Assembly (NCBI GenBank): GCA_017410195.1
Contig: JAFQRF010000057.1
Coordinates: 1-58,540 of the forward strand
Reading direction: 5' to 3'
Length of the DNA: 58,540 bases
DNA from: Clostridia bacterium
GTDB taxonomy: Bacteria > Bacillota > Clostridia > Oscillospirales > Acutalibacteraceae
This document shows positions 1-58,540 of the stretch, in pieces. Position numbers and translations under genes: made by a program. Each line of letters begins with the position of its first letter. Within the stretch, counting starts at the first letter, position 1. Below the pieces are notes generated by a model. The model saw only the letters and a list, made by a program, of their open reading frames with translations, searched no databases and was not told the origin of the DNA.

Positions 1-1
1 G

Positions 2-298
2 TTGATTGCAGCAAGAGCAAAGAAAACGGCAATCGAAGCCGAAAAGCTGACTGCCGACAACATCTACAAAGTGTTGATTTACTTTGACAAGCTGTACGCC
101 GTTATGGATGAATATGAACGACGTAAATTTATGGAATCTCTTGTTTCCGAAGTCCACGTTTATGCAGAACGTAAGCCAAACGGTCAGTGGCTGAAATCCA
201 TAAAATTCAAACTCCCTATCATAGAAGAAGATATGGAGATTTGTTTGGACAACGAAACGCACGTCGAGACGGTTGCGGTGTTAGTGCGTAAAACATAA
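2..298 (+). CDS. C-terminal fragment of a large serine recombinase (partial at window edge)
   Basis: The frame is open to the left edge, so only the last 98 or so residues are visible. The tail, with RRKFMESLVSEVHVY and PNGQWLKSIKFKLP followed by an acidic stretch, resembles the C-terminus of TnpX/Tn4451-type large serine recombinases of Clostridia; the catalytic serine domain and zinc-binding region would lie upstream. Such enzymes excise and integrate elements at short target sites, and their gene usually sits at one end of the element. This suggests that a mobile element ends close to position 300. The next gene starts only 19 bases after the stop. Family assignment is by eye from the tail only. 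Confidence 0.7.
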   Translation: MIAARAKKTAIEAEKLTADNIYKVLIYFDKLYAVMDEYERRKFMESLVSEVHVYAERKPNGQWLKSIKFKLPIIEEDMEICLDNETHVETVAVLVRKT

Positions 299-317
299 TA
301 AAAAGGAGAAAAACATC

Positions 318-815
318 ATGTCAAACGGAATGACACGCAGAGAGCGTGAGGTAACAGACATAAATGAAATAATAAAAATACTCGACAATGCAAAGGTGCT
401 TCATCTCGGGCTTGTTGACGGCGATGAGCCGTATGTTGTACCGATGAATTACGGCTACATTATGGAAAACGGCAAGCTCACAATTTATCTTCACGGCGCA
501 AAAAGAGGCAGAAAAATCGATGTTATGAGAGAAAATCCAAAGGTTTTCTTTGAGGCGGAATACGGTATTCAACCGTTTGAGGGCGACATTGCCTGCCGCT
601 ACGGAATCACCTATTCTTCAATTATGGGCAAGGGCATTGCAACGCTGATCGAGGATGTTGAGGAAAAGAAAAAGGCTCTGTCTGTTCTTATGAAAACGCA
701 GACGGGCAAGGATTTTGAGTTTGAGGATAAAATGGTTGCGTTTGTAAGCGTTATCCGAATAGATGTTTCGGACTATACCGCCAAACACAGACCTATGCCG
801 AAAACAAGCATATAA
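318..815 (+). CDS. Pyridoxamine 5'-phosphate oxidase-like (NimA-type) FMN-binding protein
   Basis: This 165-residue protein starts after a clear AAAAGGAG site. It has the split-barrel flavin-binding pattern of the pyridoxamine-phosphate oxidase superfamily: LHLGLVDGDEPYVVPMNYGY near residues 29-48, GKLTIYLHGAKRGRK near 55-69, and FEAEYG near 79-84. The MTRREREVTD start is typical of the NimA/nitroimidazole-resistance-like subgroup, which are cytoplasmic flavoproteins of uncertain substrate. Family membership does not by itself indicate drug resistance. No promoter is visible in the 19 bases before it, so it may be read from the recombinase side, or its own promoter may have been displaced by the element insertion. 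Confidence 0.8.
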   Translation: MSNGMTRREREVTDINEIIKILDNAKVLHLGLVDGDEPYVVPMNYGYIMENGKLTIYLHGAKRGRKIDVMRENPKVFFEAEYGIQPFEGDIACRYGITYSSIMGKGIATLIEDVEEKKKALSVLMKTQTGKDFEFEDKMVAFVSVIRIDVSDYTAKHRPMPKTSI

Positions 816-835
816 AATTTATATAAAATGTATTA

Positions 836-864
836 TTGACATATCGCGAAAATTTTGGTTAAAT
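836..864 (+). promoter_or_regulatory. Sigma-A-type promoter for the PHP-domain gene
   Basis: TTGACA at 836-841, a 17-base spacer and TTAAAT at 859-864. It lies about 30 bases before the start codon at 894, which has an AGGAGG ribosome site. Confidence 0.65.
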
Positions 865-893
865 AGTAATATCTTAAACAGGAGGTTTCTTAT

Positions 894-2261
894 ATGAAAA
901 CTTTCAGAAAAACAATAAGCATTATCCTTTGTGCACTTCTTGTTGCACAGCTCGGCATCTGCGCCTTCGCAGGCTCGGATTACACAATCGTCAACCCCTA
1001 TGAAGAAGTTATCTGGAGCGGTGACGGTGCTTGGGGCGCATACAAAGGCACTCTCCATTCACACACAACCTACAGCGACGCAGACGACACACTTCCCGTT
1101 ATGGTTAAAGAAGCCTATTATCAGGATTATGATTTCCTTACAATCTCCGACCATGGCATAACCGGCGTTGATTGGAACAAAACACCTGCAATCCAGCCCC
1201 TCTATCTTTATCAGTATATTATAGACAATCCCTATGAGCATCTTACCGATGAAGAATATGAGCAGATTCAGAACGGTACATATCCTCTCAGAGACGGCAC
1301 AACACCCAGAGGCAAGAAGATGGTTCCCGTTCTCGGTGCAAACGAATTCAATAACCTCTCGCTCACCAAAAACCACGTCAACGGCTTCTTCCTTGAAGGC
1401 AATACAGGAAGCGGCTTTATCGGTCTTGAAAATGAGTACGGCTTTGAGCAGGCAATAAGCTTTATCGAAGAAAACGGCGGTCTTTCACACATTAACCACC
1501 CCGGCGACTGGCTTGACAGTAACTCAAACCCCGATGTTGTAAACGACCCCGAAAAGATTAAATTCTTCGGCGATCTTATCCTTAAATACGATTCATGCCT
1601 CGGCATCGAAACTCTCAACGAGAGAAACGGTACAACCGGTTACGACAGAATCCTCTGGGATAACCTTCTTATGTACTGCCTCCCCTACGGCAAGAACGTT
1701 ATGGGCTACAGCAACACCGATGCTCACCACACAGGCACAGTTGATACATCATATATGTATTTTATGATGGAAGAAAACAACGTTGAAAACATCAAGGAAA
1801 CCATGCAGAGCGGTGCATTCTTCAGCCTCACAAAAAAGCTTCGTCCGAACGATAAAATCGGTCCTTACGGAGAAGAACTCGATGTTGCAAACGAAGGTTT
1901 TGCAGATCCCATGTTCACAAGCATCAAGGTTGACGGCCACAAGGTTACCGTTACCGCGAAGAACAGCACAACCCTTCAGTGGATTGCAAACGGCAATGTT
2001 ATTTACAAAGAAGCAATCGGTACCGAACCCGTAACAATCGATCTCGACACCTTCAAAGATGTTGAAGATTTCCAGTATATCCGTGCAGAGCTTTTCGGCG
2101 AAGGCGGTCTCTGCCACACTCAGGCATTCGCAATTGATGATGGCAGCGAACCTCTTAAATTTGTTGCCGAGGAAGTATCTTTTATCGATAAGCTTGTTAC
2201 GTTCTTCAAAGGAACATGGATTTGGTCAATCATTGGCGAAATCGCAAGAGCAATAGGATAA
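894..2261 (+). CDS. Secreted PHP-domain phosphoesterase-like protein
   Basis: 455 residues with an N-terminal signal peptide (KTFRKTISIILCALLVAQL, likely cleaved near AFAG at 24-27). The mature part opens with the PHP-family metal motif LHSHTTYSDADD at about 54-65, then ISDHG at 84-88, an Asn-Glu in GANEFN, HINHPGDW near 200 and TDAHHTG near 273. These His/Asp/Glu clusters are the metal ligands of PHP phosphoesterases. The C-terminal 100 or so residues look like a beta-sandwich appendage, ending in a short hydrophobic helix that might associate with the membrane. An extracellular phosphoesterase role is inferred; the substrate is unknown. It has its own promoter and terminator. Confidence 0.8.
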   Translation: MKTFRKTISIILCALLVAQLGICAFAGSDYTIVNPYEEVIWSGDGAWGAYKGTLHSHTTYSDADDTLPVMVKEAYYQDYDFLTISDHGITGVDWNKTPAIQPLYLYQYIIDNPYEHLTDEEYEQIQNGTYPLRDGTTPRGKKMVPVLGANEFNNLSLTKNHVNGFFLEGNTGSGFIGLENEYGFEQAISFIEENGGLSHINHPGDWLDSNSNPDVVNDPEKIKFFGDLILKYDSCLGIETLNERNGTTGYDRILWDNLLMYCLPYGKNVMGYSNTDAHHTGTVDTSYMYFMMEENNVENIKETMQSGAFFSLTKKLRPNDKIGPYGEELDVANEGFADPMFTSIKVDGHKVTVTAKNSTTLQWIANGNVIYKEAIGTEPVTIDLDTFKDVEDFQYIRAELFGEGGLCHTQAFAIDDGSEPLKFVAEEVSFIDKLVTFFKGTWIWSIIGEIARAIG

Positions 2262-2267
2262 TATTTT

Positions 2268-2296
2268 AAAAGGGCTGAAAAAATCAGCCCTTTTTA
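2268..2296 (+). terminator. Intrinsic terminator after the PHP gene
   Basis: AAAGGGCTGA pairs with TCAGCCCTTT around a five-A loop and is followed by T-rich sequence. Confidence 0.85.
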
Positions 2297-2315
2297 ATTT
2301 TTTAAAAAATTTCCC

Positions 2316-2336
2316 AACCTTTTTTCAAGCCGCTTC
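2316..2336 (+). promoter_or_regulatory. Possible ECF-type promoter of the sigma-factor gene
   Basis: AACC at 2316-2319 followed by TTTTTT and, 13 bases after AACC, CTTC at 2333-2336 just before TATATA. The other sigma gene in this window (start 37871) has AACC-12-CGTC upstream, so both may be autoregulated by ECF holoenzyme. The AACC/CGTC type is known for ECF promoters, but the spacing here is short, so this is tentative. Confidence 0.35.
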
Positions 2337-2373
2337 ACTATATATTCGAAAACGCTCAGAGAGGATGCTGAAA

Positions 2374-3987
2374 ATGGAAAAATCAAGAGCCGACAAAATC
2401 ATAACCGAATACTACAAAAAGCTTTACGGCTTTGCTCTTTCAAAAATGACGGACATCGATAAAGCGGAGGAGCTTGCTTCGAGAATAACGCTTGAAGTTT
2501 ATTCCTCCTTGCTCAAAGCGGATGAAATAATCAACATCAACGGCTATATTTACCGCATTGCCTGCAACGTTTTTGCAAGATACATTGCCGAGCGCAAGGA
2601 GAGTGCACACCTTGCAATTGATTCGGTTTTTCTTCCCGACAGCGTGGATTACGAAAAGAATTTAATCGACGCTGAGGAAGCAAAAAATCTCAGACGTGAG
2701 ATTGCGTATCTCTCGGAAACGCAGCGCAAAATCGTTGTCATGCATTACTATGATAACATGAAGCTCGGCGAAATTGCGGAAAAGCTTTCTATTCCTCTCG
2801 GAACGGTCAAATGGCATCTCTATGAAGCAAAAAACAGCTTGAAAGAAGGTATTGAAATGAAAAGAACTCCCGGCACCCTCGGAATCAACCCCGTTAAATT
2901 TATAAACATGGGCCACAGCGGCTGCGCAGGCAGCAAGGGCGATACTTCAGATTTCCTTCATAACAGTCTTACCCAGAATATTGCCTATGCAGCATATCAT
3001 TCACCGAAAACCGTCAATGAAATAGCTGAAGAGCTTGGTGTTTCGCCGATATTCATTGAAGATGAGGTTCGTACCCTCGAAGAATACGGCTTTATGGATA
3101 AGCTCGGCGGCGGAAAATACAGAACAAATATCTATATCACCGAAACAACGGATGAAATCGACAGAAAAAAGCAGCTTCTCAACGAAAAATATGCCGCAAT
3201 CCTTTGCGAGGAATATATTCCTTCTGTTTTTGAAGCAGTCAAAAAGCTTGATAAGAGCAAAATTTACATTCCCGATAACGACCTCAATCTCCTTCTGTGG
3301 TCTGCAGTTATCCTTGCCATAGGCAAAAAATCAATGGATATTGAAATGTGGAAGGAAATGGATAAATACAGCGTAAAAAGAAAAGACGGCGGAGATTATG
3401 CTGCGTTTGCGGATGTTGAACCTGATTTTGATATAAGCCGCAATGATAAATACAGATTTGGCGGTGATATGACAAGAACGAACGAGAAATACTCAACCGT
3501 TGCCTGGCAGTGTGATACATATTATGACAACCGTAAAGGTGGATGGCGTGACAGTCTCGAAGGAGATTTTGACAGTCTGTATGAACACATTTCAGGCAGA
3601 ATCAGCAAGGATGATGTGTCTCTTGAAAAATATCAGCGTCTTTATGAAAAAGGTTATCTTGTTAAAAACGGTGACAATGACAAGGTTGCAATGATTGTTA
3701 CCACCTACGGCGGCGATGAATTGATGAATCTTATCCCCGACCCCGATGAAAAGCTTGAAAAGAAGCTTGAAAAATACTGTAAAGAATACTATGAACTCAC
3801 AAAAGACTGCGTTGCAGACCATATGCTTCCGCTTCATAAAATCACCTGCAGAGCAAAGTGGACAAACGGCAGAATGAGGATGACTGTTATCGAGCAGCTT
3901 CTTAAATCAGGCATGCTCACTCTCCCGACCGAAGAACAGAAGGCGGCACTCTCTACCATACTTTTCTGCGATAAGCTTCCCGAATAA
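2374..3987 (+). CDS. ECF-like RNA polymerase sigma factor with a long C-terminal extension
   Basis: 537 residues from the ATG at 2374, preferred over 2365 because the GAGAGG site abuts the earlier ATG. Residues 8-75 look like sigma region 2, and about 105-160 like region 4 (SETQRKIVVMHYYDNMKLGE, then SIPLGTVKWHLYEAKNSLK). An ECF sigma would end here, but about 370 more residues follow. A winged-helix-like segment (TVNEIAEELGVSPIFIEDEV, then LEEYGFMDK) lies near 215-250, and an unrecognised mixed alpha/beta region runs to the end. No membrane segment is seen. The extension may sense a signal or replace an anti-sigma factor; this is inference. The small genes at 4029-5353 follow on the same strand. 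Confidence 0.75.
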   Translation: MEKSRADKIITEYYKKLYGFALSKMTDIDKAEELASRITLEVYSSLLKADEIININGYIYRIACNVFARYIAERKESAHLAIDSVFLPDSVDYEKNLIDAEEAKNLRREIAYLSETQRKIVVMHYYDNMKLGEIAEKLSIPLGTVKWHLYEAKNSLKEGIEMKRTPGTLGINPVKFINMGHSGCAGSKGDTSDFLHNSLTQNIAYAAYHSPKTVNEIAEELGVSPIFIEDEVRTLEEYGFMDKLGGGKYRTNIYITETTDEIDRKKQLLNEKYAAILCEEYIPSVFEAVKKLDKSKIYIPDNDLNLLLWSAVILAIGKKSMDIEMWKEMDKYSVKRKDGGDYAAFADVEPDFDISRNDKYRFGGDMTRTNEKYSTVAWQCDTYYDNRKGGWRDSLEGDFDSLYEHISGRISKDDVSLEKYQRLYEKGYLVKNGDNDKVAMIVTTYGGDELMNLIPDPDEKLEKKLEKYCKEYYELTKDCVADHMLPLHKITCRAKWTNGRMRMTVIEQLLKSGMLTLPTEEQKAALSTILFCDKLPE

Positions 3988-4028
3988 AAATTCATATAGA
4001 CCAAACCGTTTTTTCATTCGTCTTACAA

Positions 4029-4235
4029 ATGAAAGGAATGGTGGTTGCCGTGAAAGAAACAAAAATAAGGGTAATCTGCAATATCATCTGCGTTATTGCT
4101 TACTCCGTCTGCATAGCAATCGACTTGTATCTTGCTTTCTCAAAAGGTCAATATCTTTATCTTATCCCTGCCTGTTTATGGGCAATCGGTTTGGTAATTA
4201 ATATTAAATCAATTAAAGGATTTTGCAACAATTAA
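4029..4235 (+). CDS. Small two-helix membrane protein, function unknown
   Basis: 68 residues or fewer. Two hydrophobic helices are evident (about 15-36 and 40-60), separated by a short KGQY turn, with basic ends. The exact start is uncertain: ATG 4029, ATG 4038 or GTG 4050 are all possible around the GAAAGGA site. It lies 41 bases after the sigma-factor gene and 44 bases before the next gene, so it is probably co-transcribed. A role as membrane partner of the sigma factor is possible but not shown by the sequence. Confidence 0.5.
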   Translation: MKGMVVAVKETKIRVICNIICVIAYSVCIAIDLYLAFSKGQYLYLIPACLWAIGLVINIKSIKGFCNN

Positions 4236-4279
4236 ATCGCCGAATGCCAGCCGAATCAAAATTTGAAGGAGAATGAATT

Positions 4280-4537
4280 ATGAATAATGAAAACAGAAAT
4301 CACGAAAACACAAGCGCAACAGCACTCCTTATTACAACAGAGAAAAACGGTAAAGCTTCAAATGTCAGAATACCGCTTACAGTCGTTCGTTTCGGTCTGA
4401 ATTTAGGCAGCACATTCGGCGGCATTACGGGCGATCAGGCAAATGCAATCGAAAACGCAGTCAGATCCGGTCTTTCGGGTGAAATTCTTTCTGTTGACGG
4501 CGAAAACGGAGAAAAAGTTACTATAAGCATAATATAA
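4280..4537 (+). CDS. Small SHOCT-like (YvlB C-terminal-type) domain protein
   Basis: 85 residues, preceded by AAGGAGAATGAATT. The middle (VRIPLTVVRFGLNLGSTF) and the end (EKVTISII) resemble the small SHOCT-like module associated with DUF4097/YvlB-type proteins of Firmicutes, whose typical form is N-(V/I)-R-I-P-L-x-L-x-R-x-G-x-K followed by a GE-K-V-x-I-x-I tail. These modules are linked to membrane-stress and regulator genes, but their biochemical role is unclear. The position between a sigma factor gene and a transglutaminase-like gene fits a regulatory or envelope cluster. Confidence 0.5.
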   Translation: MNNENRNHENTSATALLITTEKNGKASNVRIPLTVVRFGLNLGSTFGGITGDQANAIENAVRSGLSGEILSVDGENGEKVTISII

Positions 4538-4558
4538 AATCCAAACGGAGGCGTTACC

Positions 4559-5353
4559 ATGGGAATCAGAAAATTATACTACGGCTTTAAGTGCCGTAAT
4601 CAGAAAAGCTATACAGAGCATGTCGGTAAAACGAACACGGAAAAACTGCTGAAAAACGAGCCGACCCGTGCTAACGACAAAATCTATGACGGCAATGAGC
4701 TTTGCCAAACGGATTTGGCTGCGATTACATCGCGTAACAAAATGCACGACGAGCTTGAGAAAAAATATAATCTTAATAAAATTGCTTCGGGCAAAACCGA
4801 TTTTGACCGCACGGTGAATCTTATGAAATGGCTGACGGATAACACCTTCTATTGCGGCATGCAGCAGAAATCCGTTACCGACAACAGCCTTGATATCCTC
4901 GATTTTTCGTTCGGGAAATCTTTTGAATATGCAATCAACTGCCGTGACAAAGCCATTGCTTTTGCCGACTGTCTTGTTACCGTCGGAATAAAGGCCTATC
5001 CTATTTGCTTAATGTCGCTCAAATTCAGAAACTGTCATATGATTTGCCGTGTTTATCTGAGTGAGCTTAATAAATGGTGTGCATTCGATCCCTCGTTCGG
5101 CTGCTATTTCACCGATAAAAGCGGAAATCTGCTCGATGTTTTTGAAATTCGTGATTTGTTTATGCAGGGTGCGGAGCCGACAGTATGCGGATATAATTTT
5201 AACGGTACAAAAGAATGCTTCGCTATTTACATGAACGGATTTCTGAAACTTTGCATCTCAAATATCAGCACATGGGAAGATAATTCTCTTAATCGCAGAG
5301 ATAAAATAAAAATGTGCGATAAAAAAAGATTTACTGCGAAGATTCCCGAATAA
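4559..5353 (+). CDS. Transglutaminase-like superfamily protein
   Basis: 264 residues with a GGAGGCG ribosome site. The core shows a papain-like Cys-His-Asp order: Cys in INCRDKAIAFADCLVTVGIK, His in RNCHMICRVYL, and Asp in CAFDPSFGCYF. This is the arrangement of the bacterial transglutaminase-like superfamily, which includes proteases and uncharacterised proteins. No signal peptide or membrane segment is seen, so it is probably cytoplasmic. It is the last gene of the sigma-factor cluster and is followed by AT-rich sequence without an obvious strong terminator. The substrate cannot be deduced. Confidence 0.65.
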   Translation: MGIRKLYYGFKCRNQKSYTEHVGKTNTEKLLKNEPTRANDKIYDGNELCQTDLAAITSRNKMHDELEKKYNLNKIASGKTDFDRTVNLMKWLTDNTFYCGMQQKSVTDNSLDILDFSFGKSFEYAINCRDKAIAFADCLVTVGIKAYPICLMSLKFRNCHMICRVYLSELNKWCAFDPSFGCYFTDKSGNLLDVFEIRDLFMQGAEPTVCGYNFNGTKECFAIYMNGFLKLCISNISTWEDNSLNRRDKIKMCDKKRFTAKIPE

Positions 5354-5657
5354 TATTATTTTCATTTTTTTAACGATAAGACGGAAGAATATTTGAGAAA
5401 CAACACAGAATATACCCCCTTATCTAATAATATTTTACTACTCATCAGAAAGGTTTTGTACTACATTAATGCAAATGACGCTCTACACAAATGTATAGCA
5501 ATTGCTTACATTATGTGATGTAAAAGTCCGCAAATAACCGGTTTTTGCGGAGCAATATATAATCGGAAGCAAACCTTCATTCTGCATTCTGAACTTTACA
5601 TTTTAAACTTGCCTTAAGGCAATTAGTCATTCATAAGCTATAAATTAAAAAAAACAC
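5354..5657. other. Non-coding stretch before rimP
   Basis: About 300 AT-rich bases without a convincing gene. The only recognisable structure is a degraded copy of the TTCATTCTGCATTCTGAAC-type dispersed repeat at about 5574-5608, preceded by a CGGAAGC motif as in the other copies. Confidence 0.5.
5574..5608 (-). repeat. Dispersed repeat, GTGCAGAGTGCAAAGTGAAGG family (degraded copy)
   Basis: Reads CCTTCATTCTGCATTCTGAA on the plus strand, the complement of the family seen at 29696, 32131, 36184 and 40791. Confidence 0.55.
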
Positions 5658-5686
5658 TTGATATTTTTAATATTATGTGTTAAAAT
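5658..5686 (+). promoter_or_regulatory. Strong promoter of the rimP-nusA-infB operon
   Basis: TTGATA at 5658-5663, a spacer of exactly 17 bases and TAAAAT at 5681-5686, with a TGT extended -10 element just before it. It drives about 6 kb of same-strand genes. Confidence 0.85.
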
Positions 5687-5711
5687 ACCAACAGTAGGAT
5701 TATGAAACATG

Positions 5712-5736
5712 AGAGTGGGGCGACCCGCTCTTTTGT
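5712..5736 (+). promoter_or_regulatory. Leader hairpin upstream of rimP (attenuator-like)
   Basis: AGAGTGGG (5712-5719) pairs with CCCGCTCT (5724-5731) around a GCGA tetraloop and is followed by TTTG. It sits about 25 bases after the -10 box and 50 bases before rimP. It has the shape of an intrinsic terminator in the leader, so premature termination or a protein-binding leader is possible. Confidence 0.6.
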
Positions 5737-5785
5737 TTGTGTAAAAATCATTTTTCACAAAAAGAATATAAAGGAGAACTGACCC

Positions 5786-6262
5786 ATGGCTAAAGGAAAG
5801 GGCGGCAATACCGTAGCCGCTATCTGGGAAATCGCAGAGCCCATCGCCGAGCAGCTCGGTCTTGAAATCTGGGATATCCGCTTTGTCAAGGAAGGCGCAG
5901 ACTGGTTTTTGCGCATAATAATCGATAAGGACGGCGGAGTCGGCATCACTGACTGCGAAAACATGAGCCGTGCAATCGATAAGCCTCTCGATGATGCAGA
6001 CCCGATTGAGCAGAGCTACTGCCTTGAGGTTTCATCCCCGGGTCTTGAAAGAGATTTAACAAGAGAAACCCACTTTGAAGCCTGCAAGGGTGAAAAGATA
6101 AAAGTTAAAATGATAAGAGCCGTTGAGGGCGTGCGTGAATTCTCAGGCATTCTTGAGGATTTTGACGGAAAGCTCATCACCCTCCGCCTTGAGGACGGCA
6201 ACGCAATGTGCTTTGAAAAGAAAGAAACAAGTTATATTAAATTAGACGACTTCAACTTATAA
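5786..6262 (+). CDS. rimP: Ribosome maturation factor RimP
   Basis: 158 residues, close to the usual 150-160. RimP helps mature the 30S ribosomal subunit in the cytoplasm. The N-terminal alpha/beta domain contains LEIWDIRFVKEGADWFLRI and the acidic segment ITDCENMSRAIDKPLDD, followed by the hallmark EVSSPGLERDL near residues 82-92. The C-terminal SH3-like domain (FSGILEDFDGKLITLRL) follows. It is the first gene of the operon, 22 bases before nusA, and has its own leader and promoter. Confidence 0.93.
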   Translation: MAKGKGGNTVAAIWEIAEPIAEQLGLEIWDIRFVKEGADWFLRIIIDKDGGVGITDCENMSRAIDKPLDDADPIEQSYCLEVSSPGLERDLTRETHFEACKGEKIKVKMIRAVEGVREFSGILEDFDGKLITLRLEDGNAMCFEKKETSYIKLDDFNL

Positions 6263-6284
6263 TCGAAAGGAAAGGTTCGGAAAA

Positions 6285-7349
6285 ATGAACAACAGCGAAT
6301 TTTTTGAGGCAGTCAGACTTCTCAGCAAGGAAAAGAAAATCGGCGAGGAGGGTCTGCTTGAAGGAATCCAGAGAGCAATCGTAACCGCAGTAAAAAGAGA
6401 CTATAATAATAAGGATATCGTTTTCTGCGAAATCGACCGTGAAAACGCAAAAATCAGAGTTTTTGTGCGCAAGAACGTTGTTACCGAAATCCTCGACCCC
6501 GATGAGGATATGACCGTTGAGCAGGCTCAGAGATTCAAGAAGAACGCCATTGCGGGCGACATCATTGAAATCGAGCTTGAAACAAAGGAAGTCAGCCGTA
6601 TCGCTGCCGAAAAGGGCAAGCACATTCTCCGTCAGGCAATCAGAGAGGCTGAACACGGTCAGATTAAAGAAGAATTCCAGAGCAAGAATCAGGAAATCGT
6701 TACCGCAAAGGTATCTAAGGTTGATCCGATTACTCTTGATGCGATTGTTGAAATCGGCAAGCTCACAGAAAAGCTTCTCAGAAGCGAACAGCTTCCCACA
6801 GATAATTTCACCGAAGGCGACCTTATTAAGGTTTTCATTGCGGATATCAGAGATGCAACAAGAGGTCCCAAGGCAACAATTTCAAGAACCCATCCCGGTC
6901 TTGTAAGACGTCTGCTTGAAAGCGAAGTTCCCGAAATCTTCGACGGCACGGTTGAAATCAAATCCGTATCCCGTGAAGCAGGCTCAAGAAGCAAGATTGC
7001 CGTTTACAGCGCAGACGAAAACGTTGATCCCGTAGGCGCATGTATCGGTCAGAGAGGTGCAAGAATCAACAAGATTGTTGACCTCCTCGGCGGCGAAAAG
7101 CTCGATGTTATCCGCTACAGCGAAAATCCTGCCGAATATGTTGCCGCAGCTCTTGCTCCCGCAGATGTTATTTCTGTTACGGTTGAAAACGAAGAGGAAC
7201 GCGCCTGCAAGGTGGTTGTTCCCAACAGTCAGCTTTCACTTGCTATCGGCAACAAGGGTCAGAATGCACGCCTTGCCGCAAAGCTCACGGGCTGGAAAAT
7301 TGACATTAATCCCGAAACCGAAGAAGCGGTTATCAATTTTGACGAATAA
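6285..7349 (+). CDS. nusA: Transcription termination/antitermination factor NusA
   Basis: 354 residues, typical of the Firmicutes form that lacks the extra C-terminal acidic repeats of proteobacteria. NusA binds RNA polymerase and nascent RNA and modulates pausing, termination and antitermination. The N-terminal polymerase-binding domain (about 1-125) is followed by an S1 domain (about 134-200) and two KH domains: DPVGACIGQRGARINKI near 245-262, and LSLAIGNKGQNARLAAKLTG near 317-336. It sits in the conserved order rimP-nusA-ylxR-ylxQ-infB. Confidence 0.96.
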   Translation: MNNSEFFEAVRLLSKEKKIGEEGLLEGIQRAIVTAVKRDYNNKDIVFCEIDRENAKIRVFVRKNVVTEILDPDEDMTVEQAQRFKKNAIAGDIIEIELETKEVSRIAAEKGKHILRQAIREAEHGQIKEEFQSKNQEIVTAKVSKVDPITLDAIVEIGKLTEKLLRSEQLPTDNFTEGDLIKVFIADIRDATRGPKATISRTHPGLVRRLLESEVPEIFDGTVEIKSVSREAGSRSKIAVYSADENVDPVGACIGQRGARINKIVDLLGGEKLDVIRYSENPAEYVAAALAPADVISVTVENEEERACKVVVPNSQLSLAIGNKGQNARLAAKLTGWKIDINPETEEAVINFDE

Positions 7350-7381
7350 TATTACAAATAATCCATAAGAGGTACTGACCT

Positions 7382-7651
7382 ATGCAAACACGTCGGATTC
7401 CAATGAGAAAATGCACAGGATGCAACGAAATGAAACCGAAAAAAGAGCTGGTAAGGGTTGTAAGAAGCCCCGAAGGCGAAATATCGCTTGATTTGACGGG
7501 CAAAAAACCCGGAAGAGGCGCATATGTATGCCGTGATGCCGCCTGCCTTGCGAAGGCAAGAAAGGCGAAAAGGCTCGAAAAGGCATTTTCCTGCGAGATT
7601 CCCGACGGAGTCTACGAGAGAATGGAGGAAGAGCTGAAAAATGACGGATAA
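7382..7651 (+). CDS. ylxR: YlxR/RnpM-family RNA-binding protein
   Basis: 89 residues. It shows the DUF448 signature RKCTGCNEMKPKKELVRVVR near the N-terminus, then GRGAYVCRDAACLAKARK in the second half. YlxR of Firmicutes binds RNA and was recently described as a modulator of RNase P (RnpM). The gene is always found between nusA and ylxQ in this clade, as here, and its end overlaps ylxQ by 11 bases. Confidence 0.92.
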   Translation: MQTRRIPMRKCTGCNEMKPKKELVRVVRSPEGEISLDLTGKKPGRGAYVCRDAACLAKARKAKRLEKAFSCEIPDGVYERMEEELKNDG

Positions 7652-7973
7652 CCCAAAGCTCCTCTCTCTTCTCGGCATGTGCCGCAGGGCAGGTAAGCTC
7701 AGCTGCGGTCACGATGCGGCGGTTGGTTCAATCAGAAGCAAAAGCGCAAAGCTTTGCCTGCTGAGCAGCGATTCATCTCAGCGGCTGAGGAAAGAGACAG
7801 AGCGTGAGGCAGCTTTCGAGGGGCGCAACATCCCCGTCAGAATGCTGGCTTCAACGATAGAAGAAATAGGATGGGCAACGGGACTCAAATCCGCAGTGCT
7901 CACGGTAAATGACGAAGGCTTTGCAAAAACCATGCTTGGGCTTCTGAACACAACAGGGGAGGTTAATCTATGA
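7641..7973 (+). CDS. ylxQ: YlxQ, ribosomal protein L7Ae-family RNA-binding protein
   Basis: 110 residues of the L7Ae/L30e fold: [20 protein letters not shown] at the start, [12 protein letters not shown] after the first helix and [18 protein letters not shown] at the end. L7Ae-family proteins bind kink-turn RNA; the function of YlxQ is not settled. Translation is coupled on both sides, by an 11-base overlap with ylxR and a 4-base overlap with infB. Confidence 0.88.
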
Positions 7974-10522
7974 TTAATAAATACAGAGTACATGAGGTTG
8001 CTAAGGATTTTGATATTAAAAGCAACATAGTTGTTGATTTGCTTACAAAGCATTTCGACGGTCAGAAAAAGCATATGACAGCTCTCGAAGAAGATGAGCT
8101 TGACCTTATTTTTGAAACCTTTACCAAGGAAAACGAGGTAGAGGACCTCAACGAATATTTTGAGTATATGCCTGCGGCAAAGAAATCCAAGGAGAAGAAG
8201 GAAGAAAAGGCGGAAGAAACCTCTCCCGAGGCTCCTGCGGAAAAGAAAGAAGAACCTGCAGCCGAAAAGAAGCCTGAAAAGAAAAAGGCAGAGAAAAAAG
8301 AGCCGGAGAAGAAGGCGGCTCCCGCAGAAAACAAAGAGCAGAAGCAGGATAAGAAGCCTGAGAAGAAACCCGAGAAGAAGGCTGAAAACAAAGCTGAAAA
8401 GAAGCCCGAGCAGAAATCCGAGCAGAAGCAGAATGCTCAGCAGACAAAGCCCGGCAAGCTTCCTCCCATGCCGCAGAAGAAGCAGCCTAAACCCGAAGAG
8501 GTCAAAGAGAATAAGCCCATGCAGTCAAGAACAAAGGGTGAAATGCGTACAATCGACACTCGCGCCGATAATGTTGACCTTGAAAAATATAACGAGAGAT
8601 ATGAAAATATCGCTCCCGAAAACAAAACAAAGCAGCACGAGGGTGCAGTCAAGAAGCAGAAGCTCAAGCAGAAGAGCCAGCAGTACAGAAAGCAGGGCGG
8701 TATGCGCTCCTCAAGACGTGAAACCGAAGCTGAAAGACTCAAGAGAATTGCTGCCGAAAGAGCAAAGAAGCCCCAGATGCTTCTCAAGCTTCCCGAGGAA
8801 ATTACCGTCGGCGAACTCGCTGCAATGCTCAAGATGACCGCCGCAGAGGTTATCAAAAAGCTCTTCACCCTCGGTCAGATGGCAACCGTAAACGAAGTTC
8901 TCGACTACGAAACCGCCGCTATTGTTGCGGAAGAACTCGGCGCAAAGGTTGAAAAAGAAGTTGTCATCACAATCGAAGACAGAATCATCGATGACCACGT
9001 TGATGACGAGAGCGAACTTATCGCAAGAGACCCTGTTGTTGTTGTTATGGGTCACGTTGACCACGGTAAGACTTCCCTTCTCGACGCAATCAGAAACACA
9101 TCCGTTACGGCAACAGAAGCAGGCGGTATCACTCAGCATATCGGTGCTTACAGAGTTGACCTCAACGGTCAGAAAATAACATTCCTCGATACTCCCGGCC
9201 ACGCCGCATTCACATCGATGCGTCTGAGAGGCGCAATGGCAACGGATATCGCTATCCTTGTTGTTGCCGCAGACGACGGTATCATGCCTCAGACAATCGA
9301 AGCTATCAACCACGCAAAGGCAGCCGGTGTTCAGATTATCGTTGCCATCAACAAGATGGATAAACCCGCCGCAAATCCCGACAGAGTTCTTCAGCAGCTC
9401 ACCGAGCACGAACTCGTTCCCGAAGAATGGGGCGGCGAAACAATCTGTGTTCCCGTTTCCGCACATACAAGAATGGGTATCGATTCACTTCTCGAATCAG
9501 TCCTTCTCGTTGCTGAAATGCAGGAGCTTAAGGCTAACCCCAACCGCTCGGCAAAGGGCGTTGTTATTGAAGCAAAGCTCGACAAGGGCAGAGGTCCCGT
9601 TTCAACCCTTCTTGTTCAGAACGGTACTCTCAAATCAGGCGATATCATTGTTGCGGGTACTTCTGTCGGCCGTGTAAGAGTTATGGTTGACGATAAGGGC
9701 AGAAAGGTTAACGAAGCAGGTCCGTCCGTTCCCGTTGAAATCATGGGTCTTGCAGAAGTTCCTCAGGCAGGCGATGGCTTTGACGCCGTTAACGACGAAC
9801 GTCTTGCAAGAGAGCTTGTTGAACAGAGAAAGGCTAAGGCTAAGGAGGAACAGTTCAAGGAATTCCAGAAGGTTACTCTTGATAACCTCTTTGCATCAAT
9901 TCAGGAAGGTCAGCTCAAAGACCTCAACATCATCATTAAGGCTGACGTTCAGGGTTCGGCAGAAGCTGTCAAGCAGAATCTTATCAAGCTTTCAAACGAC
10001 GAGGTTCGTGTTAAGGTTATCCACAGCGGCGTAGGCGCAATCGTCGAAAGCGACGTAATGCTCGCTAATGCATCAAACGCTATCATCGTCGGCTTTAACG
10101 TAAGACCCGATAACGTTGCGGCAGAGGTTGCCGAGCGCGATGGCGTTGAAGTAAGAACCTACAGAGTAATTTACGAATGCATCGAAGAAGTTGAAGCTGC
10201 TATCAAGGGTATGCTCGCTCCCAAGTTCAGAGATGTTGATATCGGTAAGGCAGAGGTACGCCAGGTTGTCAAGATTTCATCGGTCGGCAACATCGCAGGC
10301 TGCCATGTCACAAACGGTAAGATTACCAGAGGAGCAAAAATCAGAGTTGTGCGTGACGGTATCGTTATCGCCGAGGACGAAATGGCTTCTCTCCGCCGAT
10401 TCAAGGATGACGTTAAGGAAGTTGCTTCGGGCTTCGACTGCGGTATCGGTCTTAACAAGTTCAACGATATCAAGGAAGGCGACGTATTTGAAGCCTTCGT
10501 TACAGAGGAGTACAGAGATTAA
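7970..10522 (+). CDS. infB: Translation initiation factor IF-2
   Basis: 850 residues. IF-2 is the GTPase that places initiator tRNA on the ribosome. An N-terminal IF2N module (1-55) is followed by about 110 residues of Lys/Glu/Pro/Ala-rich repeats (near 70-180), a second IF2N module (about 265-330) and the GTPase domain, with G1 [10 protein letters not shown]3 DTPGHAAF, G4 NKMD and G5 SAHT. Domains II-IV complete the protein ([15 protein letters not shown] and GFNVRP regions). The charged linker is low-complexity and gives spurious open frames on both strands. It overlaps ylxQ by 4 bases and rbfA by 1 base. Confidence 0.97.
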
Positions 10523-10878
10523 TGGCAGGATACAGAATTGACAGAGTGTCCGAAGATATAAGACGAGAAATAGCCGCTATCATGCGTGAGCTTAAGGACC
10601 CGAGAATTCAGGGAATGCTCACCGTTGTCAATGTTGAGGTCAGCTCCGATGCTTCCTTTGCAAAGGTTTATGTCAGTGCAATGGAAGGCATCGAGACCGC
10701 AAAGCTTGCGGTCAAGGGCTTGACCAGCGCAACGGGCTATATCCGCAGAGAGGTCGGCAAAAGACTTCGTCTGCGCAAAACTCCCGAGCTTAAGTTCGTT
10801 GCCGATGACTCCATCGAAAAGGGTATGGGCATCGCAAGAATGATCGGGGACATCACTTCGGACAGTAATGAAGAATAA
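10522..10878 (+). CDS. rbfA: 30S ribosome-binding factor A
   Basis: 118 residues, standard length. RbfA is a KH-fold protein that binds immature 30S subunits near helix 1 of 16S rRNA. Signature elements are YRIDRVSEDIRREIAAIMRE at the start, DPRIQGMLTVVNVEVSSD, AKVYVSAM, and the end LRLRKTPELKFVADDS. It starts at the stop of infB and ends 12 bases before nrnA, as in many Firmicutes. Confidence 0.95.
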   Translation: MAGYRIDRVSEDIRREIAAIMRELKDPRIQGMLTVVNVEVSSDASFAKVYVSAMEGIETAKLAVKGLTSATGYIRREVGKRLRLRKTPELKFVADDSIEKGMGIARMIGDITSDSNEE

Positions 10879-10890
10879 GGAGAGTCAATC

Positions 10891-11856
10891 ATGAGAATTG
10901 ACCTGCGCGAAACTGCAGAAATACTTCAGAGCTTTGATAAAATCCTTCTTTTGTGCCACGCGCATCCCGACGGCGATACCCTCGGCAGCGCAACGGCACT
11001 TGCCCATGCGCTTTCGGCGAAAGGCAAAAAGATAAGGGTTGAATGCTCCGACCCCATTCCCAAGGACTTCGGCTTTATGTTTGAAGGGCTTGCGAATGAG
11101 GAGTTCGAGCCTGAGCTTATCGCAGCAATTGATGTTGCGGATATAAAGCTTCTCGGCAAAGAGTCCGAGGGAAAATATCAGGGAAAGATAGATCTTTGCA
11201 TCGACCATCACGGCTCGAATATGATGTATGCGGATAAGGTCTGCCTTGAACCCGATTCGGCATCCGCCGCAGAAATGATTTATTTTCTGCTTAAAGAAAT
11301 AAATGCGGAATTTACGCCTCAGATTGCATCCTGCCTTTTCACCGGTGTCACAACCGACACGGGCTGCATGCGTTTTTCAAACACAACGCCCAGAACCTTC
11401 GAGGTTGCGGCAGAGCTTGCAAAGCTCGGTGCGGATACCTATAATATCATTCAGATTTTCTTTGAAACAAAAACAAAGACCTATGCTGCTCTTGAGCGTC
11501 TTGCTCTCGACAGCATGAGATTCTATTTCTCCGACCGTTGTGCCGTTATATGCGTAACGCAGGATATGTATAAGCGAAGCGGTTCGGATGAAAGTGAAAC
11601 AGACCGCCTTGCAAATCTTCCCCGTCAGATTGAGGGGGTGCTTGTCGGAGTTTCTATGCGTGAACTCAAAGACGGCAGCTTCAAGGCATCCGTACGCACT
11701 CACGGCGATATTGACGCATCCGCTATCTGTAAAAGACTCGGCGGCGGCGGTCATATGGGGGCGGCAGGCTGCACTCTTTACGGCTCGAAGCAGCAGGCAA
11801 TCAACTCTCTCCTTAAAGAAATTCAGGCGGAGATTGATGCGTTTATTATTGATTAA
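10891..11856 (+). CDS. nrnA: DHH/DHHA1 phosphoesterase, NrnA-type nanoRNase/pAp phosphatase
   Basis: 321 residues. NrnA degrades 2-5-mer RNA and removes the 3' phosphate from pAp. The DHH domain shows the metal-binding motifs CHAHPDGDTLGSA near 23-35, AIDVAD near 72-77 and the defining DHHGSN near 106-111. The DHHA1 domain ends with GGGGHMGAAG near 287-296. Its place behind rbfA and before truB is the usual one in Firmicutes. Confidence 0.92.
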   Translation: MRIDLRETAEILQSFDKILLLCHAHPDGDTLGSATALAHALSAKGKKIRVECSDPIPKDFGFMFEGLANEEFEPELIAAIDVADIKLLGKESEGKYQGKIDLCIDHHGSNMMYADKVCLEPDSASAAEMIYFLLKEINAEFTPQIASCLFTGVTTDTGCMRFSNTTPRTFEVAAELAKLGADTYNIIQIFFETKTKTYAALERLALDSMRFYFSDRCAVICVTQDMYKRSGSDESETDRLANLPRQIEGVLVGVSMRELKDGSFKASVRTHGDIDASAICKRLGGGGHMGAAGCTLYGSKQQAINSLLKEIQAEIDAFIID

Positions 11857-11865
11857 ATTATGTTC

Positions 11866-11891
11866 GGCGGGATGTGGGCATCCCGCCCTAC
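11866..11891 (-). repeat. GTAGGG-anchored palindromic repeat, also a likely terminator
   Basis: GGCGGGAT (11866-11873) and ATCCCGCC (11880-11887) pair around GTGGGC, followed by CTAC and then TTTTGTTT. On the minus strand it begins GTAGGGCGGGAT. It belongs to the same family as 32219-32244 and 42126-42151 and here probably terminates the rimP-nrnA transcript. Confidence 0.7.
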
Positions 11892-11896
11892 TTTTG

Positions 11897-11996
11897 TTTA
11901 ATGAAAAATTAAAAATGAATAAATAATAATTTCGGGCGTATTAAGCGTCGCAGACCCTTAATTTTTCATTTTTCATTCTTCATTATTCATTAAAAC
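11897..11996. repeat. Imperfect inverted repeat of the TTTAATGA...TCATTAAA family
   Basis: The left part reads TTTAATGAAAAATTAAAAAT and the right part TTCATTATTCATTAAA, enclosing a TTTCGGGCGTATTAAGCG core. The same end sequences bound the element at 53907-54135. It is MITE-like in structure and separates truB from the rest of the operon. Confidence 0.6.
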
Positions 11997-12009
11997 GAAA
12001 GGAATTGCT

Positions 12010-12900
12010 ATGACTGGAATAATTCTTCTCGATAAACCAAAGGATATAACCTCTTTCGGCGCTGTTGCAAGGGTGCGCCGCATATGCGGTGAAAAGAAGT
12101 GCGGTCACACGGGTACGCTTGACCCGATGGCGACGGGAGTTTTAACAATAATGCTTGGCGGTGCAACACGATTCTGCGAGCTTTTGCCGAGCCACAACAA
12201 GGCATATATTGCATCGTTCCGTCTTGGCACAACTACCGACACACTCGATATCACGGGCAAAATCCTTGAAACAAGACCCGTCAGTGCAACGGCGGCGCAG
12301 GTTAAAGAAAGGCTCAGGGATTTTGAGGGCGAAATCAGCCAGCTTCCGCCGATGTATTCGGCTGTTTCGGTTGACGGTCAGAGACTTTATGACCTTGCAC
12401 GCAAGGGAATTGAGGTTGAACGTAAGACGAGACAGGTAACGGTTTATTCGGTTGAAATGCTCGGCGAAAACGAGGAAAGCGGTGAATACACAATTGCCGT
12501 TGAGTGTTCATCAGGCACATATATCCGCACTCTTATCGCCGACCTCGGCGAAGCGCTGGGATGCGGTGCGGTTATGACCGACCTTCGCCGCACAAAAGCA
12601 AACGGATTTTCAATAGAAGCTGCCGTCACCCTCGAACAGCTTGCGGCTGCTGCGGATAACGGCAGTTTGAACGATATTATAATTCCGGTTGACAAGGCAC
12701 TCGAAGAATACCCCGTCATCAAAGTCAGCGCCGCTCAGGCAAAACGCTTTTCAAACGGCGGTGAGCTTGACCTTCAAAGGCTGAAATATCCCCGAATGCT
12801 CGGATTTTTCAGAGTTTATGACCCCGATAACAAATTCATCGGTCTCGGAGAAATCGGCACAGGCGACAGCCTGACGGTAAAGCGTGTTTTTACAGGTTAG
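12010..12900 (+). CDS. truB: tRNA pseudouridine(55) synthase TruB
   Basis: 296 residues. TruB makes pseudouridine 55 in the T-loop of tRNAs. The N-terminus GIILLDKPKDITSF and the catalytic motif KCGHTGTLDPMATGVL (catalytic Asp in LDP) are unmistakable. Further family motifs are PPMYSAVSVDGQRLYDLAR and CSSGTYIRTLIADLG; a short PUA-like tail is present. It is part of the infB-type cluster but separated from nrnA by a 150-base repeat region, and a long hairpin follows its stop. Confidence 0.95.
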   Translation: MTGIILLDKPKDITSFGAVARVRRICGEKKCGHTGTLDPMATGVLTIMLGGATRFCELLPSHNKAYIASFRLGTTTDTLDITGKILETRPVSATAAQVKERLRDFEGEISQLPPMYSAVSVDGQRLYDLARKGIEVERKTRQVTVYSVEMLGENEESGEYTIAVECSSGTYIRTLIADLGEALGCGAVMTDLRRTKANGFSIEAAVTLEQLAAAADNGSLNDIIIPVDKALEEYPVIKVSAAQAKRFSNGGELDLQRLKYPRMLGFFRVYDPDNKFIGLGEIGTGDSLTVKRVFTG

Positions 12901-12951
12901 AGTGACGGAAGTAATCCGATAAAAAACACAGTTCGGGTTACTTCCGCCACT
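12901..12951. terminator. Long hairpin between convergent truB and the foldase gene
   Basis: A 19-base arm AGTGACGGAAGTAATCCGA pairs with TCGGGTTACTTCCGCCACT (12933-12951); the two non-Watson-Crick positions are G-U compatible. There is no good T-run on either strand, so it may be a structural or less efficient bidirectional terminator. Confidence 0.55.
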
Positions 12952-12962
12952 CTAATTACGGC

Positions 12963-14603
12963 TTACTGTTTTTTCTCCTCTGCAAGCCTTTTTGTGATTG
13001 TCACATTAACCGTTTTATATGCTTTTTTAATAACCGAGTTATTACGCTTCGGCTCATAATTTTCTTTAATATCATTTTCCGCCTCGGCAGAAAAATCATC
13101 TTCGCTCTTAGAGGTTCTCATGTTGACCTTCCAGTCATAATCCTCGGCGTTTTCTCCGATGTAATAAATTGCGGCACAGCCCGCCTCGGAATCAATCACC
13201 GTTGATTCGCCCGGTTTTCTTGCATCGTCAAAAATCCAGTTTTCAAACACATAATAGAAATCGCCGATTCTTGCATCAAAAGCTTCAGTTCCGCTGATAT
13301 TGATGCACATTTCTTCAAATGACTGCTCATCGGCGGCGCCGTTTTTCCAGCTGTCAAATTGCGTCTGAAGGCTTTCAAGGCGTTTTGCCTTTTCTTCATC
13401 CGTTACGCCTTCTTCATAGTCATAACCGCAGTACATAACCTTGCGGCTGACATTGAGATAAGGAAGCTTCTCAACATATACAAGATAGCGGTAAAGCTGA
13501 CCCTGAATAACATCAATCTCACCGGGAACTCTCTCCTCGCTGAACATCCAGTCCGCAACCTCGTTGCCGAATGTTGTTGATATCGTTTCTTTGTTTATAT
13601 AATTGCAAAGGGTTCTGGTTTCGGCTTCATAGCCCTCACGGGGGAAATTCGAATTTGCATACTCAATAAACTCGGCTTCGGTGCTGACCTTTGCAACCTC
13701 CGCAGCATCGTATTCTCCCTCAATGGGATAAATTCTTCCCACGACTACGGTGTAAGCATTAATATCCTCATCAAGCTCCGTCTGAAGCTCCTGCTCGGAA
13801 TAGCTGTCCGAAAGCTCCTGCTTCATGACGGTTTCGTATTTTTCTTTATAAGCAAGCATGATTTCTCTTGCTTTAAACATAGCCTCGGTATATCCTTCTC
13901 CGTAGAGTTCCTCAAGGAGTTCTTCAACGCTTCTGTGCTGAAATTTGCTTGCGGTTTCGAGAACCTCAAACTGCGATATAGTTGTTGTAACCTCGTTATC
14001 GGTAAGAATAATGCCGCTTTCGAGCGCTCTTTCAAAGCTTCTGTAGTTCGCCTGAACGGTTTCAATTGCTTTGAGCGTGAAATCCTCCGCCCAGGTGTAA
14101 CCCTTATTAAGGCACTGCTGCTCGTCAGGCATTATTTCAGGGTCATAACCCGTACGGTTGGTTCCCGTCTGCTCAATCGAATACTCAATTTCCCTTTTCT
14201 GGAGCGAATACTGATCATAATAATACGAAATAAATTCGGGATGTGAAATTTTTATATCGCCGATTTCAAGAGCAACGCCATGAGCCTTGCAGGCAGCCTC
14301 TCTGTCAATATCCGCCTGAGTAAGAACATCAAAAAATTCCTGCGGCATGCTTGCACCCTTATACTCAACATAGTTATATCCGTTTGCGCCGGGAAGTGTA
14401 TAGGGATTGCCCGTGGCGGAGGTAGTTTCGTTGTTATCCTCACCGGGTTTTACAACAAAAACAACGGTAACAACAATCGCCGCAATAAGCACAAGTGCGG
14501 CAGCTGCAATTATTATTCCTTTGAAGGATTTCTTTTCCTGCTGAGCCTTGACAGGTTCGGCTTTTTTTGCCGGCATTTTAGGCGGCTGTTTTTTCTTGCT
14601 CAT
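12963..14603 (-). CDS. Membrane-anchored PpiC/PrsA-like foldase
   Basis: 546 residues. A Lys/Pro-rich cytoplasmic start is followed by a single membrane helix (about 27-51, IIIAAAALVLIAAIVVTVV) and a large extracytoplasmic part. The central helical region (about 95-290) resembles the SurA/PrsA chaperone portion. Two segments resemble parvulin-type domains: VADWMFSEERVPGEIDVIQG near 370-390 and NWIFDDARKPGESTVIDSE near 475-495. Parvulins isomerise peptidyl-prolyl bonds and help secreted proteins fold. Activity is uncertain because the parvulin motifs are degenerate. It is the last gene of the long minus-strand run, 12 bases after the DUF6472 gene. Confidence 0.7.
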   Translation of the reverse strand: MSKKKQPPKMPAKKAEPVKAQQEKKSFKGIIIAAAALVLIAAIVVTVVFVVKPGEDNNETTSATGNPYTLPGANGYNYVEYKGASMPQEFFDVLTQADIDREAACKAHGVALEIGDIKISHPEFISYYYDQYSLQKREIEYSIEQTGTNRTGYDPEIMPDEQQCLNKGYTWAEDFTLKAIETVQANYRSFERALESGIILTDNEVTTTISQFEVLETASKFQHRSVEELLEELYGEGYTEAMFKAREIMLAYKEKYETVMKQELSDSYSEQELQTELDEDINAYTVVVGRIYPIEGEYDAAEVAKVSTEAEFIEYANSNFPREGYEAETRTLCNYINKETISTTFGNEVADWMFSEERVPGEIDVIQGQLYRYLVYVEKLPYLNVSRKVMYCGYDYEEGVTDEEKAKRLESLQTQFDSWKNGAADEQSFEEMCINISGTEAFDARIGDFYYVFENWIFDDARKPGESTVIDSEAGCAAIYYIGENAEDYDWKVNMRTSKSEDDFSAEAENDIKENYEPKRNNSVIKKAYKTVNVTITKRLAEEKKQ

Positions 14604-14615
14604 ATTTTTTTCACC

Positions 14616-14798
14616 TCAGTTTTGTTTTCTGACTACCTTATATTCATCATACGGGTTGAAATACGGGCATTCAAACTGACCGCCCTGCATGAATCTGTAA
14701 AGCTCGTCCTCGTCAAGATTGACAAGGCATTCGTAGCACTCATATTCCTCATTATAGTCGTAGTGAGCGCAGTTATCACATATGTTTGAGCCTGCCAT
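14616..14798 (-). CDS. DUF6472-type small Cys-rich protein
   Basis: 60 residues. It contains NICDNCAHYDYNEEYECYEC near 5-24 and a later FECPYF, giving two CxxC pairs plus one Cys that suggest a zinc site. The segment NLDEDELYRFMQGG and the end YDEYKVVRKQ match a small protein family of Clostridia remembered as DUF6472; its function is unknown. The start has a GGTGGAG ribosome site, and the gene lies 13 bases after folK and 12 before the foldase gene. Confidence 0.75.
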   Translation of the reverse strand: MAGSNICDNCAHYDYNEEYECYECLVNLDEDELYRFMQGGQFECPYFNPYDEYKVVRKQN

Positions 14799-14811
14799 TT
14801 TGCTCCACCTC

Positions 14812-15312
14812 TCAATAAATCGGGATAATGATTTCCTTCTCGGTTTTTGTTATTCCGTCGGTACCCATATCCCTGAGCTTAGGACCGAAAAACATTCCCG
14901 GAGCGCGCCCCTCGGGATAAAGCTCAAGCAGCGGAGCGAGCACAAACGCTCTTTCAAGCGCACGGGGATGCGGAAGGGTAAGCTCATAGCTCTCCGCCTT
15001 GAAGCCCTCATAAAGAATCAGGTCAAGGTCGATAACCCTCGGTCCGTTTTTCTTTTCTCTGACTCTGCCCATTGCCGCTTCGATTCCGAGGCATTCGCCT
15101 AAAAGCACGGCAGGTGACACCGAGGTTTCGATAAGCAGGGCGGCATTATAAAACTTCAAATCCTCGTCGCAGCCGACGGGTTCCGTTTCATAAACGCCCG
15201 ATGTTTTTATGATTTTTACTCCGCTGAGCTTTGCGATTGCTCTGACAGCGGTGTTTATATTTTCGATTCTGTTGCCGAGATTCGTTCCCAGCGCAATTAC
15301 CGCTTCACTCAT
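14812..15312 (-). CDS. folK: 6-hydroxymethyl-7,8-dihydropterin pyrophosphokinase
   Basis: 166 residues. FolK transfers pyrophosphate from ATP to 6-hydroxymethyl-dihydropterin in folate synthesis. Motifs: ALGTNLGNR at 7-15, SGVYETEPVGC for substrate binding, and ARVREKKNGPRVIDLDLIL-like residues in MGRVREKKNGPRVIDLDLIL near 92-111, then LPHPRALERAFVLAPL. The start overlaps the end of folB by 4 bases, so translation is coupled. Confidence 0.94.
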   Translation of the reverse strand: MSEAVIALGTNLGNRIENINTAVRAIAKLSGVKIIKTSGVYETEPVGCDEDLKFYNAALLIETSVSPAVLLGECLGIEAAMGRVREKKNGPRVIDLDLILYEGFKAESYELTLPHPRALERAFVLAPLLELYPEGRAPGMFFGPKLRDMGTDGITKTEKEIIIPIY

Positions 15313-15680
15313 TTTTCTTCCCCTCTGTTTCTGTAAATTTCAACGCCCACATATTCAAAATCCGCTTTTATGGGAGCTTCCGGCTTTTTAAGAAGAATGC
15401 GAAGGCTCTGAATTTTATCAAAGCTTTCGAAAAGCCCGTCAGCGACTCTCTGCGCCGCTCTTTCAAGCAGATCATCCTTCTGAGACGTGAAAATTTTCGT
15501 TGTTTCCTTTATGATTTTTGCATAGCTGACGGTTTCCTCAACATCGTCGGTTTTGCACGGCACGCTAATGTCAACAAAGGCATCGATATCAAAAACAAAA
15601 CTCTGACCGTCAATTTTTTCCTCTTCATTAACTCCGTGATAAGCAAAAATCTTAAGTCCTCTGACCAAAATTTTATCCAT
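15309..15680 (-). CDS. folB: Dihydroneopterin aldolase
   Basis: 123 residues. FolB cleaves dihydroneopterin to 6-hydroxymethyl-dihydropterin and glycolaldehyde. The sequence shows VRGLKIFAYHGVNEEEKIDG (pterin site and catalytic Tyr), FDIDAFVDIS, the DVEETVSYAKI segment and the C-terminal LLKKPEAPIKADFEYVGVEI. It lies 3 bases after folP and overlaps folK. Confidence 0.94.
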   Translation of the reverse strand: MDKILVRGLKIFAYHGVNEEEKIDGQSFVFDIDAFVDISVPCKTDDVEETVSYAKIIKETTKIFTSQKDDLLERAAQRVADGLFESFDKIQSLRILLKKPEAPIKADFEYVGVEIYRNRGEEK

Positions 15681-15683
15681 AAT

Positions 15684-16511
15684 TCAGACCTTCCTGTAAA
15701 TCGCATCGGCAACTCTTGCGCCCTGCACCGCCGCCGCAACATCGTGGACACGGATTATATCCGCACCGCCCGCAATTGCCGCAGTATGCGCCGCAACCGT
15801 GCCGGGGTCTCTTTGGCGGCAGTCCTCAACGCCGCTCGCATGACCGATAAATCTTTTTCTTGAACCTGCAAAAAGGAGAGCAACGCCCTTGAATTTGAGC
15901 CACTCCGCTTCACGAAGGATTTCAAGATTATCCTCGGTTGTTTTGCTGAAGCCCAGCCCCGGGTCGAGGCAAAGGCTGCTTTTCGGCAGTCCGCAATCGC
16001 CCGCAAGTCTGAGCGCATCAATAAAGAACTGCCTTATTTCATTAACAACGCCGTTCGGATATTCAGCAGTAACACCTGCGCCGCAGGGATTATGCATGAC
16101 AACATAGCCCGCACCGTATTTTTTCGCAAGCGATGCCATATCGGAATTGAAAACGCCGCTGATGTCATTGATTATATCCGCACCCATCGAGAGCGCCGCT
16201 TCGGCGCAGACGGGATAAAATGTATCAACCGAAACCGCAACGGAAACCTCTTTTCTTACCGCTTCGAGAATCGGAAGAAGTCTTTTTTTCTCTTCCTCTC
16301 CCGAAAGGATAATGGCATCGGGTCGTGTTGAATTTGCGCCGATATCGATTATATCCGCACCCTCTGCCTGCATTCTGAGCGCATGCTCAACCGCCGCCTC
16401 GGGCGAATTATAAAGTCCGCCGTCGGAAAAGGAATCGGGGGTGCAGTTAAGAATTCCCATAACATAGGTTTTTTTGCCGAGAGGGAATTCGTATTTTCCT
16501 GCCTTAAACAT
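15684..16511 (-). CDS. folP: Dihydropteroate synthase
   Basis: 275 residues. FolP condenses p-aminobenzoate with the pterin pyrophosphate and is the sulfonamide target. Visible motifs: MGILNCTPDSFSDGG near 19-33, DIIDIGANSTRPDA near 55-68 (here ANSTRP replaces the more common GESTRP), SVDTFYP, DIINDISG, VMHNPCG and SRKRFIG near 217-223. It begins right after folE with a GAGGAAG ribosome site and is followed by folB. Confidence 0.94.
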   Translation of the reverse strand: MFKAGKYEFPLGKKTYVMGILNCTPDSFSDGGLYNSPEAAVEHALRMQAEGADIIDIGANSTRPDAIILSGEEEKKRLLPILEAVRKEVSVAVSVDTFYPVCAEAALSMGADIINDISGVFNSDMASLAKKYGAGYVVMHNPCGAGVTAEYPNGVVNEIRQFFIDALRLAGDCGLPKSSLCLDPGLGFSKTTEDNLEILREAEWLKFKGVALLFAGSRKRFIGHASGVEDCRQRDPGTVAAHTAAIAGGADIIRVHDVAAAVQGARVADAIYRKV

Positions 16512-16512
16512 T

Positions 16513-17076
16513 TTATCTTCCTCCGGTCAGAAGCGAAATTGCTTCCGCCCTCGTTTTTGAATCGCTTCTCATTGTACCCCTGAGTGCCGAAGTCCTCGTC
16601 TGCGCACCTGAAGCCCTTGCGCCTCGCATCGTCATGCAGAGATGCTCTGCCTCAACAACAACCGCAACGCCCTGTGGGCTGAGGTTTTCATCAAGGAAAT
16701 CCGCAATCTGCGCCGTCAGACGTTCCTGAAGCTGAGGTCTTTTTGCAAAGGATTCAACTATCCTCGCAAGCTTTGAAAGACCGATAACCTTGCCGTCGGA
16801 GGGGATATAGGCGATATGCGCCTTACCCATAAACGGTATGAGATGATGCTCGCACATCGAGTAAAGCGGAATGTCACGAACAACAACCATCTCTTCGTTA
16901 CCGCTTTCATTAAAAAGCTTGAGATGTCTTGTGGGGTTATCTTCAAGACCGGAGAAAATCTCCTCATACATCCTCGCAACTCTTGCGGGAGTTTCAACAA
17001 GACCTTCTCTGTCGGGGTCTTCTCCGATGGCAATGAGAATTTCTCTCACCGCCGCCTCTATTCTTTGTTTATCCAT
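16513..17076 (-). CDS. folE: GTP cyclohydrolase I
   Basis: 187 residues from the ATG at 17076, chosen because GAAAGG lies 8 bases before it and the upstream stop lies just before it. FolE converts GTP to dihydroneopterin triphosphate. Motifs: [20 protein letters not shown] near the start, the zinc-site segment [20 protein letters not shown], and [20 protein letters not shown], with conserved Cys and His ligands present. It heads the folE-folP-folB-folK set inside the longer minus-strand operon. Confidence 0.95.
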
Positions 17077-17080
17077 ATTA

Positions 17081-18253
17081 TCAGCCTTTCTCGGGAACAA
17101 GAGTCAGCATAAACTGACCTTCATCTTTAAAGTAAGTTATTGATTTTTGGGAATATCCCGCAACCGTCAGACCGTCAGCTCCGGCAAGAATTTTATAGAT
17201 TCTGCCGTTTTCAATCAGGTCCTTGATTGCGGCGTTATATACCTTTTTGCTGCCGAAGCGCAGCTGGATTTCGCCGTTTCCGTTTCCGATATCCTCGGAG
17301 ATAATATCGGCAATTCTGTCTTCATAAGAGCGATCGTATTCTTCAAAAAATCTGTCTGTTCTGACATAATAATTCTCCGCTGTTTTGATGCAGACAAAAT
17401 TATAAGAGAATTTCGAGTGCGTTTTCGATATCATTTTTGTTGTGACATTAAAGTAGGAATAAAGCCTGACGTCCTTGCCCTCGTCGGTAATCGGGTCATC
17501 CCAGGTGCAGTCAAGATAATAAAAATCTCCGTTGATTTTAACCGCATTCCACATGTGCGGACCTTCGATGCCGTCAAAGCTTTTTGAAATGCCGCTGACC
17601 ATGGCACTTTCGATTCCGACCTCGTCAAAAAGCAGCTTCGCCGTCCTCGAATAGCCTTCGCACGCCGCATATCCGTTGACCAGCACGCCGTAAACCGATG
17701 AACAGACAAGCTTCGGCTCGCTCAGCTCATAGCGGCAGTTATCAACAATATAATCGTGGATTTCAAGCTCCGTCTGCCATTCGTCCTCGGGATTTGAAAG
17801 ACCTGCAATAACCCTTTGCGCAGCCTGCGCGATTTCGTCACGCTGAGCGGGATATTCGTCCTTCGTTATGATATATTCAACTGCACAATAGGTTTTGAGC
17901 ATCTTTGAAGAAAGAGTACATTTTCTGCCGACAAAGAATAAATCGGGATTATCCATAAGGATAGCCGTGAAAACCCGGTCAAGCTGATCGGCATTGATTG
18001 CGGGAATTTCAATTTCCTCGGGCATGCCGTAAATATTCGTTATAATTTCGTTATAGGCATGCTTTTCGATGTTGTCAAGCTTTTCGTAGTAGAATTTATA
18101 AGGGCTGCCGAATTCCGTCACTTCCTGAGCTTCCGTGCCGTACCATTGATACATTTCGGATGAAGTGAGAACAACGTAGCCTATGGTCAGAGCCGCCGCA
18201 ATGCAGACGAGAGTCAGTACGGCGCTCATCAAAAATGAAAAAAGTTTTTTCAT
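17081..18253 (-). CDS. Membrane-anchored transglutaminase-like protein
   Basis: 390 residues from the ATG at 18253, favoured over 18265 by the GAGG site. One N-terminal membrane helix or signal anchor (about 2-28) is followed by an extracytoplasmic domain. The catalytic triad pattern is complete: Cys in [20 protein letters not shown], His in [12 protein letters not shown] and Asp in [10 protein letters not shown]. This is the transglutaminase/protease-like superfamily common on Clostridia envelopes; the substrate is unknown. It overlaps the upstream LCP-like gene, so both are probably made together and may act in wall remodelling. Confidence 0.8.
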
Positions 18254-18254
18254 A

Positions 18255-19127
18255 TCATTCCTCATTTATTTCTTGGGGAGAGTCAACGATGTTTCTCTCC
18301 TTGATTCCGCTCTGCATGAACGCTTTTATTCCGTTTTCCGCCGCAGAATAATCAACTATTGAAAGATTTGTTCTGAGCGTATTTGAGAGCTTGGAAAAAT
18401 ACCGTTCACGTTTTTCAATGTTTGAGGATTTGAAAACACCGTCAAGAATTTCAAGCAAAGCGGAAGCTTGAAGATTTTCGCCCCTCGCTCCTATTGTTCC
18501 GAGATAACGAAGATATTTAAAAAGACTGTCCGCCTTAATATTCTGCTTTCCTTTGACAAGGATAACCGTGAATTCCTCGGAGCGGTATTCAATCTGTTCG
18601 GGAACGGTTATGTCCGCACCGCCGAGATAATTTATCATTGCCTTGAAGCTTTCGGTATCCGAGCCTATATATCCGTCAATTGAAGCTCCGATAAGTTCCT
18701 CAAGCTTTTTGACAGCCTCGTTTTCACCGGATTTTGCAAGCACGGCTTCAAGAGTTTCCTCTCCGTCGGAAAGACGGGTGTCCGGAGGCAGAGTACACAC
18801 GCTAACCTCGGCTTCGGGCAGCCTGAAATTAACAAGCCACGCAAAATGAAGCTCCTTGCTTTCGGAATCCGCACACCAGAAAAAATAGGTTTTATCCGCT
18901 TCCTCCTGCCACTCGGTTGTTCCCTGAGAAACGGGCTGAGTGGTAGTCAGCGAATCGCCGCCCATCGCCGTTCTGACATCAAAATCGTATTTATTGAGAA
19001 TAACAAGGCACGAAACAAGAAGAATCATAAGAACACACACGGAAAAAATCGCAGAGAATTTTCTGAATCCTCTGTCATTGCTTTTCCGTTCGGGTCTGAA
19101 CATGATATTTTTTGTCTTTTTAGCCAT
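18255..19127 (-). CDS. Divergent LytR-CpsA-Psr (LCP)-like protein
   Basis: 290 residues with one membrane helix (about 27-45) and an extracytoplasmic domain. LCP enzymes attach glycopolymers to peptidoglycan. The pattern is recognisable but altered: VCTLPPDTRLSDGEE where the family has PRDTR, then GASIDGYIGSDTESFKAMIN and YLGGADITVP, then VKGKQNIKADSLFKYLRY where GxQxLxGxxALxYxR is usual, and GARGENLQ where a GRxxRQQ-type arginine is usual. Loss of Arg at these positions may mean altered or absent phosphotransfer. It lies 18 bases after the GH13 gene. Confidence 0.7.
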   Translation of the reverse strand: MAKKTKNIMFRPERKSNDRGFRKFSAIFSVCVLMILLVSCLVILNKYDFDVRTAMGGDSLTTTQPVSQGTTEWQEEADKTYFFWCADSESKELHFAWLVNFRLPEAEVSVCTLPPDTRLSDGEETLEAVLAKSGENEAVKKLEELIGASIDGYIGSDTESFKAMINYLGGADITVPEQIEYRSEEFTVILVKGKQNIKADSLFKYLRYLGTIGARGENLQASALLEILDGVFKSSNIEKRERYFSKLSNTLRTNLSIVDYSAAENGIKAFMQSGIKERNIVDSPQEINEE

Positions 19128-19145
19128 TTATATTAACCTTATTTC

Positions 19146-21002
19146 TTAAAGTGATTTTATAAGGATTGCCGCCGTTTCTCCGTCAAGATACAGTTCTCTG
19201 CCGCTGACGGTGCCGCCTGCAAGCGGCTCAAACCCATCCTCGGGAAGAATATAAACAATCGAATGACTGTTGCGGTTTGCAACGGTCATTATTCGTTCAC
19301 CCCTGCCCCGTCTTTCATAAGCAACGCAGCCCATCGCCGCCGAAACGGGAACAAACTCTCCGTCAATAAAAACCTCATGCTCTCTGCGGAGTCTGCCGAG
19401 AAAACGGTAATGCTCAATAAGCTCATTATCCTCGTTTTCCCAAGGATAACATCCTCTGTTATAAGGATCCTCGCCGCCGTCAAGCCCTGCCTCGTCGCCG
19501 TAATAAATGCTCGGCACGCCCGGCAAAGTGAACTGCATTGCAGAAACAAGTCTGAGCAGCTTTTTGCCGAATTCGGTCTGTTCTTCGGTCAGACCGCCTT
19601 TGTAGCGGTCAAGATGAGATCCGTGATAGCAGCCGAGAGTTGCAAGGCGGCTGAGAATGCGGCAGGTATCGTGAGTGCCGATGTGGTTCATAAGGCAGTC
19701 AACCGCAGGCTTCGGATAGTTTTCGCAGATTTCGGAAATCTTATCGTTGAAGCCCTCCGCTTCACCCCTTATCGCAAAATCAATAAGGTAATCCGCAAAG
19801 GGATAATTCATAACGCTGTCAAGCTGTGCGCCGCGAAGATAACGCCTTCTGCTGCCGTAGCTTACTTTGTTCGATGCATCCTCCCAGACCTCGCCGAGAA
19901 TGAACGCATCGGATTTTTCCTCCTTGACGGCTTTTCTGAGCGCATCAAGAAATTTATCGGGCAGTTCGTCCGCAACATCAAGTCTCCAGCCGCTTGCACC
20001 GGCTTTGAGCCACTTGCGCAGAATTCCTTTTTTACCTGCAATATATTCAATATATCCGTCATTTTCTTCATTGATCTCGGGAAGAATGTCAACTCCCCAC
20101 CAGCTTGAGTATTCATCGGGATATCTGCCGAATTTATACCAGTCATAATAGGGTGATTCCTTACTGTTATAAGCTCCGACGGACTTATATCTGCAGTTTT
20201 TGTTGAAATATATGCTGTCTGAACCCGTATGGCTGAAAACACCGTCAAGAACAATGCCGATTTCCCTTTCCCTTGCGGCTTTGCATAAATCGGAAAAATC
20301 CTTTGCCGTGCCGAGAAGAGGGTCAATTTTTTCATAGCTTGCCGTGTCGTAACGGTGATTGGTGTGTGCCTCAAAAACGGGGTTGAGATATATGCAGCCG
20401 ACACCGAGAGCTTCAAGATAGTCAAGCTTCTGCTCAATGCCCTTGAAGTCGCCGCCGAAATAGTCGTATTTTGTTATTCTTCCGTCACGGTCAGGCTCCC
20501 ATATCGGCTCGCCGCCCCAGTCGGAGCGCAGAATTCTGTCCTTAGGAACATTTCTTTTTGCCTTTCCGGAATTACGGAATCTGTCAGGGAAAATCTGATA
20601 GATAACCGAGCCTTTTATCCAATCGGGCGTTGAAAAATCCGATGAATAAACGGTCAGCTGAAAGTCATTGCCGTCCGGCGACAGTCTGCCGGTTGAATTG
20701 TCAAATCTGGTTATTTCTTTTGTGCCGTCCTTGCAGTCAGCTGAAAAGCGATACCAGTATATTCCCTCTTTTTCGGGAGTAAAATCGGCACGCCACCACT
20801 CTTCGTCGCTACCCTGCATTCCGTCCCACGTCATGGGAATGCGCAGGCTTTCTCCGCCGTCGATGCCGACAACAAGAGCCGCACCCGTGCAGCAGAGGCT
20901 TCGGGGCAGAACGATGCGGAAAACCGTTTCCTCGCCGTCTCTGACCGCTCCGAAAGGGTATTTATGATAAGTCAGCCGTGAATTATAGGGTATGAATTCC
21001 AT
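19146..21002 (-). CDS. Glycoside hydrolase family 13 alpha-glycosidase (neopullulanase/maltodextrin-type)
   Basis: 618 residues. An N-terminal beta-sandwich (about 1-120, CBM34-like) precedes a TIM-barrel domain with the conserved GH13 blocks: VIYQIFPDRF near 133, VLDGVFSHTG at 251-260, GWRLDVADE with the nucleophile Asp342, ILGEVWED with Glu371 and HIGTHDT with Asp445. A short C-terminal domain follows. There is no signal peptide, so it probably acts on imported maltodextrins or glycogen-type glucans in the cytoplasm. Its start overlaps the preceding small gene by 20 bases. Confidence 0.9.
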   Translation of the reverse strand: MEFIPYNSRLTYHKYPFGAVRDGEETVFRIVLPRSLCCTGAALVVGIDGGESLRIPMTWDGMQGSDEEWWRADFTPEKEGIYWYRFSADCKDGTKEITRFDNSTGRLSPDGNDFQLTVYSSDFSTPDWIKGSVIYQIFPDRFRNSGKAKRNVPKDRILRSDWGGEPIWEPDRDGRITKYDYFGGDFKGIEQKLDYLEALGVGCIYLNPVFEAHTNHRYDTASYEKIDPLLGTAKDFSDLCKAAREREIGIVLDGVFSHTGSDSIYFNKNCRYKSVGAYNSKESPYYDWYKFGRYPDEYSSWWGVDILPEINEENDGYIEYIAGKKGILRKWLKAGASGWRLDVADELPDKFLDALRKAVKEEKSDAFILGEVWEDASNKVSYGSRRRYLRGAQLDSVMNYPFADYLIDFAIRGEAEGFNDKISEICENYPKPAVDCLMNHIGTHDTCRILSRLATLGCYHGSHLDRYKGGLTEEQTEFGKKLLRLVSAMQFTLPGVPSIYYGDEAGLDGGEDPYNRGCYPWENEDNELIEHYRFLGRLRREHEVFIDGEFVPVSAAMGCVAYERRGRGERIMTVANRNSHSIVYILPEDGFEPLAGGTVSGRELYLDGETAAILIKSL

Positions 21003-21267
21003 CTGTCATTTCCTTAAAACCAAAATTAATTGCCGCCGCCTGCTGTTCATAAGGCAGCTCAGTTATTTTTATAAGGATATCGGTGAAGAAATAGCCGATA
21101 CCGATAAGCGCAAGGATTCCTGCGGTTATCAGGATTGCCGTTGCGATTTTCTTGCTCCTGACCCTCTCCTCATAGGTCGGACCCGAGCCGAAACGGGTTG
21201 AAAATTCCGTTATGCTCTTGCGTTCGGAGGGCTTGAGCGTTTTTTCTATTTTTCCTGTCTTAGGCAT
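20983..21267 (-). CDS. Small single-pass membrane protein downstream of the Rnf-like genes
   Basis: 94 residues from the ATG at 21267, preceded by TTGAGG; a longer frame starting at 21477 runs through the rnfA-like gene and is not credible. A basic N-terminal region (KTGKIEKTLKPSERKS, then YEERVRSKK) leads into one membrane helix (IATAILITAGILALIGIGYF, about 46-65) and a short C-terminal tail. No family was recognised. Its place between the rnfA-like gene (10 bases away) and GH13 suggests an accessory subunit of the membrane module, but this is inference. Confidence 0.65.
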   Translation of the reverse strand: MPKTGKIEKTLKPSERKSITEFSTRFGSGPTYEERVRSKKIATAILITAGILALIGIGYFFTDILIKITELPYEQQAAAINFGFKEMTDGIHTL

Positions 21268-21277
21268 GTTTTTTACC

Positions 21278-21871
21278 TCAACCGAAAATATTTGAGTCTG
21301 TGAACCCTGCAAACGCAAGCGAAAGCATGGCAACGTAAATAAACATGGTCGGTGTACCCTTGAAAACCTCGGGGATTTCGTCATTCTCCGCAAGCTTCCG
21401 TGAGCCTTGGCTGATAAGCGCCGCCGCAAGAACGAACGCAATGCCTGCGCCGATTCCCGAGCCGATGCTGCCTGCAAAGGAGTATGCCGCCGAATTATTT
21501 ATATGCGGAACGGCAAAAACAAGCGTATTCAGCGCCGCAATGCCGAGAGTTCCGAGAACCTTCGGCGATGAACCGAAAACAAAGCGCATCACCGCCGCCG
21601 CAATGATATATACACCCGTCAATACTGCCGCATATATTGCCGCCCTGACTGCATAGGTCATGCCTTCAAGCGATGAAACGGAGTCAATCAGGCTGCATAG
21701 TGTACTTGTCACAACCGAAAAGCCCGAAATCATCAGCGCAAATTTGCCGAAGGTGCCGGGTCTTGTGGAAACTCTGATTGCCTCGCTCATTCCGAGGCCC
21801 GAGCTGAGTACGAGATTCTGAGCAAAAACCGTATAAAGGGCGGTTATAAGCAGGTCGGTTATCATTCTCAT
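21278..21871 (-). CDS. RnfA/NqrE-like integral membrane subunit lacking the iron-sulfur cysteines
   Basis: 197 residues with about six membrane helices. Homology to RnfA/RsxA is clearest in the C-terminal half: GAGIAFVLAAALISQGSRKL, then EIPEVFKGTPTMFIYVAMLS and LAFAGF, which match the (L/V)P-x-F-(R/K)GTP pattern. In canonical RnfA the first helix ends in LGICPFLG and a mid-protein helix carries TTNC; here those places read LGMSEAIR (about 26-33) and GSSPKVLG (about 100-107), so both cluster cysteines are absent. It overlaps the rnfE-like gene by 4 bases. Calling it a redox pump would be unsafe. Confidence 0.75.
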   Translation of the reverse strand: MRMITDLLITALYTVFAQNLVLSSGLGMSEAIRVSTRPGTFGKFALMISGFSVVTSTLCSLIDSVSSLEGMTYAVRAAIYAAVLTGVYIIAAAVMRFVFGSSPKVLGTLGIAALNTLVFAVPHINNSAAYSFAGSIGSGIGAGIAFVLAAALISQGSRKLAENDEIPEVFKGTPTMFIYVAMLSLAFAGFTDSNIFG

Positions 21872-22725
21872 TGCTTATCCCCCTTTATGTCAATATCAAT
21901 TCCGAGCGATTTCAAAAGCTCATCGATTTCCTCGGCGGTGCTGAATTTCGGCTCGTCTTTTTCGGCTGACGGAGCTTCGGGAACGGGAATATCCGGTTTC
22001 TCTTCCTCAACGGATTCAGTCCAGAATTCGTCAAAAAGCTCAACCTCTGTGGCTTCCTGAGAATAATCCTCGGATGCCTGAGTAACAGGCTTGATTTCAG
22101 GCTCTCCGTTTTCCGAATCCTCGGGATAAACACGGGCAACGAATGCCTTCAGACCTGCCGCCAAAAATCCGAGAAGGATAAGACAGCCGAAGGGCAGAGC
22201 CATCCCCTTGAAGGTTATCGGCAGATTTACCGCTATTCCGCCAACGGTCGAATAGCCGAGCAGCTCTCTGACTGCGCCGACGATAATGAAAATAAATGAT
22301 GCGCCTATGCCTGCCGCCGCCGCATCATAAAGCGACAGCTTAACGCTGTTTTTAACCGAAAACTGCTCGCAATGCACGGCAGTCATCGAGTTGACCGCAA
22401 TCAGGGGAACAAAAATTTTCATGCCGAGGCTCAGGTTTAAGAGAGTTTGTGTTTCAACATACCAAAGAAGAGGGCATATAATTGCGGCCCCGATAATAAT
22501 ATAGAGCGGAACTCTTACCCACCTCGGTATTTTTTTCAGAAATGCGCTTGAGATAACGCAGGTAACGATAAGCTCGATGCAAAGCACCGCTGAGAGCATT
22601 GCCGCTCTTGCAAGTGTCGTTGATGCGGCAACAACGGGGCAGAGTCCGACAAGCTGAATCAGAACGGGGTTATAAATAACTGCACCTTTGATAAATACGT
22701 CTTTAAAAGAAATATTATTACTCAT
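21868..22725 (-). CDS. RnfE/NqrD-like integral membrane subunit with an acidic C-terminal tail
   Basis: 285 residues, longer than the usual 200-230. The N-terminal 200 residues form about six helices and match RnfE: NPVLIQLVGLCPVVAASTTL at 19-38 keeps the first cluster Cys (about 29), but the second site, normally VNC, reads VNSMTAVH with Ser at about 113. GASFIFIIVGAVRELLG also matches. The final 80 or so residues are an acidic, Pro/Glu-rich cytoplasmic tail ending in AEEIDELLKSLGIDIDI, absent from standard RnfE as I know it. It overlaps both neighbours by 4 bases. Confidence 0.78.
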   Translation of the reverse strand: MSNNISFKDVFIKGAVIYNPVLIQLVGLCPVVAASTTLARAAMLSAVLCIELIVTCVISSAFLKKIPRWVRVPLYIIIGAAIICPLLWYVETQTLLNLSLGMKIFVPLIAVNSMTAVHCEQFSVKNSVKLSLYDAAAAGIGASFIFIIVGAVRELLGYSTVGGIAVNLPITFKGMALPFGCLILLGFLAAGLKAFVARVYPEDSENGEPEIKPVTQASEDYSQEATEVELFDEFWTESVEEEKPDIPVPEAPSAEKDEPKFSTAEEIDELLKSLGIDIDIKGDKQ

Positions 22726-23681
22726 TTTTCAGCCGCCCCCTTATTTTTGGTTTTACCGAATGAGGGCAGAGCATTCAATGCAGCTTCAAGAACGGGCGAA
22801 AATCCGTTTGCCATAAGCACCGCAAAACAGACGGTTTCTTCGTAAGTACCGACAGTTCTCATTGCCATACATATTATTCCGCAAACCGCGCCGTAAATTA
22901 CTTTTGTTATGCCGCCCTTCGGGAGCGTTGAATGGTCGGTAACAAGGAATACTGCGCCGAAAAGCAATGAGCCTGCAGAAAGTTCAAGAACGATGCTTGT
23001 GAGCGCAGAAGAATTGACCCTCGGGAAAAGCACCGCATAAATAACGCATGCGGCAACGAATCCTGCCGTTGCGAGAAGCGCACTTCTTCTGCGGATAAAA
23101 AGATAGCAGCAGCACACTGCCATAAGCATTCCGCAGCCCGTACCCATAGGTCCGGCAATGTTTCCGGAAACAATGTCAAAAACATTGGCGATATTGATAT
23201 GGATTGCACCGCCCTCGGAAAGCAGGGAAGCGAGCGATTTTGCGCCGAAGAGCTTGTCCTCGGTATTCAGAGAATAATCGAAAACCTGCTCCTTGAAGCA
23301 CACGCTTGCAATTGCAAATCCTGCAGCTGCAGGCACAAACGGCGCCCGAAGCGAGCTGCCGAACGGGATTTTTGCGGTCAGCACACCTGCCGCCGATGCA
23401 ATCGCAGGCACATAGAGAGGCACTCCTGCAGGCATCATAACCGCAATCGCCGTGCCGATAAAAATATTGCTTGTATCTCGGAGCAAAAACCTTTTTTTGA
23501 GAAGAAAGCTTGCCGCAAAGTCGCAGAAAACAGCGCTCAGAACGCTCACGGCGATAACCGCCGCTGCCCTTGAACCGTAATACATAACGGAAACTATGCA
23601 CGGGGCGATGAGCATGATGAGATAGTCACCGAAAATCTGCGAAGCTTTGACCGTATTCTGTTTTGAGGTTTTGGTTGCCAA
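22722..23681 (-). CDS. RnfD/NqrB-like integral membrane subunit lacking the flavin-linked threonine
   Basis: 319 residues with about nine helices, starting at a TTG 7-8 bases after GAGGTG. The order of conserved segments matches RnfD: RDTSNIFIGTAIAVMMPAGV for the DGSAxVTGLLLA region, FGSSLRAPFVPAAAGFA for the FGGxGxNxFNPA region, and VSGNIAGPMGTG for the GNxxGSxGExS region. The FMN-linked Thr of RnfD lies in an (S/T)xATPL-type motif; the equivalent here reads FGAKSLAS (145-152), with Lys in place of Thr. It is the first gene of the long minus-strand run and faces mecA-like across 120 bases. Confidence 0.75.
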   Translation of the reverse strand: MATKTSKQNTVKASQIFGDYLIMLIAPCIVSVMYYGSRAAAVIAVSVLSAVFCDFAASFLLKKRFLLRDTSNIFIGTAIAVMMPAGVPLYVPAIASAAGVLTAKIPFGSSLRAPFVPAAAGFAIASVCFKEQVFDYSLNTEDKLFGAKSLASLLSEGGAIHINIANVFDIVSGNIAGPMGTGCGMLMAVCCCYLFIRRRSALLATAGFVAACVIYAVLFPRVNSSALTSIVLELSAGSLLFGAVFLVTDHSTLPKGGITKVIYGAVCGIICMAMRTVGTYEETVCFAVLMANGFSPVLEAALNALPSFGKTKNKGAAEK

Positions 23682-23729
23682 GGATTGTCACCTCTTGATT
23701 TTCCAACTTTAAATTCCAATATTTAATCA

Positions 23730-23758
23730 TTGCATATCAATCCGCAAGAACATATTAT
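23730..23758 (+). promoter_or_regulatory. Promoter of the mecA-like gene
   Basis: TTGCAT at 23730-23735, a 17-base spacer and TATTAT at 23753-23758. Two GTGAAC direct repeats follow before the AGGAGG ribosome site. Confidence 0.55.
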
Positions 23759-23803
23759 ATTATTGTGAACATTAAATTTTCGTGAACACAAAGGAGGCAT
23801 ACC

Positions 23804-24388
23804 ATGAAAATCAATTCACCTGACGAGGATAAAATAATAGTTGACCTGACGAGCCGCGATATGCTTGAACTTGATATTACATATGAAGATATGGATTATT
23901 CTACTATAGAAACACGCCGTGTTATCTGGACCGTTCTTGACGAAGCGGGAAAAGTCCTCGGGCGTGAGCTTGACCCGTCACGCAGAATGATTATCGAAGC
24001 TTCGCCGAAGCCCGAAGGGGGCTGCACGCTGTGCTTCACCATTCTTGACAGCAAAAGAAAGTCCGTTTCTCAAAAGCATACTCTTAAAAAACAGAGCGAA
24101 AGCATCGTCTGCGATTTTGAAAATCTCGATGACCTTTTCAGGGCTGCCGAGGAAATCGAACGTTCGGGAACGGCTTCTCAGAGCAGTCTTTTTGAGCTTG
24201 ACGGAACATATCGGCTGATTTTGAACTGTTCATCGGAGATTGTGAAGGGCATTCTTTCCGAGTTTTGCCGTATACGAAATGCGAGCAGGCTGATTTGTGA
24301 TTTTACAAATGAGCATTGGCGTTTGCTTGCCGAAAATAATGCGGTTGGCTTGCTGTTAAATCAACAAGTAAAAAATAAAAGAACCTAA
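23804..24388 (+). CDS. MecA-family adaptor protein
   Basis: 194 residues with an AAAGGAGG ribosome site. MecA proteins hand substrates to the ClpC/ClpP protease. The N-terminal segment VDLTSRDMLELDITYEDMDY fits the substrate-binding domain (family: L-x-x-DM-x-E-x-G-I). The C-terminal half (about 103-185) has the ClpC-binding-domain layout: ENLDDLFRAAEEI, SLFELDGTYRLIL and a final helix-strand unit with NEHWRLLAENNAV. It is shorter than B. subtilis MecA because the central linker is short. It stands alone with its own promoter. Confidence 0.75.
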   Translation: MKINSPDEDKIIVDLTSRDMLELDITYEDMDYSTIETRRVIWTVLDEAGKVLGRELDPSRRMIIEASPKPEGGCTLCFTILDSKRKSVSQKHTLKKQSESIVCDFENLDDLFRAAEEIERSGTASQSSLFELDGTYRLILNCSSEIVKGILSEFCRIRNASRLICDFTNEHWRLLAENNAVGLLLNQQVKNKRT

Positions 24389-24460
24389 ACTTATTTCTTT
24401 CGGGCGGATGATATCCGCCTCTGCTATAGTGTAACATCTGAAAATCTGTATTTTGGTATT

Positions 24461-24567
24461 TATCAATCCTCCGTCATTTTCAAAGGAGGCTATTGTTACA
24501 GCAAACATTTATTGATATGTTCGGCTCCTTTTGCAAAGAAGCTGTCACGAAGTGACTGAGGATTGAT
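24461..24567. repeat. MITE-like inverted repeat (TCAATCCTC...GAGGATTGA)
   Basis: TCAATCCTCCGTCA (24463-24476) is complementary, with one mismatch, to TGACTGAGGATTGA (24552-24565). Inside are AAAGGAGG and GGCTCCTTTTGCAAAGAAGC segments and a GTCACGAAGTGAC hairpin. Similar CTCC/GAGG hairpin repeats are common in Oscillospirales genomes; a related fragment lies inside 53907-54135. No gene is visible between 24389 and 24588. Confidence 0.65.
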
Positions 24568-24588
24568 TATAAACTGTGTCGCAGAGCT

Positions 24589-25263
24589 TTAATTCTGCAC
24601 TTGAAAAGCTTTCTCCGCAAGACTTCTGAGCTTCGCAATTTCCGCCGATGCATCCTCTGCACCGAAAACGGCACTGCCTGCAACAAAAACATTTGCACCT
24701 GCGGCTGCCGCAATTTCAATCGTCTTTCCGTTGATTCCGCCGTCAACCTGAATATCGGTATCAAGGCCTCTGCGTTTCATTTCGGCACGCAGGGTCTTTA
24801 TTTTTTCCATTGTTTCGGGCATGAAGGACTGACCGCCGAAGCCCGGTTCAACAGTCATAACAAGCACCATTGAAAGCTTTTCGAGATAAGGGAAAACCAT
24901 CTCTGCCGCCGTGTTTGGCTTGATGCTTATGCCTGCCTTGCAGCCGCATTCGATAATTTTATCAACCGTTTCGCCGACGGGAGACGAGCTTTCTGCGTGG
25001 AAAGTAATAATATCTGCTCCGGCTTTTCTGAAATCTTCAATATATTTTAGCGGTTCATCAATCATAAGATGAACATCAAAAACAAGGTCTGTTTTTCCTC
25101 GGATGCTTTTGATAACGGGCGCACCGAAGGTGATGTTAGGAACGAATCTGCCGTCCATAACATCAAGATGAAGATAATCCGCACCGCTTTTTTCCATTCT
25201 GATGCTCTCCTCTCCGAGAGCGGAGAAATCACTTGCAAGCACCGACGGAGAAATTTTTATCAT
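24589..25263 (-). CDS. rpe: Ribulose-phosphate 3-epimerase
   Basis: 224 residues from the ATG at 25263, which has GGGGAGG 8 bases before it. Rpe interconverts ribulose-5-P and xylulose-5-P in the pentose phosphate pathway. Motifs: ISPSVLASDF near the start, DYLHLDVMDGRFVPN (metal ligands His and Asp), DVHLMI, ITFHAE, VEPGFGGQSFMP and IQVDGGI, ending with VAGSAVFG. All catalytic residues appear present. It is monocistronic, with a well-formed promoter. Confidence 0.95.
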   Translation of the reverse strand: MIKISPSVLASDFSALGEESIRMEKSGADYLHLDVMDGRFVPNITFGAPVIKSIRGKTDLVFDVHLMIDEPLKYIEDFRKAGADIITFHAESSSPVGETVDKIIECGCKAGISIKPNTAAEMVFPYLEKLSMVLVMTVEPGFGGQSFMPETMEKIKTLRAEMKRRGLDTDIQVDGGINGKTIEIAAAAGANVFVAGSAVFGAEDASAEIAKLRSLAEKAFQVQN

Positions 25264-25296
25264 ATAGATATTCCTCCCCATAATAATTCATGTTAT

Positions 25297-25325
25297 TATA
25301 TCATTTTTGACAGTCAAGGTCAATA
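25297..25325 (-). promoter_or_regulatory. Promoter of rpe
   Basis: Reading the minus strand, TTGACC (25325-25320), a 17-base spacer and TATAAT (25302-25297). Confidence 0.75.
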
Positions 25326-25397
25326 AATTTAAATATAAGTTCATATATATTTTATAAAAATAATGTATCTGTTAACAAATACTTTACACTATTCCCC

Positions 25398-25426
25398 TTG
25401 ACAGAAATGCCGGGGGGTTTTATAAT
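25398..25426 (+). promoter_or_regulatory. Consensus promoter of the MarR-ABC-ABC operon
   Basis: TTGACA at 25398-25403, exactly 17 bases, then TATAAT at 25421-25426: both hexamers are perfect. Such a strong promoter implies control by the adjacent operator. Confidence 0.9.
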
Positions 25427-25433
25427 ACAAAAA

Positions 25434-25462
25434 GTTAACCGATTAACTGTTAATCGGTTAAC
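25434..25462. promoter_or_regulatory. Perfect palindromic operator, probable MarR site
   Basis: GTTAACCGATTAA (25434-25446) and its exact complement TTAATCGGTTAAC (25450-25462) flank a 3-base centre. It begins 7 bases after the -10 box, covering the expected transcription start, where a bound repressor would block initiation. The next gene encodes a MarR-type regulator, so autorepression is inferred. Confidence 0.85.
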
Positions 25463-25484
25463 GAATCGAAGAAGGGAGAAAATT

Positions 25485-25988
25485 ATGGATAAAATATACC
25501 ATAATGCGGCGAAAAATCTCCACCGTGTTTCGCTTCTGAGCCGTTATCGGGTAACGGCTGCGCTTTCGGGAATGAAGATTTACCGCGGTCAGCCCGAAAT
25601 TCTCGGATATCTTCTCAGTAACGGCGACTGCTCTCAGAAGGAGCTTGCGGAAGTCCTCGGCGTTTCGCCTGCATCAATCGCAACAAGCCTCAAACGCATG
25701 AGCAAGGCGGGGTTTATCGAAAGAACAGCCGATGAAACCGACCGCCGCATCAACCGCCTGAAAATAACGGATGCAGGCAGAGAGGTTTTCTTTGCAGGTA
25801 AGGCGGAATGCGATAAGGTTGACAAAATTATGTTCACGGGATTTGATGAAAACGAAATCGTTCTTCTTTCGGATATGCTGTCAAGAATCGCAAATAATCT
25901 TTCGGGCGACGGCATAAGCGATAAGGAAGCGATGGATTTCATAAAAAATGCAGATAATAAAAGAAACGGAGATGATAAAAATGCTTAA
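25485..25988 (+). CDS. MarR-family transcriptional regulator of the ABC exporter
   Basis: 167 residues from the ATG at 25485 with GAAGGGAG upstream; the longer frame would start within the promoter. The winged-helix core reads GDCSQKELAEVLGVSPASIA, TSLKRMSKAGFIERTADETD and RRINRLKITDAGREVF, matching MarR family DNA-recognition helix and wing (conserved D-x-R-x-x-x-x-x-L-T). N- and C-terminal helices would form the dimer. It is coupled to the first ABC gene by an 8-base overlap and probably binds the palindrome at 25434-25462. Confidence 0.9.
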   Translation: MDKIYHNAAKNLHRVSLLSRYRVTAALSGMKIYRGQPEILGYLLSNGDCSQKELAEVLGVSPASIATSLKRMSKAGFIERTADETDRRINRLKITDAGREVFFAGKAECDKVDKIMFTGFDENEIVLLSDMLSRIANNLSGDGISDKEAMDFIKNADNKRNGDDKNA

Positions 25989-27714
25989 AACCCTGTTGAA
26001 GCAGACGAAGGGCTACCGCCTCATTTCGCTGCTTTCGCCTCTGCTTATAGTCGTTGAAGTCTATATGGAGGTTCAGATTCCGTTCGTCATGGCGGATATG
26101 GTCAACAACGGCATCCTCGGCGGTGCGGGAATTGAATATATCCTCAAAGAGGGCGGAAAAATGGTTGTCATGGCGCTCGTTTCCTTGCTTGCAGGTGCAG
26201 GTGCAGCGAGGTTTGCGGCTCAGGCGGGTATGGGCTTCGGCGCAAACGTAAGGGCGGCTATCTTTGCAAAAATTCAGAATTTCTCTTTTGCGAATATTGA
26301 CCGTTTCAGCACCCCCTCGCTGATAACACGAATGACAACGGATATCAATACTATTCAAATGGGCTACACTATGATAATAAGAATGTTTATCCGTTCGCCG
26401 ATAATGCTCGTCATGGCATTCACCTATGCCTACAGAATCAATGCCGAGCTTTCAAAGGTCTTTGCAATCGCGGCGCCCGTTCTTCTTATCCTTCTCGGAC
26501 TCATGGGCAGCCTTGCCCTGCCGAGATTCAAAAAACTGATGAAGAAATATGACGGACTCAACGCATCCATTCAGGAAACTCTCATCGGTGCAAGAGTTGT
26601 CAAGGCATTCGTAAGAGCAAGGCACGAAAAGGATAAATTCAAGCTTTCCAACGACGAACTCAAAGATGCATCAATCGCCGCTGAAAAACTGCTTATTCTC
26701 TCAGGTCCCTTTATGCAGATGACGATTTACGGCTGCATTATTGCCATTCTCTGGTTCGGCAGCAATCTTGTTATCGGCGGAACAATGCAGGCCGCGGACC
26801 TGACTGCGTTTATTACCTACGTCAACAACATTCTTATGTCGCTGATGATGATTTCGATGATTTTCGTTATGGTAACGATGTCGAGAGCCTCCATCACCCG
26901 TGTTGCCGAGGTAATCAACGAAGTTCCCGACATCAACGACAGCAAGGCAGACCCCTCACTTCTCGTTGAAAACGGCAGCATCGATATGGAAAATGTCTGC
27001 TTCAAATATAAGAAAACAGGCAAGAAAAATGTTATCGATAACATCAATCTTCACATAAATTCGGGCGAAACCGTCGGTATTATCGGCGGTACGGGTTCGG
27101 CAAAAACTACGCTTGTCCAGATGATTCCGAGGCTCTATGATGTCACGGAGGGCGTTGTTAAGGTCGGAGGCAGACCCGTTGCGGATTACACGCTCAAAAA
27201 TCTGCGTGATTCGGTTGCAATGGTGCTTCAGGTCAACCTTCTTTTCTCGGGTACGATTGAAGAAAATCTGCGCTGGGGTAACGAAAATGCAACAATTCAG
27301 GAAATCGAAAACGCCTGCAAAATCGCTCAGGCGCATGATTTCATCACCTCATTCCCCGACGGCTATCAGACCAATCTCGGTCAAGGCGGCGTTAACCTCT
27401 CGGGCGGTCAGAAGCAAAGACTCTGCATTGCAAGAGCGCTTCTCAAATCCCCGAAGGTTCTTATTCTTGACGACAGCACAAGTGCTGTTGATACCGCAAC
27501 GGATGCGAAAATCCGTGAAGGACTCAAAAAAAATCACGGCGGAGTGACAACAATCATCGTTGCTCAGCGCATAAGCTCGATTCAGCATGCGGATAAGATC
27601 GTTGTCCTTGACGACGGACGAATCAACGCGGTCGGCACTCACGAGGAGCTTCTCGGCACAAACGAAATCTATACAGAGGTTTATAAATCACAGCAGGAAG
27701 GGGGAAAAGAATAA
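25981..27714 (+). CDS. ABC exporter half-transporter A (degenerate nucleotide site)
   Basis: 577 residues from the ATG at 25981, after CGGAG. The N-terminal six-helix exporter domain (about 10-300) is followed by a nucleotide-binding domain with Walker A GGTGSAKTT (Ala at the usual Gly), Q-loop VLQVNLLFSG, signature LSGGQKQRL and Walker B VLILDDSTSAVD, where Asp replaces the catalytic Glu. This pattern is typical of the non-catalytic half of heterodimeric exporters such as BmrCD and TM287/288. It starts inside the MarR gene and ends in a 1-base overlap with the partner gene. The substrate is unknown; drug or lipid export is plausible. Confidence 0.92.
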   Translation: MLKTLLKQTKGYRLISLLSPLLIVVEVYMEVQIPFVMADMVNNGILGGAGIEYILKEGGKMVVMALVSLLAGAGAARFAAQAGMGFGANVRAAIFAKIQNFSFANIDRFSTPSLITRMTTDINTIQMGYTMIIRMFIRSPIMLVMAFTYAYRINAELSKVFAIAAPVLLILLGLMGSLALPRFKKLMKKYDGLNASIQETLIGARVVKAFVRARHEKDKFKLSNDELKDASIAAEKLLILSGPFMQMTIYGCIIAILWFGSNLVIGGTMQAADLTAFITYVNNILMSLMMISMIFVMVTMSRASITRVAEVINEVPDINDSKADPSLLVENGSIDMENVCFKYKKTGKKNVIDNINLHINSGETVGIIGGTGSAKTTLVQMIPRLYDVTEGVVKVGGRPVADYTLKNLRDSVAMVLQVNLLFSGTIEENLRWGNENATIQEIENACKIAQAHDFITSFPDGYQTNLGQGGVNLSGGQKQRLCIARALLKSPKVLILDDSTSAVDTATDAKIREGLKKNHGGVTTIIVAQRISSIQHADKIVVLDDGRINAVGTHEELLGTNEIYTEVYKSQQEGGKE

Positions 27715-29636
27715 TGGCACGCAAAGCAAAAGCCCCCTCAAACGGCAATAAATTTCAGAAGCCGAGGAATACAAAAGCAACCTTCTCACGCCTTCTCGGC
27801 TATCTCGGAAAATCAAAGGTGATGCTTCTTTTTGTTTTCATCTTTGTTGCGTTCAGCGCCCTTGCGGGCATTATCGGAACTTCCTTTGTTGAAACGATAA
27901 CGGATGATTTTCTTCTTCCGTTAATCGGTTCGGAAATAACAAAAGAGCTGCTTGCTCCGCTTGTAAAAACGCTTGTTACTCTCGGTATCATCTATATTCT
28001 CGGCGTTATTTCTTCCTACGCATATTCCAGAATCATGCTCCAGGTTGCGCAGAAAACGCTCAACACAATCCGTAAGGATCTGTTTGACCACATGATGGAT
28101 TTGCCGATAAAATTCTTTGATACCCACACTCACGGCGAGCTTATGAGCCGCTATACAAACGATGCCGACGTTCTTCGAGAATGCATCAGCCAGAGCTTTG
28201 TTCAGCTTGTTTCTTCAACCGTTACGGTTATCGGCACATTCGTGATGATGCTTTATTACAGCCCCGTTCTGACTCTTTTTGTTATCGCAATGCTTTTCAT
28301 CGCTTTCTTTGTTATCAAGGCACTCGGCAAGCAGAGCGCAAAATATTTCAGAGCGCAGCAGAAATGTGTCGGCGAGGTCAACGGATATATTGAGGAATAC
28401 ATTGAAGGTCTTAAAGTTGTCAAGGTGTTCTGCCATGAGGATAAGGCGAACGGCGGATTCGGCGAAATCAACGCAAATCTCCGCCACGCCGCAACAAATG
28501 CCCACACCTATGCGAGCATTCTTATGCCCATTATGGGTAATATGTCATATATCACCTATGCCGCAACGGCAACCATCGGCTCTTTGCTGATAATGACTGT
28601 TCCCAAAGAAAATTTCCTCGGAATTTCGGTCGGTGCGCTGTTCACTTTCCTGATTTATACCCGTCAGTTCTTCCAGCCGATAACCCAGATTTCCCAGCAG
28701 TTCAACAACATTATCGCAGCTCTTGCCGGTGCGGAAAGAATTTTTGAAATCATCGACACTCCCGTTGAGGAGGATGAAGGCTATGTTACCCTTGTCAACG
28801 CAAAGAAGCTTGATAACGGAGAAATTGTTGAATGCGAAGAGAGAACGGGTGTCTGGGCATGGAAGCATCCCCACGGCGACGGCACTCTCACCTATACCGA
28901 ATGGAAGGGCGATGTACGTTTCCACGATGTCACCTTCAGCTACGACGGCAAAAAGACTGTTCTCAAAAATGTTTCGCTCTATGCAAGACCGGGCGAAAAA
29001 ATTGCATTTGTCGGCTCAACCGGCGCAGGCAAAACAACTATCACCAACCTCATCAACCGTTTCTACGATGTTGATGAAGGAAAAATCACCTATGACGGCA
29101 TCAACATCAAGAAAATCAAGAAAGCCGAGCTTCGCCGCTCAATGGGAATGGTTCTCCAGGATACCCACCTTTTTACGGGTACGGTCAGGGATAATATTGC
29201 TTACGGCAGACTTGATGCAACGGATGAAGAAATCGTTGCCGCCGCAAAGCTTGCGAATGCAGATTCGTTCATAACCCGTCTGCCCGACGGCTACGACACG
29301 ATGATTACGGGCGACGGCGCAAATCTTTCGCAAGGTCAGCGTCAGCTTCTTGCGATTGCGAGAGCCGCCGTTGCGGACCCGCCCGTGCTTATTCTTGACG
29401 AGGCAACAAGCTCCATCGACACAAGAACGGAGCGTCTCATTGAAAAAGGTATGGATAAGCTTATGGAAGGCAGAACGGTTTTCGTTATCGCTCACCGACT
29501 TTCAACCGTACGCAATTCCAATGCAATTATGGTACTCGAAAACGGCGAAATCATTGAGCGAGGCGACCATGATGACCTCATAGCACAGAAAGGCAAATAT
29601 TATCAGCTCTATACAGGTCAGTTTGAACTTGACTGA
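27714..29636 (+). CDS. ABC exporter half-transporter B (catalytic nucleotide site)
   Basis: 640 residues. The exporter membrane domain (about 35-330) is followed by a linker of about 50 residues unusual in length (GYVTLVNAKKLDNGEIVECE region), then the nucleotide-binding domain: Walker A STGAGKTTI, Q-loop VLQDTHLFTG, signature LSQGQRQLL and Walker B VLILDEATSSID with the catalytic Glu present. The signature LSQGQ differs from LSGGQ, again typical of heterodimeric exporters. With half-transporter A it should form one consensus and one degenerate ATP site. A terminator follows. Confidence 0.93.
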   Translation: MARKAKAPSNGNKFQKPRNTKATFSRLLGYLGKSKVMLLFVFIFVAFSALAGIIGTSFVETITDDFLLPLIGSEITKELLAPLVKTLVTLGIIYILGVISSYAYSRIMLQVAQKTLNTIRKDLFDHMMDLPIKFFDTHTHGELMSRYTNDADVLRECISQSFVQLVSSTVTVIGTFVMMLYYSPVLTLFVIAMLFIAFFVIKALGKQSAKYFRAQQKCVGEVNGYIEEYIEGLKVVKVFCHEDKANGGFGEINANLRHAATNAHTYASILMPIMGNMSYITYAATATIGSLLIMTVPKENFLGISVGALFTFLIYTRQFFQPITQISQQFNNIIAALAGAERIFEIIDTPVEEDEGYVTLVNAKKLDNGEIVECEERTGVWAWKHPHGDGTLTYTEWKGDVRFHDVTFSYDGKKTVLKNVSLYARPGEKIAFVGSTGAGKTTITNLINRFYDVDEGKITYDGINIKKIKKAELRRSMGMVLQDTHLFTGTVRDNIAYGRLDATDEEIVAAAKLANADSFITRLPDGYDTMITGDGANLSQGQRQLLAIARAAVADPPVLILDEATSSIDTRTERLIEKGMDKLMEGRTVFVIAHRLSTVRNSNAIMVLENGEIIERGDHDDLIAQKGKYYQLYTGQFELD

Positions 29637-29646
29637 TAAAAAATTA

Positions 29647-29674
29647 ACGGCAGGATTTGTTCCTGCCGTTTTTG
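29647..29674 (+). terminator. Terminator of the ABC operon
   Basis: ACGGCAGGA and TCCTGCCGT form a 9-bp stem around TTTGT, followed by TTTTTG. Confidence 0.92.
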
Positions 29675-29695
29675 TTTAACGAAAAATAAATGGGT

Positions 29696-29733
29696 CCCTT
29701 CATTCTGCACTCTGAACTCTGCACTTTGCACTC
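29696..29733 (-). repeat. Dispersed repeat, GTGCAGAGTGCAAAGTGAAGG family
   Basis: Plus strand reads CCCTTCATTCTGCACTCTGA then ACTCTGCACTTTGCACTC. Lies immediately after lexA. Confidence 0.7.
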
Positions 29734-29734
29734 A

Positions 29735-30325
29735 TTAATAGTATCTGTAGCTTGCAATAACTTTGCCGAGAATGATAACTTCATCAACTATGATAGGCTC
29801 AAACGCATCGTTTTCGGGCTGGAGTCTGAAATGACCGTTTTCCTTGTAGAAAGTTTTGACCGTTGCCGAATCCTCAATAAGAGCAACAACCATTTCGCCG
29901 TTTTTGGCGGTCGGAGTTCTTTCAACAATAACGATATCGCCGTCAAGAATTCCTGCCCAGAGCATGCTTTCGCCCTTAACCTTGAGCGCAAAAAGCTCCT
30001 TATCCTGCGCACCGGGCATTGAGAAGGGAAGATATCCCTCAATATCCTCAACCGCAAGGATAGGCTGACCTGCCGTTACCGTTCCGAGAACGGGAACATG
30101 GGTAACGTTATCTGCCTGACCGACAATTTTGATGCATCTTTTAAGCATCGGCGGTCTTTGGATATATCCTGCCGCCTCAAGAGCATCAAGGTTTGCCTGA
30201 ACGGAAGATGTTGAGCGCAGACCGACTGCAGCGCCGATTTCACGCACGCTCGGGGTCATATTTTCCTTTGCTTTTTCGAGAAGATATTCATAAATTTTCT
30301 GCTGTATCGGGGTAATTGGTTTCAT
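29735..30325 (-). CDS. lexA: SOS repressor LexA
   Basis: 196 residues. LexA represses DNA-damage genes and cleaves itself when RecA is activated. The N-terminal winged helix (TPSVREIGAAVGLRSTSSVQ near 24-43) precedes the peptidase domain. The cleavage site Ala85-Gly86 lies in TVTAGQP, the catalytic serine is Ser120 in KGESM, and the lysine is Lys157 in ATVKTFY. Its upstream region holds several GAAC/GTTC-type half-sites, consistent with autoregulation. It is convergent with the ABC operon and divergent from the serine hydrolase gene. Confidence 0.95.
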   Translation of the reverse strand: MKPITPIQQKIYEYLLEKAKENMTPSVREIGAAVGLRSTSSVQANLDALEAAGYIQRPPMLKRCIKIVGQADNVTHVPVLGTVTAGQPILAVEDIEGYLPFSMPGAQDKELFALKVKGESMLWAGILDGDIVIVERTPTAKNGEMVVALIEDSATVKTFYKENGHFRLQPENDAFEPIIVDEVIILGKVIASYRYY

Positions 30326-30360
30326 AAAAAACTTACCTCATTTCTGTATTTTAAACGAAA

Positions 30361-30419
30361 GAACATGCTTTGTGATTATATTGTAGCACAAATGTTCAGA
30401 AAATGCAAACATTTGTTTG
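30361..30419. promoter_or_regulatory. lexA promoter with LexA-box-like sites
   Basis: CAAACATTTGTTTG (30406-30419) is a palindrome with 6-base arms (A/T at the centre). GAAC at 30361-30364 and GTTC at 30394-30397 are separate half-sites of the GAAC-N4-GTTC class. On the minus strand TTTGCA (30409-30404), 18 bases and TACAAT (30385-30380) form a likely lexA promoter overlapping these sites. Confidence 0.6.
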
Positions 30420-30529
30420 ATATTTTTTAAAAATTTTTTTGTTTGCAAGTATTTATTTGTTCAATAATATATGATATAATGTATTAATAATGGAAAAATG
30501 TTCTTAAAATCAGACGGGAGGTCGCTGAA

Positions 30530-32125
30530 ATGGCAGTAAACAACTCGAAACGCATCCCTTGTGCGGATTTTCCCGAGCAGGTCGGAATCAGTTCAAGAGA
30601 AATTGCAGCTTTAATAAATGACATCGAAACCAGCGGTATCGAAGTTCATTCCATGAAGATTATCCGTCACGGAAAGACCGCGTTTGAATGCTACCGTCAT
30701 CCTTATAACAGCGAAACTCCGCATACCATGTACTCGGTCAGCAAAAGCTTTACCTCAATTGCAATGGGCTTTGCAATTGACGAAGGGTTTGTTAAGCTTG
30801 ATACAAAGGTCATTGATATTTTCCCCGAATACAGACCGAAAAAATTCGATGAAAACCTTGAAAAGATGACCGTATGGCATCTGCTGACGATGACGGCAGG
30901 CAAGGATGTCAGCCTTATCAGCGATAAAACGAAGGATAACTGGGTTGAGCAGTTTTTTAATTCAAAATGGGGATATGCGCCCGGAGAAGGCTGGAAATAT
31001 ATCAGCGAAAATACCTATATGTGCTGTGCAATCATCAAAAAGGTGACAGGCATGGGTGTTATCGATTTTCTCAAGCCCAGACTTTTTGACCCCCTCGGCT
31101 TTGAAAGACGCCCGTTCTGGGAATGCGACCCCAACGGACTTGAAGCCGGCGGCTGGGGGCTTTTCATAACCACGGATGAGCTTGCGCGCTTCACTCTTTG
31201 TCTTCATCAGGACGGCGTTTACGACGGCGTTCAGGTTATCCCGAAATGGTATATCGAAGAGGCAACCAAAAAACAGGTTGAAAATCCCCAATATGATGAC
31301 AGAGATGCTTGCTGCGGCTACGGCTACTTTTTCTGGCTAAACGATTTAAAAAACAGTTACCGTTCCGACGGAATGTTTTCGCAGTTCGGAATTGATTTCA
31401 GGGATTACGATGCCGTTCTTGCGTTCACCTGCAGCGAGGTGCTTGAACAGAAGGCGAGAGACTGCATCTTCCGCCATTTTCCTCATATGTTTATCGAAGA
31501 ATGTGAAACAGAACCCGAGGATGCCGTAAAGGACCTTTCTATGTCACCGCTCCCCGTGCTTGAAGCGGCGCCGAGAAGCGTTATTGAGGAATTCGTTGCG
31601 GGGAAATTAATACATTTCAATAAAAATCTTTTGCTCAATGCGGTCGGCTGGCCCGTTTCGATGCTGCCGCTTGCCGTGGTTTATATGTCGGCAAACAGAG
31701 CGGGCAATATAGATAATGTCATTCTTGAATTCGGCGAAAACGAATGCACCATGACCTGGGACGAGGGCAAGGAACACAATACAATCGTCTGCGGCATGGA
31801 CGGCAAAGAAAGATACGGCAAAATCCGTTTGGGCGGAATAAAATTCACGGCGGTATCGTCTGCCGCATGGCTTGACGACAGCAATCTTGAAATCCGCATG
31901 CGACCGCTTGAATCAATCTGCGAAAGACGGATAAGGCTTGAATTCAAGGGTCAGAATGTGATGCTTTATCCGTCAAGCAATCCTCCGCTTTCAACCATTG
32001 CGGACAGCCTTAAGGATATCGTCAAAACCTTTGTTCACAACGAAAAGATTGCCGAAATCGGCGGAAAAGCATTCGTAAAGCTCGATGCAATTGCGGAAGC
32101 TCCGCTTTCGGGAAAAATGGTATAA
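30530..32125 (+). CDS. Beta-lactamase-fold serine hydrolase (class C/esterase-like)
   Basis: 531 residues without an evident signal peptide. The SxxK catalytic motif is SVSK at 69-72, in HTMYSVSKSFTSIAMGFAID, followed by LLTMTAGK and a YISENTY segment that may supply the YxN-type Tyr. This is the class C beta-lactamase/DD-peptidase/esterase superfamily; members in Clostridia are often cytoplasmic esterases, so antibiotic hydrolysis should not be assumed. A C-terminal domain of about 170 residues, probably beta-rich, follows the catalytic domain. It has a GGGAGG ribosome site and shares its upstream region with lexA. Confidence 0.82.
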   Translation: MAVNNSKRIPCADFPEQVGISSREIAALINDIETSGIEVHSMKIIRHGKTAFECYRHPYNSETPHTMYSVSKSFTSIAMGFAIDEGFVKLDTKVIDIFPEYRPKKFDENLEKMTVWHLLTMTAGKDVSLISDKTKDNWVEQFFNSKWGYAPGEGWKYISENTYMCCAIIKKVTGMGVIDFLKPRLFDPLGFERRPFWECDPNGLEAGGWGLFITTDELARFTLCLHQDGVYDGVQVIPKWYIEEATKKQVENPQYDDRDACCGYGYFFWLNDLKNSYRSDGMFSQFGIDFRDYDAVLAFTCSEVLEQKARDCIFRHFPHMFIEECETEPEDAVKDLSMSPLPVLEAAPRSVIEEFVAGKLIHFNKNLLLNAVGWPVSMLPLAVVYMSANRAGNIDNVILEFGENECTMTWDEGKEHNTIVCGMDGKERYGKIRLGGIKFTAVSSAAWLDDSNLEIRMRPLESICERRIRLEFKGQNVMLYPSSNPPLSTIADSLKDIVKTFVHNEKIAEIGGKAFVKLDAIAEAPLSGKMV

Positions 32126-32130
32126 ATTAA

Positions 32131-32172
32131 GTGCAAAACGCAAAGTGCAAAGTGAAGGGAAGCTGTGCTCCG
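32131..32172 (+). repeat. Dispersed repeat, GTGCAGAGTGCAAAGTGAAGG family
   Basis: Starts 6 bases after the serine hydrolase stop: GTGCAAAACGCAAAGTGCAA then AGTGAAGGGAAGCTGTGCTC. Confidence 0.65.
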
Positions 32173-32218
32173 ATAATATAATGCATATTTATAATTTTGT
32201 GATTTCGTTCTTCGCTTT

Positions 32219-32244
32219 GTAGGGGCGATTCACGAATCGCCCGC
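32219..32244 (+). repeat. GTAGGGG-anchored palindromic repeat
   Basis: After GTAG, GGGCGATTC (32223-32231) pairs perfectly with GAATCGCCC (32234-32242). Confidence 0.75.
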
Positions 32245-32306
32245 AAAAATGATGAATTATCGGCAATTCTTCATTTTTAATTATTCATTATAACAAAGGA
32301 ACAGAT

Positions 32307-33194
32307 ATGTCGGAAATGCAGGTAAAAAACAGAACAGAAAAAACCAACGGTAACAGGAAAGCTCTTGTTGCCGCGGTTTGCGTTGTCGTTTCGCTTGCGG
32401 TTCTGATTATCGGTCTTCTTGCGGCGAAAAGCCCGGTTTATCTCTCGTATGCCGAGAAAAAAGCCGAAAACGGTGAATTCTCTCAGGCTGCCGAAGCGGT
32501 CAGCAAGTCTGTCGGAGAAAAAGCAGAGGTTCTTGAAAAATATACTCTGCTTCGGCTGGATATAATAAGATGCTATCCCGAATTACTCACGGAATTCAAC
32601 ATTGAAAAGATAAATTCGTGGAAAAAAACCGCCGATTTCATAAACGAAAGCAGCGATTTGCTCAGCGCAGAGCTTGCTGCTCAGGTGTCTTCAATCTCTC
32701 AGACGATTGACGGAATAGTTTCCGGAGTGTCGGGCTATGAAGCATTAAGAGATGATGTTCTTTCAATGATGGATGTTTTCCCCGAAATCAACCGCCTGCA
32801 TACCAAGGGGGATGACGGCAAGAATATCGGCTTCACCGTTGCTGAGGAAAGGGCGAAAATCCGGAAATGGGAGCAGCAATGCGCTTCTCTTGAAGAATAT
32901 GCGCTGAGCATCAACGGCTCGGAAAGTGTTTATCTTCTTAATTATCTGATAAAAGAGGTTCAGGGCGAGTGCGTTGACCTGAGCGAGGCAATAGATTCCG
33001 TAATCGAAAGCGGCTACAGCGAAACCGACCGTGTGCGTTTCAGCGGAGAAGGCAGAAAATCTTATCCCGATATCCGCAGCAGCAGTAACGAATCGGTAAA
33101 TCTGCTCGAAAAAGAAAAATACGAGCTTTATGTTTATAAGGGCATCTGCAGGGCGCTGGTTGAAAATCTCGGCGAATTTTATATGCCCGAATGA
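32307..33194 (+). CDS. Membrane-anchored protein of unknown function
   Basis: 295 residues with an AAAGGA ribosome site. A basic N-terminus (to about 18) is followed by one membrane helix (ALVAAVCVVVSLAVLIIGLL, about 19-38) and an extracytoplasmic part of about 250 residues that is rich in predicted helix and acidic residues. YAEKKAENGEFSQAAEAVSK near 48-67 resembles a TPR-like helix pair. No enzymatic motif was recognised. It lies between repeats upstream and the manganese-riboswitch unit downstream. Confidence 0.7.
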   Translation: MSEMQVKNRTEKTNGNRKALVAAVCVVVSLAVLIIGLLAAKSPVYLSYAEKKAENGEFSQAAEAVSKSVGEKAEVLEKYTLLRLDIIRCYPELLTEFNIEKINSWKKTADFINESSDLLSAELAAQVSSISQTIDGIVSGVSGYEALRDDVLSMMDVFPEINRLHTKGDDGKNIGFTVAEERAKIRKWEQQCASLEEYALSINGSESVYLLNYLIKEVQGECVDLSEAIDSVIESGYSETDRVRFSGEGRKSYPDIRSSSNESVNLLEKEKYELYVYKGICRALVENLGEFYMPE

Positions 33195-33224
33195 AAAATT
33201 CAACAATTGTTGAGCCGTTACCGA

Positions 33225-33253
33225 TTGACAACCTTAATTACATATGGTAAAAT
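33225..33253 (+). promoter_or_regulatory. Promoter of the riboswitch/P-type ATPase unit
   Basis: TTGACA at 33225-33230, a 17-base spacer and TAAAAT at 33248-33253, with a TGG extended -10. A perfect palindrome TCAACAATTGTTGA lies upstream at 33200-33213. Confidence 0.85.
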
Positions 33254-33267
33254 ATAGCTCACAAGTT

Positions 33268-33367
33268 AAAGGGGAGTAGCTTTAGGGTTCCGTCCCGAGC
33301 CGAATGTCAACAACCGTTGCGTTACGCATCTGGCAGACGGCCCGATTTTGGGAAGCAAGACCTTTGA
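33268..33367 (+). ncRNA. yybP-ykoY manganese riboswitch
   Basis: The aptamer opens with AAAGGGGAGTAGCTT (33268 on) and closes with GCAAGACCTTTG (33354 on), whose ACCTTT pairs with AAAGGG to form P1. The conserved parts between (CCGTCCCGAGCCG and CCCGATTTTGGGA) match the yybP-ykoY class as I know it. This class binds Mn2+ and switches on exporters. The 3' P1 strand CCTTTG is also the 5' arm of the following terminator, so ligand binding should prevent termination. The ATPase gene downstream fits. Confidence 0.9.
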
Positions 33368-33404
33368 CAGAGACTATATCTATAGTTTCTGCCAAGGGTT
33401 TTTA
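33361..33404 (+). terminator. Riboswitch expression-platform terminator
   Basis: CAGAGACTATA pairs with TATAGTTTCTG (one G-U), extended by CCTTTG with CAAGGG, then TTTTTATT. It overlaps the closing strand of the aptamer and so is mutually exclusive with P1. Confidence 0.85.
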
Positions 33405-33453
33405 TTATATATGAAAATAAAAATTATAAAATATTCTGAAAGGAATGAAATGC

Positions 33454-36138
33454 ATGAAGTTCTATCTTGAACAGGTTGATTCCGTCTTTTCGCATGTCAA
33501 AAGCTCCGATGCAGGCTTAACAACTGCCGAAGCTGAAAAAAGACTTGCCGAAAACGGAAAAAACAAGCTCGAAGAAGGCAAAAAGAAAACCACGTTCCAG
33601 CGCATTCTGGAGCAGCTCTCCGACCCGATGATTATTATTCTTATCATTGCGGCCGTTATCTCCGCAATCACGGAATGGTTTGAGAGCGGCAGCTTCCACT
33701 TCGTATTCCCCACAGATACCGTTATCATCATGGTTGTTGTTGTTATCAACACGGTTCTCGGCGTTGTTCAGGAAAGCAAGGCTGAGGCGGCGATTGAAGC
33801 TCTGCAGGAGATGAGCGCCGCAACGTCAAAGGTTATCCGTGACGGTAAAATCGTTTCCGTCCGCAGCGAAGACCTTGTAGTCGGCGATGTTATCGTTCTT
33901 GAAGCAGGTGACGCTGTTCCCGCTGACTGCCGTATTTTCGAATGCGCAAGCATGAAGATTGAAGAAGCTGCGCTCACGGGTGAATCAGTTCCCGTTGATA
34001 AGGTTATCGCTCTTCTCAAGGGCGGCGACAACGGCGAAGTTCCCCTCGGCGACAGAAAGAATATGGCTTACATGGGTTCAACCGTTGTTTACGGACGCGG
34101 CAAGGCTGTTGTTGTTGCAACGGGTATGGATACCGAAATGGGCAAGATTGCCGATGCTATCGCTCAGGCAGAAGAAGGTCAGACTCCCCTTCAGATTAAG
34201 CTTGCTCAGCTTTCAAAGATTCTTACATGGCTTGTTCTCGGCATCTGCGTAGTTCTTCTTGCATATCAGACCGTCATGGCATATTTTGGCGAAGGACTCA
34301 GCTTCGGCGTATTCCTTGAAAGCTTTATGGTTGCCGTTTCACTCGCTGTTGCGGCTATCCCCGAGGGTCTTGCAGCGGTTGTTACAATCGTTCTTTCCAT
34401 CGGCGTTACCAATATGTCAAAGAAAAATGCGATTATCAGAAAGCTCACCGCTGTTGAAACTCTCGGCTGCGCTCAGATAATCTGCTCCGATAAAACAGGT
34501 ACTCTCACTCAGAACAAGATGACCGTTGTTGACCACTACGGCGACGACGAAGCTCTTATCGCAAAGGCAATGGCTCTTTGCTGTGACGCTGAAATCGATG
34601 CTGACGGTGAGGTTACGGGTGAGCCTACCGAAGCAGCTCTCGTTAACTATGCAAACGCACTCGGCTTCAACAAGAATGACCTTGTTGCAAATGCTCCCAG
34701 AATCGGCGAAGCTCCCTTCGATTCAGGCAGAAAGATGATGTCAACCGTTCATAAGACTGCTGACGGCATCATTCAGTATACAAAGGGCGCACCCGACGAA
34801 ATCCTCAAGAAGTGCAAGCTTGCTCTCATTGACGGCAAGGAAGTTGCATTCACAGATGAGGTTAAAGCAGAAATCCTCAAGGACAACAAGAGAATGGCAG
34901 ACCAGGCTCTCCGTGTTCTTGCTGTTGCTTACAGAAAATATGACTCCGCTCCCGCTTCCTTTGCTCCTGAAGCTCTCGAAGGCGAGCTTGTGTTCATCGG
35001 TCTTACCGGTATGATTGACCCAGCCCGTCCCGAGGTTAAGGCAGCTATCGAGGAATGCCGCTCAGCAGGTATCACACCCATCATGATTACGGGTGACCAC
35101 AAGGATACCGCTGTTGCAATCGCAATGCAGCTCGGCATTATTGAGGATGCTTCAAGCGCAATCACCGGCGCACAGCTCGACGAAATCAGCGACGAGGATT
35201 TCGCAGAAAGAGTTGCCGAATTCAGAGTTTATGCCCGTGTTCAGCCCGAGCATAAGACAAGAATCGTCAACGCTTGGCGTGCAAGAGGTATGATTACCGC
35301 TATGACAGGCGACGGCGTTAACGACGCTCCCTCAATCAAGAGCGCAGATATCGGCGTCGGCATGGGTATCACCGGCACAGACGTTACAAAGAATGTTGCG
35401 GATATGGTTCTTGCAGACGATAACTTCGCAACAATCGTTTCGGCTGTTTCCGAAGGCAGAAGAATCTATGACAACATCAGAAAGGCTATTCAGTTCCTTC
35501 TCGGTTCAAACCTTTCCGAGGTTCTCTCAATCTTCATCGCAACAATCCTCAATTTCACAATCCTCAAGCCCGTTCATCTTCTTTTCATCAACCTTGTAAC
35601 AGACAGTATTCCCGCTCTTGCTCTCGGTCTTGAAAGACCCGAAAGAGACATTATGCAGAGAAAGCCCCGCGACAGTAAAGAAGGCGTTTTCGCAGGCGGT
35701 ATGGGCTTTGACGTATTCTATCAGGGCGCACTCGTTACACTTCTTACTCTCACCGCATTCTTTGTCGGCGAGTTCCTTGAAACAGGTCACTGGCAGTTCA
35801 CAAACATCGCAGACTGCAAGGAAGGCATGACAATGGCATTCCTTACAATGTCGATGTGTGAAATTTTCCACTCATTCAATATGCGCTCACAGAGAGGCTC
35901 CGTTCTCGGTATGGCATTTGCTCAGAAGTCACACAACTGGGTTCTCTACGGCGCAATGGTTGCATCGCTTATCCTCACAACCGCAATTATTGAAATCCCC
36001 TTCCTCGCAAACATGTTTGACTTTGCTCACCTCGATGCAAAGGCTTACGGCATCTCAATCGGACTTGCATTCCTTGTTATCCCAATCGTTGAGATTATTA
36101 AGGCAGTTCAGAGAGCAATGGCAAAGAAGGCAAAGTAA
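33454..36138 (+). CDS. P-type cation-transporting ATPase (Ca/Mn export type)
   Basis: 894 residues from the ATG at 33454, chosen because AAAGGA directly abuts the earlier ATG at 33445. P-type ATPases pump cations using a phosphorylated Asp. Motifs: cation ATPase N-domain, TGESVPV in the actuator domain, PEGLAAVV in helix 4, CSDKTGTLTQNKM with the phospho-Asp, KGAPDE, TGDGVNDAPS hinge and NLVTDSIPALALGLE in helix 6. This is the PMCA/SERCA-like type II layout. Control by a manganese riboswitch suggests that it exports Mn2+ (possibly also Ca2+) when manganese is high. A strong terminator follows. Confidence 0.93.
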   Translation: MKFYLEQVDSVFSHVKSSDAGLTTAEAEKRLAENGKNKLEEGKKKTTFQRILEQLSDPMIIILIIAAVISAITEWFESGSFHFVFPTDTVIIMVVVVINTVLGVVQESKAEAAIEALQEMSAATSKVIRDGKIVSVRSEDLVVGDVIVLEAGDAVPADCRIFECASMKIEEAALTGESVPVDKVIALLKGGDNGEVPLGDRKNMAYMGSTVVYGRGKAVVVATGMDTEMGKIADAIAQAEEGQTPLQIKLAQLSKILTWLVLGICVVLLAYQTVMAYFGEGLSFGVFLESFMVAVSLAVAAIPEGLAAVVTIVLSIGVTNMSKKNAIIRKLTAVETLGCAQIICSDKTGTLTQNKMTVVDHYGDDEALIAKAMALCCDAEIDADGEVTGEPTEAALVNYANALGFNKNDLVANAPRIGEAPFDSGRKMMSTVHKTADGIIQYTKGAPDEILKKCKLALIDGKEVAFTDEVKAEILKDNKRMADQALRVLAVAYRKYDSAPASFAPEALEGELVFIGLTGMIDPARPEVKAAIEECRSAGITPIMITGDHKDTAVAIAMQLGIIEDASSAITGAQLDEISDEDFAERVAEFRVYARVQPEHKTRIVNAWRARGMITAMTGDGVNDAPSIKSADIGVGMGITGTDVTKNVADMVLADDNFATIVSAVSEGRRIYDNIRKAIQFLLGSNLSEVLSIFIATILNFTILKPVHLLFINLVTDSIPALALGLERPERDIMQRKPRDSKEGVFAGGMGFDVFYQGALVTLLTLTAFFVGEFLETGHWQFTNIADCKEGMTMAFLTMSMCEIFHSFNMRSQRGSVLGMAFAQKSHNWVLYGAMVASLILTTAIIEIPFLANMFDFAHLDAKAYGISIGLAFLVIPIVEIIKAVQRAMAKKAK

Positions 36139-36144
36139 TATAAC

Positions 36145-36183
36145 AAAAAAGGCATTGTGTCCGAAAGGATACAATGCCTTTTT
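36145..36183 (+). terminator. Terminator of the P-type ATPase gene
   Basis: AAAAAAGGCATTGTGTCC pairs with GGATACAATGCCTTTTT around GAAA; the stem ends in a T-run. Confidence 0.93.
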
Positions 36184-36240
36184 AAGTGCAAAATTCAGAG
36201 TGCAGAGTGCAAAGTGAAGGGGAGCTGCGCTGCACTCCGA
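36184..36240 (+). repeat. Dispersed repeat, GTGCAGAGTGCAAAGTGAAGG family (best copy)
   Basis: AAGTGCAAAATTCAGAGTGC, then AGAGTGCAAAGTGAAGGGGA, then GCTGCGCTGCACTCCGA. It lies between convergent genes directly behind a terminator. Confidence 0.75.
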
Positions 36241-36245
36241 TTTTA

Positions 36246-36398
36246 TTATTTTATAATTGTGTTGATTGCGTCCATGATTTCCGCATAGCCGCCGCTTATG
36301 AAATCAAGGATGGCAGACGCATCCGCACCCGTAATTTTCGAAATGATTTCAGCGATGTACCAAGGAATATCGCTGAGAATTGCAAAAATTGAAAGCAT
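36246..36398 (-). CDS. Small 50-residue protein, function unknown
   Basis: The ATG at 36398 has an excellent AAGGAGG site 8 bases upstream; longer versions would run through the gene on the same strand and are not credible. The peptide begins LSIFAILSDIPWYIAEIISK, a mostly hydrophobic, amphipathic segment, then TGADASAILDFISGGYAEIM. It lies 13 bases after the stop of the pseudouridine synthase gene and is probably co-transcribed. A membrane-associated micropeptide is possible. Confidence 0.6.
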   Translation of the reverse strand: MLSIFAILSDIPWYIAEIISKITGADASAILDFISGGYAEIMDAINTIIK

Positions 36399-36411
36399 TT
36401 TTATTTCCTCC

Positions 36412-37065
36412 TTAAAACTTAAATTTATTCCACGGGATATCTCCGTTTTCGGGTTTTGCCGAAAAAGAAAGAATTTCTCCGCTTTTCGGATGTGTAAATT
36501 CGAGCGTGTGTGCAAAAAGTGCAAGCTTTCCGCTGCCTCCGCCGTATCTTCCGTCGCCGACAAGCGGCATTTTCCTGCTCGCAAACTGAACTCTTATCTG
36601 GTGGGTTCTGCCCGTATGCAGAAGAATATCGAGCATCGAAATCCCGTCATTTTCGCCGATAACCGAATATTCAAGCGATGCATCACGCACACCCTTGCGC
36701 ATTCGGTTCACAACATAGGTCTTGTTTTTCTGCTTGTCCCTGAAAAGCAGATCGGTAAGAACACCGCTTTTTTCTTCGGGGATGCCTTGAACAACCGCAT
36801 AGTAATGCTTTTTAATTTTATTTTGCTCCGCCTGCTTTGAAAGCTCGGCGGCGGCAAAGGATGTTTTTGCGTAGACCATGATTCCCGCTGTTTCTCTGTC
36901 GAGTCTGTGAACGGGATATGCCGTTGCATTTTCTCCGTTTTCGGCAAAATGAGCGTTCAGCAGAGAAATCATGTCGCCTCCGCCCTCGCTGCTCTGGCTT
37001 ATAATTCCCGCAGGCTTTATGCAGACGGCAATCTGCTTATCCTCAAACAAAATTTCCGTTTTCAA
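36412..37065 (-). CDS. RluA-family pseudouridine synthase
   Basis: 217 residues, starting with TTG at 37065 seven bases after GGAGA. RluA-family enzymes modify uridines in rRNA or tRNA. The catalytic Asp is in HRLDRETAGIMVYAKT near 53-68, followed by KKHYYAVVQG and LHTGRTHQIRVQFAS, with GDGRYGG near the end. No S4 domain is present, so it belongs to the short form; the exact target base cannot be predicted. It overlaps the TetR gene by 23 bases and is followed by a 50-residue gene. Confidence 0.9.
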   Translation of the reverse strand: MKTEILFEDKQIAVCIKPAGIISQSSEGGGDMISLLNAHFAENGENATAYPVHRLDRETAGIMVYAKTSFAAAELSKQAEQNKIKKHYYAVVQGIPEEKSGVLTDLLFRDKQKNKTYVVNRMRKGVRDASLEYSVIGENDGISMLDILLHTGRTHQIRVQFASRKMPLVGDGRYGGGSGKLALFAHTLEFTHPKSGEILSFSAKPENGDIPWNKFKF

Positions 37066-37630
37066 TTCTGTTCTCCAACCTTTTTTCGCTGCGCCTGAGT
37101 GATTCCTTGATGTTGCCCGAAATCAGCCAGAGCTGACTGCCAAGATAAATCGGATCCTCTCGCATACCTGTTCTGAACCACTCGGAGATGATTCCGAGGA
37201 AGGCGTATTCGTAAAACGAAGCGATAAATTCAATATCCTCATCGGGAACCTTCATGCCCTCTGCGCTGACGTTTACAAAATCAATGATAATGTGCTTGCA
37301 GGCTTTATACATATAGTTTTCAAAATAATCATAGCTGCGTGACGAGCAGATGTTGTTGATTATTTTTTTATGCTCATAGGCGATGTTTGCAATTTTGGCA
37401 AACGCCTGAACCCATGAATTTCCGTTTCTGTGAGCCTCAACGAGAAGCTGGAGTTCCTTTGCAAAAATTTCTTCAAGCAGGTCGTAGATATCGCTGTAAT
37501 AATAATAAAAGGTATTGCGGTTTATTCCGCAGGTTTCAACGATATCCTTGACGGTAATTTTATCAAACGGCTTTTTTTCGAGAAGGCTTACAAACGTATC
37601 GTAAATAAGCTTCTTTTTATCCTTAGGCAT
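37043..37630 (-). CDS. TetR-family regulator
   Basis: 195 residues. The N-terminal TetR helix-turn-helix is clear: LIYDTFVSLLEKKPFDKITV, KDIVETCGINRNTFYYYYSD and IYDLLEEIF (about 8-58). The remainder is a helical ligand/dimer domain of the TetR_C type seen in DhaS-like regulators (FYEYAFLGIISEWFRTGMRE near 150-170). The gene is divergent from the sigma factor gene at 37871, 240 bases away, and is co-transcribed with the pseudouridine synthase gene. Its target is unknown. Confidence 0.9.
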   Translation of the reverse strand: MPKDKKKLIYDTFVSLLEKKPFDKITVKDIVETCGINRNTFYYYYSDIYDLLEEIFAKELQLLVEAHRNGNSWVQAFAKIANIAYEHKKIINNICSSRSYDYFENYMYKACKHIIIDFVNVSAEGMKVPDEDIEFIASFYEYAFLGIISEWFRTGMREDPIYLGSQLWLISGNIKESLRRSEKRLENRIENGNFV

Positions 37631-37760
37631 TTTTTCACCCCGAATTAATTATAATATTTATATCAAACGTTACAAAATCTAACAAAATGTCGCATAAATT
37701 ATACCACATTGTAATCATTTTTGCAACTAATCAAAAATAAAGATTTGTTTACTGTTTTTC

Positions 37761-37790
37761 TTGACAAAAAAATAAAAAAATTTATAAAAT
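37761..37790 (+). promoter_or_regulatory. Sigma-A-type promoter upstream of the tethered sigma gene
   Basis: TTGACA at 37761-37766 with TATAAA at 37783 (16 bases) or TAAAAT at 37785-37790 (18 bases). Confidence 0.55.
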
Positions 37791-37799
37791 AAATAGACC

Positions 37800-37824
37800 A
37801 ACCCGCAATCTCAATCGTCTTGTA
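37800..37824 (+). promoter_or_regulatory. Possible ECF-type promoter of the tethered sigma gene
   Basis: AACC at 37800-37803, 12 bases, CGTC at 37816-37819 followed by TTGTAGG. It resembles the AACC/CGTC pairs of ECF promoters, though the spacing is short. It suggests autoregulation in addition to the sigma-A promoter just upstream. Confidence 0.4.
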
Positions 37825-37870
37825 GGTACTTGGCAGAAAGAAACCTGTTTCTTAAAACGGAGGAAGAACC

Positions 37871-40153
37871 ATGAAAGACAACAAGGAAAGAATAAATGAG
37901 CTTGCGTTACGGCTGAAAAACGGCGATAATTCTGTCTTTGAGGAGCTTTATAAGCTGACAAGCTCAAAGGCATATTTTCTCGCAATTCAAATAGTCGGAA
38001 ACGAACACGAGGCAGAGGATATTGTTCAGGACAGCTATATTTCCGCTCTTGAAAAAATATCGACACTTGAAAAATCGGAGAGTTTTATGAGTTGGTTTAA
38101 CAGAATAGTTGCAAACAAAAGCAAGGATTATCTCAAAAAGAAAAAACCTAAGATGTTTGATGAAGGGGAAGACAAGGCGTTTGCCGTTATTCCCGATGAA
38201 ACGGGCAGATTTTCGCCCGATGAAAACGTTGACCGTGAAGAACTGAGAACAGAGGTAATGAATGCTGTCGGTCAGCTTTCGGCAGAAAAACGTGCCTGCG
38301 TTCTGATGAAATACTATGAGGATATGAGCGTTTCCGAAATTGCGCAGAGCATGGAAATTCCCGTCAGCACGGTCAAAAACAGACTGTGGACTGCACGCAG
38401 AGACCTCAAGGCAATGTTTGAGCGAAAGGGCATTACCGCAGCCTACAGCGTTGCGCCCCTCGGCGTGGTTACCTGGGCAATCAATGCGACCTACGATATC
38501 GTTTCGCAGTCGTTTGAGGGCAGCCAGGCGGCGGTAAAAATCTTTTCGGGCATTGCGGTTGCAGGCACGGCGGCAGCAACGGGTGCGGCAGCAGCGGCAG
38601 GTACAACGGCGGCAGGTACGGGAATAGCAGCTAAAGCGGCGGCGGCAACAACCCTGCAGAAGGTTGTTTCGGGTCTGGTTGTCGCAGGCGTTGTGACAGG
38701 CTCAACAATCGGAATTACCTCTGTTGTCAAGAACAGAAAAGCCGATGATGTTCCCACAACCTCATATGCCGAAACGGTTGAGGACGCTGTTGCACCTGCA
38801 CCGATTGAGGAAGAATTGCCGGTTCAGGTTGTTGAAAAGGATAAGGAAAATCCTAAGCACGATGCCGTATATGTTCAGCCGATAGTGAACACGGCTTCCG
38901 AAAAAACGCAGTATGCCGGTACAATTTATGAGGGCATAAATGTCATGGACTTTGATAAAAGCTACAACAGATTTTACTGCGATTTTTATGCTGAAAAAAC
39001 GGGATATTATTTGATTTATTACAAAAATAACGATAAAAACAGGCTGAAGGTTTCGTTTGACAACAGCATAGAGGGATGGAATTATTACGGAAATGATGAT
39101 GAAAAGGTCGTAAACTATTGGTGGACGGAGCCTGAACGTGAAAAATATTATGCTCCATACCCCGCAAAGGACAGCGAAACAGATATATCAACCGTCACAA
39201 AGCATCCTGACTATATGACCGATTATCCGAAAACCCTGCTTTATACCGAAAAAGGAACCAGATTTATTATCACGGAATCGGAAGAAAACATAGAAAACGC
39301 GGAGCTTGTTGTTGAATATTACGGCGATGAAATAACCGATGTTGAATTCCTCAACAACAGCCTCAACGACCGCATACTTGATTACAACCTTATCGCTCCC
39401 TACGCAACAAGCTATAACAACTATTTCCGCATGAATCAGTTCGATGTCAACATAAAATTTTCTTCGGGAAAAGAGCTGTTTATGGGCGGAACCGAAATCG
39501 AATATTACATCCCCGAGGGAATCAAAGCAGGTGAAAATAATGCGGTTTTCCTCTTCCCCGGAAAGGGAATCGAAAAGAAAATGGTTATTCACGATATGTC
39601 GGAATACATTGCCGAGGTTGAAGTTGAAGAGCTTGATGAATTCCTCAAATTCAGAATTAACGAAAACGGCTTTGATATCAACGAGCCTGAGGAATACAAT
39701 GTTACCGTCACCTACGCTGACGGAACAAAGGAAACCTTCAACGGAGCGGAATGGGATAAAAAGCTTACGTTTGACGACGGTACGGCGGTTATCGTTGAGT
39801 TCACTCAGCCTAAGCTTACCGACAGAGAGTCGGTTCAGTTTATAGTTGCGGCAGGCGACGTGGAATTTATAAGAGAGCCGTGCCAACTTACGGGAATTGA
39901 CCCGATAGGATATACAAAAAGGCTTGTTGTCATTTCGGCTGATATTACAAAATATTATTGGGATTTGACAAAACCGTCATATAAGCTGTTAACGGAAGCC
40001 GAAAGCTATGAAGAATTTTTAATTTATCTGAATGACGCCAAAGAAATCACCTCATTCAATACGAGGGCATATCTTGACCGTATTTTCGGATACGGAATAG
40101 ATTTGTTTGTCACATTCTTCAAAATTTCAACAGAGAACATAATAGTAAAATAA
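37871..40153 (+). CDS. ECF sigma factor fused to a membrane segment and a large C-terminal domain
   Basis: 760 residues. Region 2 (about 14-92: AIQIVGNEHEAEDIVQDSYI) and region 4 (about 125-185: YEDMSVSEIAQSMEIPVSTV) form a normal ECF sigma. Residues 222-286 are Ala/Gly-rich and hydrophobic, with one certain helix (TLQKVVSGLVVAGVVTGSTI) and possibly a second before it. The remaining 470 residues are rich in Tyr, Asn, Asp and Glu and probably beta-structured; they would face outside with one helix, but inside with two. Such a protein could sense an envelope signal and release or reposition the sigma domain. No anti-sigma gene is adjacent. Confidence 0.8.
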   Translation: MKDNKERINELALRLKNGDNSVFEELYKLTSSKAYFLAIQIVGNEHEAEDIVQDSYISALEKISTLEKSESFMSWFNRIVANKSKDYLKKKKPKMFDEGEDKAFAVIPDETGRFSPDENVDREELRTEVMNAVGQLSAEKRACVLMKYYEDMSVSEIAQSMEIPVSTVKNRLWTARRDLKAMFERKGITAAYSVAPLGVVTWAINATYDIVSQSFEGSQAAVKIFSGIAVAGTAAATGAAAAAGTTAAGTGIAAKAAAATTLQKVVSGLVVAGVVTGSTIGITSVVKNRKADDVPTTSYAETVEDAVAPAPIEEELPVQVVEKDKENPKHDAVYVQPIVNTASEKTQYAGTIYEGINVMDFDKSYNRFYCDFYAEKTGYYLIYYKNNDKNRLKVSFDNSIEGWNYYGNDDEKVVNYWWTEPEREKYYAPYPAKDSETDISTVTKHPDYMTDYPKTLLYTEKGTRFIITESEENIENAELVVEYYGDEITDVEFLNNSLNDRILDYNLIAPYATSYNNYFRMNQFDVNIKFSSGKELFMGGTEIEYYIPEGIKAGENNAVFLFPGKGIEKKMVIHDMSEYIAEVEVEELDEFLKFRINENGFDINEPEEYNVTVTYADGTKETFNGAEWDKKLTFDDGTAVIVEFTQPKLTDRESVQFIVAAGDVEFIREPCQLTGIDPIGYTKRLVVISADITKYYWDLTKPSYKLLTEAESYEEFLIYLNDAKEITSFNTRAYLDRIFGYGIDLFVTFFKISTENIIVK

Positions 40154-40156
40154 AAG

Positions 40157-40190
40157 CAGCTGCGGGTCAGACTTATCCGACCCGCAGCTG
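40157..40190. terminator. Bidirectional terminator between convergent genes
   Basis: CAGCTGCGGGTC (40157-40168) pairs perfectly with GACCCGCAGCTG (40179-40190). The minus strand continues with CTTTTATTTTA; the plus strand with TTAATTT. Confidence 0.88.
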
Positions 40191-40736
40191 TTAATTTACC
40201 TGTGCAGTTGTTTCAATCGGGATTTCCGTTACGCTCAGAGGGGACGCAGTTGTCTGCGGAACAGACGGAAAATCAAAGCCGTGCATAAACCCTCCAAGGT
40301 CAAGAGAGCAGATATCGCCGCCAATGACTCTGCCCTCAAAAATCAGCAGATTTGCCTGAACGCCGTCTTGATTTTCAAGCCCCGGATAGTTAAGGATATC
40401 GTATGTCCACCGCTTTGCACGCATGCCTTTGTACGGTTCAAGGTCAAGCCCCTGCGCCTTGTTCATTTCGGCATATTCAAGATATCCCGCATCGAAATCC
40501 GCAGGAATGATAACCTCGCTGATTTCTGCAGGGTCCTCCGATATCTTCCAGCCGAACTGCGAAAGGAACGCCGCTCTTTCAGCAGCATTTTCAGCCTTAT
40601 AGCTGACTGCGGAATCGTTTGCCGCAGGCTCCTTTTCAATGCTCATAACAAACACCGCCGCCGCAATTATTGCCGCAAGCGCAAGAATGAGGATTATAAT
40701 TTTTGCCTTTGAAGTTTTAACTGAATATACAAACAT
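40191..40736 (-). CDS. Membrane-anchored DUF4830-type protein
   Basis: 181 residues from the ATG at 40736; the ATG at 40757 is upstream of the GGCGGTGA site. One N-terminal membrane helix (about 12-33, IIILILALAAIIAAAVFV) is followed by an extracytoplasmic domain with AERAAFLSQFGWKISEDPAE, EVIIPADFD, AQGLDLEPYKGMRAKRWTYD and VIGGDICSLDLGGFMHGF. This arrangement matches a family I recall as DUF4830, whose function is unknown. The tail (SVPQTTASPL, then PIETTAQ) is Thr/Pro-rich, as in other secreted proteins here. Confidence 0.75.
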   Translation of the reverse strand: MFVYSVKTSKAKIIILILALAAIIAAAVFVMSIEKEPAANDSAVSYKAENAAERAAFLSQFGWKISEDPAEISEVIIPADFDAGYLEYAEMNKAQGLDLEPYKGMRAKRWTYDILNYPGLENQDGVQANLLIFEGRVIGGDICSLDLGGFMHGFDFPSVPQTTASPLSVTEIPIETTAQVN

Positions 40737-40742
40737 AAACTC

Positions 40743-40788
40743 ACCGCCTGAGAACAATGTATGCTCGGACGGTGGTTTTTATTCATAA
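40743..40788. promoter_or_regulatory. Hairpin overlapping the ribosome site of the DUF4830 gene
   Basis: ACCGCCTGAG (40743-40752) pairs with CTCGGACGGT (40764-40773) with one mismatch and one G-U; on the plus strand it is followed by GGTTTTTATT. On the minus strand one arm contains the GGCGGTGA ribosome site of the gene starting at 40736, so the hairpin could reduce its translation. On the plus strand it looks like an intrinsic terminator. Confidence 0.45.
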
Positions 40789-40790
40789 TA

Positions 40791-40840
40791 AAACGCAGAG
40801 TTCAGAGTGCAGAACGCAGAACGAAGAGTCTGCAGCACAT
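40791..40840 (+). repeat. Dispersed repeat, GTGCAGAGTGCAAAGTGAAGG family
   Basis: AAACGCAGAGTTCAGAGTGC, then AGAACGCAGAACGAAGAGTC. Lies between two minus-strand genes. Confidence 0.6.
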
Positions 40841-40849
40841 TTATTTTAA

Positions 40850-41308
40850 TCAGATTTTCATTTTAAGAAGCATAATTCCGCCGGGCGTGATATCAATTGC
40901 TCCGTATTCGCCGTTCATCATTGCGCCGGGGTTCATAATGTAAAGTCCGTCTGTATAATCAGTCACGCTTTGATGCGTATGACCGTATAATGCAATGTGT
41001 GCACCCATGTTTTTAGCCTTATTTATCAACACACCCGTGCCGTGCTTGACAAGCTCCGTATGACCGTGAGTGCAAAGAATTTTCTTCCCTGCTGCGGTGA
41101 TAAATTCATTGTCGGGCAGCATCGAATAAAAATCGCAGTTGCCGCAGACCTGAACGGTTTTGCGCCCCGCAATTTCTTCTTCAAGCGCCGTGAAATCACG
41201 TTCGCCGTCACCGAGATGAATAATCATATCCGCTTCGGGGTGATTCATAATTGCGGTTCTCATTTTATAGGTCGAGCCGTGCGAATCCGAAAAAACAAGA
41301 ATTCTCAA
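40850..41308 (-). CDS. YfcE/MJ0936-type metallophosphodiesterase
   Basis: 152 residues. All calcineurin-like motifs are present: FSDSHG near 6-11, HLGDGERD near 31-38, CGNCD (the GNxD site) near 55-59, CTHGH near 79-83 and YGHTHQ near 108-113. Small enzymes of this type hydrolyse phosphodiesters with Mn2+ or Ni2+ and may act on cyclic nucleotides. It is cytoplasmic and appears monocistronic, preceded by a GAGGAAC-type ribosome site and divergent from the small-gene cluster at 41378. Confidence 0.9.
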   Translation of the reverse strand: MRILVFSDSHGSTYKMRTAIMNHPEADMIIHLGDGERDFTALEEEIAGRKTVQVCGNCDFYSMLPDNEFITAAGKKILCTHGHTELVKHGTGVLINKAKNMGAHIALYGHTHQSVTDYTDGLYIMNPGAMMNGEYGAIDITPGGIMLLKMKI

Positions 41309-41377
41309 ATGAGTTCCTCCGTTCTGTAAATGAAAAATTCAACATAATAATTATACAGAAAGAAAGCGGTGATTTCA

Positions 41378-41596
41378 ATGAGTAAAGATAATTTTTCGCT
41401 CGAAGAGCTGCTTCGTCTTGCCAAAGCAGCAAATGCAAAAAAGCCAGAGGATTTGCTCGGAGCTGTGCAGAATAAGGTGTCCGACGATAAAATGAAAGAG
41501 ATAAGAAGAATTCTCGGCGATAAAAAAGCTCTTGAAGAGCTTCTCAGCAGCGAGCAGGCACAAAAGCTGATGCGTCAGTTCAGAAACGGAAAATAA
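41378..41596 (+). CDS. Small helical protein, first gene of a three-gene cluster
   Basis: 72 residues from the ATG at 41378, with GCGGTGAT upstream. It is charged and probably all-helical: FSLEELLRLAKAANAKKPED, then DDKMKEIRRILGDKKALEEL and a basic tail KLMRQFRNGK. No known domain was recognised. The gene ends one base before the next start, so the two are co-transcribed. Together with the two following genes it forms a compact unit of unknown function. Confidence 0.6.
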   Translation: MSKDNFSLEELLRLAKAANAKKPEDLLGAVQNKVSDDKMKEIRRILGDKKALEELLSSEQAQKLMRQFRNGK

Positions 41597-41597
41597 T

Positions 41598-41951
41598 ATG
41601 GATAACATAAGTGATATTTTATCCTCTCTTTCCGATGAGGACATGGAAAATTTAAGAGCGGCAGCGGAAAATCTTTTTTCGCAGGATAACGGGTCGGAGG
41701 AAAAATCCTTCGGCTCCGATTCCGCAATGCCCGATTTCTCATCCCTGCTCGGCAATGCGCAGATGATATCAAAAATAAGCTCGATAATGGGTGCAATGAA
41801 TAAAAAAGACGACCGCACCCGGCTTATCGAAGCACTCAAACCGCTTTTGAGCGAAAAACGCAGAAGAAAGGCAGACGAGGCAATGCAGATGATGAAGCTC
41901 ATGGATTTGCTGCCGCTGATAGGGCAGATAACGGGAGGTGACGGCAAATGA
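41598..41951 (+). CDS. Small helical protein, second gene of the three-gene cluster
   Basis: 117 residues. The N-terminus (ISDILSSLSDEDMENLRAAA) and the middle (FSSLLGNAQMISKISSIMGA) look amphipathic; the C-terminal region (DRTRLIEALKPLLSEKRRRK, then AMQMMKLMDLLPLIGQI) is basic then hydrophobic. There is no signal peptide or convincing membrane helix. It lies 1 base after the first small gene and overlaps the third by 4 bases, so translation is coupled. I do not recognise the family. Confidence 0.6.
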   Translation: MDNISDILSSLSDEDMENLRAAAENLFSQDNGSEEKSFGSDSAMPDFSSLLGNAQMISKISSIMGAMNKKDDRTRLIEALKPLLSEKRRRKADEAMQMMKLMDLLPLIGQITGGDGK

Positions 41952-42118
41952 ACGAAAATATACTGCGGCTGATTTTACCGTCAAAAAATCCCTGCCGTAC
42001 GGCAAAAAACAGCATCGGCGACGGCGACAGAGAGATAATACTGCCGATTGTCATTCTGCTTTTGGCTGAAAGATGCGATTTCTTTTTGATTTTTGCACTT
42101 CTGTATATATTGATGTGA
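41948..42118 (+). CDS. Very small membrane protein, third gene of the cluster
   Basis: 56 residues. The ATG at 41948 overlaps the stop of the preceding gene as ATGA. The N-terminal half is polar and basic (NENILRLILPSKNPCRTAKN, then GDGDREI) and the C-terminal half hydrophobic (ILPIVILLLAERCDFFLIFA), suggesting one or two short membrane helices. Support comes from the coupled start and the coherent composition rather than from homology. It is followed by a GTAGGGG-family palindrome. Confidence 0.5.
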   Translation: MNENILRLILPSKNPCRTAKNSIGDGDREIILPIVILLLAERCDFFLIFALLYILM

Positions 42119-42125
42119 ATTTTTC

Positions 42126-42151
42126 GGGACGACACGGAGGTCGTCCCCTAC
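42126..42151 (-). repeat. GTAGGGG-anchored palindromic repeat
   Basis: GGGACGAC (42126-42133) pairs perfectly with GTCGTCCC (42140-42147); on the minus strand it begins GTAGGGGACGAC. Confidence 0.75.
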
Positions 42152-42186
42152 GGTGACATTTTGAATTTGCACCTAAAAACTATGTC

Positions 42187-42215
42187 TTGAAAAAAAGGAT
42201 ACAATAGTGTAAAAT
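42187..42215 (+). promoter_or_regulatory. Promoter of the TSCPD gene
   Basis: TTGAAA at 42187-42192, 17 bases and TAAAAT at 42210-42215; the start codon at 42248 has AAGGAG. Confidence 0.7.
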
Positions 42216-42247
42216 AATAAAAAATCAAAAGGCAAGGAGTGAATCAA

Positions 42248-42499
42248 ATGGTTTACAAATACAGAACAAAAGGCACCTGTTCACGCTCAATCAGCTTTGA
42301 GGTTGACGGCGGCACGGTTAAAAACGTAAGCTTTGAGGGCGGCTGCAACGGCAACCTCAAAGGTATTGCTGCTCTGGTTGAGGGTATGAAAATTGATGAT
42401 GTCATAGAAAAGGTTGAGGGTATCCGCTGCGGATTCAAAAGCACATCCTGCCCCGACCAGCTTGCTCAGGCTCTCAGGGAGGTAAAAAACAATGGATAA
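42248..42499 (+). CDS. TSCPD-domain protein (TIGR03905-type)
   Basis: 83 residues from the ATG at 42248, with AAGGAG 8 bases before it. It carries CSRSISFEVDGGTVKNVSF, GGCNGNLKGIAALVEGM and the name-giving STSCPDQLAQAL at the end. TSCPD domains also occur at the C-terminus of B12-dependent ribonucleotide reductases; the stand-alone form is uncharacterised, and its conserved cysteines suggest metal or redox chemistry. It overlaps the following membrane protein gene by 8 bases. Confidence 0.88.
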   Translation: MVYKYRTKGTCSRSISFEVDGGTVKNVSFEGGCNGNLKGIAALVEGMKIDDVIEKVEGIRCGFKSTSCPDQLAQALREVKNNG

Positions 42500-42932
42500 A
42501 AAGAATATGAAGCTGACCTTTTATGTTGTCTGCGGACTTCTTCTCGGCGCACCTTACATATGGAGGCTTATCAAAATCGTTCCCGAAATCTTTGAAAAGC
42601 TTCCGAACGCAAAAGAAATCCTTTCCGCATCGGGCTACGCAATCCTCGTTATCGCATCAATCGTTATCGCTTTCAAGCTCGGCGAAGCTCTCTGGCTGAG
42701 AATCATCAGCATCTATTCGTCGGTGGGACTTGCAGTCTGCATCATCACGATGATGACAAGGGCGCTCGGTGCATCCGAGATTTTCGAAGTTCTCTATGAG
42801 CTTATCTGCGCCCCCTTCTTCGGCGTTGAATCACCTATGGCGGTAACCGTGCTTATGCTCGTTCTTTCGATAACGGCATATGTCTTCCTCAACAAAATGC
42901 CTGCGAAACCCAAAACGGGCGGCGAAAGTTGA
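42492..42932 (+). CDS. Four-helix membrane protein of unknown function
   Basis: 146 residues with four hydrophobic helices: LTFYVVCGLLLGAPYIW, YAILVIASIVIAF, IISIYSSVGLAVCIITMM and VTVLMLVLSITAYVFL. The ends are basic and short. Its start lies within the TSCPD gene, preceded by GGGAGG, so the two are co-transcribed. No family was recognised. Confidence 0.75.
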   Translation: MDKKNMKLTFYVVCGLLLGAPYIWRLIKIVPEIFEKLPNAKEILSASGYAILVIASIVIAFKLGEALWLRIISIYSSVGLAVCIITMMTRALGASEIFEVLYELICAPFFGVESPMAVTVLMLVLSITAYVFLNKMPAKPKTGGES

Positions 42933-42991
42933 TAAATTTGCAGTCATCCTGTTCAATCTGTTAAAATAATGTTAAACGGTATAATTTTTAC

Positions 42992-43020
42992 TTGCAATTA
43001 TATCTGTTTTGTATTATAAT
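42992..43020 (+). promoter_or_regulatory. Promoter of the first lipoprotein gene
   Basis: TTGCAA at 42992-42997, 17 bases and TATAAT at 43015-43020. Confidence 0.75.
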
Positions 43021-43096
43021 TACTTCATACGCGGATATGACAGAATTCGTCAAATCCGAAATGTTCAAAAACATACATATTCAGGAGGAAAAAACC

Positions 43097-44008
43097 ATGG
43101 CAAAGAAAATTCTTGCAATTCTTCTTGCACTCTCATTCGTATTTGCTTTCGCAGCATGCGGCGGCAAGGATGACGATGCAACAACCACAGCTCCCGTAGA
43201 AACAACAGAAGATCCGTTCGCAGCAGTTGAAGAGACAGATGCTCCCACAGAAGCTGCAACAGACGCTCCCGCAACAGAAGCAGTATCCGCTGAAGGAAGA
43301 GAAGCTGCATCCGCAGCCGCAGACGAAACAACAGCTGCCGCTACAGAAGCAACAACAGAAGCTGCAAATGCAATGCCTCAGACCAAAGAAGAAATCGTTG
43401 CTGCTTTCAATACAGCTGTTAATGCTGTTAAGACAGACGGTAAGAGCGTAAAGCGTTCATATTCAAAGATCAGCCTCAACGGCACACCCGTTCTCCCCGG
43501 TGTAGTTGACGGTGTTCTTAAGCTCCTCGGCGGTGCTGAGAACTTCCTCAACGACCAGCTTTCAAAGAACAGCAAGGGCGAAGAAACATATACAGGCGAC
43601 CAGATCAAGGCTGTTTATCCCGTTGAAGGCGAAAGCTACGCAAGTAAGCTCACAGCTGCAGACGTTAAGGAAGCTAAGATTACCGAAAAAGACGGTAAGT
43701 GGATTATCAGAATTGCAACTGTTGACGACGGTAAGTCAGACAGCATCAAGCACGGTCAGGGTCATGCTCCCAAGGCATTCAATGTTGTTCTTCCCGGCGT
43801 TGTTAATGACAACATCCCCGGCGTTGCAACAAGCCTTGTCGGTCTTTCAACAATGAACTATCCTTCATCAACCTGCACAGTTACCGTTGACCCCGCAACA
43901 GGCAGAGCAATTACTGCTGATTACTACCTTAACTGGACAATCAACTTTGATAAGGTTGGCGTTGTTATCCCCTTCACAACAAACGACTACTTTACCATTA
44001 CTTACTAA
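43097..44008 (+). CDS. Lipoprotein with Thr/Ala/Glu-rich linker, paralogue of the gene at 49291
   Basis: 303 residues from the ATG at 43097 (AGGAGG upstream; the frame opens earlier, at 42992, but that start lies in the promoter). A lipobox (FAFAAC, Cys near 20) predicts lipid anchoring. Residues 25-95 are a Thr/Ala/Glu-rich spacer, and the rest a globular domain with YPVEGESYASKLTAADVKEA and STCTVTVDPATGRAITADYY. The second lipoprotein (49291-50172) has the same layout and matching segments. The function is unknown; the strong promoter and terminator suggest high expression. Confidence 0.8.
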   Translation: MAKKILAILLALSFVFAFAACGGKDDDATTTAPVETTEDPFAAVEETDAPTEAATDAPATEAVSAEGREAASAAADETTAAATEATTEAANAMPQTKEEIVAAFNTAVNAVKTDGKSVKRSYSKISLNGTPVLPGVVDGVLKLLGGAENFLNDQLSKNSKGEETYTGDQIKAVYPVEGESYASKLTAADVKEAKITEKDGKWIIRIATVDDGKSDSIKHGQGHAPKAFNVVLPGVVNDNIPGVATSLVGLSTMNYPSSTCTVTVDPATGRAITADYYLNWTINFDKVGVVIPFTTNDYFTITY

Positions 44009-44018
44009 TTTAAAAATA

Positions 44019-44050
44019 GGGTGACCGTATTTCTGCGGTCACCTTTGTTT
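44019..44050 (+). terminator. Terminator of the lipoprotein gene
   Basis: GGTGACCG pairs with CGGTCACC and is followed by TTTGTTT. Confidence 0.88.
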
Positions 44051-44084
44051 CGTAAAAAATATTTTATATAAAAGGTGATTTACT

Positions 44085-44657
44085 ATGAAAAAGGAAGTTC
44101 TTGTTGAAACTTCAGCACGCCACGTTCACGTAAGCCGTGCAGACCTCGACGTTCTTTTCGGTGAGGGTTATGAACTCACACATAAAAAAGACCTTTCACA
44201 GCCCGGTCAGTTTGCCTGCGAAGAAAGAGTAGCCGTTGTCGGCGAAAAGGGCAGCTTCCCCGCTGTTTCAATTCTCGGCCCCATCCGTCCTTCAACTCAG
44301 GTTGAGCTTTCACTCACAGATGCAAGAAGCATCGGCGTTGTTGCTCCCGTAAGAGAGAGCGGCGACATCGCATCAACAGGCACCTGCAAGCTTGTAGGTC
44401 CTAAGGGCGAAGTAACAATCGACTGCGGCGTTATCTCCGCAAAGAGACATATCCATGCTACTCCCGCAGATGCAGAGAAGTACGGACTTGAGGATAAGCA
44501 GACAGTTTGCGTTAAGGTTGAGTCAGACGGCAGAAGCCTTATCTTCGACGATGTTGTTGTAAGAGTCAACCCCAACTTCGCACTTGCAATGCACATTGAT
44601 ACAGACGAATCAAACGCTGCAGGCGCAAAGCCCGGCATGATGGGTGAAATTCTTTAA
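44085..44657 (+). CDS. pduL: Phosphate propanoyl/acetyltransferase, PduL family
   Basis: 190 residues. PduL exchanges CoA and phosphate on short acyl groups and can replace Pta. The two beta-barrel halves carry the zinc-site His motifs: ARHVHVSRADLDVLFGEGYE near 11-30 and AKRHIHATPADAEKYGLEDK near 123-142, with GQFACEERV and ILGPIRPSTQVELSLTDAR between. There is no N-terminal microcompartment-targeting helix, and no ackA or shell-protein genes nearby, so it is probably cytosolic and used in acetate or propionate metabolism. It is monocistronic, with a terminator on each side. Confidence 0.93.
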   Translation: MKKEVLVETSARHVHVSRADLDVLFGEGYELTHKKDLSQPGQFACEERVAVVGEKGSFPAVSILGPIRPSTQVELSLTDARSIGVVAPVRESGDIASTGTCKLVGPKGEVTIDCGVISAKRHIHATPADAEKYGLEDKQTVCVKVESDGRSLIFDDVVVRVNPNFALAMHIDTDESNAAGAKPGMMGEIL

Positions 44658-44676
44658 TTTCAGCAATAAATATGTT

Positions 44677-44712
44677 AACCGCCGAGCCATATGGTTCGGC
44701 GGTTATTTTTTT
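44677..44712 (+). terminator. Terminator of pduL
   Basis: AACCGCCGAGCC pairs with GGTTCGGCGGTT around ATAT, followed by ATTTTTTT. Confidence 0.93.
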
Positions 44713-44766
44713 ACCTGAAGAATCATGAAGCAAATCTGCTCCTGTTTCCGAATTTTTCAATTTCCT

Positions 44767-45459
44767 TTATCTCTGAACCTCTCCCGTAATTGCGTTGATA
44801 ATATTTTGAAAAACCGCAACATGGGAATTTGAAATATATTTATCAAGATGCATTGAGCCGAAGAACCAACGTCTGAACTGACACGCCTCAGAAAGCTCTT
44901 CAAGGTAAGTGTTAAGACCCGTTACGCTCGCCGTTTCGCTGTCCTTAAGCTTTAAAAAGCTCTTGATTTTAACAGGCGGCTCATGTGTGACAACATAGTC
45001 AACACGGCAATTGAGCTTTTCGAGGTTTGCCGCACCTTCAAGAAGCTCCTCACGAGCAGGAAATTCAAACTTCGACCATGCGTTTTCTTCAAAACGAATA
45101 TCGATATCGGGGCTTTCACCTCCGCCCATGGTGAAAAAAGTCATGTTGTCGATTTTGAAAATCTGACCTCTCATAAGGTGATAAACATTGCCGCAGATGT
45201 GGTGAACCTTGCCGCCGTTCCAGAGAGAAACGGGATAAGCGTTGAGAAGTTCAAAGTTTTCATGAGTACCGTCAACAAAACAAATATTGAATTTTTTGTT
45301 GCCAAGCTTTTTCAGAATCTTCTGCTCAGCCTTGCTGTTATCCCAAATAAAACCGAAATCACCGCAGATGATAAGAGTATCATCTTTTTTTAGCTGCTTT
45401 ATTGCGGGAGAATCAAATCTTGAATAATCCCCGTGCATATCGCCCGTTATGTAAACCAT
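44767..45459 (-). CDS. Calcineurin-like metallophosphoesterase
   Basis: 230 residues. Motifs: TGDMHGDYSRF near 5-15 (D-x-H), IICGDFG near 30-36, VDGTHENFELL (GN[H/D]-type site with His) near 63-73, VTHEPP near 157-162 and FGSMHLD (GxH site) near 200-206. It differs from the small YfcE type at 40850 by its larger size. The substrate is unknown. It is monocistronic, with a good promoter on the minus strand and the start after GGAGCCGTCGGT. Confidence 0.82.
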   Translation of the reverse strand: MVYITGDMHGDYSRFDSPAIKQLKKDDTLIICGDFGFIWDNSKAEQKILKKLGNKKFNICFVDGTHENFELLNAYPVSLWNGGKVHHICGNVYHLMRGQIFKIDNMTFFTMGGGESPDIDIRFEENAWSKFEFPAREELLEGAANLEKLNCRVDYVVTHEPPVKIKSFLKLKDSETASVTGLNTYLEELSEACQFRRWFFGSMHLDKYISNSHVAVFQNIINAITGEVQR

Positions 45460-45492
45460 ACCGACGGCTCCTTTTTTCTTTTTATCTTATTA

Positions 45493-45521
45493 ACTATACT
45501 TTATTTTTCAGAAAAAATCAA
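45493..45521 (-). promoter_or_regulatory. Promoter of the metallophosphoesterase gene
   Basis: Minus strand: TTGATT (45521-45516), 17 bases, TATAGT (45498-45493). Confidence 0.7.
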
Positions 45522-45580
45522 GGTGTATAATTTAAATTCAATATTTGCCTTTTATAAATCTGCACATCAACATTTTTACA

Positions 45581-45609
45581 TTTACAAATGCTCATTTTTA
45601 TGGTATACT
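45581..45609 (+). promoter_or_regulatory. Promoter of the DacF-like gene
   Basis: TTTACA at 45581-45586, 17 bases and TATACT at 45604-45609. Confidence 0.65.
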
Positions 45610-45649
45610 GTGTTTTATTATGAAATTTTTATTTTAAACGGTGTGAAGT

Positions 45650-47020
45650 ATGAAGAGAATTTTAAGCATTATTTTTGTTGTATCCGTTCTTATCGGTGCA
45701 GTTTTCTGCGTACCTGCAGGCGCATCGTATGACGACGTTATGGAGTCCATGGAGCTTTATTCGGACTGTGTTCTGCTTGTAAGTGCGGATAATTCCGAGG
45801 TTATTTTTGCAAAAAACGAAGGTAAGCAGACTCCTCCCGCAAGCCTCACAAAGGTTATAACGGCAATAGTTGTTCTTGAAAACTGCGACGACCTCAATCA
45901 GATTGTGACCGTTTCCGAATCGGCAATAAAAGAGCTTGACGGTACGGGCAGCTCGCTCGGCGGCTTGCAGCCGGGAGAGCAGGTCAGCGTTTACGATTTG
46001 CTTTGCAACCTGCTTTTGCAGAGCGCAAACGAAGCTGCAACCACTCTTGCGGACTTCATTTCAGGCAACGACAGAGCAAAATTCATCAGCATGATGAATG
46101 AGGTTGCCGAAAGACTCGGATGCAATAACAGCCATTTCGTCAATCCTCACGGTCTTGACGATGACGACCAGTATGTTACCGCCGAGGACATGGCAACTTT
46201 TGTAAAACACGCAATGACCTTTCCCGATTTTGAAGAAATCTTCGGCAAGGTTACATATACCCTCAAGCCCACAAACCTTCAGGAAGAGCGCATCATCCGC
46301 AATACCAACAACATGATGAACAGCGCATACAAGGACTATTACTGCAAGTACGTCAAAGGCGGCAAAACGGGTTCAACTTCAATTGCGGGCCGCTGCGTTG
46401 TTGCCGTTGCGTCGAATGACGGCTATAACTACATCGGAGTTGCCCTCAATTCAACAATGAGCGACGTTGACGGCGACGGCGTTAACGAAAACGGCGCCTT
46501 CCTCGATTGCAAGGAAATGTTTGAATGGGCATTCAAAAACATTGAGCTTGTTGCAATTTCGGATACTACCCGGATAGTCGGTCAGGTACCCGTAAAATAT
46601 GCAAAAACCACCGATTTTCTTACCCTTTCCCCTGCAGAAACGGTTTACAGCCTTGTTCCCTCGGGAACGGATTCGGGAAGCCTTCTTGTTGAACCCGTTG
46701 AAGGAACGATGCCCGAATTTGTTAAAGCTCCCGTAAAAAAAGGCGATAAAATCTGCAGAGCAAAGGTACTTTATGCCGGCAAGGTTATAAAAGAAATCGA
46801 CCTTGTTGCAAGCATGGATGTTGAAATGGGAATTTTCTCGTTCTTCGGAACGCTCGTTAAAAATCTTGTTTCTTCGTGGCCGTTCCGCATTGCTGCGGCT
46901 GTTATTATCATTGCACTGATTATAATTCTTCTCAGAAGACGCAAAAAGAACAAAGAAAAAGCTGCCGAAAAGAGCAGCTACAGAATTCTTAACTACAACG
47001 ATTTTATGAAACTGAAATAA
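45650..47020 (+). CDS. D-alanyl-D-alanine carboxypeptidase (S11, DacF/PBP5-type)
   Basis: 456 residues. A signal peptide (1-25, ending PAGA) is followed by an S11 peptidase domain with the active-site SLTK (Ser65, Lys68), SAN (125-127) and KTG in VKGGKTGSTS near 240. These enzymes trim the terminal D-Ala from peptidoglycan stem peptides. A C-terminal domain (about 305-395) leads to a membrane helix (FRIAAAVIIIALIIILL) with a basic cytoplasmic tail. It is followed 10 bases later by the GNAT gene, with which it may be co-transcribed. Confidence 0.93.
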   Translation: MKRILSIIFVVSVLIGAVFCVPAGASYDDVMESMELYSDCVLLVSADNSEVIFAKNEGKQTPPASLTKVITAIVVLENCDDLNQIVTVSESAIKELDGTGSSLGGLQPGEQVSVYDLLCNLLLQSANEAATTLADFISGNDRAKFISMMNEVAERLGCNNSHFVNPHGLDDDDQYVTAEDMATFVKHAMTFPDFEEIFGKVTYTLKPTNLQEERIIRNTNNMMNSAYKDYYCKYVKGGKTGSTSIAGRCVVAVASNDGYNYIGVALNSTMSDVDGDGVNENGAFLDCKEMFEWAFKNIELVAISDTTRIVGQVPVKYAKTTDFLTLSPAETVYSLVPSGTDSGSLLVEPVEGTMPEFVKAPVKKGDKICRAKVLYAGKVIKEIDLVASMDVEMGIFSFFGTLVKNLVSSWPFRIAAAVIIIALIIILLRRRKKNKEKAAEKSSYRILNYNDFMKLK

Positions 47021-47030
47021 GGTGAAAAAC

Positions 47031-48194
47031 ATGGAAATTTACAAGGGCAGAGGTGCAAAGGAAGATGAAAAAGAGCTTCTTGAAGTGCTTGACGACGTTT
47101 TCTTTTGGGAAGACGATGAAGAAACAAAAAGAAATTTTCTTGAGCTTCTCCCGAAGCTCTATAAAGACCGCTATGACCCCGGATATAATAATGTAATTAT
47201 AAAAGAAGACGGCGCAATCAAAGCCGCAATCGGCTGCTATCCGATTGATATAACCGCCGCCGGCAGAAAACTCAGAATCATGGGCATCGGCAACGTTGCT
47301 GTTGCGAAGGATTCACGCCGCAAGGGCTATATGGTTGAGCTTATGAATCTTGCGCTCGACATTATGAAGGATGAGGATTTTGACTATTCTCTCCTCGGCG
47401 GTCAGCGCCAGAGATACGGCTATTTCGGCTATGAACCCGTCGGCTCGGGTCTGAATTTCAAGATTAACAAAGAAAACATAAGACACGTTGCGGGCGAAAA
47501 TTATCAGTCAACCTTTACCGCAAAAGAGGTTGACGAAAACGATACCGAAACAATCGGAAAAATCGTTGACCTTTATAAATCTCTGCCCTGCTTTACGGAC
47601 AGAAACACAGAAAACTGCGTTGACGTTCTCAGAAGCTGGAGAAGCATCCCCTATGCCGCATTCGAAAACGGCGAATTCAAGGGCTATTTTGTTGTTCAGA
47701 AGTTCGGAGGACTTCAGGAGATTAAAGCGGTAAACGTTGACGATACTCTCAATCTCATTGTCTGCGCAATGGATGTTATCGGCACGGAAGAAGTCGGCTT
47801 CACAATCCCCATTTACGATACGGATTTCTGCGACTTCATGATTAAAATTTGCTGCGGTTCGACCATATGCCCCGTTGAGATGATAAATATTTTCAATTAC
47901 GGAAATTTCATCGAGGCCTTTCTCGCAATAAAAGCAGAACGGGTGAACCTCTGCTCCGGCACGCTCAATATTCTTATTCACGGCTTCAAGCGTGACGAAA
48001 ATCTTGCTGTTACCGTTGACGGAAAGAAAGTCACCGTCACCGAAACCGATGCAAAGCCCGATATCGAGCTTGACCATCTCAGAGCGATTGATTTTATCAG
48101 CGGCATTTATTCAAAGGACAGAAACGATCTTCCTGCTTTTGCGCAGGGATGGTTCCCCGTTGATTTCTTTGTTTACGGTTTGGATAATGTTTAA
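47031..48194 (+). CDS. GNAT-family N-acetyltransferase (Eis-like two-domain type)
   Basis: 387 residues from the ATG at 47031, with AAGGTG upstream. The N-terminal GNAT fold includes the acetyl-CoA-binding pattern GNVAVAKDSRRKGYMVELMN near 84-103 and LLGGQRQRYGYFGYEPVG near 121-138, typical of Eis-like and related acetyltransferases. The second half includes a further GNAT-like region and an SCP2-like C-terminus (FISGIYSKDRNDLPAFAQGW, then PVDFFV). The substrate cannot be inferred. It is the second gene of the DacF-like unit. Confidence 0.82.
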   Translation: MEIYKGRGAKEDEKELLEVLDDVFFWEDDEETKRNFLELLPKLYKDRYDPGYNNVIIKEDGAIKAAIGCYPIDITAAGRKLRIMGIGNVAVAKDSRRKGYMVELMNLALDIMKDEDFDYSLLGGQRQRYGYFGYEPVGSGLNFKINKENIRHVAGENYQSTFTAKEVDENDTETIGKIVDLYKSLPCFTDRNTENCVDVLRSWRSIPYAAFENGEFKGYFVVQKFGGLQEIKAVNVDDTLNLIVCAMDVIGTEEVGFTIPIYDTDFCDFMIKICCGSTICPVEMINIFNYGNFIEAFLAIKAERVNLCSGTLNILIHGFKRDENLAVTVDGKKVTVTETDAKPDIELDHLRAIDFISGIYSKDRNDLPAFAQGWFPVDFFVYGLDNV

Positions 48195-48278
48195 TTATAA
48201 CGAAAATCCGGAACATAACCAACTACGTTATTTGATTTCCTGTTCCAATAAATCAAAATCCTCAACGGAGAAAAATTC

Positions 48279-48470
48279 TCAGAGTGTTATTTCAAGTCCG
48301 TCACAAAGTTTTTTGATAACGGTTATTGAAACATCCCGACGGTTTTCATCCATCATGCTGTAAACCGTTGAGGGCGTAACACCGGAAAGCGTTGCCAGCT
48401 CGTTATATTTAATGTTTCGTTCTTTGCAAAGATCTGAAAATCTTTTTACAACAATATCTTTTACTGCCAA
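48279..48470 (-). CDS. Small XRE-type helix-turn-helix protein
   Basis: 63 residues with a probable TTG start at 48470, six bases after GAGGTG. Almost the whole protein is a Cro/CI-type HTH: RFSDLCKERNIKYNELATLS, then GVTPSTVYSMMDENRRDVSI and TVIKKLCDGLEI. It lacks any other domain and may be a phage-type or toxin-antitoxin-type regulator, or a housekeeping regulator of the small XRE class. It stands alone, convergent with the GNAT gene and next to the inverted-repeat-bounded segment. Confidence 0.85.
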   Translation of the reverse strand: MAVKDIVVKRFSDLCKERNIKYNELATLSGVTPSTVYSMMDENRRDVSITVIKKLCDGLEITL

Positions 48471-48538
48471 ATGTATCACCTCAAAGATATTGTAAAATTC
48501 TGTTTGCTCCTGCGTAACAGGATGATTAAAGAAGCAAA

Positions 48539-48572
48539 AACCCCGCTCATAGGTCGGGGTTCATAAAACAGT
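48539..48572. repeat. Left inverted repeat of the AT-rich cassette
   Basis: ACCCCGCTCATAGGTCGGGG, then TTCATAAAACAGT. It matches the complement of 49240-49274 at 27 of 33 aligned bases with one 2-base gap. The first part is itself a hairpin (ACCCCG/CGGGGT). Confidence 0.75.
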
Positions 48573-48588
48573 TTTTGTTTTCAAAATT

Positions 48589-48620
48589 CGGCGTAACTTT
48601 TGTTGCGCCGTTTCTTTTTG
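48589..48620 (+). terminator. Terminator-like hairpin within the AT-rich segment
   Basis: CGGCGTAAC pairs with GTTGCGCCG (one G-U) around TTTT, followed by TTTCTTTTTG. It is not directly behind any recognised plus-strand gene. Confidence 0.6.
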
Positions 48621-48728
48621 TAACCAAATGCAAATACACTGTCAATGGTGTATAATTGCGCACTTTTGCAAAGTGAATTTCGGCATGATTTCACCTTTAT
48701 GATATAAGTAATTGAAACAACACATCAC

Positions 48729-48756
48729 TTGACAAAAAAATTGATTGTTTTATAAT
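48729..48756 (+). promoter_or_regulatory. Promoter of the AT-rich orphan gene
   Basis: TTGACA at 48729-48734, 16 bases and TATAAT at 48751-48756. Confidence 0.75.
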
Positions 48757-48818
48757 GAAAACAGATAAACTTGCAAACAAGAGTATGGTAGAAAATTATT
48801 TACTTAAGGTGAAGTAAA

Positions 48819-49193
48819 ATGAAAGACATTATTTTATCAATTAAAATTGTTTTTTTGTTTCTAAGAACTCGAGAAAAAGAGTTTATTTCCTGTTTGACCA
48901 ATATGGGTTTGTTTAAAGAACCTGATTTATTGAAAACAAAATTGAAAAAAATTTCTTCATTTATTATCGCTTTCTTTCCAATGATATTTATAGTTATTTA
49001 TGATAAAAGCGGTGTTATAGAACGTTTTGTGAAACCATCTGTCATAAACTTGTCTTTTGTAACACACATCATAACTTCTGTTATGGTTATAATTACAGTT
49101 CTGATAATACTTTCTGTTGTTTTAACTGTATATGTTTTTAATTTCATATCAAATCAAAAATCAATTAATGACATTAACAAATCCGATGAATAA
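48819..49193 (+). CDS. AT-rich orphan membrane protein
   Basis: 124 residues with AAGGTGAAG upstream. Two hydrophobic helices are clear: FIIAFFPMIFIVIYDKSGVI near 49-68 and THIITSVMVIITVLIILSVV near 82-101. The base composition is strikingly AT-rich and uses TTT, ATT and AAA codons, unlike the neighbours, which favour CTC, ATC and GCC. With its own promoter and terminator and an inverted repeat on each side, it looks like an independently acquired cassette. No homologue is recognised. Confidence 0.65.
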   Translation: MKDIILSIKIVFLFLRTREKEFISCLTNMGLFKEPDLLKTKLKKISSFIIAFFPMIFIVIYDKSGVIERFVKPSVINLSFVTHIITSVMVIITVLIILSVVLTVYVFNFISNQKSINDINKSDE

Positions 49194-49236
49194 AAAAAGC
49201 CATCTGACTCTTTAAATAAATCAGATGGCTTTTTGG
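49194..49236 (+). terminator. Terminator of the AT-rich gene
   Basis: AAAGCCATCTGA pairs with TCAGATGGCTTT, followed by TTGG. Confidence 0.9.
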
Positions 49237-49239
49237 TTT

Positions 49240-49274
49240 ACTGTTTTATGAACACCCCGTTATCTGAGCGGGGT
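49240..49274. repeat. Right inverted repeat of the AT-rich cassette
   Basis: Plus strand ACTGTTTTATGAACACCCCG, then TTATCTGAGCGGGGT; complementary to the repeat at 48539-48572. Its hairpin (CCCCG/CGGGG) may also terminate the minus-strand lipoprotein gene. Confidence 0.75.
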
Positions 49275-49290
49275 AAAATTTTTATTTGGA

Positions 49291-50172
49291 TTATTCTGCG
49301 GCTGCAGTTGTTTCGGGAGCGGTTCTGTCAATTGCGTATTCAACAGTGTTGCTGTAACGGAGAGTTACGGGAACGGTACCCATATCAGCAAGTGAACCCT
49401 GACCGGTTACATTTGTCTTAACGTCAATGTTCTTTACATACTTGATAGTATGAACTTCGTCGGTTTCAACGTTTGCAACAATGATAATCTGGCAGTCCTT
49501 ATATTCAAGAACGGGCTTTTCAACCGAGAGATACTTCTCAGCCTTTGCGAACTCAGCCATAACCTCGTCAACATTGCCCATATCGTATGCCTTCTCGATT
49601 GTTGCGGGAAGTGCAGGGGATTTGAGAGTGAGGGTAATTGTTCTCTGATTGCCTTCATCAACGCAGGTTGCGCTCTCGATATCTTCAAGAGTAAGTGCGC
49701 TGACATATGCAGCACCCTTAACGGGCATGAATTCAACCATATCCTCGCCGTAAGCAAGCTCTGCACCGTCGTTATGGAGCATGTAGCTGTCAAGCGAAGT
49801 TATTGCAGCATTGATATAATCATTGTCGCTGAAGGGAAGATCGTTGCCTTCTGCATCCTTTGCCTTGCCGATGCTCTTATCCTGGCTCATGTTAACGGAA
49901 GCCTTTGCGCTCTTGACTTCATTAACATGAAGATTGAAGTACTCAAAGATTGTTGCCGTATTAGCCTTAAGCTGCTCGGGGGTATAGTTTGTGTCGGTAA
50001 CTGTCTGGCTCTCTTCGTCGATACCGGTTGTGATATCGGTGGGGAGAGGAGTTTTAACGAATATTGTTGTTGTGGTTGTTTCTTCTTCCTCGGTTGAGGT
50101 ACAGCCGGTGAAAGCAAAAAGGAATGAGAACACGAGGACAATGCTTATTGCAGCAAGAATTTTTTTGTTCAT
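49291..50172 (-). CDS. Lipoprotein, paralogue of the gene at 43097
   Basis: 293 residues with a lipobox (FAFTGC, Cys about 24) after a hydrophobic signal. A Glu/Thr spacer (about 28-65) precedes a globular domain. MPVKGAAYVSALTLEDIESA aligns with YPVEGESYASKLTAADVKEA of the 43097 gene, and VLEYKDCQIIIVANVETDEV with the matching TCTVTV region. The end is again Thr/Ala-rich (APETTAAAE). The gene has an extended -10 promoter and a GAAAGGAG ribosome site. Function unknown. Confidence 0.8.
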   Translation of the reverse strand: MNKKILAAISIVLVFSFLFAFTGCTSTEEEETTTTTIFVKTPLPTDITTGIDEESQTVTDTNYTPEQLKANTATIFEYFNLHVNEVKSAKASVNMSQDKSIGKAKDAEGNDLPFSDNDYINAAITSLDSYMLHNDGAELAYGEDMVEFMPVKGAAYVSALTLEDIESATCVDEGNQRTITLTLKSPALPATIEKAYDMGNVDEVMAEFAKAEKYLSVEKPVLEYKDCQIIIVANVETDEVHTIKYVKNIDVKTNVTGQGSLADMGTVPVTLRYSNTVEYAIDRTAPETTAAAE

Positions 50173-50231
50173 TATGTAAATCTCCTTTCGCAGTCGGCAA
50201 AAATGCCGCTTTCAGCGATATTAACGGAATA

Positions 50232-50240
50232 ATTATATCA
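50232..50240 (-). promoter_or_regulatory. Extended -10 promoter of the second lipoprotein gene
   Basis: Minus strand TGATATAAT at 50240-50232; no good -35 box is seen at 17 bases. Confidence 0.55.
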
Positions 50241-50337
50241 CATATGCGGATAAAATACATCCGATTTTTACGAAATAAAAATTTTTGTTAAAAGTGAAAA
50301 AAATTGCTGTTGATTGTTTGTTAAATATGCATAATTA

Positions 50338-51609
50338 TCAGACGTTAAGTCCCTTTTCGTCATAGAGGAAAAGAGTGTTAAGGCAGATATCCATACTTGA
50401 TTCGATGGTTTTGAGGTCAAGATTTTCATGGGTATCCAATCTTGTATGATAATATCTTGCAGGAGCAGGGTCCATAGCCGCAAAAGCAGCAGCTTTCATT
50501 TTCGTACCGCTCTTTGAAACTGCGGCAGCATCCGATGCGCCGAAGAAAACAGACTCAAAAGGAACGTCGTAGCCTGCGTTTTTTGCACCCGCTTTGAGAA
50601 GTTCACATACCTCAGCGTTATTTTTAACCGTACCGGTCATATCCTTGCTGTAGATTGCCATAAAATCATAATCACGGAGCGTGTCAAGAGCGATAAAAAC
50701 GGTTTCAACATCTTCAAACTCCTTGCCGTGCTGTTCGCAGAACGCCTTTGCGCCCCTGAGTCCGATTTCCTCGGAGCCTGTGCAAAGGGCAATAACCTCG
50801 GTGTTTTCAAAACGGATATTGTTATCCTGAAGGAACTTGAGAATACCGATTGAAGCAAAGCAGCCGGTGAGATTATCGTTTGCGCCTTCAACAACACGTC
50901 TTTTATCGTAGAATAAAAGTGCAACAAGGAACACAACAATAAATCCGAGATTGATATAGCTGATAACATCCATTGCCGTCGATTCAATGAAGTCGGGTTT
51001 TACAAACGACATAACGATGGCGATGATGCTGCACACAGTGCAGAAAGCAACACCGAAAAATGCACCGCCGATAACGGGGATAAGAAGCTTCGGACCGCCG
51101 TAATAGGTGAAACGCCATTCCATTGAGGAGTCGGCATGACCTGCGAAGATTATGCGGCGCTTTGTTTCACCGCTCGCCTTGCGAACGCCGTAGGTATTAT
51201 ATGACGTCTTTTTAGGAAGAAACGGGTCAAGTGTTTCTTTATAGAAAAGAAATTCGGTGATGATAAAGAAGAAACAGATAACCGCAAGCGCAACCGAAAC
51301 ATAGAAAAGAGGAACGATTGCAAAGAACTGACTGAGGAAAAACAGAACGGATGAAACCGTCATAAGAACAACCGACAGCGGTATCCAGCCGAGGAACGCC
51401 TTGGGATGAACGGGAAACGAATCGGTTTTCACTTCATCACAGCAGGTTTTAAGCTCCTCCGACATGAATTCAATGCCCTTTTTCTCTTCCTCCGTGCCTG
51501 CAAATCGGGGACCGATTTCCTTGCAGACCTTCTTGATTGCCCTTGCCGCATAGTTGGTATACATCCTTCGCTCGGACTGATAGTTTTTTACGCTTTCGCT
51601 TGCTTTCAA
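50338..51609 (-). CDS. Membrane-embedded M28-family metallopeptidase
   Basis: 423 residues, probably starting at TTG 51609, eight bases after AAAGGAG. The zinc-peptidase motifs are FAGHADSS (His, Asp), EGANDNLTGC (bridging Asp), CTGSEEIGLRGAKAF (catalytic Glu-Glu), IALDTLRDYDF and the terminal RYYHTRLDTHENLD with its His. Three or four membrane helices interrupt the domain (ILSVVLMTVSSVLFFL-type stretch near 75-130 and 185-240). M28 enzymes are aminopeptidases; here a membrane-bound cytosol- or surface-facing peptidase is likely. Divergent from the VanY-like gene, with overlapping promoters. Confidence 0.87.
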   Translation of the reverse strand: MKASESVKNYQSERRMYTNYAARAIKKVCKEIGPRFAGTEEEKKGIEFMSEELKTCCDEVKTDSFPVHPKAFLGWIPLSVVLMTVSSVLFFLSQFFAIVPLFYVSVALAVICFFFIITEFLFYKETLDPFLPKKTSYNTYGVRKASGETKRRIIFAGHADSSMEWRFTYYGGPKLLIPVIGGAFFGVAFCTVCSIIAIVMSFVKPDFIESTAMDVISYINLGFIVVFLVALLFYDKRRVVEGANDNLTGCFASIGILKFLQDNNIRFENTEVIALCTGSEEIGLRGAKAFCEQHGKEFEDVETVFIALDTLRDYDFMAIYSKDMTGTVKNNAEVCELLKAGAKNAGYDVPFESVFFGASDAAAVSKSGTKMKAAAFAAMDPAPARYYHTRLDTHENLDLKTIESSMDICLNTLFLYDEKGLNV

Positions 51610-51668
51610 AGCAAACACTCCTTTCATATTATAAATGCAAATTAATTATTAACATTGTCTGCCTTTGT

Positions 51669-51697
51669 TTGACAAGTTTGATTTTTGGGTTTAATAT
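51669..51697 (+). promoter_or_regulatory. Promoter of the VanY-like gene, overlapping the divergent M28 promoter
   Basis: TTGACA at 51669-51674, 17 bases and TAATAT at 51692-51697. The complement of TTGACAA gives TTGTCAA, which is a plausible -35 for the minus-strand M28 gene. Confidence 0.65.
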
Positions 51698-51730
51698 ATA
51701 AATCAGATAAATTCCACGGAGGAAATCATC

Positions 51731-52669
51731 ATGAAAAATATTCTCGCTGTAATTCTTGTTGCCATCATGGCGGTTGTCATAATCGGACTGCTCATTGTCA
51801 AATCAACAAAGCCCGAAGAAAATCCGACAACTCTTCCCCCTCTGACCGAATCGTTTATCGATGCGTTTTCCGAGGAAACGGCGACAGTTGCCGATGAAAC
51901 GGAACCCGAAGAAAAAACGGATGAAATAACAGAAGAAGAAACAACAACCGAAACAGAAACAAAGCTTTCCGATAAAATTGCAGCGATTTTTGAAAAAACG
52001 ACCGCTGTTATTACGACTCAGCCGGCAACTCTGCCTGCTGTCAAAATCGAAAATTACGAATATGCCTATGCCGGTTTTCAGCCTGCCTATGCAAATGTTG
52101 ACATTGATGACTGGAAGATGCTCCTCGTCAACAGAGATTACATTCTCCCCGATGATTATGAGGTTGAACTTGCTCCCTGCATAACCGACGACCCTGACAG
52201 CCTGAAGCTTGATTACCGTGTTGCTCCTCACTATAACGAAATGTATCTTGCGGCACTCGAGGACGGCGTTGAGCTTACCCCCGTTTCGGGCTACCGCTCG
52301 GTTGAAAGACAGGAACGGAATTTCAAAAATAAAATTCAGAAATATATTGATGAGGGCTACAGCAAGGTTGAAGCCACACAGATGGCGGCAACAATCATTC
52401 TGCCTCCCGGCACGAGCGAACATAACGCAGGTCTTGCCATGGATATCTGCAGCCTTTACGAAAGCTTTGAGGATACAGATGAATTCGCATGGCTGAGCGA
52501 AAACGCCGCCGATTACGGCTTCATTCTGCGTTACCCCGAAGATAAGCAGGATATAACAAAAATCATCTACGAGCCGTGGCACTGGAGATATGTCGGCGTT
52601 GATGCCGCAAAGGAAATGAAGGCAAGCGGCGAATGCTTTGAGGAATATCTCGGAGTGGTTGGTAATTAA
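51731..52669 (+). CDS. VanY-like D-Ala-D-Ala carboxypeptidase (M15B)
   Basis: 312 residues. An N-terminal signal anchor (about 4-25) is followed by an acidic Thr/Glu-rich linker (26-100) and an M15 peptidase domain: LTPVSGYRSVERQERNF, PPGTSEHNAGLAMDICSL (the SxHxxGxAxD zinc motif) and EPWHWRYVG (catalytic Glu and zinc His). M15B enzymes trim peptidoglycan stem peptides outside the cell. Presence of this fold alone does not indicate glycopeptide resistance, as no van operon is nearby. It ends overlapping the convergent sugar transferase gene by 4 bases. Confidence 0.92.
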   Translation: MKNILAVILVAIMAVVIIGLLIVKSTKPEENPTTLPPLTESFIDAFSEETATVADETEPEEKTDEITEEETTTETETKLSDKIAAIFEKTTAVITTQPATLPAVKIENYEYAYAGFQPAYANVDIDDWKMLLVNRDYILPDDYEVELAPCITDDPDSLKLDYRVAPHYNEMYLAALEDGVELTPVSGYRSVERQERNFKNKIQKYIDEGYSKVEATQMAATIILPPGTSEHNAGLAMDICSLYESFEDTDEFAWLSENAADYGFILRYPEDKQDITKIIYEPWHWRYVGVDAAKEMKASGECFEEYLGVVGN

Positions 52670-53256
52670 ACCTTGCGCTTATTCTCCGGCTCTCCGCCTT
52701 CGGAAATATTTTCTCTTTTAAGTACAACCATAACGGTTTTAAACATTATCTTAATATCAAGACCTATGCTCTGTTTGTCAACGTATTCCTTGTCAAACAG
52801 GGCTTTTTCTTCGTCCGAAAGCATGTCCCTGCCGTTGACCTGAGCAAGACCCGTTATACCGGGTCTGACGGAATAAACATTATATTCTTTTCTGATTTGA
52901 CGAATCTCTTTCTCTTCGGGAATAAGCGGTCTCGGTCCGACAAAGCTCATGTCTCCGATAAGCACGTTGAAAAGCTGCGGCAGCTCGTCAAGGCTCGTTT
53001 TGCGAAGAAATCTTCCGCTTCTTGTGATGCATTCATCTGCCTCCGTAAGCTCGCTCGTAGCGGCAAGGCGGGTGTTGTTTTTCATAGTACGGAATTTATA
53101 AATATAGAAAAGCTTGTTATCCCTGCCGACTCTGTACTGCTTATAAATAACGGGATTGCCCGCATCAACGGCAATAATCAAGCCGATAAGCAGGAATATC
53201 GGAGAAAGCAATATAATGAGCAGAAGGCTCACCGTAAAATCGAATATGCGTTTCAT
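52666..53256 (-). CDS. Undecaprenyl-phosphate sugar phosphotransferase (WcaJ/EpsL-type)
   Basis: 196 residues, the short single-helix form. These enzymes transfer a sugar phosphate to undecaprenyl phosphate to begin polysaccharide assembly at the membrane. Motifs: KRIFDFTVSLLLIILLSPIF near the start, QYRVGRDNKLFYIYKFRTMK, FLRKTSLDELPQLFNVLIGD, SFVGPRPLIPEE and VRPGITGLAQVNGRD. The sugar cannot be predicted. It lies 35 bases after the cyclase-family gene on the same strand. No other glycan-synthesis genes are adjacent. Confidence 0.93.
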   Translation of the reverse strand: MKRIFDFTVSLLLIILLSPIFLLIGLIIAVDAGNPVIYKQYRVGRDNKLFYIYKFRTMKNNTRLAATSELTEADECITRSGRFLRKTSLDELPQLFNVLIGDMSFVGPRPLIPEEKEIRQIRKEYNVYSVRPGITGLAQVNGRDMLSDEEKALFDKEYVDKQSIGLDIKIMFKTVMVVLKRENISEGGEPENKRKV

Positions 53257-53291
53257 TTCACACCTCTTTCAGAGTGACATGAGTGACTCTG

Positions 53292-53894
53292 TTAACGCTT
53301 TGACCAGAAAACATAGTCCTCTATCAAAACTGCCCTTGCAGGCGCTCCTTCAATCCCCTCACATCTGACGGGCGGAGCAAAAAGGAAATAATTGCCGGGT
53401 TTGACTTCCGAAAGGTCAAGCCCTTCGAGAATTGCAACGGAATTAAGTAAAAACGCTTTGTGCGGACCCGTCTGATTGCCCTTGCAGCCAACGGAATTTG
53501 AATCCGTTCCGATAAGGAGAATGCCTCGGTCGGCAAGCTCCTGAGCGGAGGAATCCATAAAAAACGCCCGTCCGCCGCCTTTAATCAGCAGTCTTTCGCA
53601 CTTTTTCGGAAAAAATCTGTCAACATAATCGCCCGTGATAACACCCTGCGGCACTTCAATAACCGTACACGGACCGACAAACGGCTCCAGAGGAAGCTCA
53701 TCTATCGTTTTGCCGTCCTGCACAAAATGGAGGGGTGCATCAACGTGAGTCGCCGTATGGGCGCAGGCATGGATAACCGAAAGATTGCATTCGGAGTCCT
53801 CTCCGATAACGGAAATCTGCTCCGCATACGGCTCAGGGTCTCCGGGATAAACCTCGGATGAGAAAAACTTTCTTGAAATGTCAATCAATTTCAT
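53292..53894 (-). CDS. Cyclase-family protein (kynurenine formamidase-like fold)
   Basis: 200 residues. The metal motif HxxTHxDxPxH appears as CAHTATHVDAPLHFV near 44-58, within YPGDPEPYAEQ and ECNLSVIHACAH. GILLIGTDSNSVGCKG and FLLNSVAILEGLDLSEVKPG are also typical. The family includes kynurenine formamidase and other metal-dependent amide or ester hydrolases; the substrate here is unknown. It lies immediately upstream of the sugar transferase gene and downstream of a repeat element. Confidence 0.85.
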   Translation of the reverse strand: MKLIDISRKFFSSEVYPGDPEPYAEQISVIGEDSECNLSVIHACAHTATHVDAPLHFVQDGKTIDELPLEPFVGPCTVIEVPQGVITGDYVDRFFPKKCERLLIKGGGRAFFMDSSAQELADRGILLIGTDSNSVGCKGNQTGPHKAFLLNSVAILEGLDLSEVKPGNYFLFAPPVRCEGIEGAPARAVLIEDYVFWSKR

Positions 53895-53906
53895 AAAGTC
53901 ACCCTT

Positions 53907-54135
53907 GTTAAATGAAGAATTAAAAATGAATAATGAATAATTTCGGATAGGCTCCGCCTATGACCGATTGTATGTTGCTGCGCAAAAGCTGTTGGTCTCT
54001 CCTTCAGTCCTGCGGACAGCTTCCTCATCAGAGGAAGCCCAAAAGGAAAACAGCATTAAAACATTAAACTCGGATATAATCGGAGCGAAGCGACCCTCCA
54101 TTTTTCATTCTTCACTTTTCATTATTCATTAAAAA
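53907..54135. mobile_element. MITE-like composite repeat with inverted ends
   Basis: The left end reads TGTTAAATGAAGAATTAAAA then ATGAATAATGAATAATTTCGG; the right end (complement) TTTTTAATGAATAATGAAAA. Inside are ATAGGC/GCCTAT (53947-53961) and GCTTCCTC/GAGGAAGC (54019-54038) hairpins, and a GTCC-TGC-GGAC unit. No gene is present. It lies between the cyclase gene and prfB and shares ends with 11897-11996. Confidence 0.6.
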
Positions 54136-55254
54136 TTATTTTGCGCTGTCCTTCAGCGATTCCATCTTAAGATAAGCATTGATGAAGCCGTCGATATCAC
54201 CGTCCATAACAGCGTTGATGTTGCCTGCTTCATAGCCTGTTCTGTGGTCTTTTGCAAGGGTATAGGGCATGAAAACATAGGAACGGATCTGGCTGCCCCA
54301 TGCAATTTCTCTCTGCTCACCCTTGATATCGTCAATCTTGTCAAGATGCTCTCTCTCCTTGATTTCAATAAGCTTAGATTTAAGCATCTTCATTGCAACA
54401 TCACGGTTCTGATGCTGGCTTCTTTCAACCTGGCAAGCACAGACAATGCCCGTGGGAATATGTGTGATTCGAACGGCAGACGAGGTTTTATTAACCTTCT
54501 GACCGCCTGCACCGCTCGAACGGTAATAGTCTATGCGAAGGTCATCGGGATTGATTTCAACCTCAACGGTGTCGTCAATTTCAGGCATAACTTCAAGCGA
54601 TGCAAAGGATGTGTGGCGTCTGCCCGATGCATCGAAAGGTGAAACACGGACAAGTCTGTGAACACCCATTTCGCCCTTGAGATAGCCGTAAGCATTCTCT
54701 CCCTCAAAGAGAAGAACAGCGGATTTAAGACCTGCTTCGTCGCCGTCAAGGAAGTCAATCATACTGACCTTGAAGCCGTGCTTTTCGCCCCAATGCTGAT
54801 ACATTCTGACAAGCATCTGGTTCCAGTCCTGTGCTTCGGTGCCGCCTGCACCTGCATGGAAAGTGAGAATAGCGTTCTTTGAGTCATATTCGCCCGAAAG
54901 AAGAGTGCTGAGAGTCATTGCTTCGAGCTTTTCAACAAAAGCATCAACCGATGACTTGCATTCGTCAAACATATCAAGATCCTCTTCCTCATTCGAAAGC
55001 TCGATGAGAACAAGGGCATCGTTATATTCGTTTTCAAGAGAGTTATATGCGCCAACCTTATTTTTAAGCTGGCTGATTCTCTGCTGAACCTTCTGCGAAT
55101 TTGCAAGGTCATTCCAGAAGCCGTCCTGAGCTGTCTGCTCCTCAAGCTCTGCGATTTCTTTATTCATATCGTCAAGACCGAGCGCCTCGCGAAGCTGACC
55201 GAGCTTTTCTTCATATTCAAGCAGTGAAAGTCTTAATTCTTCAAACTGAACCAT
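54136..55254 (-). CDS. prfB: Peptide chain release factor 2
   Basis: 372 residues from the ATG at 55254 (CAGGAG upstream; the frame opens at 55287 but without a good site). RF2 releases peptides at UGA and UAA. The recognition tripeptide SPF is in VRVSPFDASGRRHTS, and the catalytic GGQ in GAGGQKVNKTSSAVRITH. The usual programmed +1 frameshift (CTT TGA C) is missing: the equivalent place reads CTTGAC in frame (minus strand, 55176-55171), giving GLDDM. Regulation by frameshifting is thus absent. Confidence 0.95.
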   Translation of the reverse strand: MVQFEELRLSLLEYEEKLGQLREALGLDDMNKEIAELEEQTAQDGFWNDLANSQKVQQRISQLKNKVGAYNSLENEYNDALVLIELSNEEEDLDMFDECKSSVDAFVEKLEAMTLSTLLSGEYDSKNAILTFHAGAGGTEAQDWNQMLVRMYQHWGEKHGFKVSMIDFLDGDEAGLKSAVLLFEGENAYGYLKGEMGVHRLVRVSPFDASGRRHTSFASLEVMPEIDDTVEVEINPDDLRIDYYRSSGAGGQKVNKTSSAVRITHIPTGIVCACQVERSQHQNRDVAMKMLKSKLIEIKEREHLDKIDDIKGEQREIAWGSQIRSYVFMPYTLAKDHRTGYEAGNINAVMDGDIDGFINAYLKMESLKDSAK

Positions 55255-55289
55255 AAAAAATTCTCCTGATACATAATTAATCAGCATAT

Positions 55290-55318
55290 ATTATAGCGGA
55301 ATTTTCCGCATTTGTAAA
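55290..55318 (-). promoter_or_regulatory. Promoter of prfB with a palindrome in its spacer
   Basis: Minus strand: TTTACA (55318-55313), 17 bases, TATAAT (55295-55290). The spacer contains a GCGGAA/TTCCGC palindrome (55296-55309), a possible operator. Confidence 0.75.
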
Positions 55319-55366
55319 GAAGTTCCGTATATTTTAACCTATTTGTAATTATTTTTAAAAATATCA

Positions 55367-55395
55367 TTGCATTTTGCGGCATAATTATGTAGAAT
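55367..55395 (+). promoter_or_regulatory. Promoter of the RING/DUF2628 gene
   Basis: TTGCAT at 55367-55372, 17 bases and TAGAAT at 55390-55395. Confidence 0.6.
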
Positions 55396-55432
55396 ATAAT
55401 GTATATGTGTTTTTACGGAAGGAGAAAGTAAC

Positions 55433-56509
55433 GTGAAATACGATAACCGCCCCTGCCCCTGCTGCGGAAAACCGCTCAGAGCAGAGGATGACGTTGTTGT
55501 TTGCCCCGTGTGTGCAACACCTCAGCACAGGGAATGCTGGATGGCAAACGGTCACTGCATAAACGAAAATCTTCACGCATCGGGCTACATCTGGAGTGCA
55601 GACAACTCCAAAACAGAAACGGTTGAAGAAACCGTAAGCTCTTCGGACTCAAAAATCTGCCACATCTGCGGAAGCGAAAACCCCGCCGATGCCCTTCATT
55701 GCGGCAACTGCGGCGCACTTTTCGGCGAAGCCGCTCAGCAGAGCAGCAAGGTCTGCGCCTTTTGCGGAAAAGAAAACGACAGCGATGCGCTCCACTGCAA
55801 ATACTGCGGCGCGCCCGTCGGCAGCAACAATCCTTACATGAACGATAACCCCTATCTTGCAGGCACGGGAATTGCTCCCGATGAGCTGATCGGCGGAATG
55901 AAGGCAGGCGATATCGCCGTCTATACTCAGGCAAGCACAAAAAGATATCTCCCCAAATTCAAGAAGTTTGCAAAAGGCAAAAAGCTTTCGTTCAATTTTG
56001 CGGCATTTTTCTTTGCACCGTATTGGTTCTTTTACAGAAAAATCCATAAGGCGGGATTCTTCTTCATAGCCTTGTTTGTAACGGCATCGCTGATGCTTTC
56101 AGGCTTTTCGGCAGAGCTTTACAAGCAGTCTGATGCATATGTCGGCGTCATGGAGAGCTTCGACTATGAAAACGCTACCGAAGAAGAATATGCCGCATTC
56201 GAAAAAGAGCTTGAAAAAGCAGGCAACGAATTCGTTGCAAAAACAAAAAAGCCGATGCTCATTGTTACGGCTGTCACCACCGTTCTCCACCTCATCTGTG
56301 CACTTGCTGCAGACAGTCTTTACTATAAAAAGATGAAAGAGGATTTAAAGCTGATTGACGAGAGCGTTAAGGAGCCGAACATGCGCAGGCTGATGATTTC
56401 CCGAAAAGGCGGTCTGTCGCCGCTCGGTTTTGCAATAAGCATCATGGGCTATAACTCACTCGTTCAGCTTCTTGCAACGGGTGCGGAAATGATAATGAAC
56501 AGTTTTTAA
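55433..56509 (+). CDS. RING-like zinc finger, zinc-ribbon and DUF2628 membrane protein
   Basis: 358 residues from a GTG start with GGAAGGAG upstream. Residues 8-42 hold a prokaryotic RING-like finger (Cys pairs at 8/11 and 24/27, His32, Cys35, His41, Cys42). Two zinc ribbons follow, near 75-95 and 107-128, each CxxC-x10-CxxC. After a linker come a DUF2628-like segment (LSFNFAAFFFAPYWFFYRKI near 183-202) and three or four membrane helices to the end. Zinc fingers on the cytosolic side and the membrane part suggest a membrane-bound regulatory or quality-control role; this is inference. It has its own promoter and precedes galU. Confidence 0.85.
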   Translation: MKYDNRPCPCCGKPLRAEDDVVVCPVCATPQHRECWMANGHCINENLHASGYIWSADNSKTETVEETVSSSDSKICHICGSENPADALHCGNCGALFGEAAQQSSKVCAFCGKENDSDALHCKYCGAPVGSNNPYMNDNPYLAGTGIAPDELIGGMKAGDIAVYTQASTKRYLPKFKKFAKGKKLSFNFAAFFFAPYWFFYRKIHKAGFFFIALFVTASLMLSGFSAELYKQSDAYVGVMESFDYENATEEEYAAFEKELEKAGNEFVAKTKKPMLIVTAVTTVLHLICALAADSLYYKKMKEDLKLIDESVKEPNMRRLMISRKGGLSPLGFAISIMGYNSLVQLLATGAEMIMNSF

Positions 56510-56533
56510 AATATATTTACGGAGGATACAGTT

Positions 56534-57418
56534 ATGAAAGTCAGAAAAGCCATAATCCCTGCGGCAGGTCTCGGAACAAGAGTTCTCCCTGCTTCAAAAT
56601 CCGTTCCCAAGGAAATGCTCAATATTGTTGACAAGCCCGCAATCCAGTATATCGTTGAAGAAGCTGTTGCGGCAGGAATCGAGGATATTCTTATCATCAC
56701 AAACAGAGGTAAGGGTGCGATTGAGGACCATTTTGACCATTCGTTTGAGCTTGAAGCAGGTCTCAGAGGCAACCCCTCAAAGGCAAAGCTTTACGAGGAT
56801 GTCAAAGCAGTTGCAAACCTTGCAAACATCTATTTCATCCGCCAGAAAGAAACAAAAGGTCTTGCTCACGCACTTCTCTGCGGCAAGTCATTTGTCGGCG
56901 ATGAACCCTTCGCTGTTCTTTACGGCGACGACGTTATCATCTCCGAGGACCCCGTAACCGCACAGCTTACACGCTGCTATGAAAAATACGGCAAGGGCGT
57001 TGTCGGCGTTAACGAAGTAAGCGAAGAACTTATCAGACTTTACTGCACACTCGACGTTTCACCCATCGAGGGCGAAGACAGAGCGATGACCTGCAGAAGA
57101 ATCATTGAAAAACCTGCTCCCGACCAGATTCTTTCTCTCTTTGCAATTCTCGGAAGAGTAGTTCTTCCCCCCGAAACCTTTGAGCTTATCGAAAAAGGTC
57201 TTGCAAACACTCCCGAAGGCGAGGAATTCTATCTTACCGACGTATTCACAGAGCTTGGTATGAACGACAAGCTTCTTGCTTACGACTTTGACGGCAAGAG
57301 ATATGATATGGGCAACAAGCTCGGTATTATGAAAGCTAACTGCGAGGTTGCCATGAACCATCCCGAAATCGGCGAAGGCTTTAAGGAATATCTCAAAGAG
57401 CTTGTTAAATCATTCTGA
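56534..57418 (+). CDS. galU: UTP-glucose-1-phosphate uridylyltransferase
   Basis: 294 residues. GalU makes UDP-glucose for glycan synthesis. Motifs: AIIPAAGLGTRVLPASKSVP and KEMLNIVDKPAIQYIVEEAV (the nucleotide-binding loop), KGAIEDHFD, RQKETKGLAHALLC, FAVLYGDDVI, and IIEKPAP, then DMGNKLGIMKANCEVAM. All expected residues are present. It lies 24 bases after the RING/DUF2628 gene and 17 before a secreted protein gene, so these may be one operon. Confidence 0.95.
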   Translation: MKVRKAIIPAAGLGTRVLPASKSVPKEMLNIVDKPAIQYIVEEAVAAGIEDILIITNRGKGAIEDHFDHSFELEAGLRGNPSKAKLYEDVKAVANLANIYFIRQKETKGLAHALLCGKSFVGDEPFAVLYGDDVIISEDPVTAQLTRCYEKYGKGVVGVNEVSEELIRLYCTLDVSPIEGEDRAMTCRRIIEKPAPDQILSLFAILGRVVLPPETFELIEKGLANTPEGEEFYLTDVFTELGMNDKLLAYDFDGKRYDMGNKLGIMKANCEVAMNHPEIGEGFKEYLKELVKSF

Positions 57419-57435
57419 TAAAAGAGGAAAATAAA

Positions 57436-58383
57436 ATGAGAAAGACGTTTTTCAGGCCTGCAACGGCGGTGCTGCTTGCGCTGATAATGGCAATCATTCC
57501 GCTCTCAACCGTTCTTGCATCGGGCAATAATCCCACACACTCACTTTTCGCACTCACTCCGGGTGATGCATTCACTCCCGGCGATGCTTTCACCGGCACG
57601 GATGCTCCTTCAACCGAAACCGATGCTCCGTTGACCCCCGAGGAACCCTCAACAACGGTTCCTTCCGATCCCGGAACAACATTACCTGACATTCCCGGCA
57701 CAACGCTTCCCGACGAACCGCTGACTCCGGATGTCCCCGGTACAACAGAAAAACCGGATGTCCCCGGTACAACAGAAAAACCCGATGTTCCCGGCACAAC
57801 GGAAAAGCCCGACGAACCCGTCGAGCCTTCAAACAGCGATATTGTGGGTACAATCTCTCTTGCATTCCGCATGAGCAGAATTTCCTTCGGTCACGTCTGG
57901 GTTTATATCCACAACACCTCCGACGAGCCGTTTGAAGTCGGTCTTTATACCGTTCAGCCCGGTGAAGGCGTTTCGCTCGGCAACTTTAATCTCACCCGTT
58001 CCGACGGCAGAGGTCTTTACTACAACATCGAGTCCTACTGCGGCAACCTTTACGGTCTTAACGGTACCGTTTCTGTTTCCGACAAGCTGACACGAGGCAG
58101 GCTCAACGCAGTCAGCGAAGCGCTCAAAAACGGCAACCATTTCGACCCGATTTACAACTGCACGGGCTTCGCTCTCACAATCTGGAATATCGGCTCGGCA
58201 AAGATTGTGCCGTTTATTCCCATTCCCCTTGTTGCAATGGTTGAAATTCTTCTCTGGGGCGGCAGATTCAATAATCTCGAGATGTCATATCCCCCTGCAG
58301 AGCAGGTTTATAAGCAGAAGGGCAACGGCAAGGATGCCTATCTCGTTCCCGTGTGCGAAGAGTCACTTTCAAAGCCGGTATAA
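57436..58383 (+). CDS. Secreted protein with tandem PDVPGTTEK repeats and an LRAT/NlpC-like His...Cys pair
   Basis: 315 residues: a signal peptide (1-29, VLASG), then a Pro/Thr-rich linker (40-132) containing three copies of PDVPGTTEK (27-bp DNA units at 57727-57807), then a globular domain. In that domain FGHVWVYIHN (His153) precedes YNCTGFALTIW (Cys242), the order found in permuted papain-like (LRAT/YiiX-type) hydrolases. This suggests an extracellular or wall amidase/peptidase, but the match is weak. It is in a probable operon after galU. Confidence 0.7.
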   Translation: MRKTFFRPATAVLLALIMAIIPLSTVLASGNNPTHSLFALTPGDAFTPGDAFTGTDAPSTETDAPLTPEEPSTTVPSDPGTTLPDIPGTTLPDEPLTPDVPGTTEKPDVPGTTEKPDVPGTTEKPDEPVEPSNSDIVGTISLAFRMSRISFGHVWVYIHNTSDEPFEVGLYTVQPGEGVSLGNFNLTRSDGRGLYYNIESYCGNLYGLNGTVSVSDKLTRGRLNAVSEALKNGNHFDPIYNCTGFALTIWNIGSAKIVPFIPIPLVAMVEILLWGGRFNNLEMSYPPAEQVYKQKGNGKDAYLVPVCEESLSKPV

Positions 58384-58449
58384 ACTACATAACAAAAACA
58401 ATGAAGGGGATGTAAAAAAAGCGCAGACCGCATAAAACGATATATGACA

Positions 58450-58484
58450 AGGGTTCTACAGGCGTAAAATTCCTGCAGAACCCT
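58450..58484 (+). terminator. Hairpin after the secreted protein gene
   Basis: AGGGTTCTACAGG pairs with CCTGCAGAACCCT, with one A-C mismatch, around CGTAAAATT. No strong T-run follows (AAAATTTC). The rest of the window (58485-58540) shows no gene. Confidence 0.6.
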
Positions 58485-58540
58485 AAAATTTCATCTAAAA
58501 ATTAAAAAACACGAAAAATTGATGTTTTATGCTACGAACA

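What the first reader, a model, noticed from the sequence alone, without database searches (positions are those of the whole stretch)
21278..23681. Rnf/Nqr-like D-E-A membrane module that appears to have lost its redox cofactor ligands
The sequence shows three adjacent, translationally coupled membrane genes homologous to RnfD, RnfE and RnfA. RnfD's flavin Thr (in an (S/T)xATPL-type motif) is read as FGAKSLAS, with Lys in place. RnfA's LGICPFLG is LGMSEAIR and its TTNC segment is GSSPKVLG; RnfE keeps LGLCP but has VNS for VNC. In Rnf/Nqr, one Cys from each of these four sites holds a 2Fe-2S cluster between A and E. Three of four are gone, and no rnfC, G or B is here. It may be a redox-inactive derivative reused as a transporter or scaffold, perhaps with the RnfE tail and the 94-residue protein. 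This is inference from eye alignment.
Basis: partly seen in the sequence, partly recalled or inferred. Interest (0 to 1): 0.85.

Follow-up and report, generated by a model that had tools for sequence, protein, structure and literature searches.

The report
Rnf membrane core without redox cofactors
Many Clostridia, among them gut species, keep beside their normal electron-driven ion pump Rnf a second, related set of membrane proteins that has lost the sites for its electron-carrying cofactors but kept its ion pathway, which suggests it now moves or senses something without electron transfer.

Summary
The finding is real and much wider than the window. D, E and A (22722-23681, 21868-22725, 21278-21871, minus strand) are homologues of RnfD, RnfE and RnfA; three of the four iron-site cysteines and the flavin threonine are gone. 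The same genome has a complete normal rnfCDGEAB operon on another contig. The stripped module occurs in 32 of 36 other genomes of the genus and, by profile, in 55 of 394 sampled genomes of the order (three families). None of 69 loci readable at all four sites keeps more than two cysteines, while ion-path residues are largely kept. Gene order rpe-(mecA)-[C]-D-E-A-H recurs; H is a membrane-anchored DUF4015 protein, and the window's 94-residue protein is H cut to its anchor. Where rnfC is kept the riboflavin-site asparagines usually are too; the window's genus has lost both. One near-complete genome has the module and no normal Rnf. Best reading: an Rnf-derived, redox-inactive complex kept by selection, probably a transporter or channel. 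Assembly, substrate and function are untested.

The parts
22722..23681 (-). D: RnfD/NqrB homologue, 319 aa, TTG start. Has pore residues Asp19, Gly237, Phe241, Phe245, Asp249; lacks the FMN Thr, the FMN contacts Arg130/Glu185 and the riboflavin Asn pair (Ala113, Val116 instead)
21868..22725 (-). E: RnfE/NqrD homologue, 285 aa; Cys29 kept, second ligand Ser113; residues 196-285 are an added acidic tail with a FDEFW motif
   Evidence: PF02508 4.9e-27; 7ZC6_E alignment; tail read from sequence and relatives
21278..21871 (-). A: RnfA/NqrE homologue, 197 aa; both ligands replaced (Ser29, Thr116), each invariant in an alignment of 38 genus-level sequences
20983..21267 (-). S: 94-aa protein, basic N-terminus plus one membrane helix; truncated form of the DUF4015 protein H that follows A in relatives
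   Evidence: hhalign of 21 S proteins to full-length H of a genus relative (L121): probability 96.6%, E 5.8e-10; DUF4015 in that relative 1.7e-26; S/H alignment and hydropathy
23804..24388 (+). Divergently transcribed MecA-like gene, a recurrent neighbour (tblastn match in 39 of 71 stripped loci); role unknown
   Evidence: PF05389 4.3e-15; synteny
24589..25281 (-). rpe (ribulose-phosphate 3-epimerase; name by eye and memory, no family scan run), the most constant neighbour: 67 of 71 stripped loci, 0 of 10 normal-type loci in the stretches fetched; role in the module unknown
   Evidence: tblastn synteny

Best explanation
This is the membrane core of a duplicated Rnf pump that has lost electron transfer and is kept as a cofactor-free membrane complex, most likely a transporter or ion channel. 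Shown: D, E and A are homologues of RnfD, RnfE and RnfA; the intramembrane iron ligands and the FMN residues are lost throughout the loci read; long open frames under purifying selection in the pairs tested; a group separate from normal Rnf in D and A trees; conserved synteny; H cut down to S in the window's genus. Inferred: the three proteins still assemble as in Rnf, with the H/S membrane helix roughly where RnfG's helix sits (position and topology only, no homology found); D carries an ion or small solute through the RnfD/Amt-like pore, gated by the Phe pair and driven by an existing gradient or by conformational change; Ser/Thr at the former cysteine positions make a polar constriction in the A/E hourglass in place of the metal site. 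In relatives with H, the extracellular DUF4015 domain would be moved, anchored or sensed by this core; the window's genus mostly keeps only the anchor, so the core itself should carry the selected function there.
Against: No transport has been measured and no substrate is known; assembly of D, E and A is assumed. Pore Gly and Phe could be kept for packing alone. No complex could be modelled, and the A model is weak (pLDDT 67, residues 6-23 under 50). Some members keep partial redox features: rnfC with both 4Fe-4S motifs in 12 loci, both riboflavin-site Asn in 10 of 70, Thr at the flavin position in 3 of 70. NqrB D346, the match of the kept Asp249, binds riboflavin in NqrB (PMC10643135), so its retention is ambiguous; in the f1 D-E-A-H group it is Asp/Glu in only 6 of 9. 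Neighbours beyond rpe, mecA and H vary and give no substrate.
Confidence: 0.5

Rival explanations
1. Scaffold: the D-E-A core moves nothing and serves as a membrane anchor or assembly platform for H/S and, in some relatives, for the iron-sulfur protein C.
For: H with a DUF4015 domain follows A in 28 of 71 loci (27 by tblastn; L049 by Pfam); E has a long acidic tail and S a basic N-terminus that could bind each other (inference).
Against: The ectodomain of H is missing in 30 of 33 genus loci (1 has full H, 2 are cut by contig ends), and 8 C-D-E-A loci have no H in the stretch fetched, yet D-E-A is kept; pore residues are among the best-kept positions.
Confidence: 0.2
2. Residual or altered redox: the complex still carries electrons by another route, for example riboflavin in D to 4Fe-4S clusters in C, non-covalent flavin, or other cysteines.
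For: 12 loci keep a C with two 4Fe-4S motifs, and 9 of these 12 keep both riboflavin-site Asn against 1 of 58 without C. The window's genus has highly conserved Cys in D, A and E that normal-type Rnf mostly lacks.
Against: All 12 C proteins lost the GxGGxxFP loop and the ECEP motif shared by the 9 normal RnfC compared; no match to normal RnfG or RnfB in any of the 71 fetched stripped loci; FMN residues and the Fe cage are gone; the window's genus has no C beside the module and 0 of 32 keep either Asn.
Confidence: 0.15
3. Accessory or regulator of the normal Rnf: the stripped subunits form mixed complexes with C, G and B of the normal operon, or act as a decoy.
For: Of 75 genomes checked 72 have an rnfC over the cut-off, so the two usually coexist; homologous subunits could mix.
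Against: G235 (99% complete, 2 contigs) has the module and no normal Rnf: its only PF02508 genes are the module's E and A, with rnfB and rnfC under the cut-off. In the window's genome the two loci lie on different contigs.
Confidence: 0.08
4. Decaying pseudogenes of a redundant rnf copy.
For: Absence of G and B, then C and the H ectodomain, looks like erosion. The genome search flagged one stop inside the A match in G254, G172, G316 and G237; in G254 and G172 the frame read is still 192-193 aa, the other two were not examined.
Against: dN/dS 0.07-0.25; 32 of 36 genus genomes keep it; replacement residues Ser29 and Thr116 invariant in 38 sequences.
Confidence: 0.03

Closest known systems
Rnf complex (ferredoxin:NAD+ oxidoreductase, RnfABCDGE)
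   Same: D, E and A homologous in sequence and (D clearly) in predicted fold; same D-E-A order; pore residues largely kept
   Different: No G or B, C absent in 59 of 71 loci; FMN, iron-site and (window genus) riboflavin Asn residues lost; where C is kept its GxGGxxFP/ECEP motifs are lost; extra partner H/S; rpe/mecA neighbourhood
Na+-NQR (NqrABCDEF)
   Same: Also read as a duplicated rnf operon that lost rnfB (PMC4014512, abstract and passages); Phe at both gate positions as in NqrB
   Different: NQR took up a new reductase (NqrF) and keeps redox; here no reductase gene is seen in the module and redox sites are lost
NQR/RNF-like flavinylated partial systems (PMC8238504, passages)
   Same: Partial Rnf/Nqr gene sets built on an RnfD/NqrB homologue
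   Different: Those are defined by an NqrF-type NAD domain fused to RnfD within flavinylation gene clusters, primarily in Actinobacteria and CPR; the present D has neither
Amt/Rh ammonium and urea transporters
   Different: Far weaker than the match to RnfD; 6-13% identity; no evidence of ammonium or urea as substrate

Membership tests
Rnf/Nqr superfamily (RnfD/NqrB, RnfA/RnfE/NqrD/NqrE) | Sequence match above the Pfam cut-off | tested here: met
   PF03116 175.6 bits (cut-off 27.7); PF02508 95.5 and 68.6 bits (cut-off 23.8)
Rnf/Nqr superfamily (RnfD/NqrB, RnfA/RnfE/NqrD/NqrE) | RnfD fold | tested here: met
Rnf/Nqr superfamily (RnfD/NqrB, RnfA/RnfE/NqrD/NqrE) | RnfA fold | tested here: inconclusive
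Functional Rnf complex | Four Cys of RnfA/RnfE holding the intramembrane iron site | tested here: not met
   1 of 4 in the window; no more than 2 in any of 69 stripped loci
Functional Rnf complex | Flavinylated Thr in RnfD with its contacts | tested here: not met
   Lys or Ser at Thr153 in the window; Arg130 and Glu185 lost in all 70 D
Functional Rnf complex | RnfB, RnfC and RnfG encoded with it | tested here: not met
   Absent beside the module; the genome's rnfB and rnfC over the cut-off lie in the normal operon on contig 53
Functional Rnf complex | Ferredoxin:NAD+ activity and ion pumping | not testable with these tools
   Needs biochemistry
NQR/RNF-like flavinylated systems | RnfD/NqrB domain fused to an NqrF-type NAD domain | tested here: not met
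   D is 319 aa with only PF03116
Amt/Rh/urea transporters | Shared fold | tested here: inconclusive
DUF4015 (PF13200) proteins, for S | DUF4015 domain present | tested here: not met
   No Pfam hit at E 0.001 for the longer frame containing S; S is homologous to the anchor of H

The most novel reading that the evidence does not exclude
A redox pump turned into a redox-free transporter or sensor-channel: the iron cage at the A/E hourglass became a conserved Ser/Thr constriction and D kept its gated pore, so ion or solute movement in an Rnf-type machine now runs without electrons, coupled (or once coupled) to an extracellular DUF4015 domain that took RnfG's place. It arose by stepwise stripping (loss of B, G and the FMN and iron sites; then C with riboflavin; then the H ectodomain), and these stages survive in living Clostridia.
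Probability: 0.3. Interest if true: 0.9.

Novelty: new variant of a known kind. Interest (0 to 1): 0.76.

Why it matters
How electron transfer drives ion movement in Rnf/Nqr is an open problem. A natural, conserved family that keeps the ion-path residues but not the cofactor sites is a built-in control: it could show what the membrane core does without electrons, and the surviving variants (C-D-E-A with or without H, D-E-A-H, D-E-A-S) suggest an order of losses. It also warns that annotation by family alone would call these genes electron-transport subunits and overstate energy metabolism in these bacteria.

Tried and rejected
Rejected: (a) conserved but shifted ligands: no Cys near Ser29 or Thr116 of A in the multiple alignments. 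(b) H's membrane helix derived from RnfG: hhalign probability 5.3%, no better than the LCP-protein control against RnfG (8.8%); H against S 97%. In that test the LCP helix also matched H at 86% and S at 27%, so helix profiles alone are weak; the S-H case rests and on position. (c) Decay: see rivals. (d) Functional neighbours: 10 genes around the module in seven loci (L129 two, L141 two, L150 two, L144, L149, L152, L160) gave no shared theme; the L152 frame had no hit. (e) H as an active enzyme: an Asp in a motif that I recalled for DUF4015 (LDxVxFP) is present in 6 of 27 H proteins, and the H beside a normal operon (L164) lacks it too; no conclusion drawn.

Limits. The 71 stripped loci are related: 33 come from the window's own genus, and many genomes are incomplete. 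One search dropped short or contig-cut rows: 36 D and 37 A proteins kept of 41 loci. The trees used 57 rows (47 stripped, 10 of them from the genus/L049 set; 10 normal-type) and are unrooted. Of the 10 normal-type loci nine are full CDGEAB operons; L051 is a contig fragment. In the profile searches at most 8 first-look candidates per genome were scored, so 55 of 394 is probably a lower bound; I read the RnfA sites in 48 of those 55 genomes, not in G247, G285, G359, G341, G158, G309, G302, nor in the two weaker f26 hits G237 and G206 (136.5 and 134.6 bits).

Literature. Searches (open-access library only) showed no cofactor-less Rnf in the titles and abstract openings listed: 15 of 43, 2 of 2, 15 of 34, 15 of 1,416 (mostly irrelevant), 0, and 4 of 4 papers. 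One search (DUF4015) listed 1 paper. Absence from print is not shown. Seen: PMC9588780 section 9 part 1 of 2 and passages; PMC12174285 section 16 and passages; PMC10643135, PMC8238504, PMC4014512 and PMC12700454 passages only.

Full report
WHAT IS THERE. The window holds three overlapping minus-strand genes, D (22722-23681), E (21868-22725) and A (21278-21871), followed by a 94-residue reading frame S (20983-21267). Pfam and NCBIfam place D, E and A with RnfD, RnfE and RnfA, but far below the curated cut-offs for true Rnf subunits. Alignment to the solved Rnf of Clostridium tetanomorphum (7ZC6; ligands from PMC9588780) gives A Ser29 and Thr116 for Cys25 and Cys113, E Cys29 (kept) and Ser113 for Cys26 and Cys109, and Lys or Ser for the flavin Thr153 of D, depending on the alignment. 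The conclusion (three of four cysteines and the flavin Thr gone) stands.

THE SAME GENOME HAS A NORMAL RNF. PF02508 finds four genes in the genome: E and A of the module and a stronger pair on contig 53, inside a complete rnfCDGEAB operon with an ApbE gene nearby.

DISTRIBUTION. The module's E is present in 32 of 36 other genomes of the genus (in one, G009, only as contig-edge fragments; not found in G016, G018, G024, G033). A profile of 18 stripped A proteins separates the two kinds: in 394 genomes of the order, 55 have a hit at 147 bits or more (19 in the window's family f1, 1 in f5, 35 in f26). I read the RnfA sites in 48 of the 55 and all lack Cys25. In 391 genomes of the class the best hit outside the order had 131.7 bits, and all 21 next-best loci read (20 of them outside the order) carry both RnfA cysteines. 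Named relatives are MAGs labelled Clostridia, Clostridiales, Clostridiaceae, Ruminococcaceae or Oscillospiraceae, many from herbivore guts.

LIGANDS AND PORE. 71 stripped loci gave 71 A, 71 E and 70 D proteins, held against 10 normal-type loci (nine full operons and the fragment L051). A-Cys25 is kept in 0, E-Cys109 in 0, A-Cys113 in 14 and E-Cys26 in 36; of 69 loci readable at all four sites 47 keep one Cys, 21 none and 1 two. FMN contacts Arg130 and Glu185 are kept in 0 of 70; Thr stands at the flavin position in 3 of 70. By contrast the pore Gly is kept in 70 of 70, the Phe gate (NqrB F342) in 65, Phe stands at the F338 position in 66 (Leu in 9 of 10 normal-type RnfD), the entry Asp in 56, and Asp or Glu at Asp248 in 63. 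F338/F342 are the proposed Na+ gate of NqrB; D346, the equivalent of Asp248, binds riboflavin in NqrB (PMC10643135 passages), so that residue alone does not show transport.

STEPWISE STRIPPING. 12 of 71 loci keep an RnfC-like gene with both 4Fe-4S motifs, but all 12 have lost the GxGGxxFP loop and the ECEP segment seen in the 9 normal RnfC. Both riboflavin-site Asn are present in 9 of these 12 and in 1 of 58 loci without C (rows are related, so the Fisher value of 3e-8 is only a guide). In the window's genus neither Asn is kept in any of 32. In Rnf, electrons pass from riboflavin in RnfD to RnfC (PMC12174285 section 16), so joint loss of C and this site makes sense. No match to normal RnfG or RnfB was found in any of the 71 fetched stretches. 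The order of losses is inferred.

GENE ORDER AND THE SMALL PROTEIN. rpe lies beside the module in 67 of 71 stripped loci (two of the four misses, L038 and L056, are contig edges; L131 and L134 are real misses) and in 0 of 10 normal-type loci; a MecA-like gene was matched in 39 of 71 and beside one normal operon, L050. After A, 28 of 71 loci carry H: basic N-terminus, one membrane helix and a DUF4015 domain (27 by tblastn, eight of these also by Pfam; L049 by Pfam). Lengths are 367-444 residues in 26 of the 27. Eight C-D-E-A loci have no H in the stretch fetched, and L137 ends too soon to tell. In the window's genus 30 of 33 loci have the short S, one (L045, same sequence as L121) has a full-length H (DUF4015 1.7e-26), and two are cut by contig ends. 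S aligns to the N-terminus of that H (hhalign 96.6%, E 5.8e-10). So S is H without its outer domain; the outside location rests on hydropathy and charge. One normal operon (L164) also has a DUF4015 gene downstream of rnfB (tblastn 2e-10), so an ancestral locus mecA-rnfCDGEAB-H is possible but inferred.

INDEPENDENCE FROM NORMAL RNF. Of 75 genomes checked (the 37 of the genus, four of which lack the module, and 38 others with it), 72 have an rnfC and 68 an rnfB over the cut-off. Two of the three without rnfC are fragmented (G003, G009). The third, G235 (99% complete, 2 contigs), has only the module's two PF02508 genes and its C-D-E-A. It does have an ApbE gene.

READING. A duplicated Rnf lost electron transfer and was kept as a cofactor-free membrane complex. 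Transport through D is my preferred function (0.5) because the pore is the best-kept functional part and because the genus discarded C and mostly the H ectodomain but not D-E-A-S. Scaffold (0.2) and residual redox (0.15, mainly for the C-bearing relatives) remain open. NQR is a precedent for a duplicated rnf operon taking a new role (PMC4014512 abstract), but it kept redox.

Noticed in passing
L052 (G054:C9:66800-79400): A full CDGEAB operon in which A-Cys25 and E-Cys109 are Gly while the other two Cys, the D Thr, G, B and C remain; the same two sites are lost in every stripped locus, so it may mimic an early stage. The genome also has a second RnfA with both Cys (L183).
   Followed up: partly
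L051 (G037:C68) 140-2654: A contig fragment with D, E and A keeping all four Cys and the D Thr, but with a 121-aa frame with one hydrophobic stretch and no room for an FMN domain where rnfG should be, and no rnfB match after A: another partly reduced Rnf.
   Followed up: partly
window 22722-23681, 21278-21871, 21868-22725 and genus relatives: Cysteines near-invariant in the window's genus: D C128, C183, C190, C212, C271, C285, A C59, E C119, in 31-33 of 32-33 sequences each; at most 3 of 10 normal-type loci have Cys at any of these. Role unknown.
   Followed up: partly
window 21868-22140: E carries a C-terminal acidic tail of about 90 residues with a FDEFW motif; the E proteins of L045-L048 are longer still.
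   Followed up: no
L164 (G038:C13): A normal rnfCDGEAB operon with a DUF4015 gene just downstream of rnfB.
   Followed up: no
L050 (G059:C18): A normal rnf operon with a divergent MecA-like gene (PF05389 1.3e-20) beside rnfC, as in the stripped loci.
   Followed up: partly
window 16513-21002: Downstream of S, frames that by eye look like an alpha-amylase-family enzyme (its start overlaps the end of S), an LCP-type protein, a transglutaminase-like protein and GTP cyclohydrolase I keep the same order in the genus relatives that reach that far, except L046-L048, where no amylase-like match was found; no family scan was run on them.
   Followed up: no
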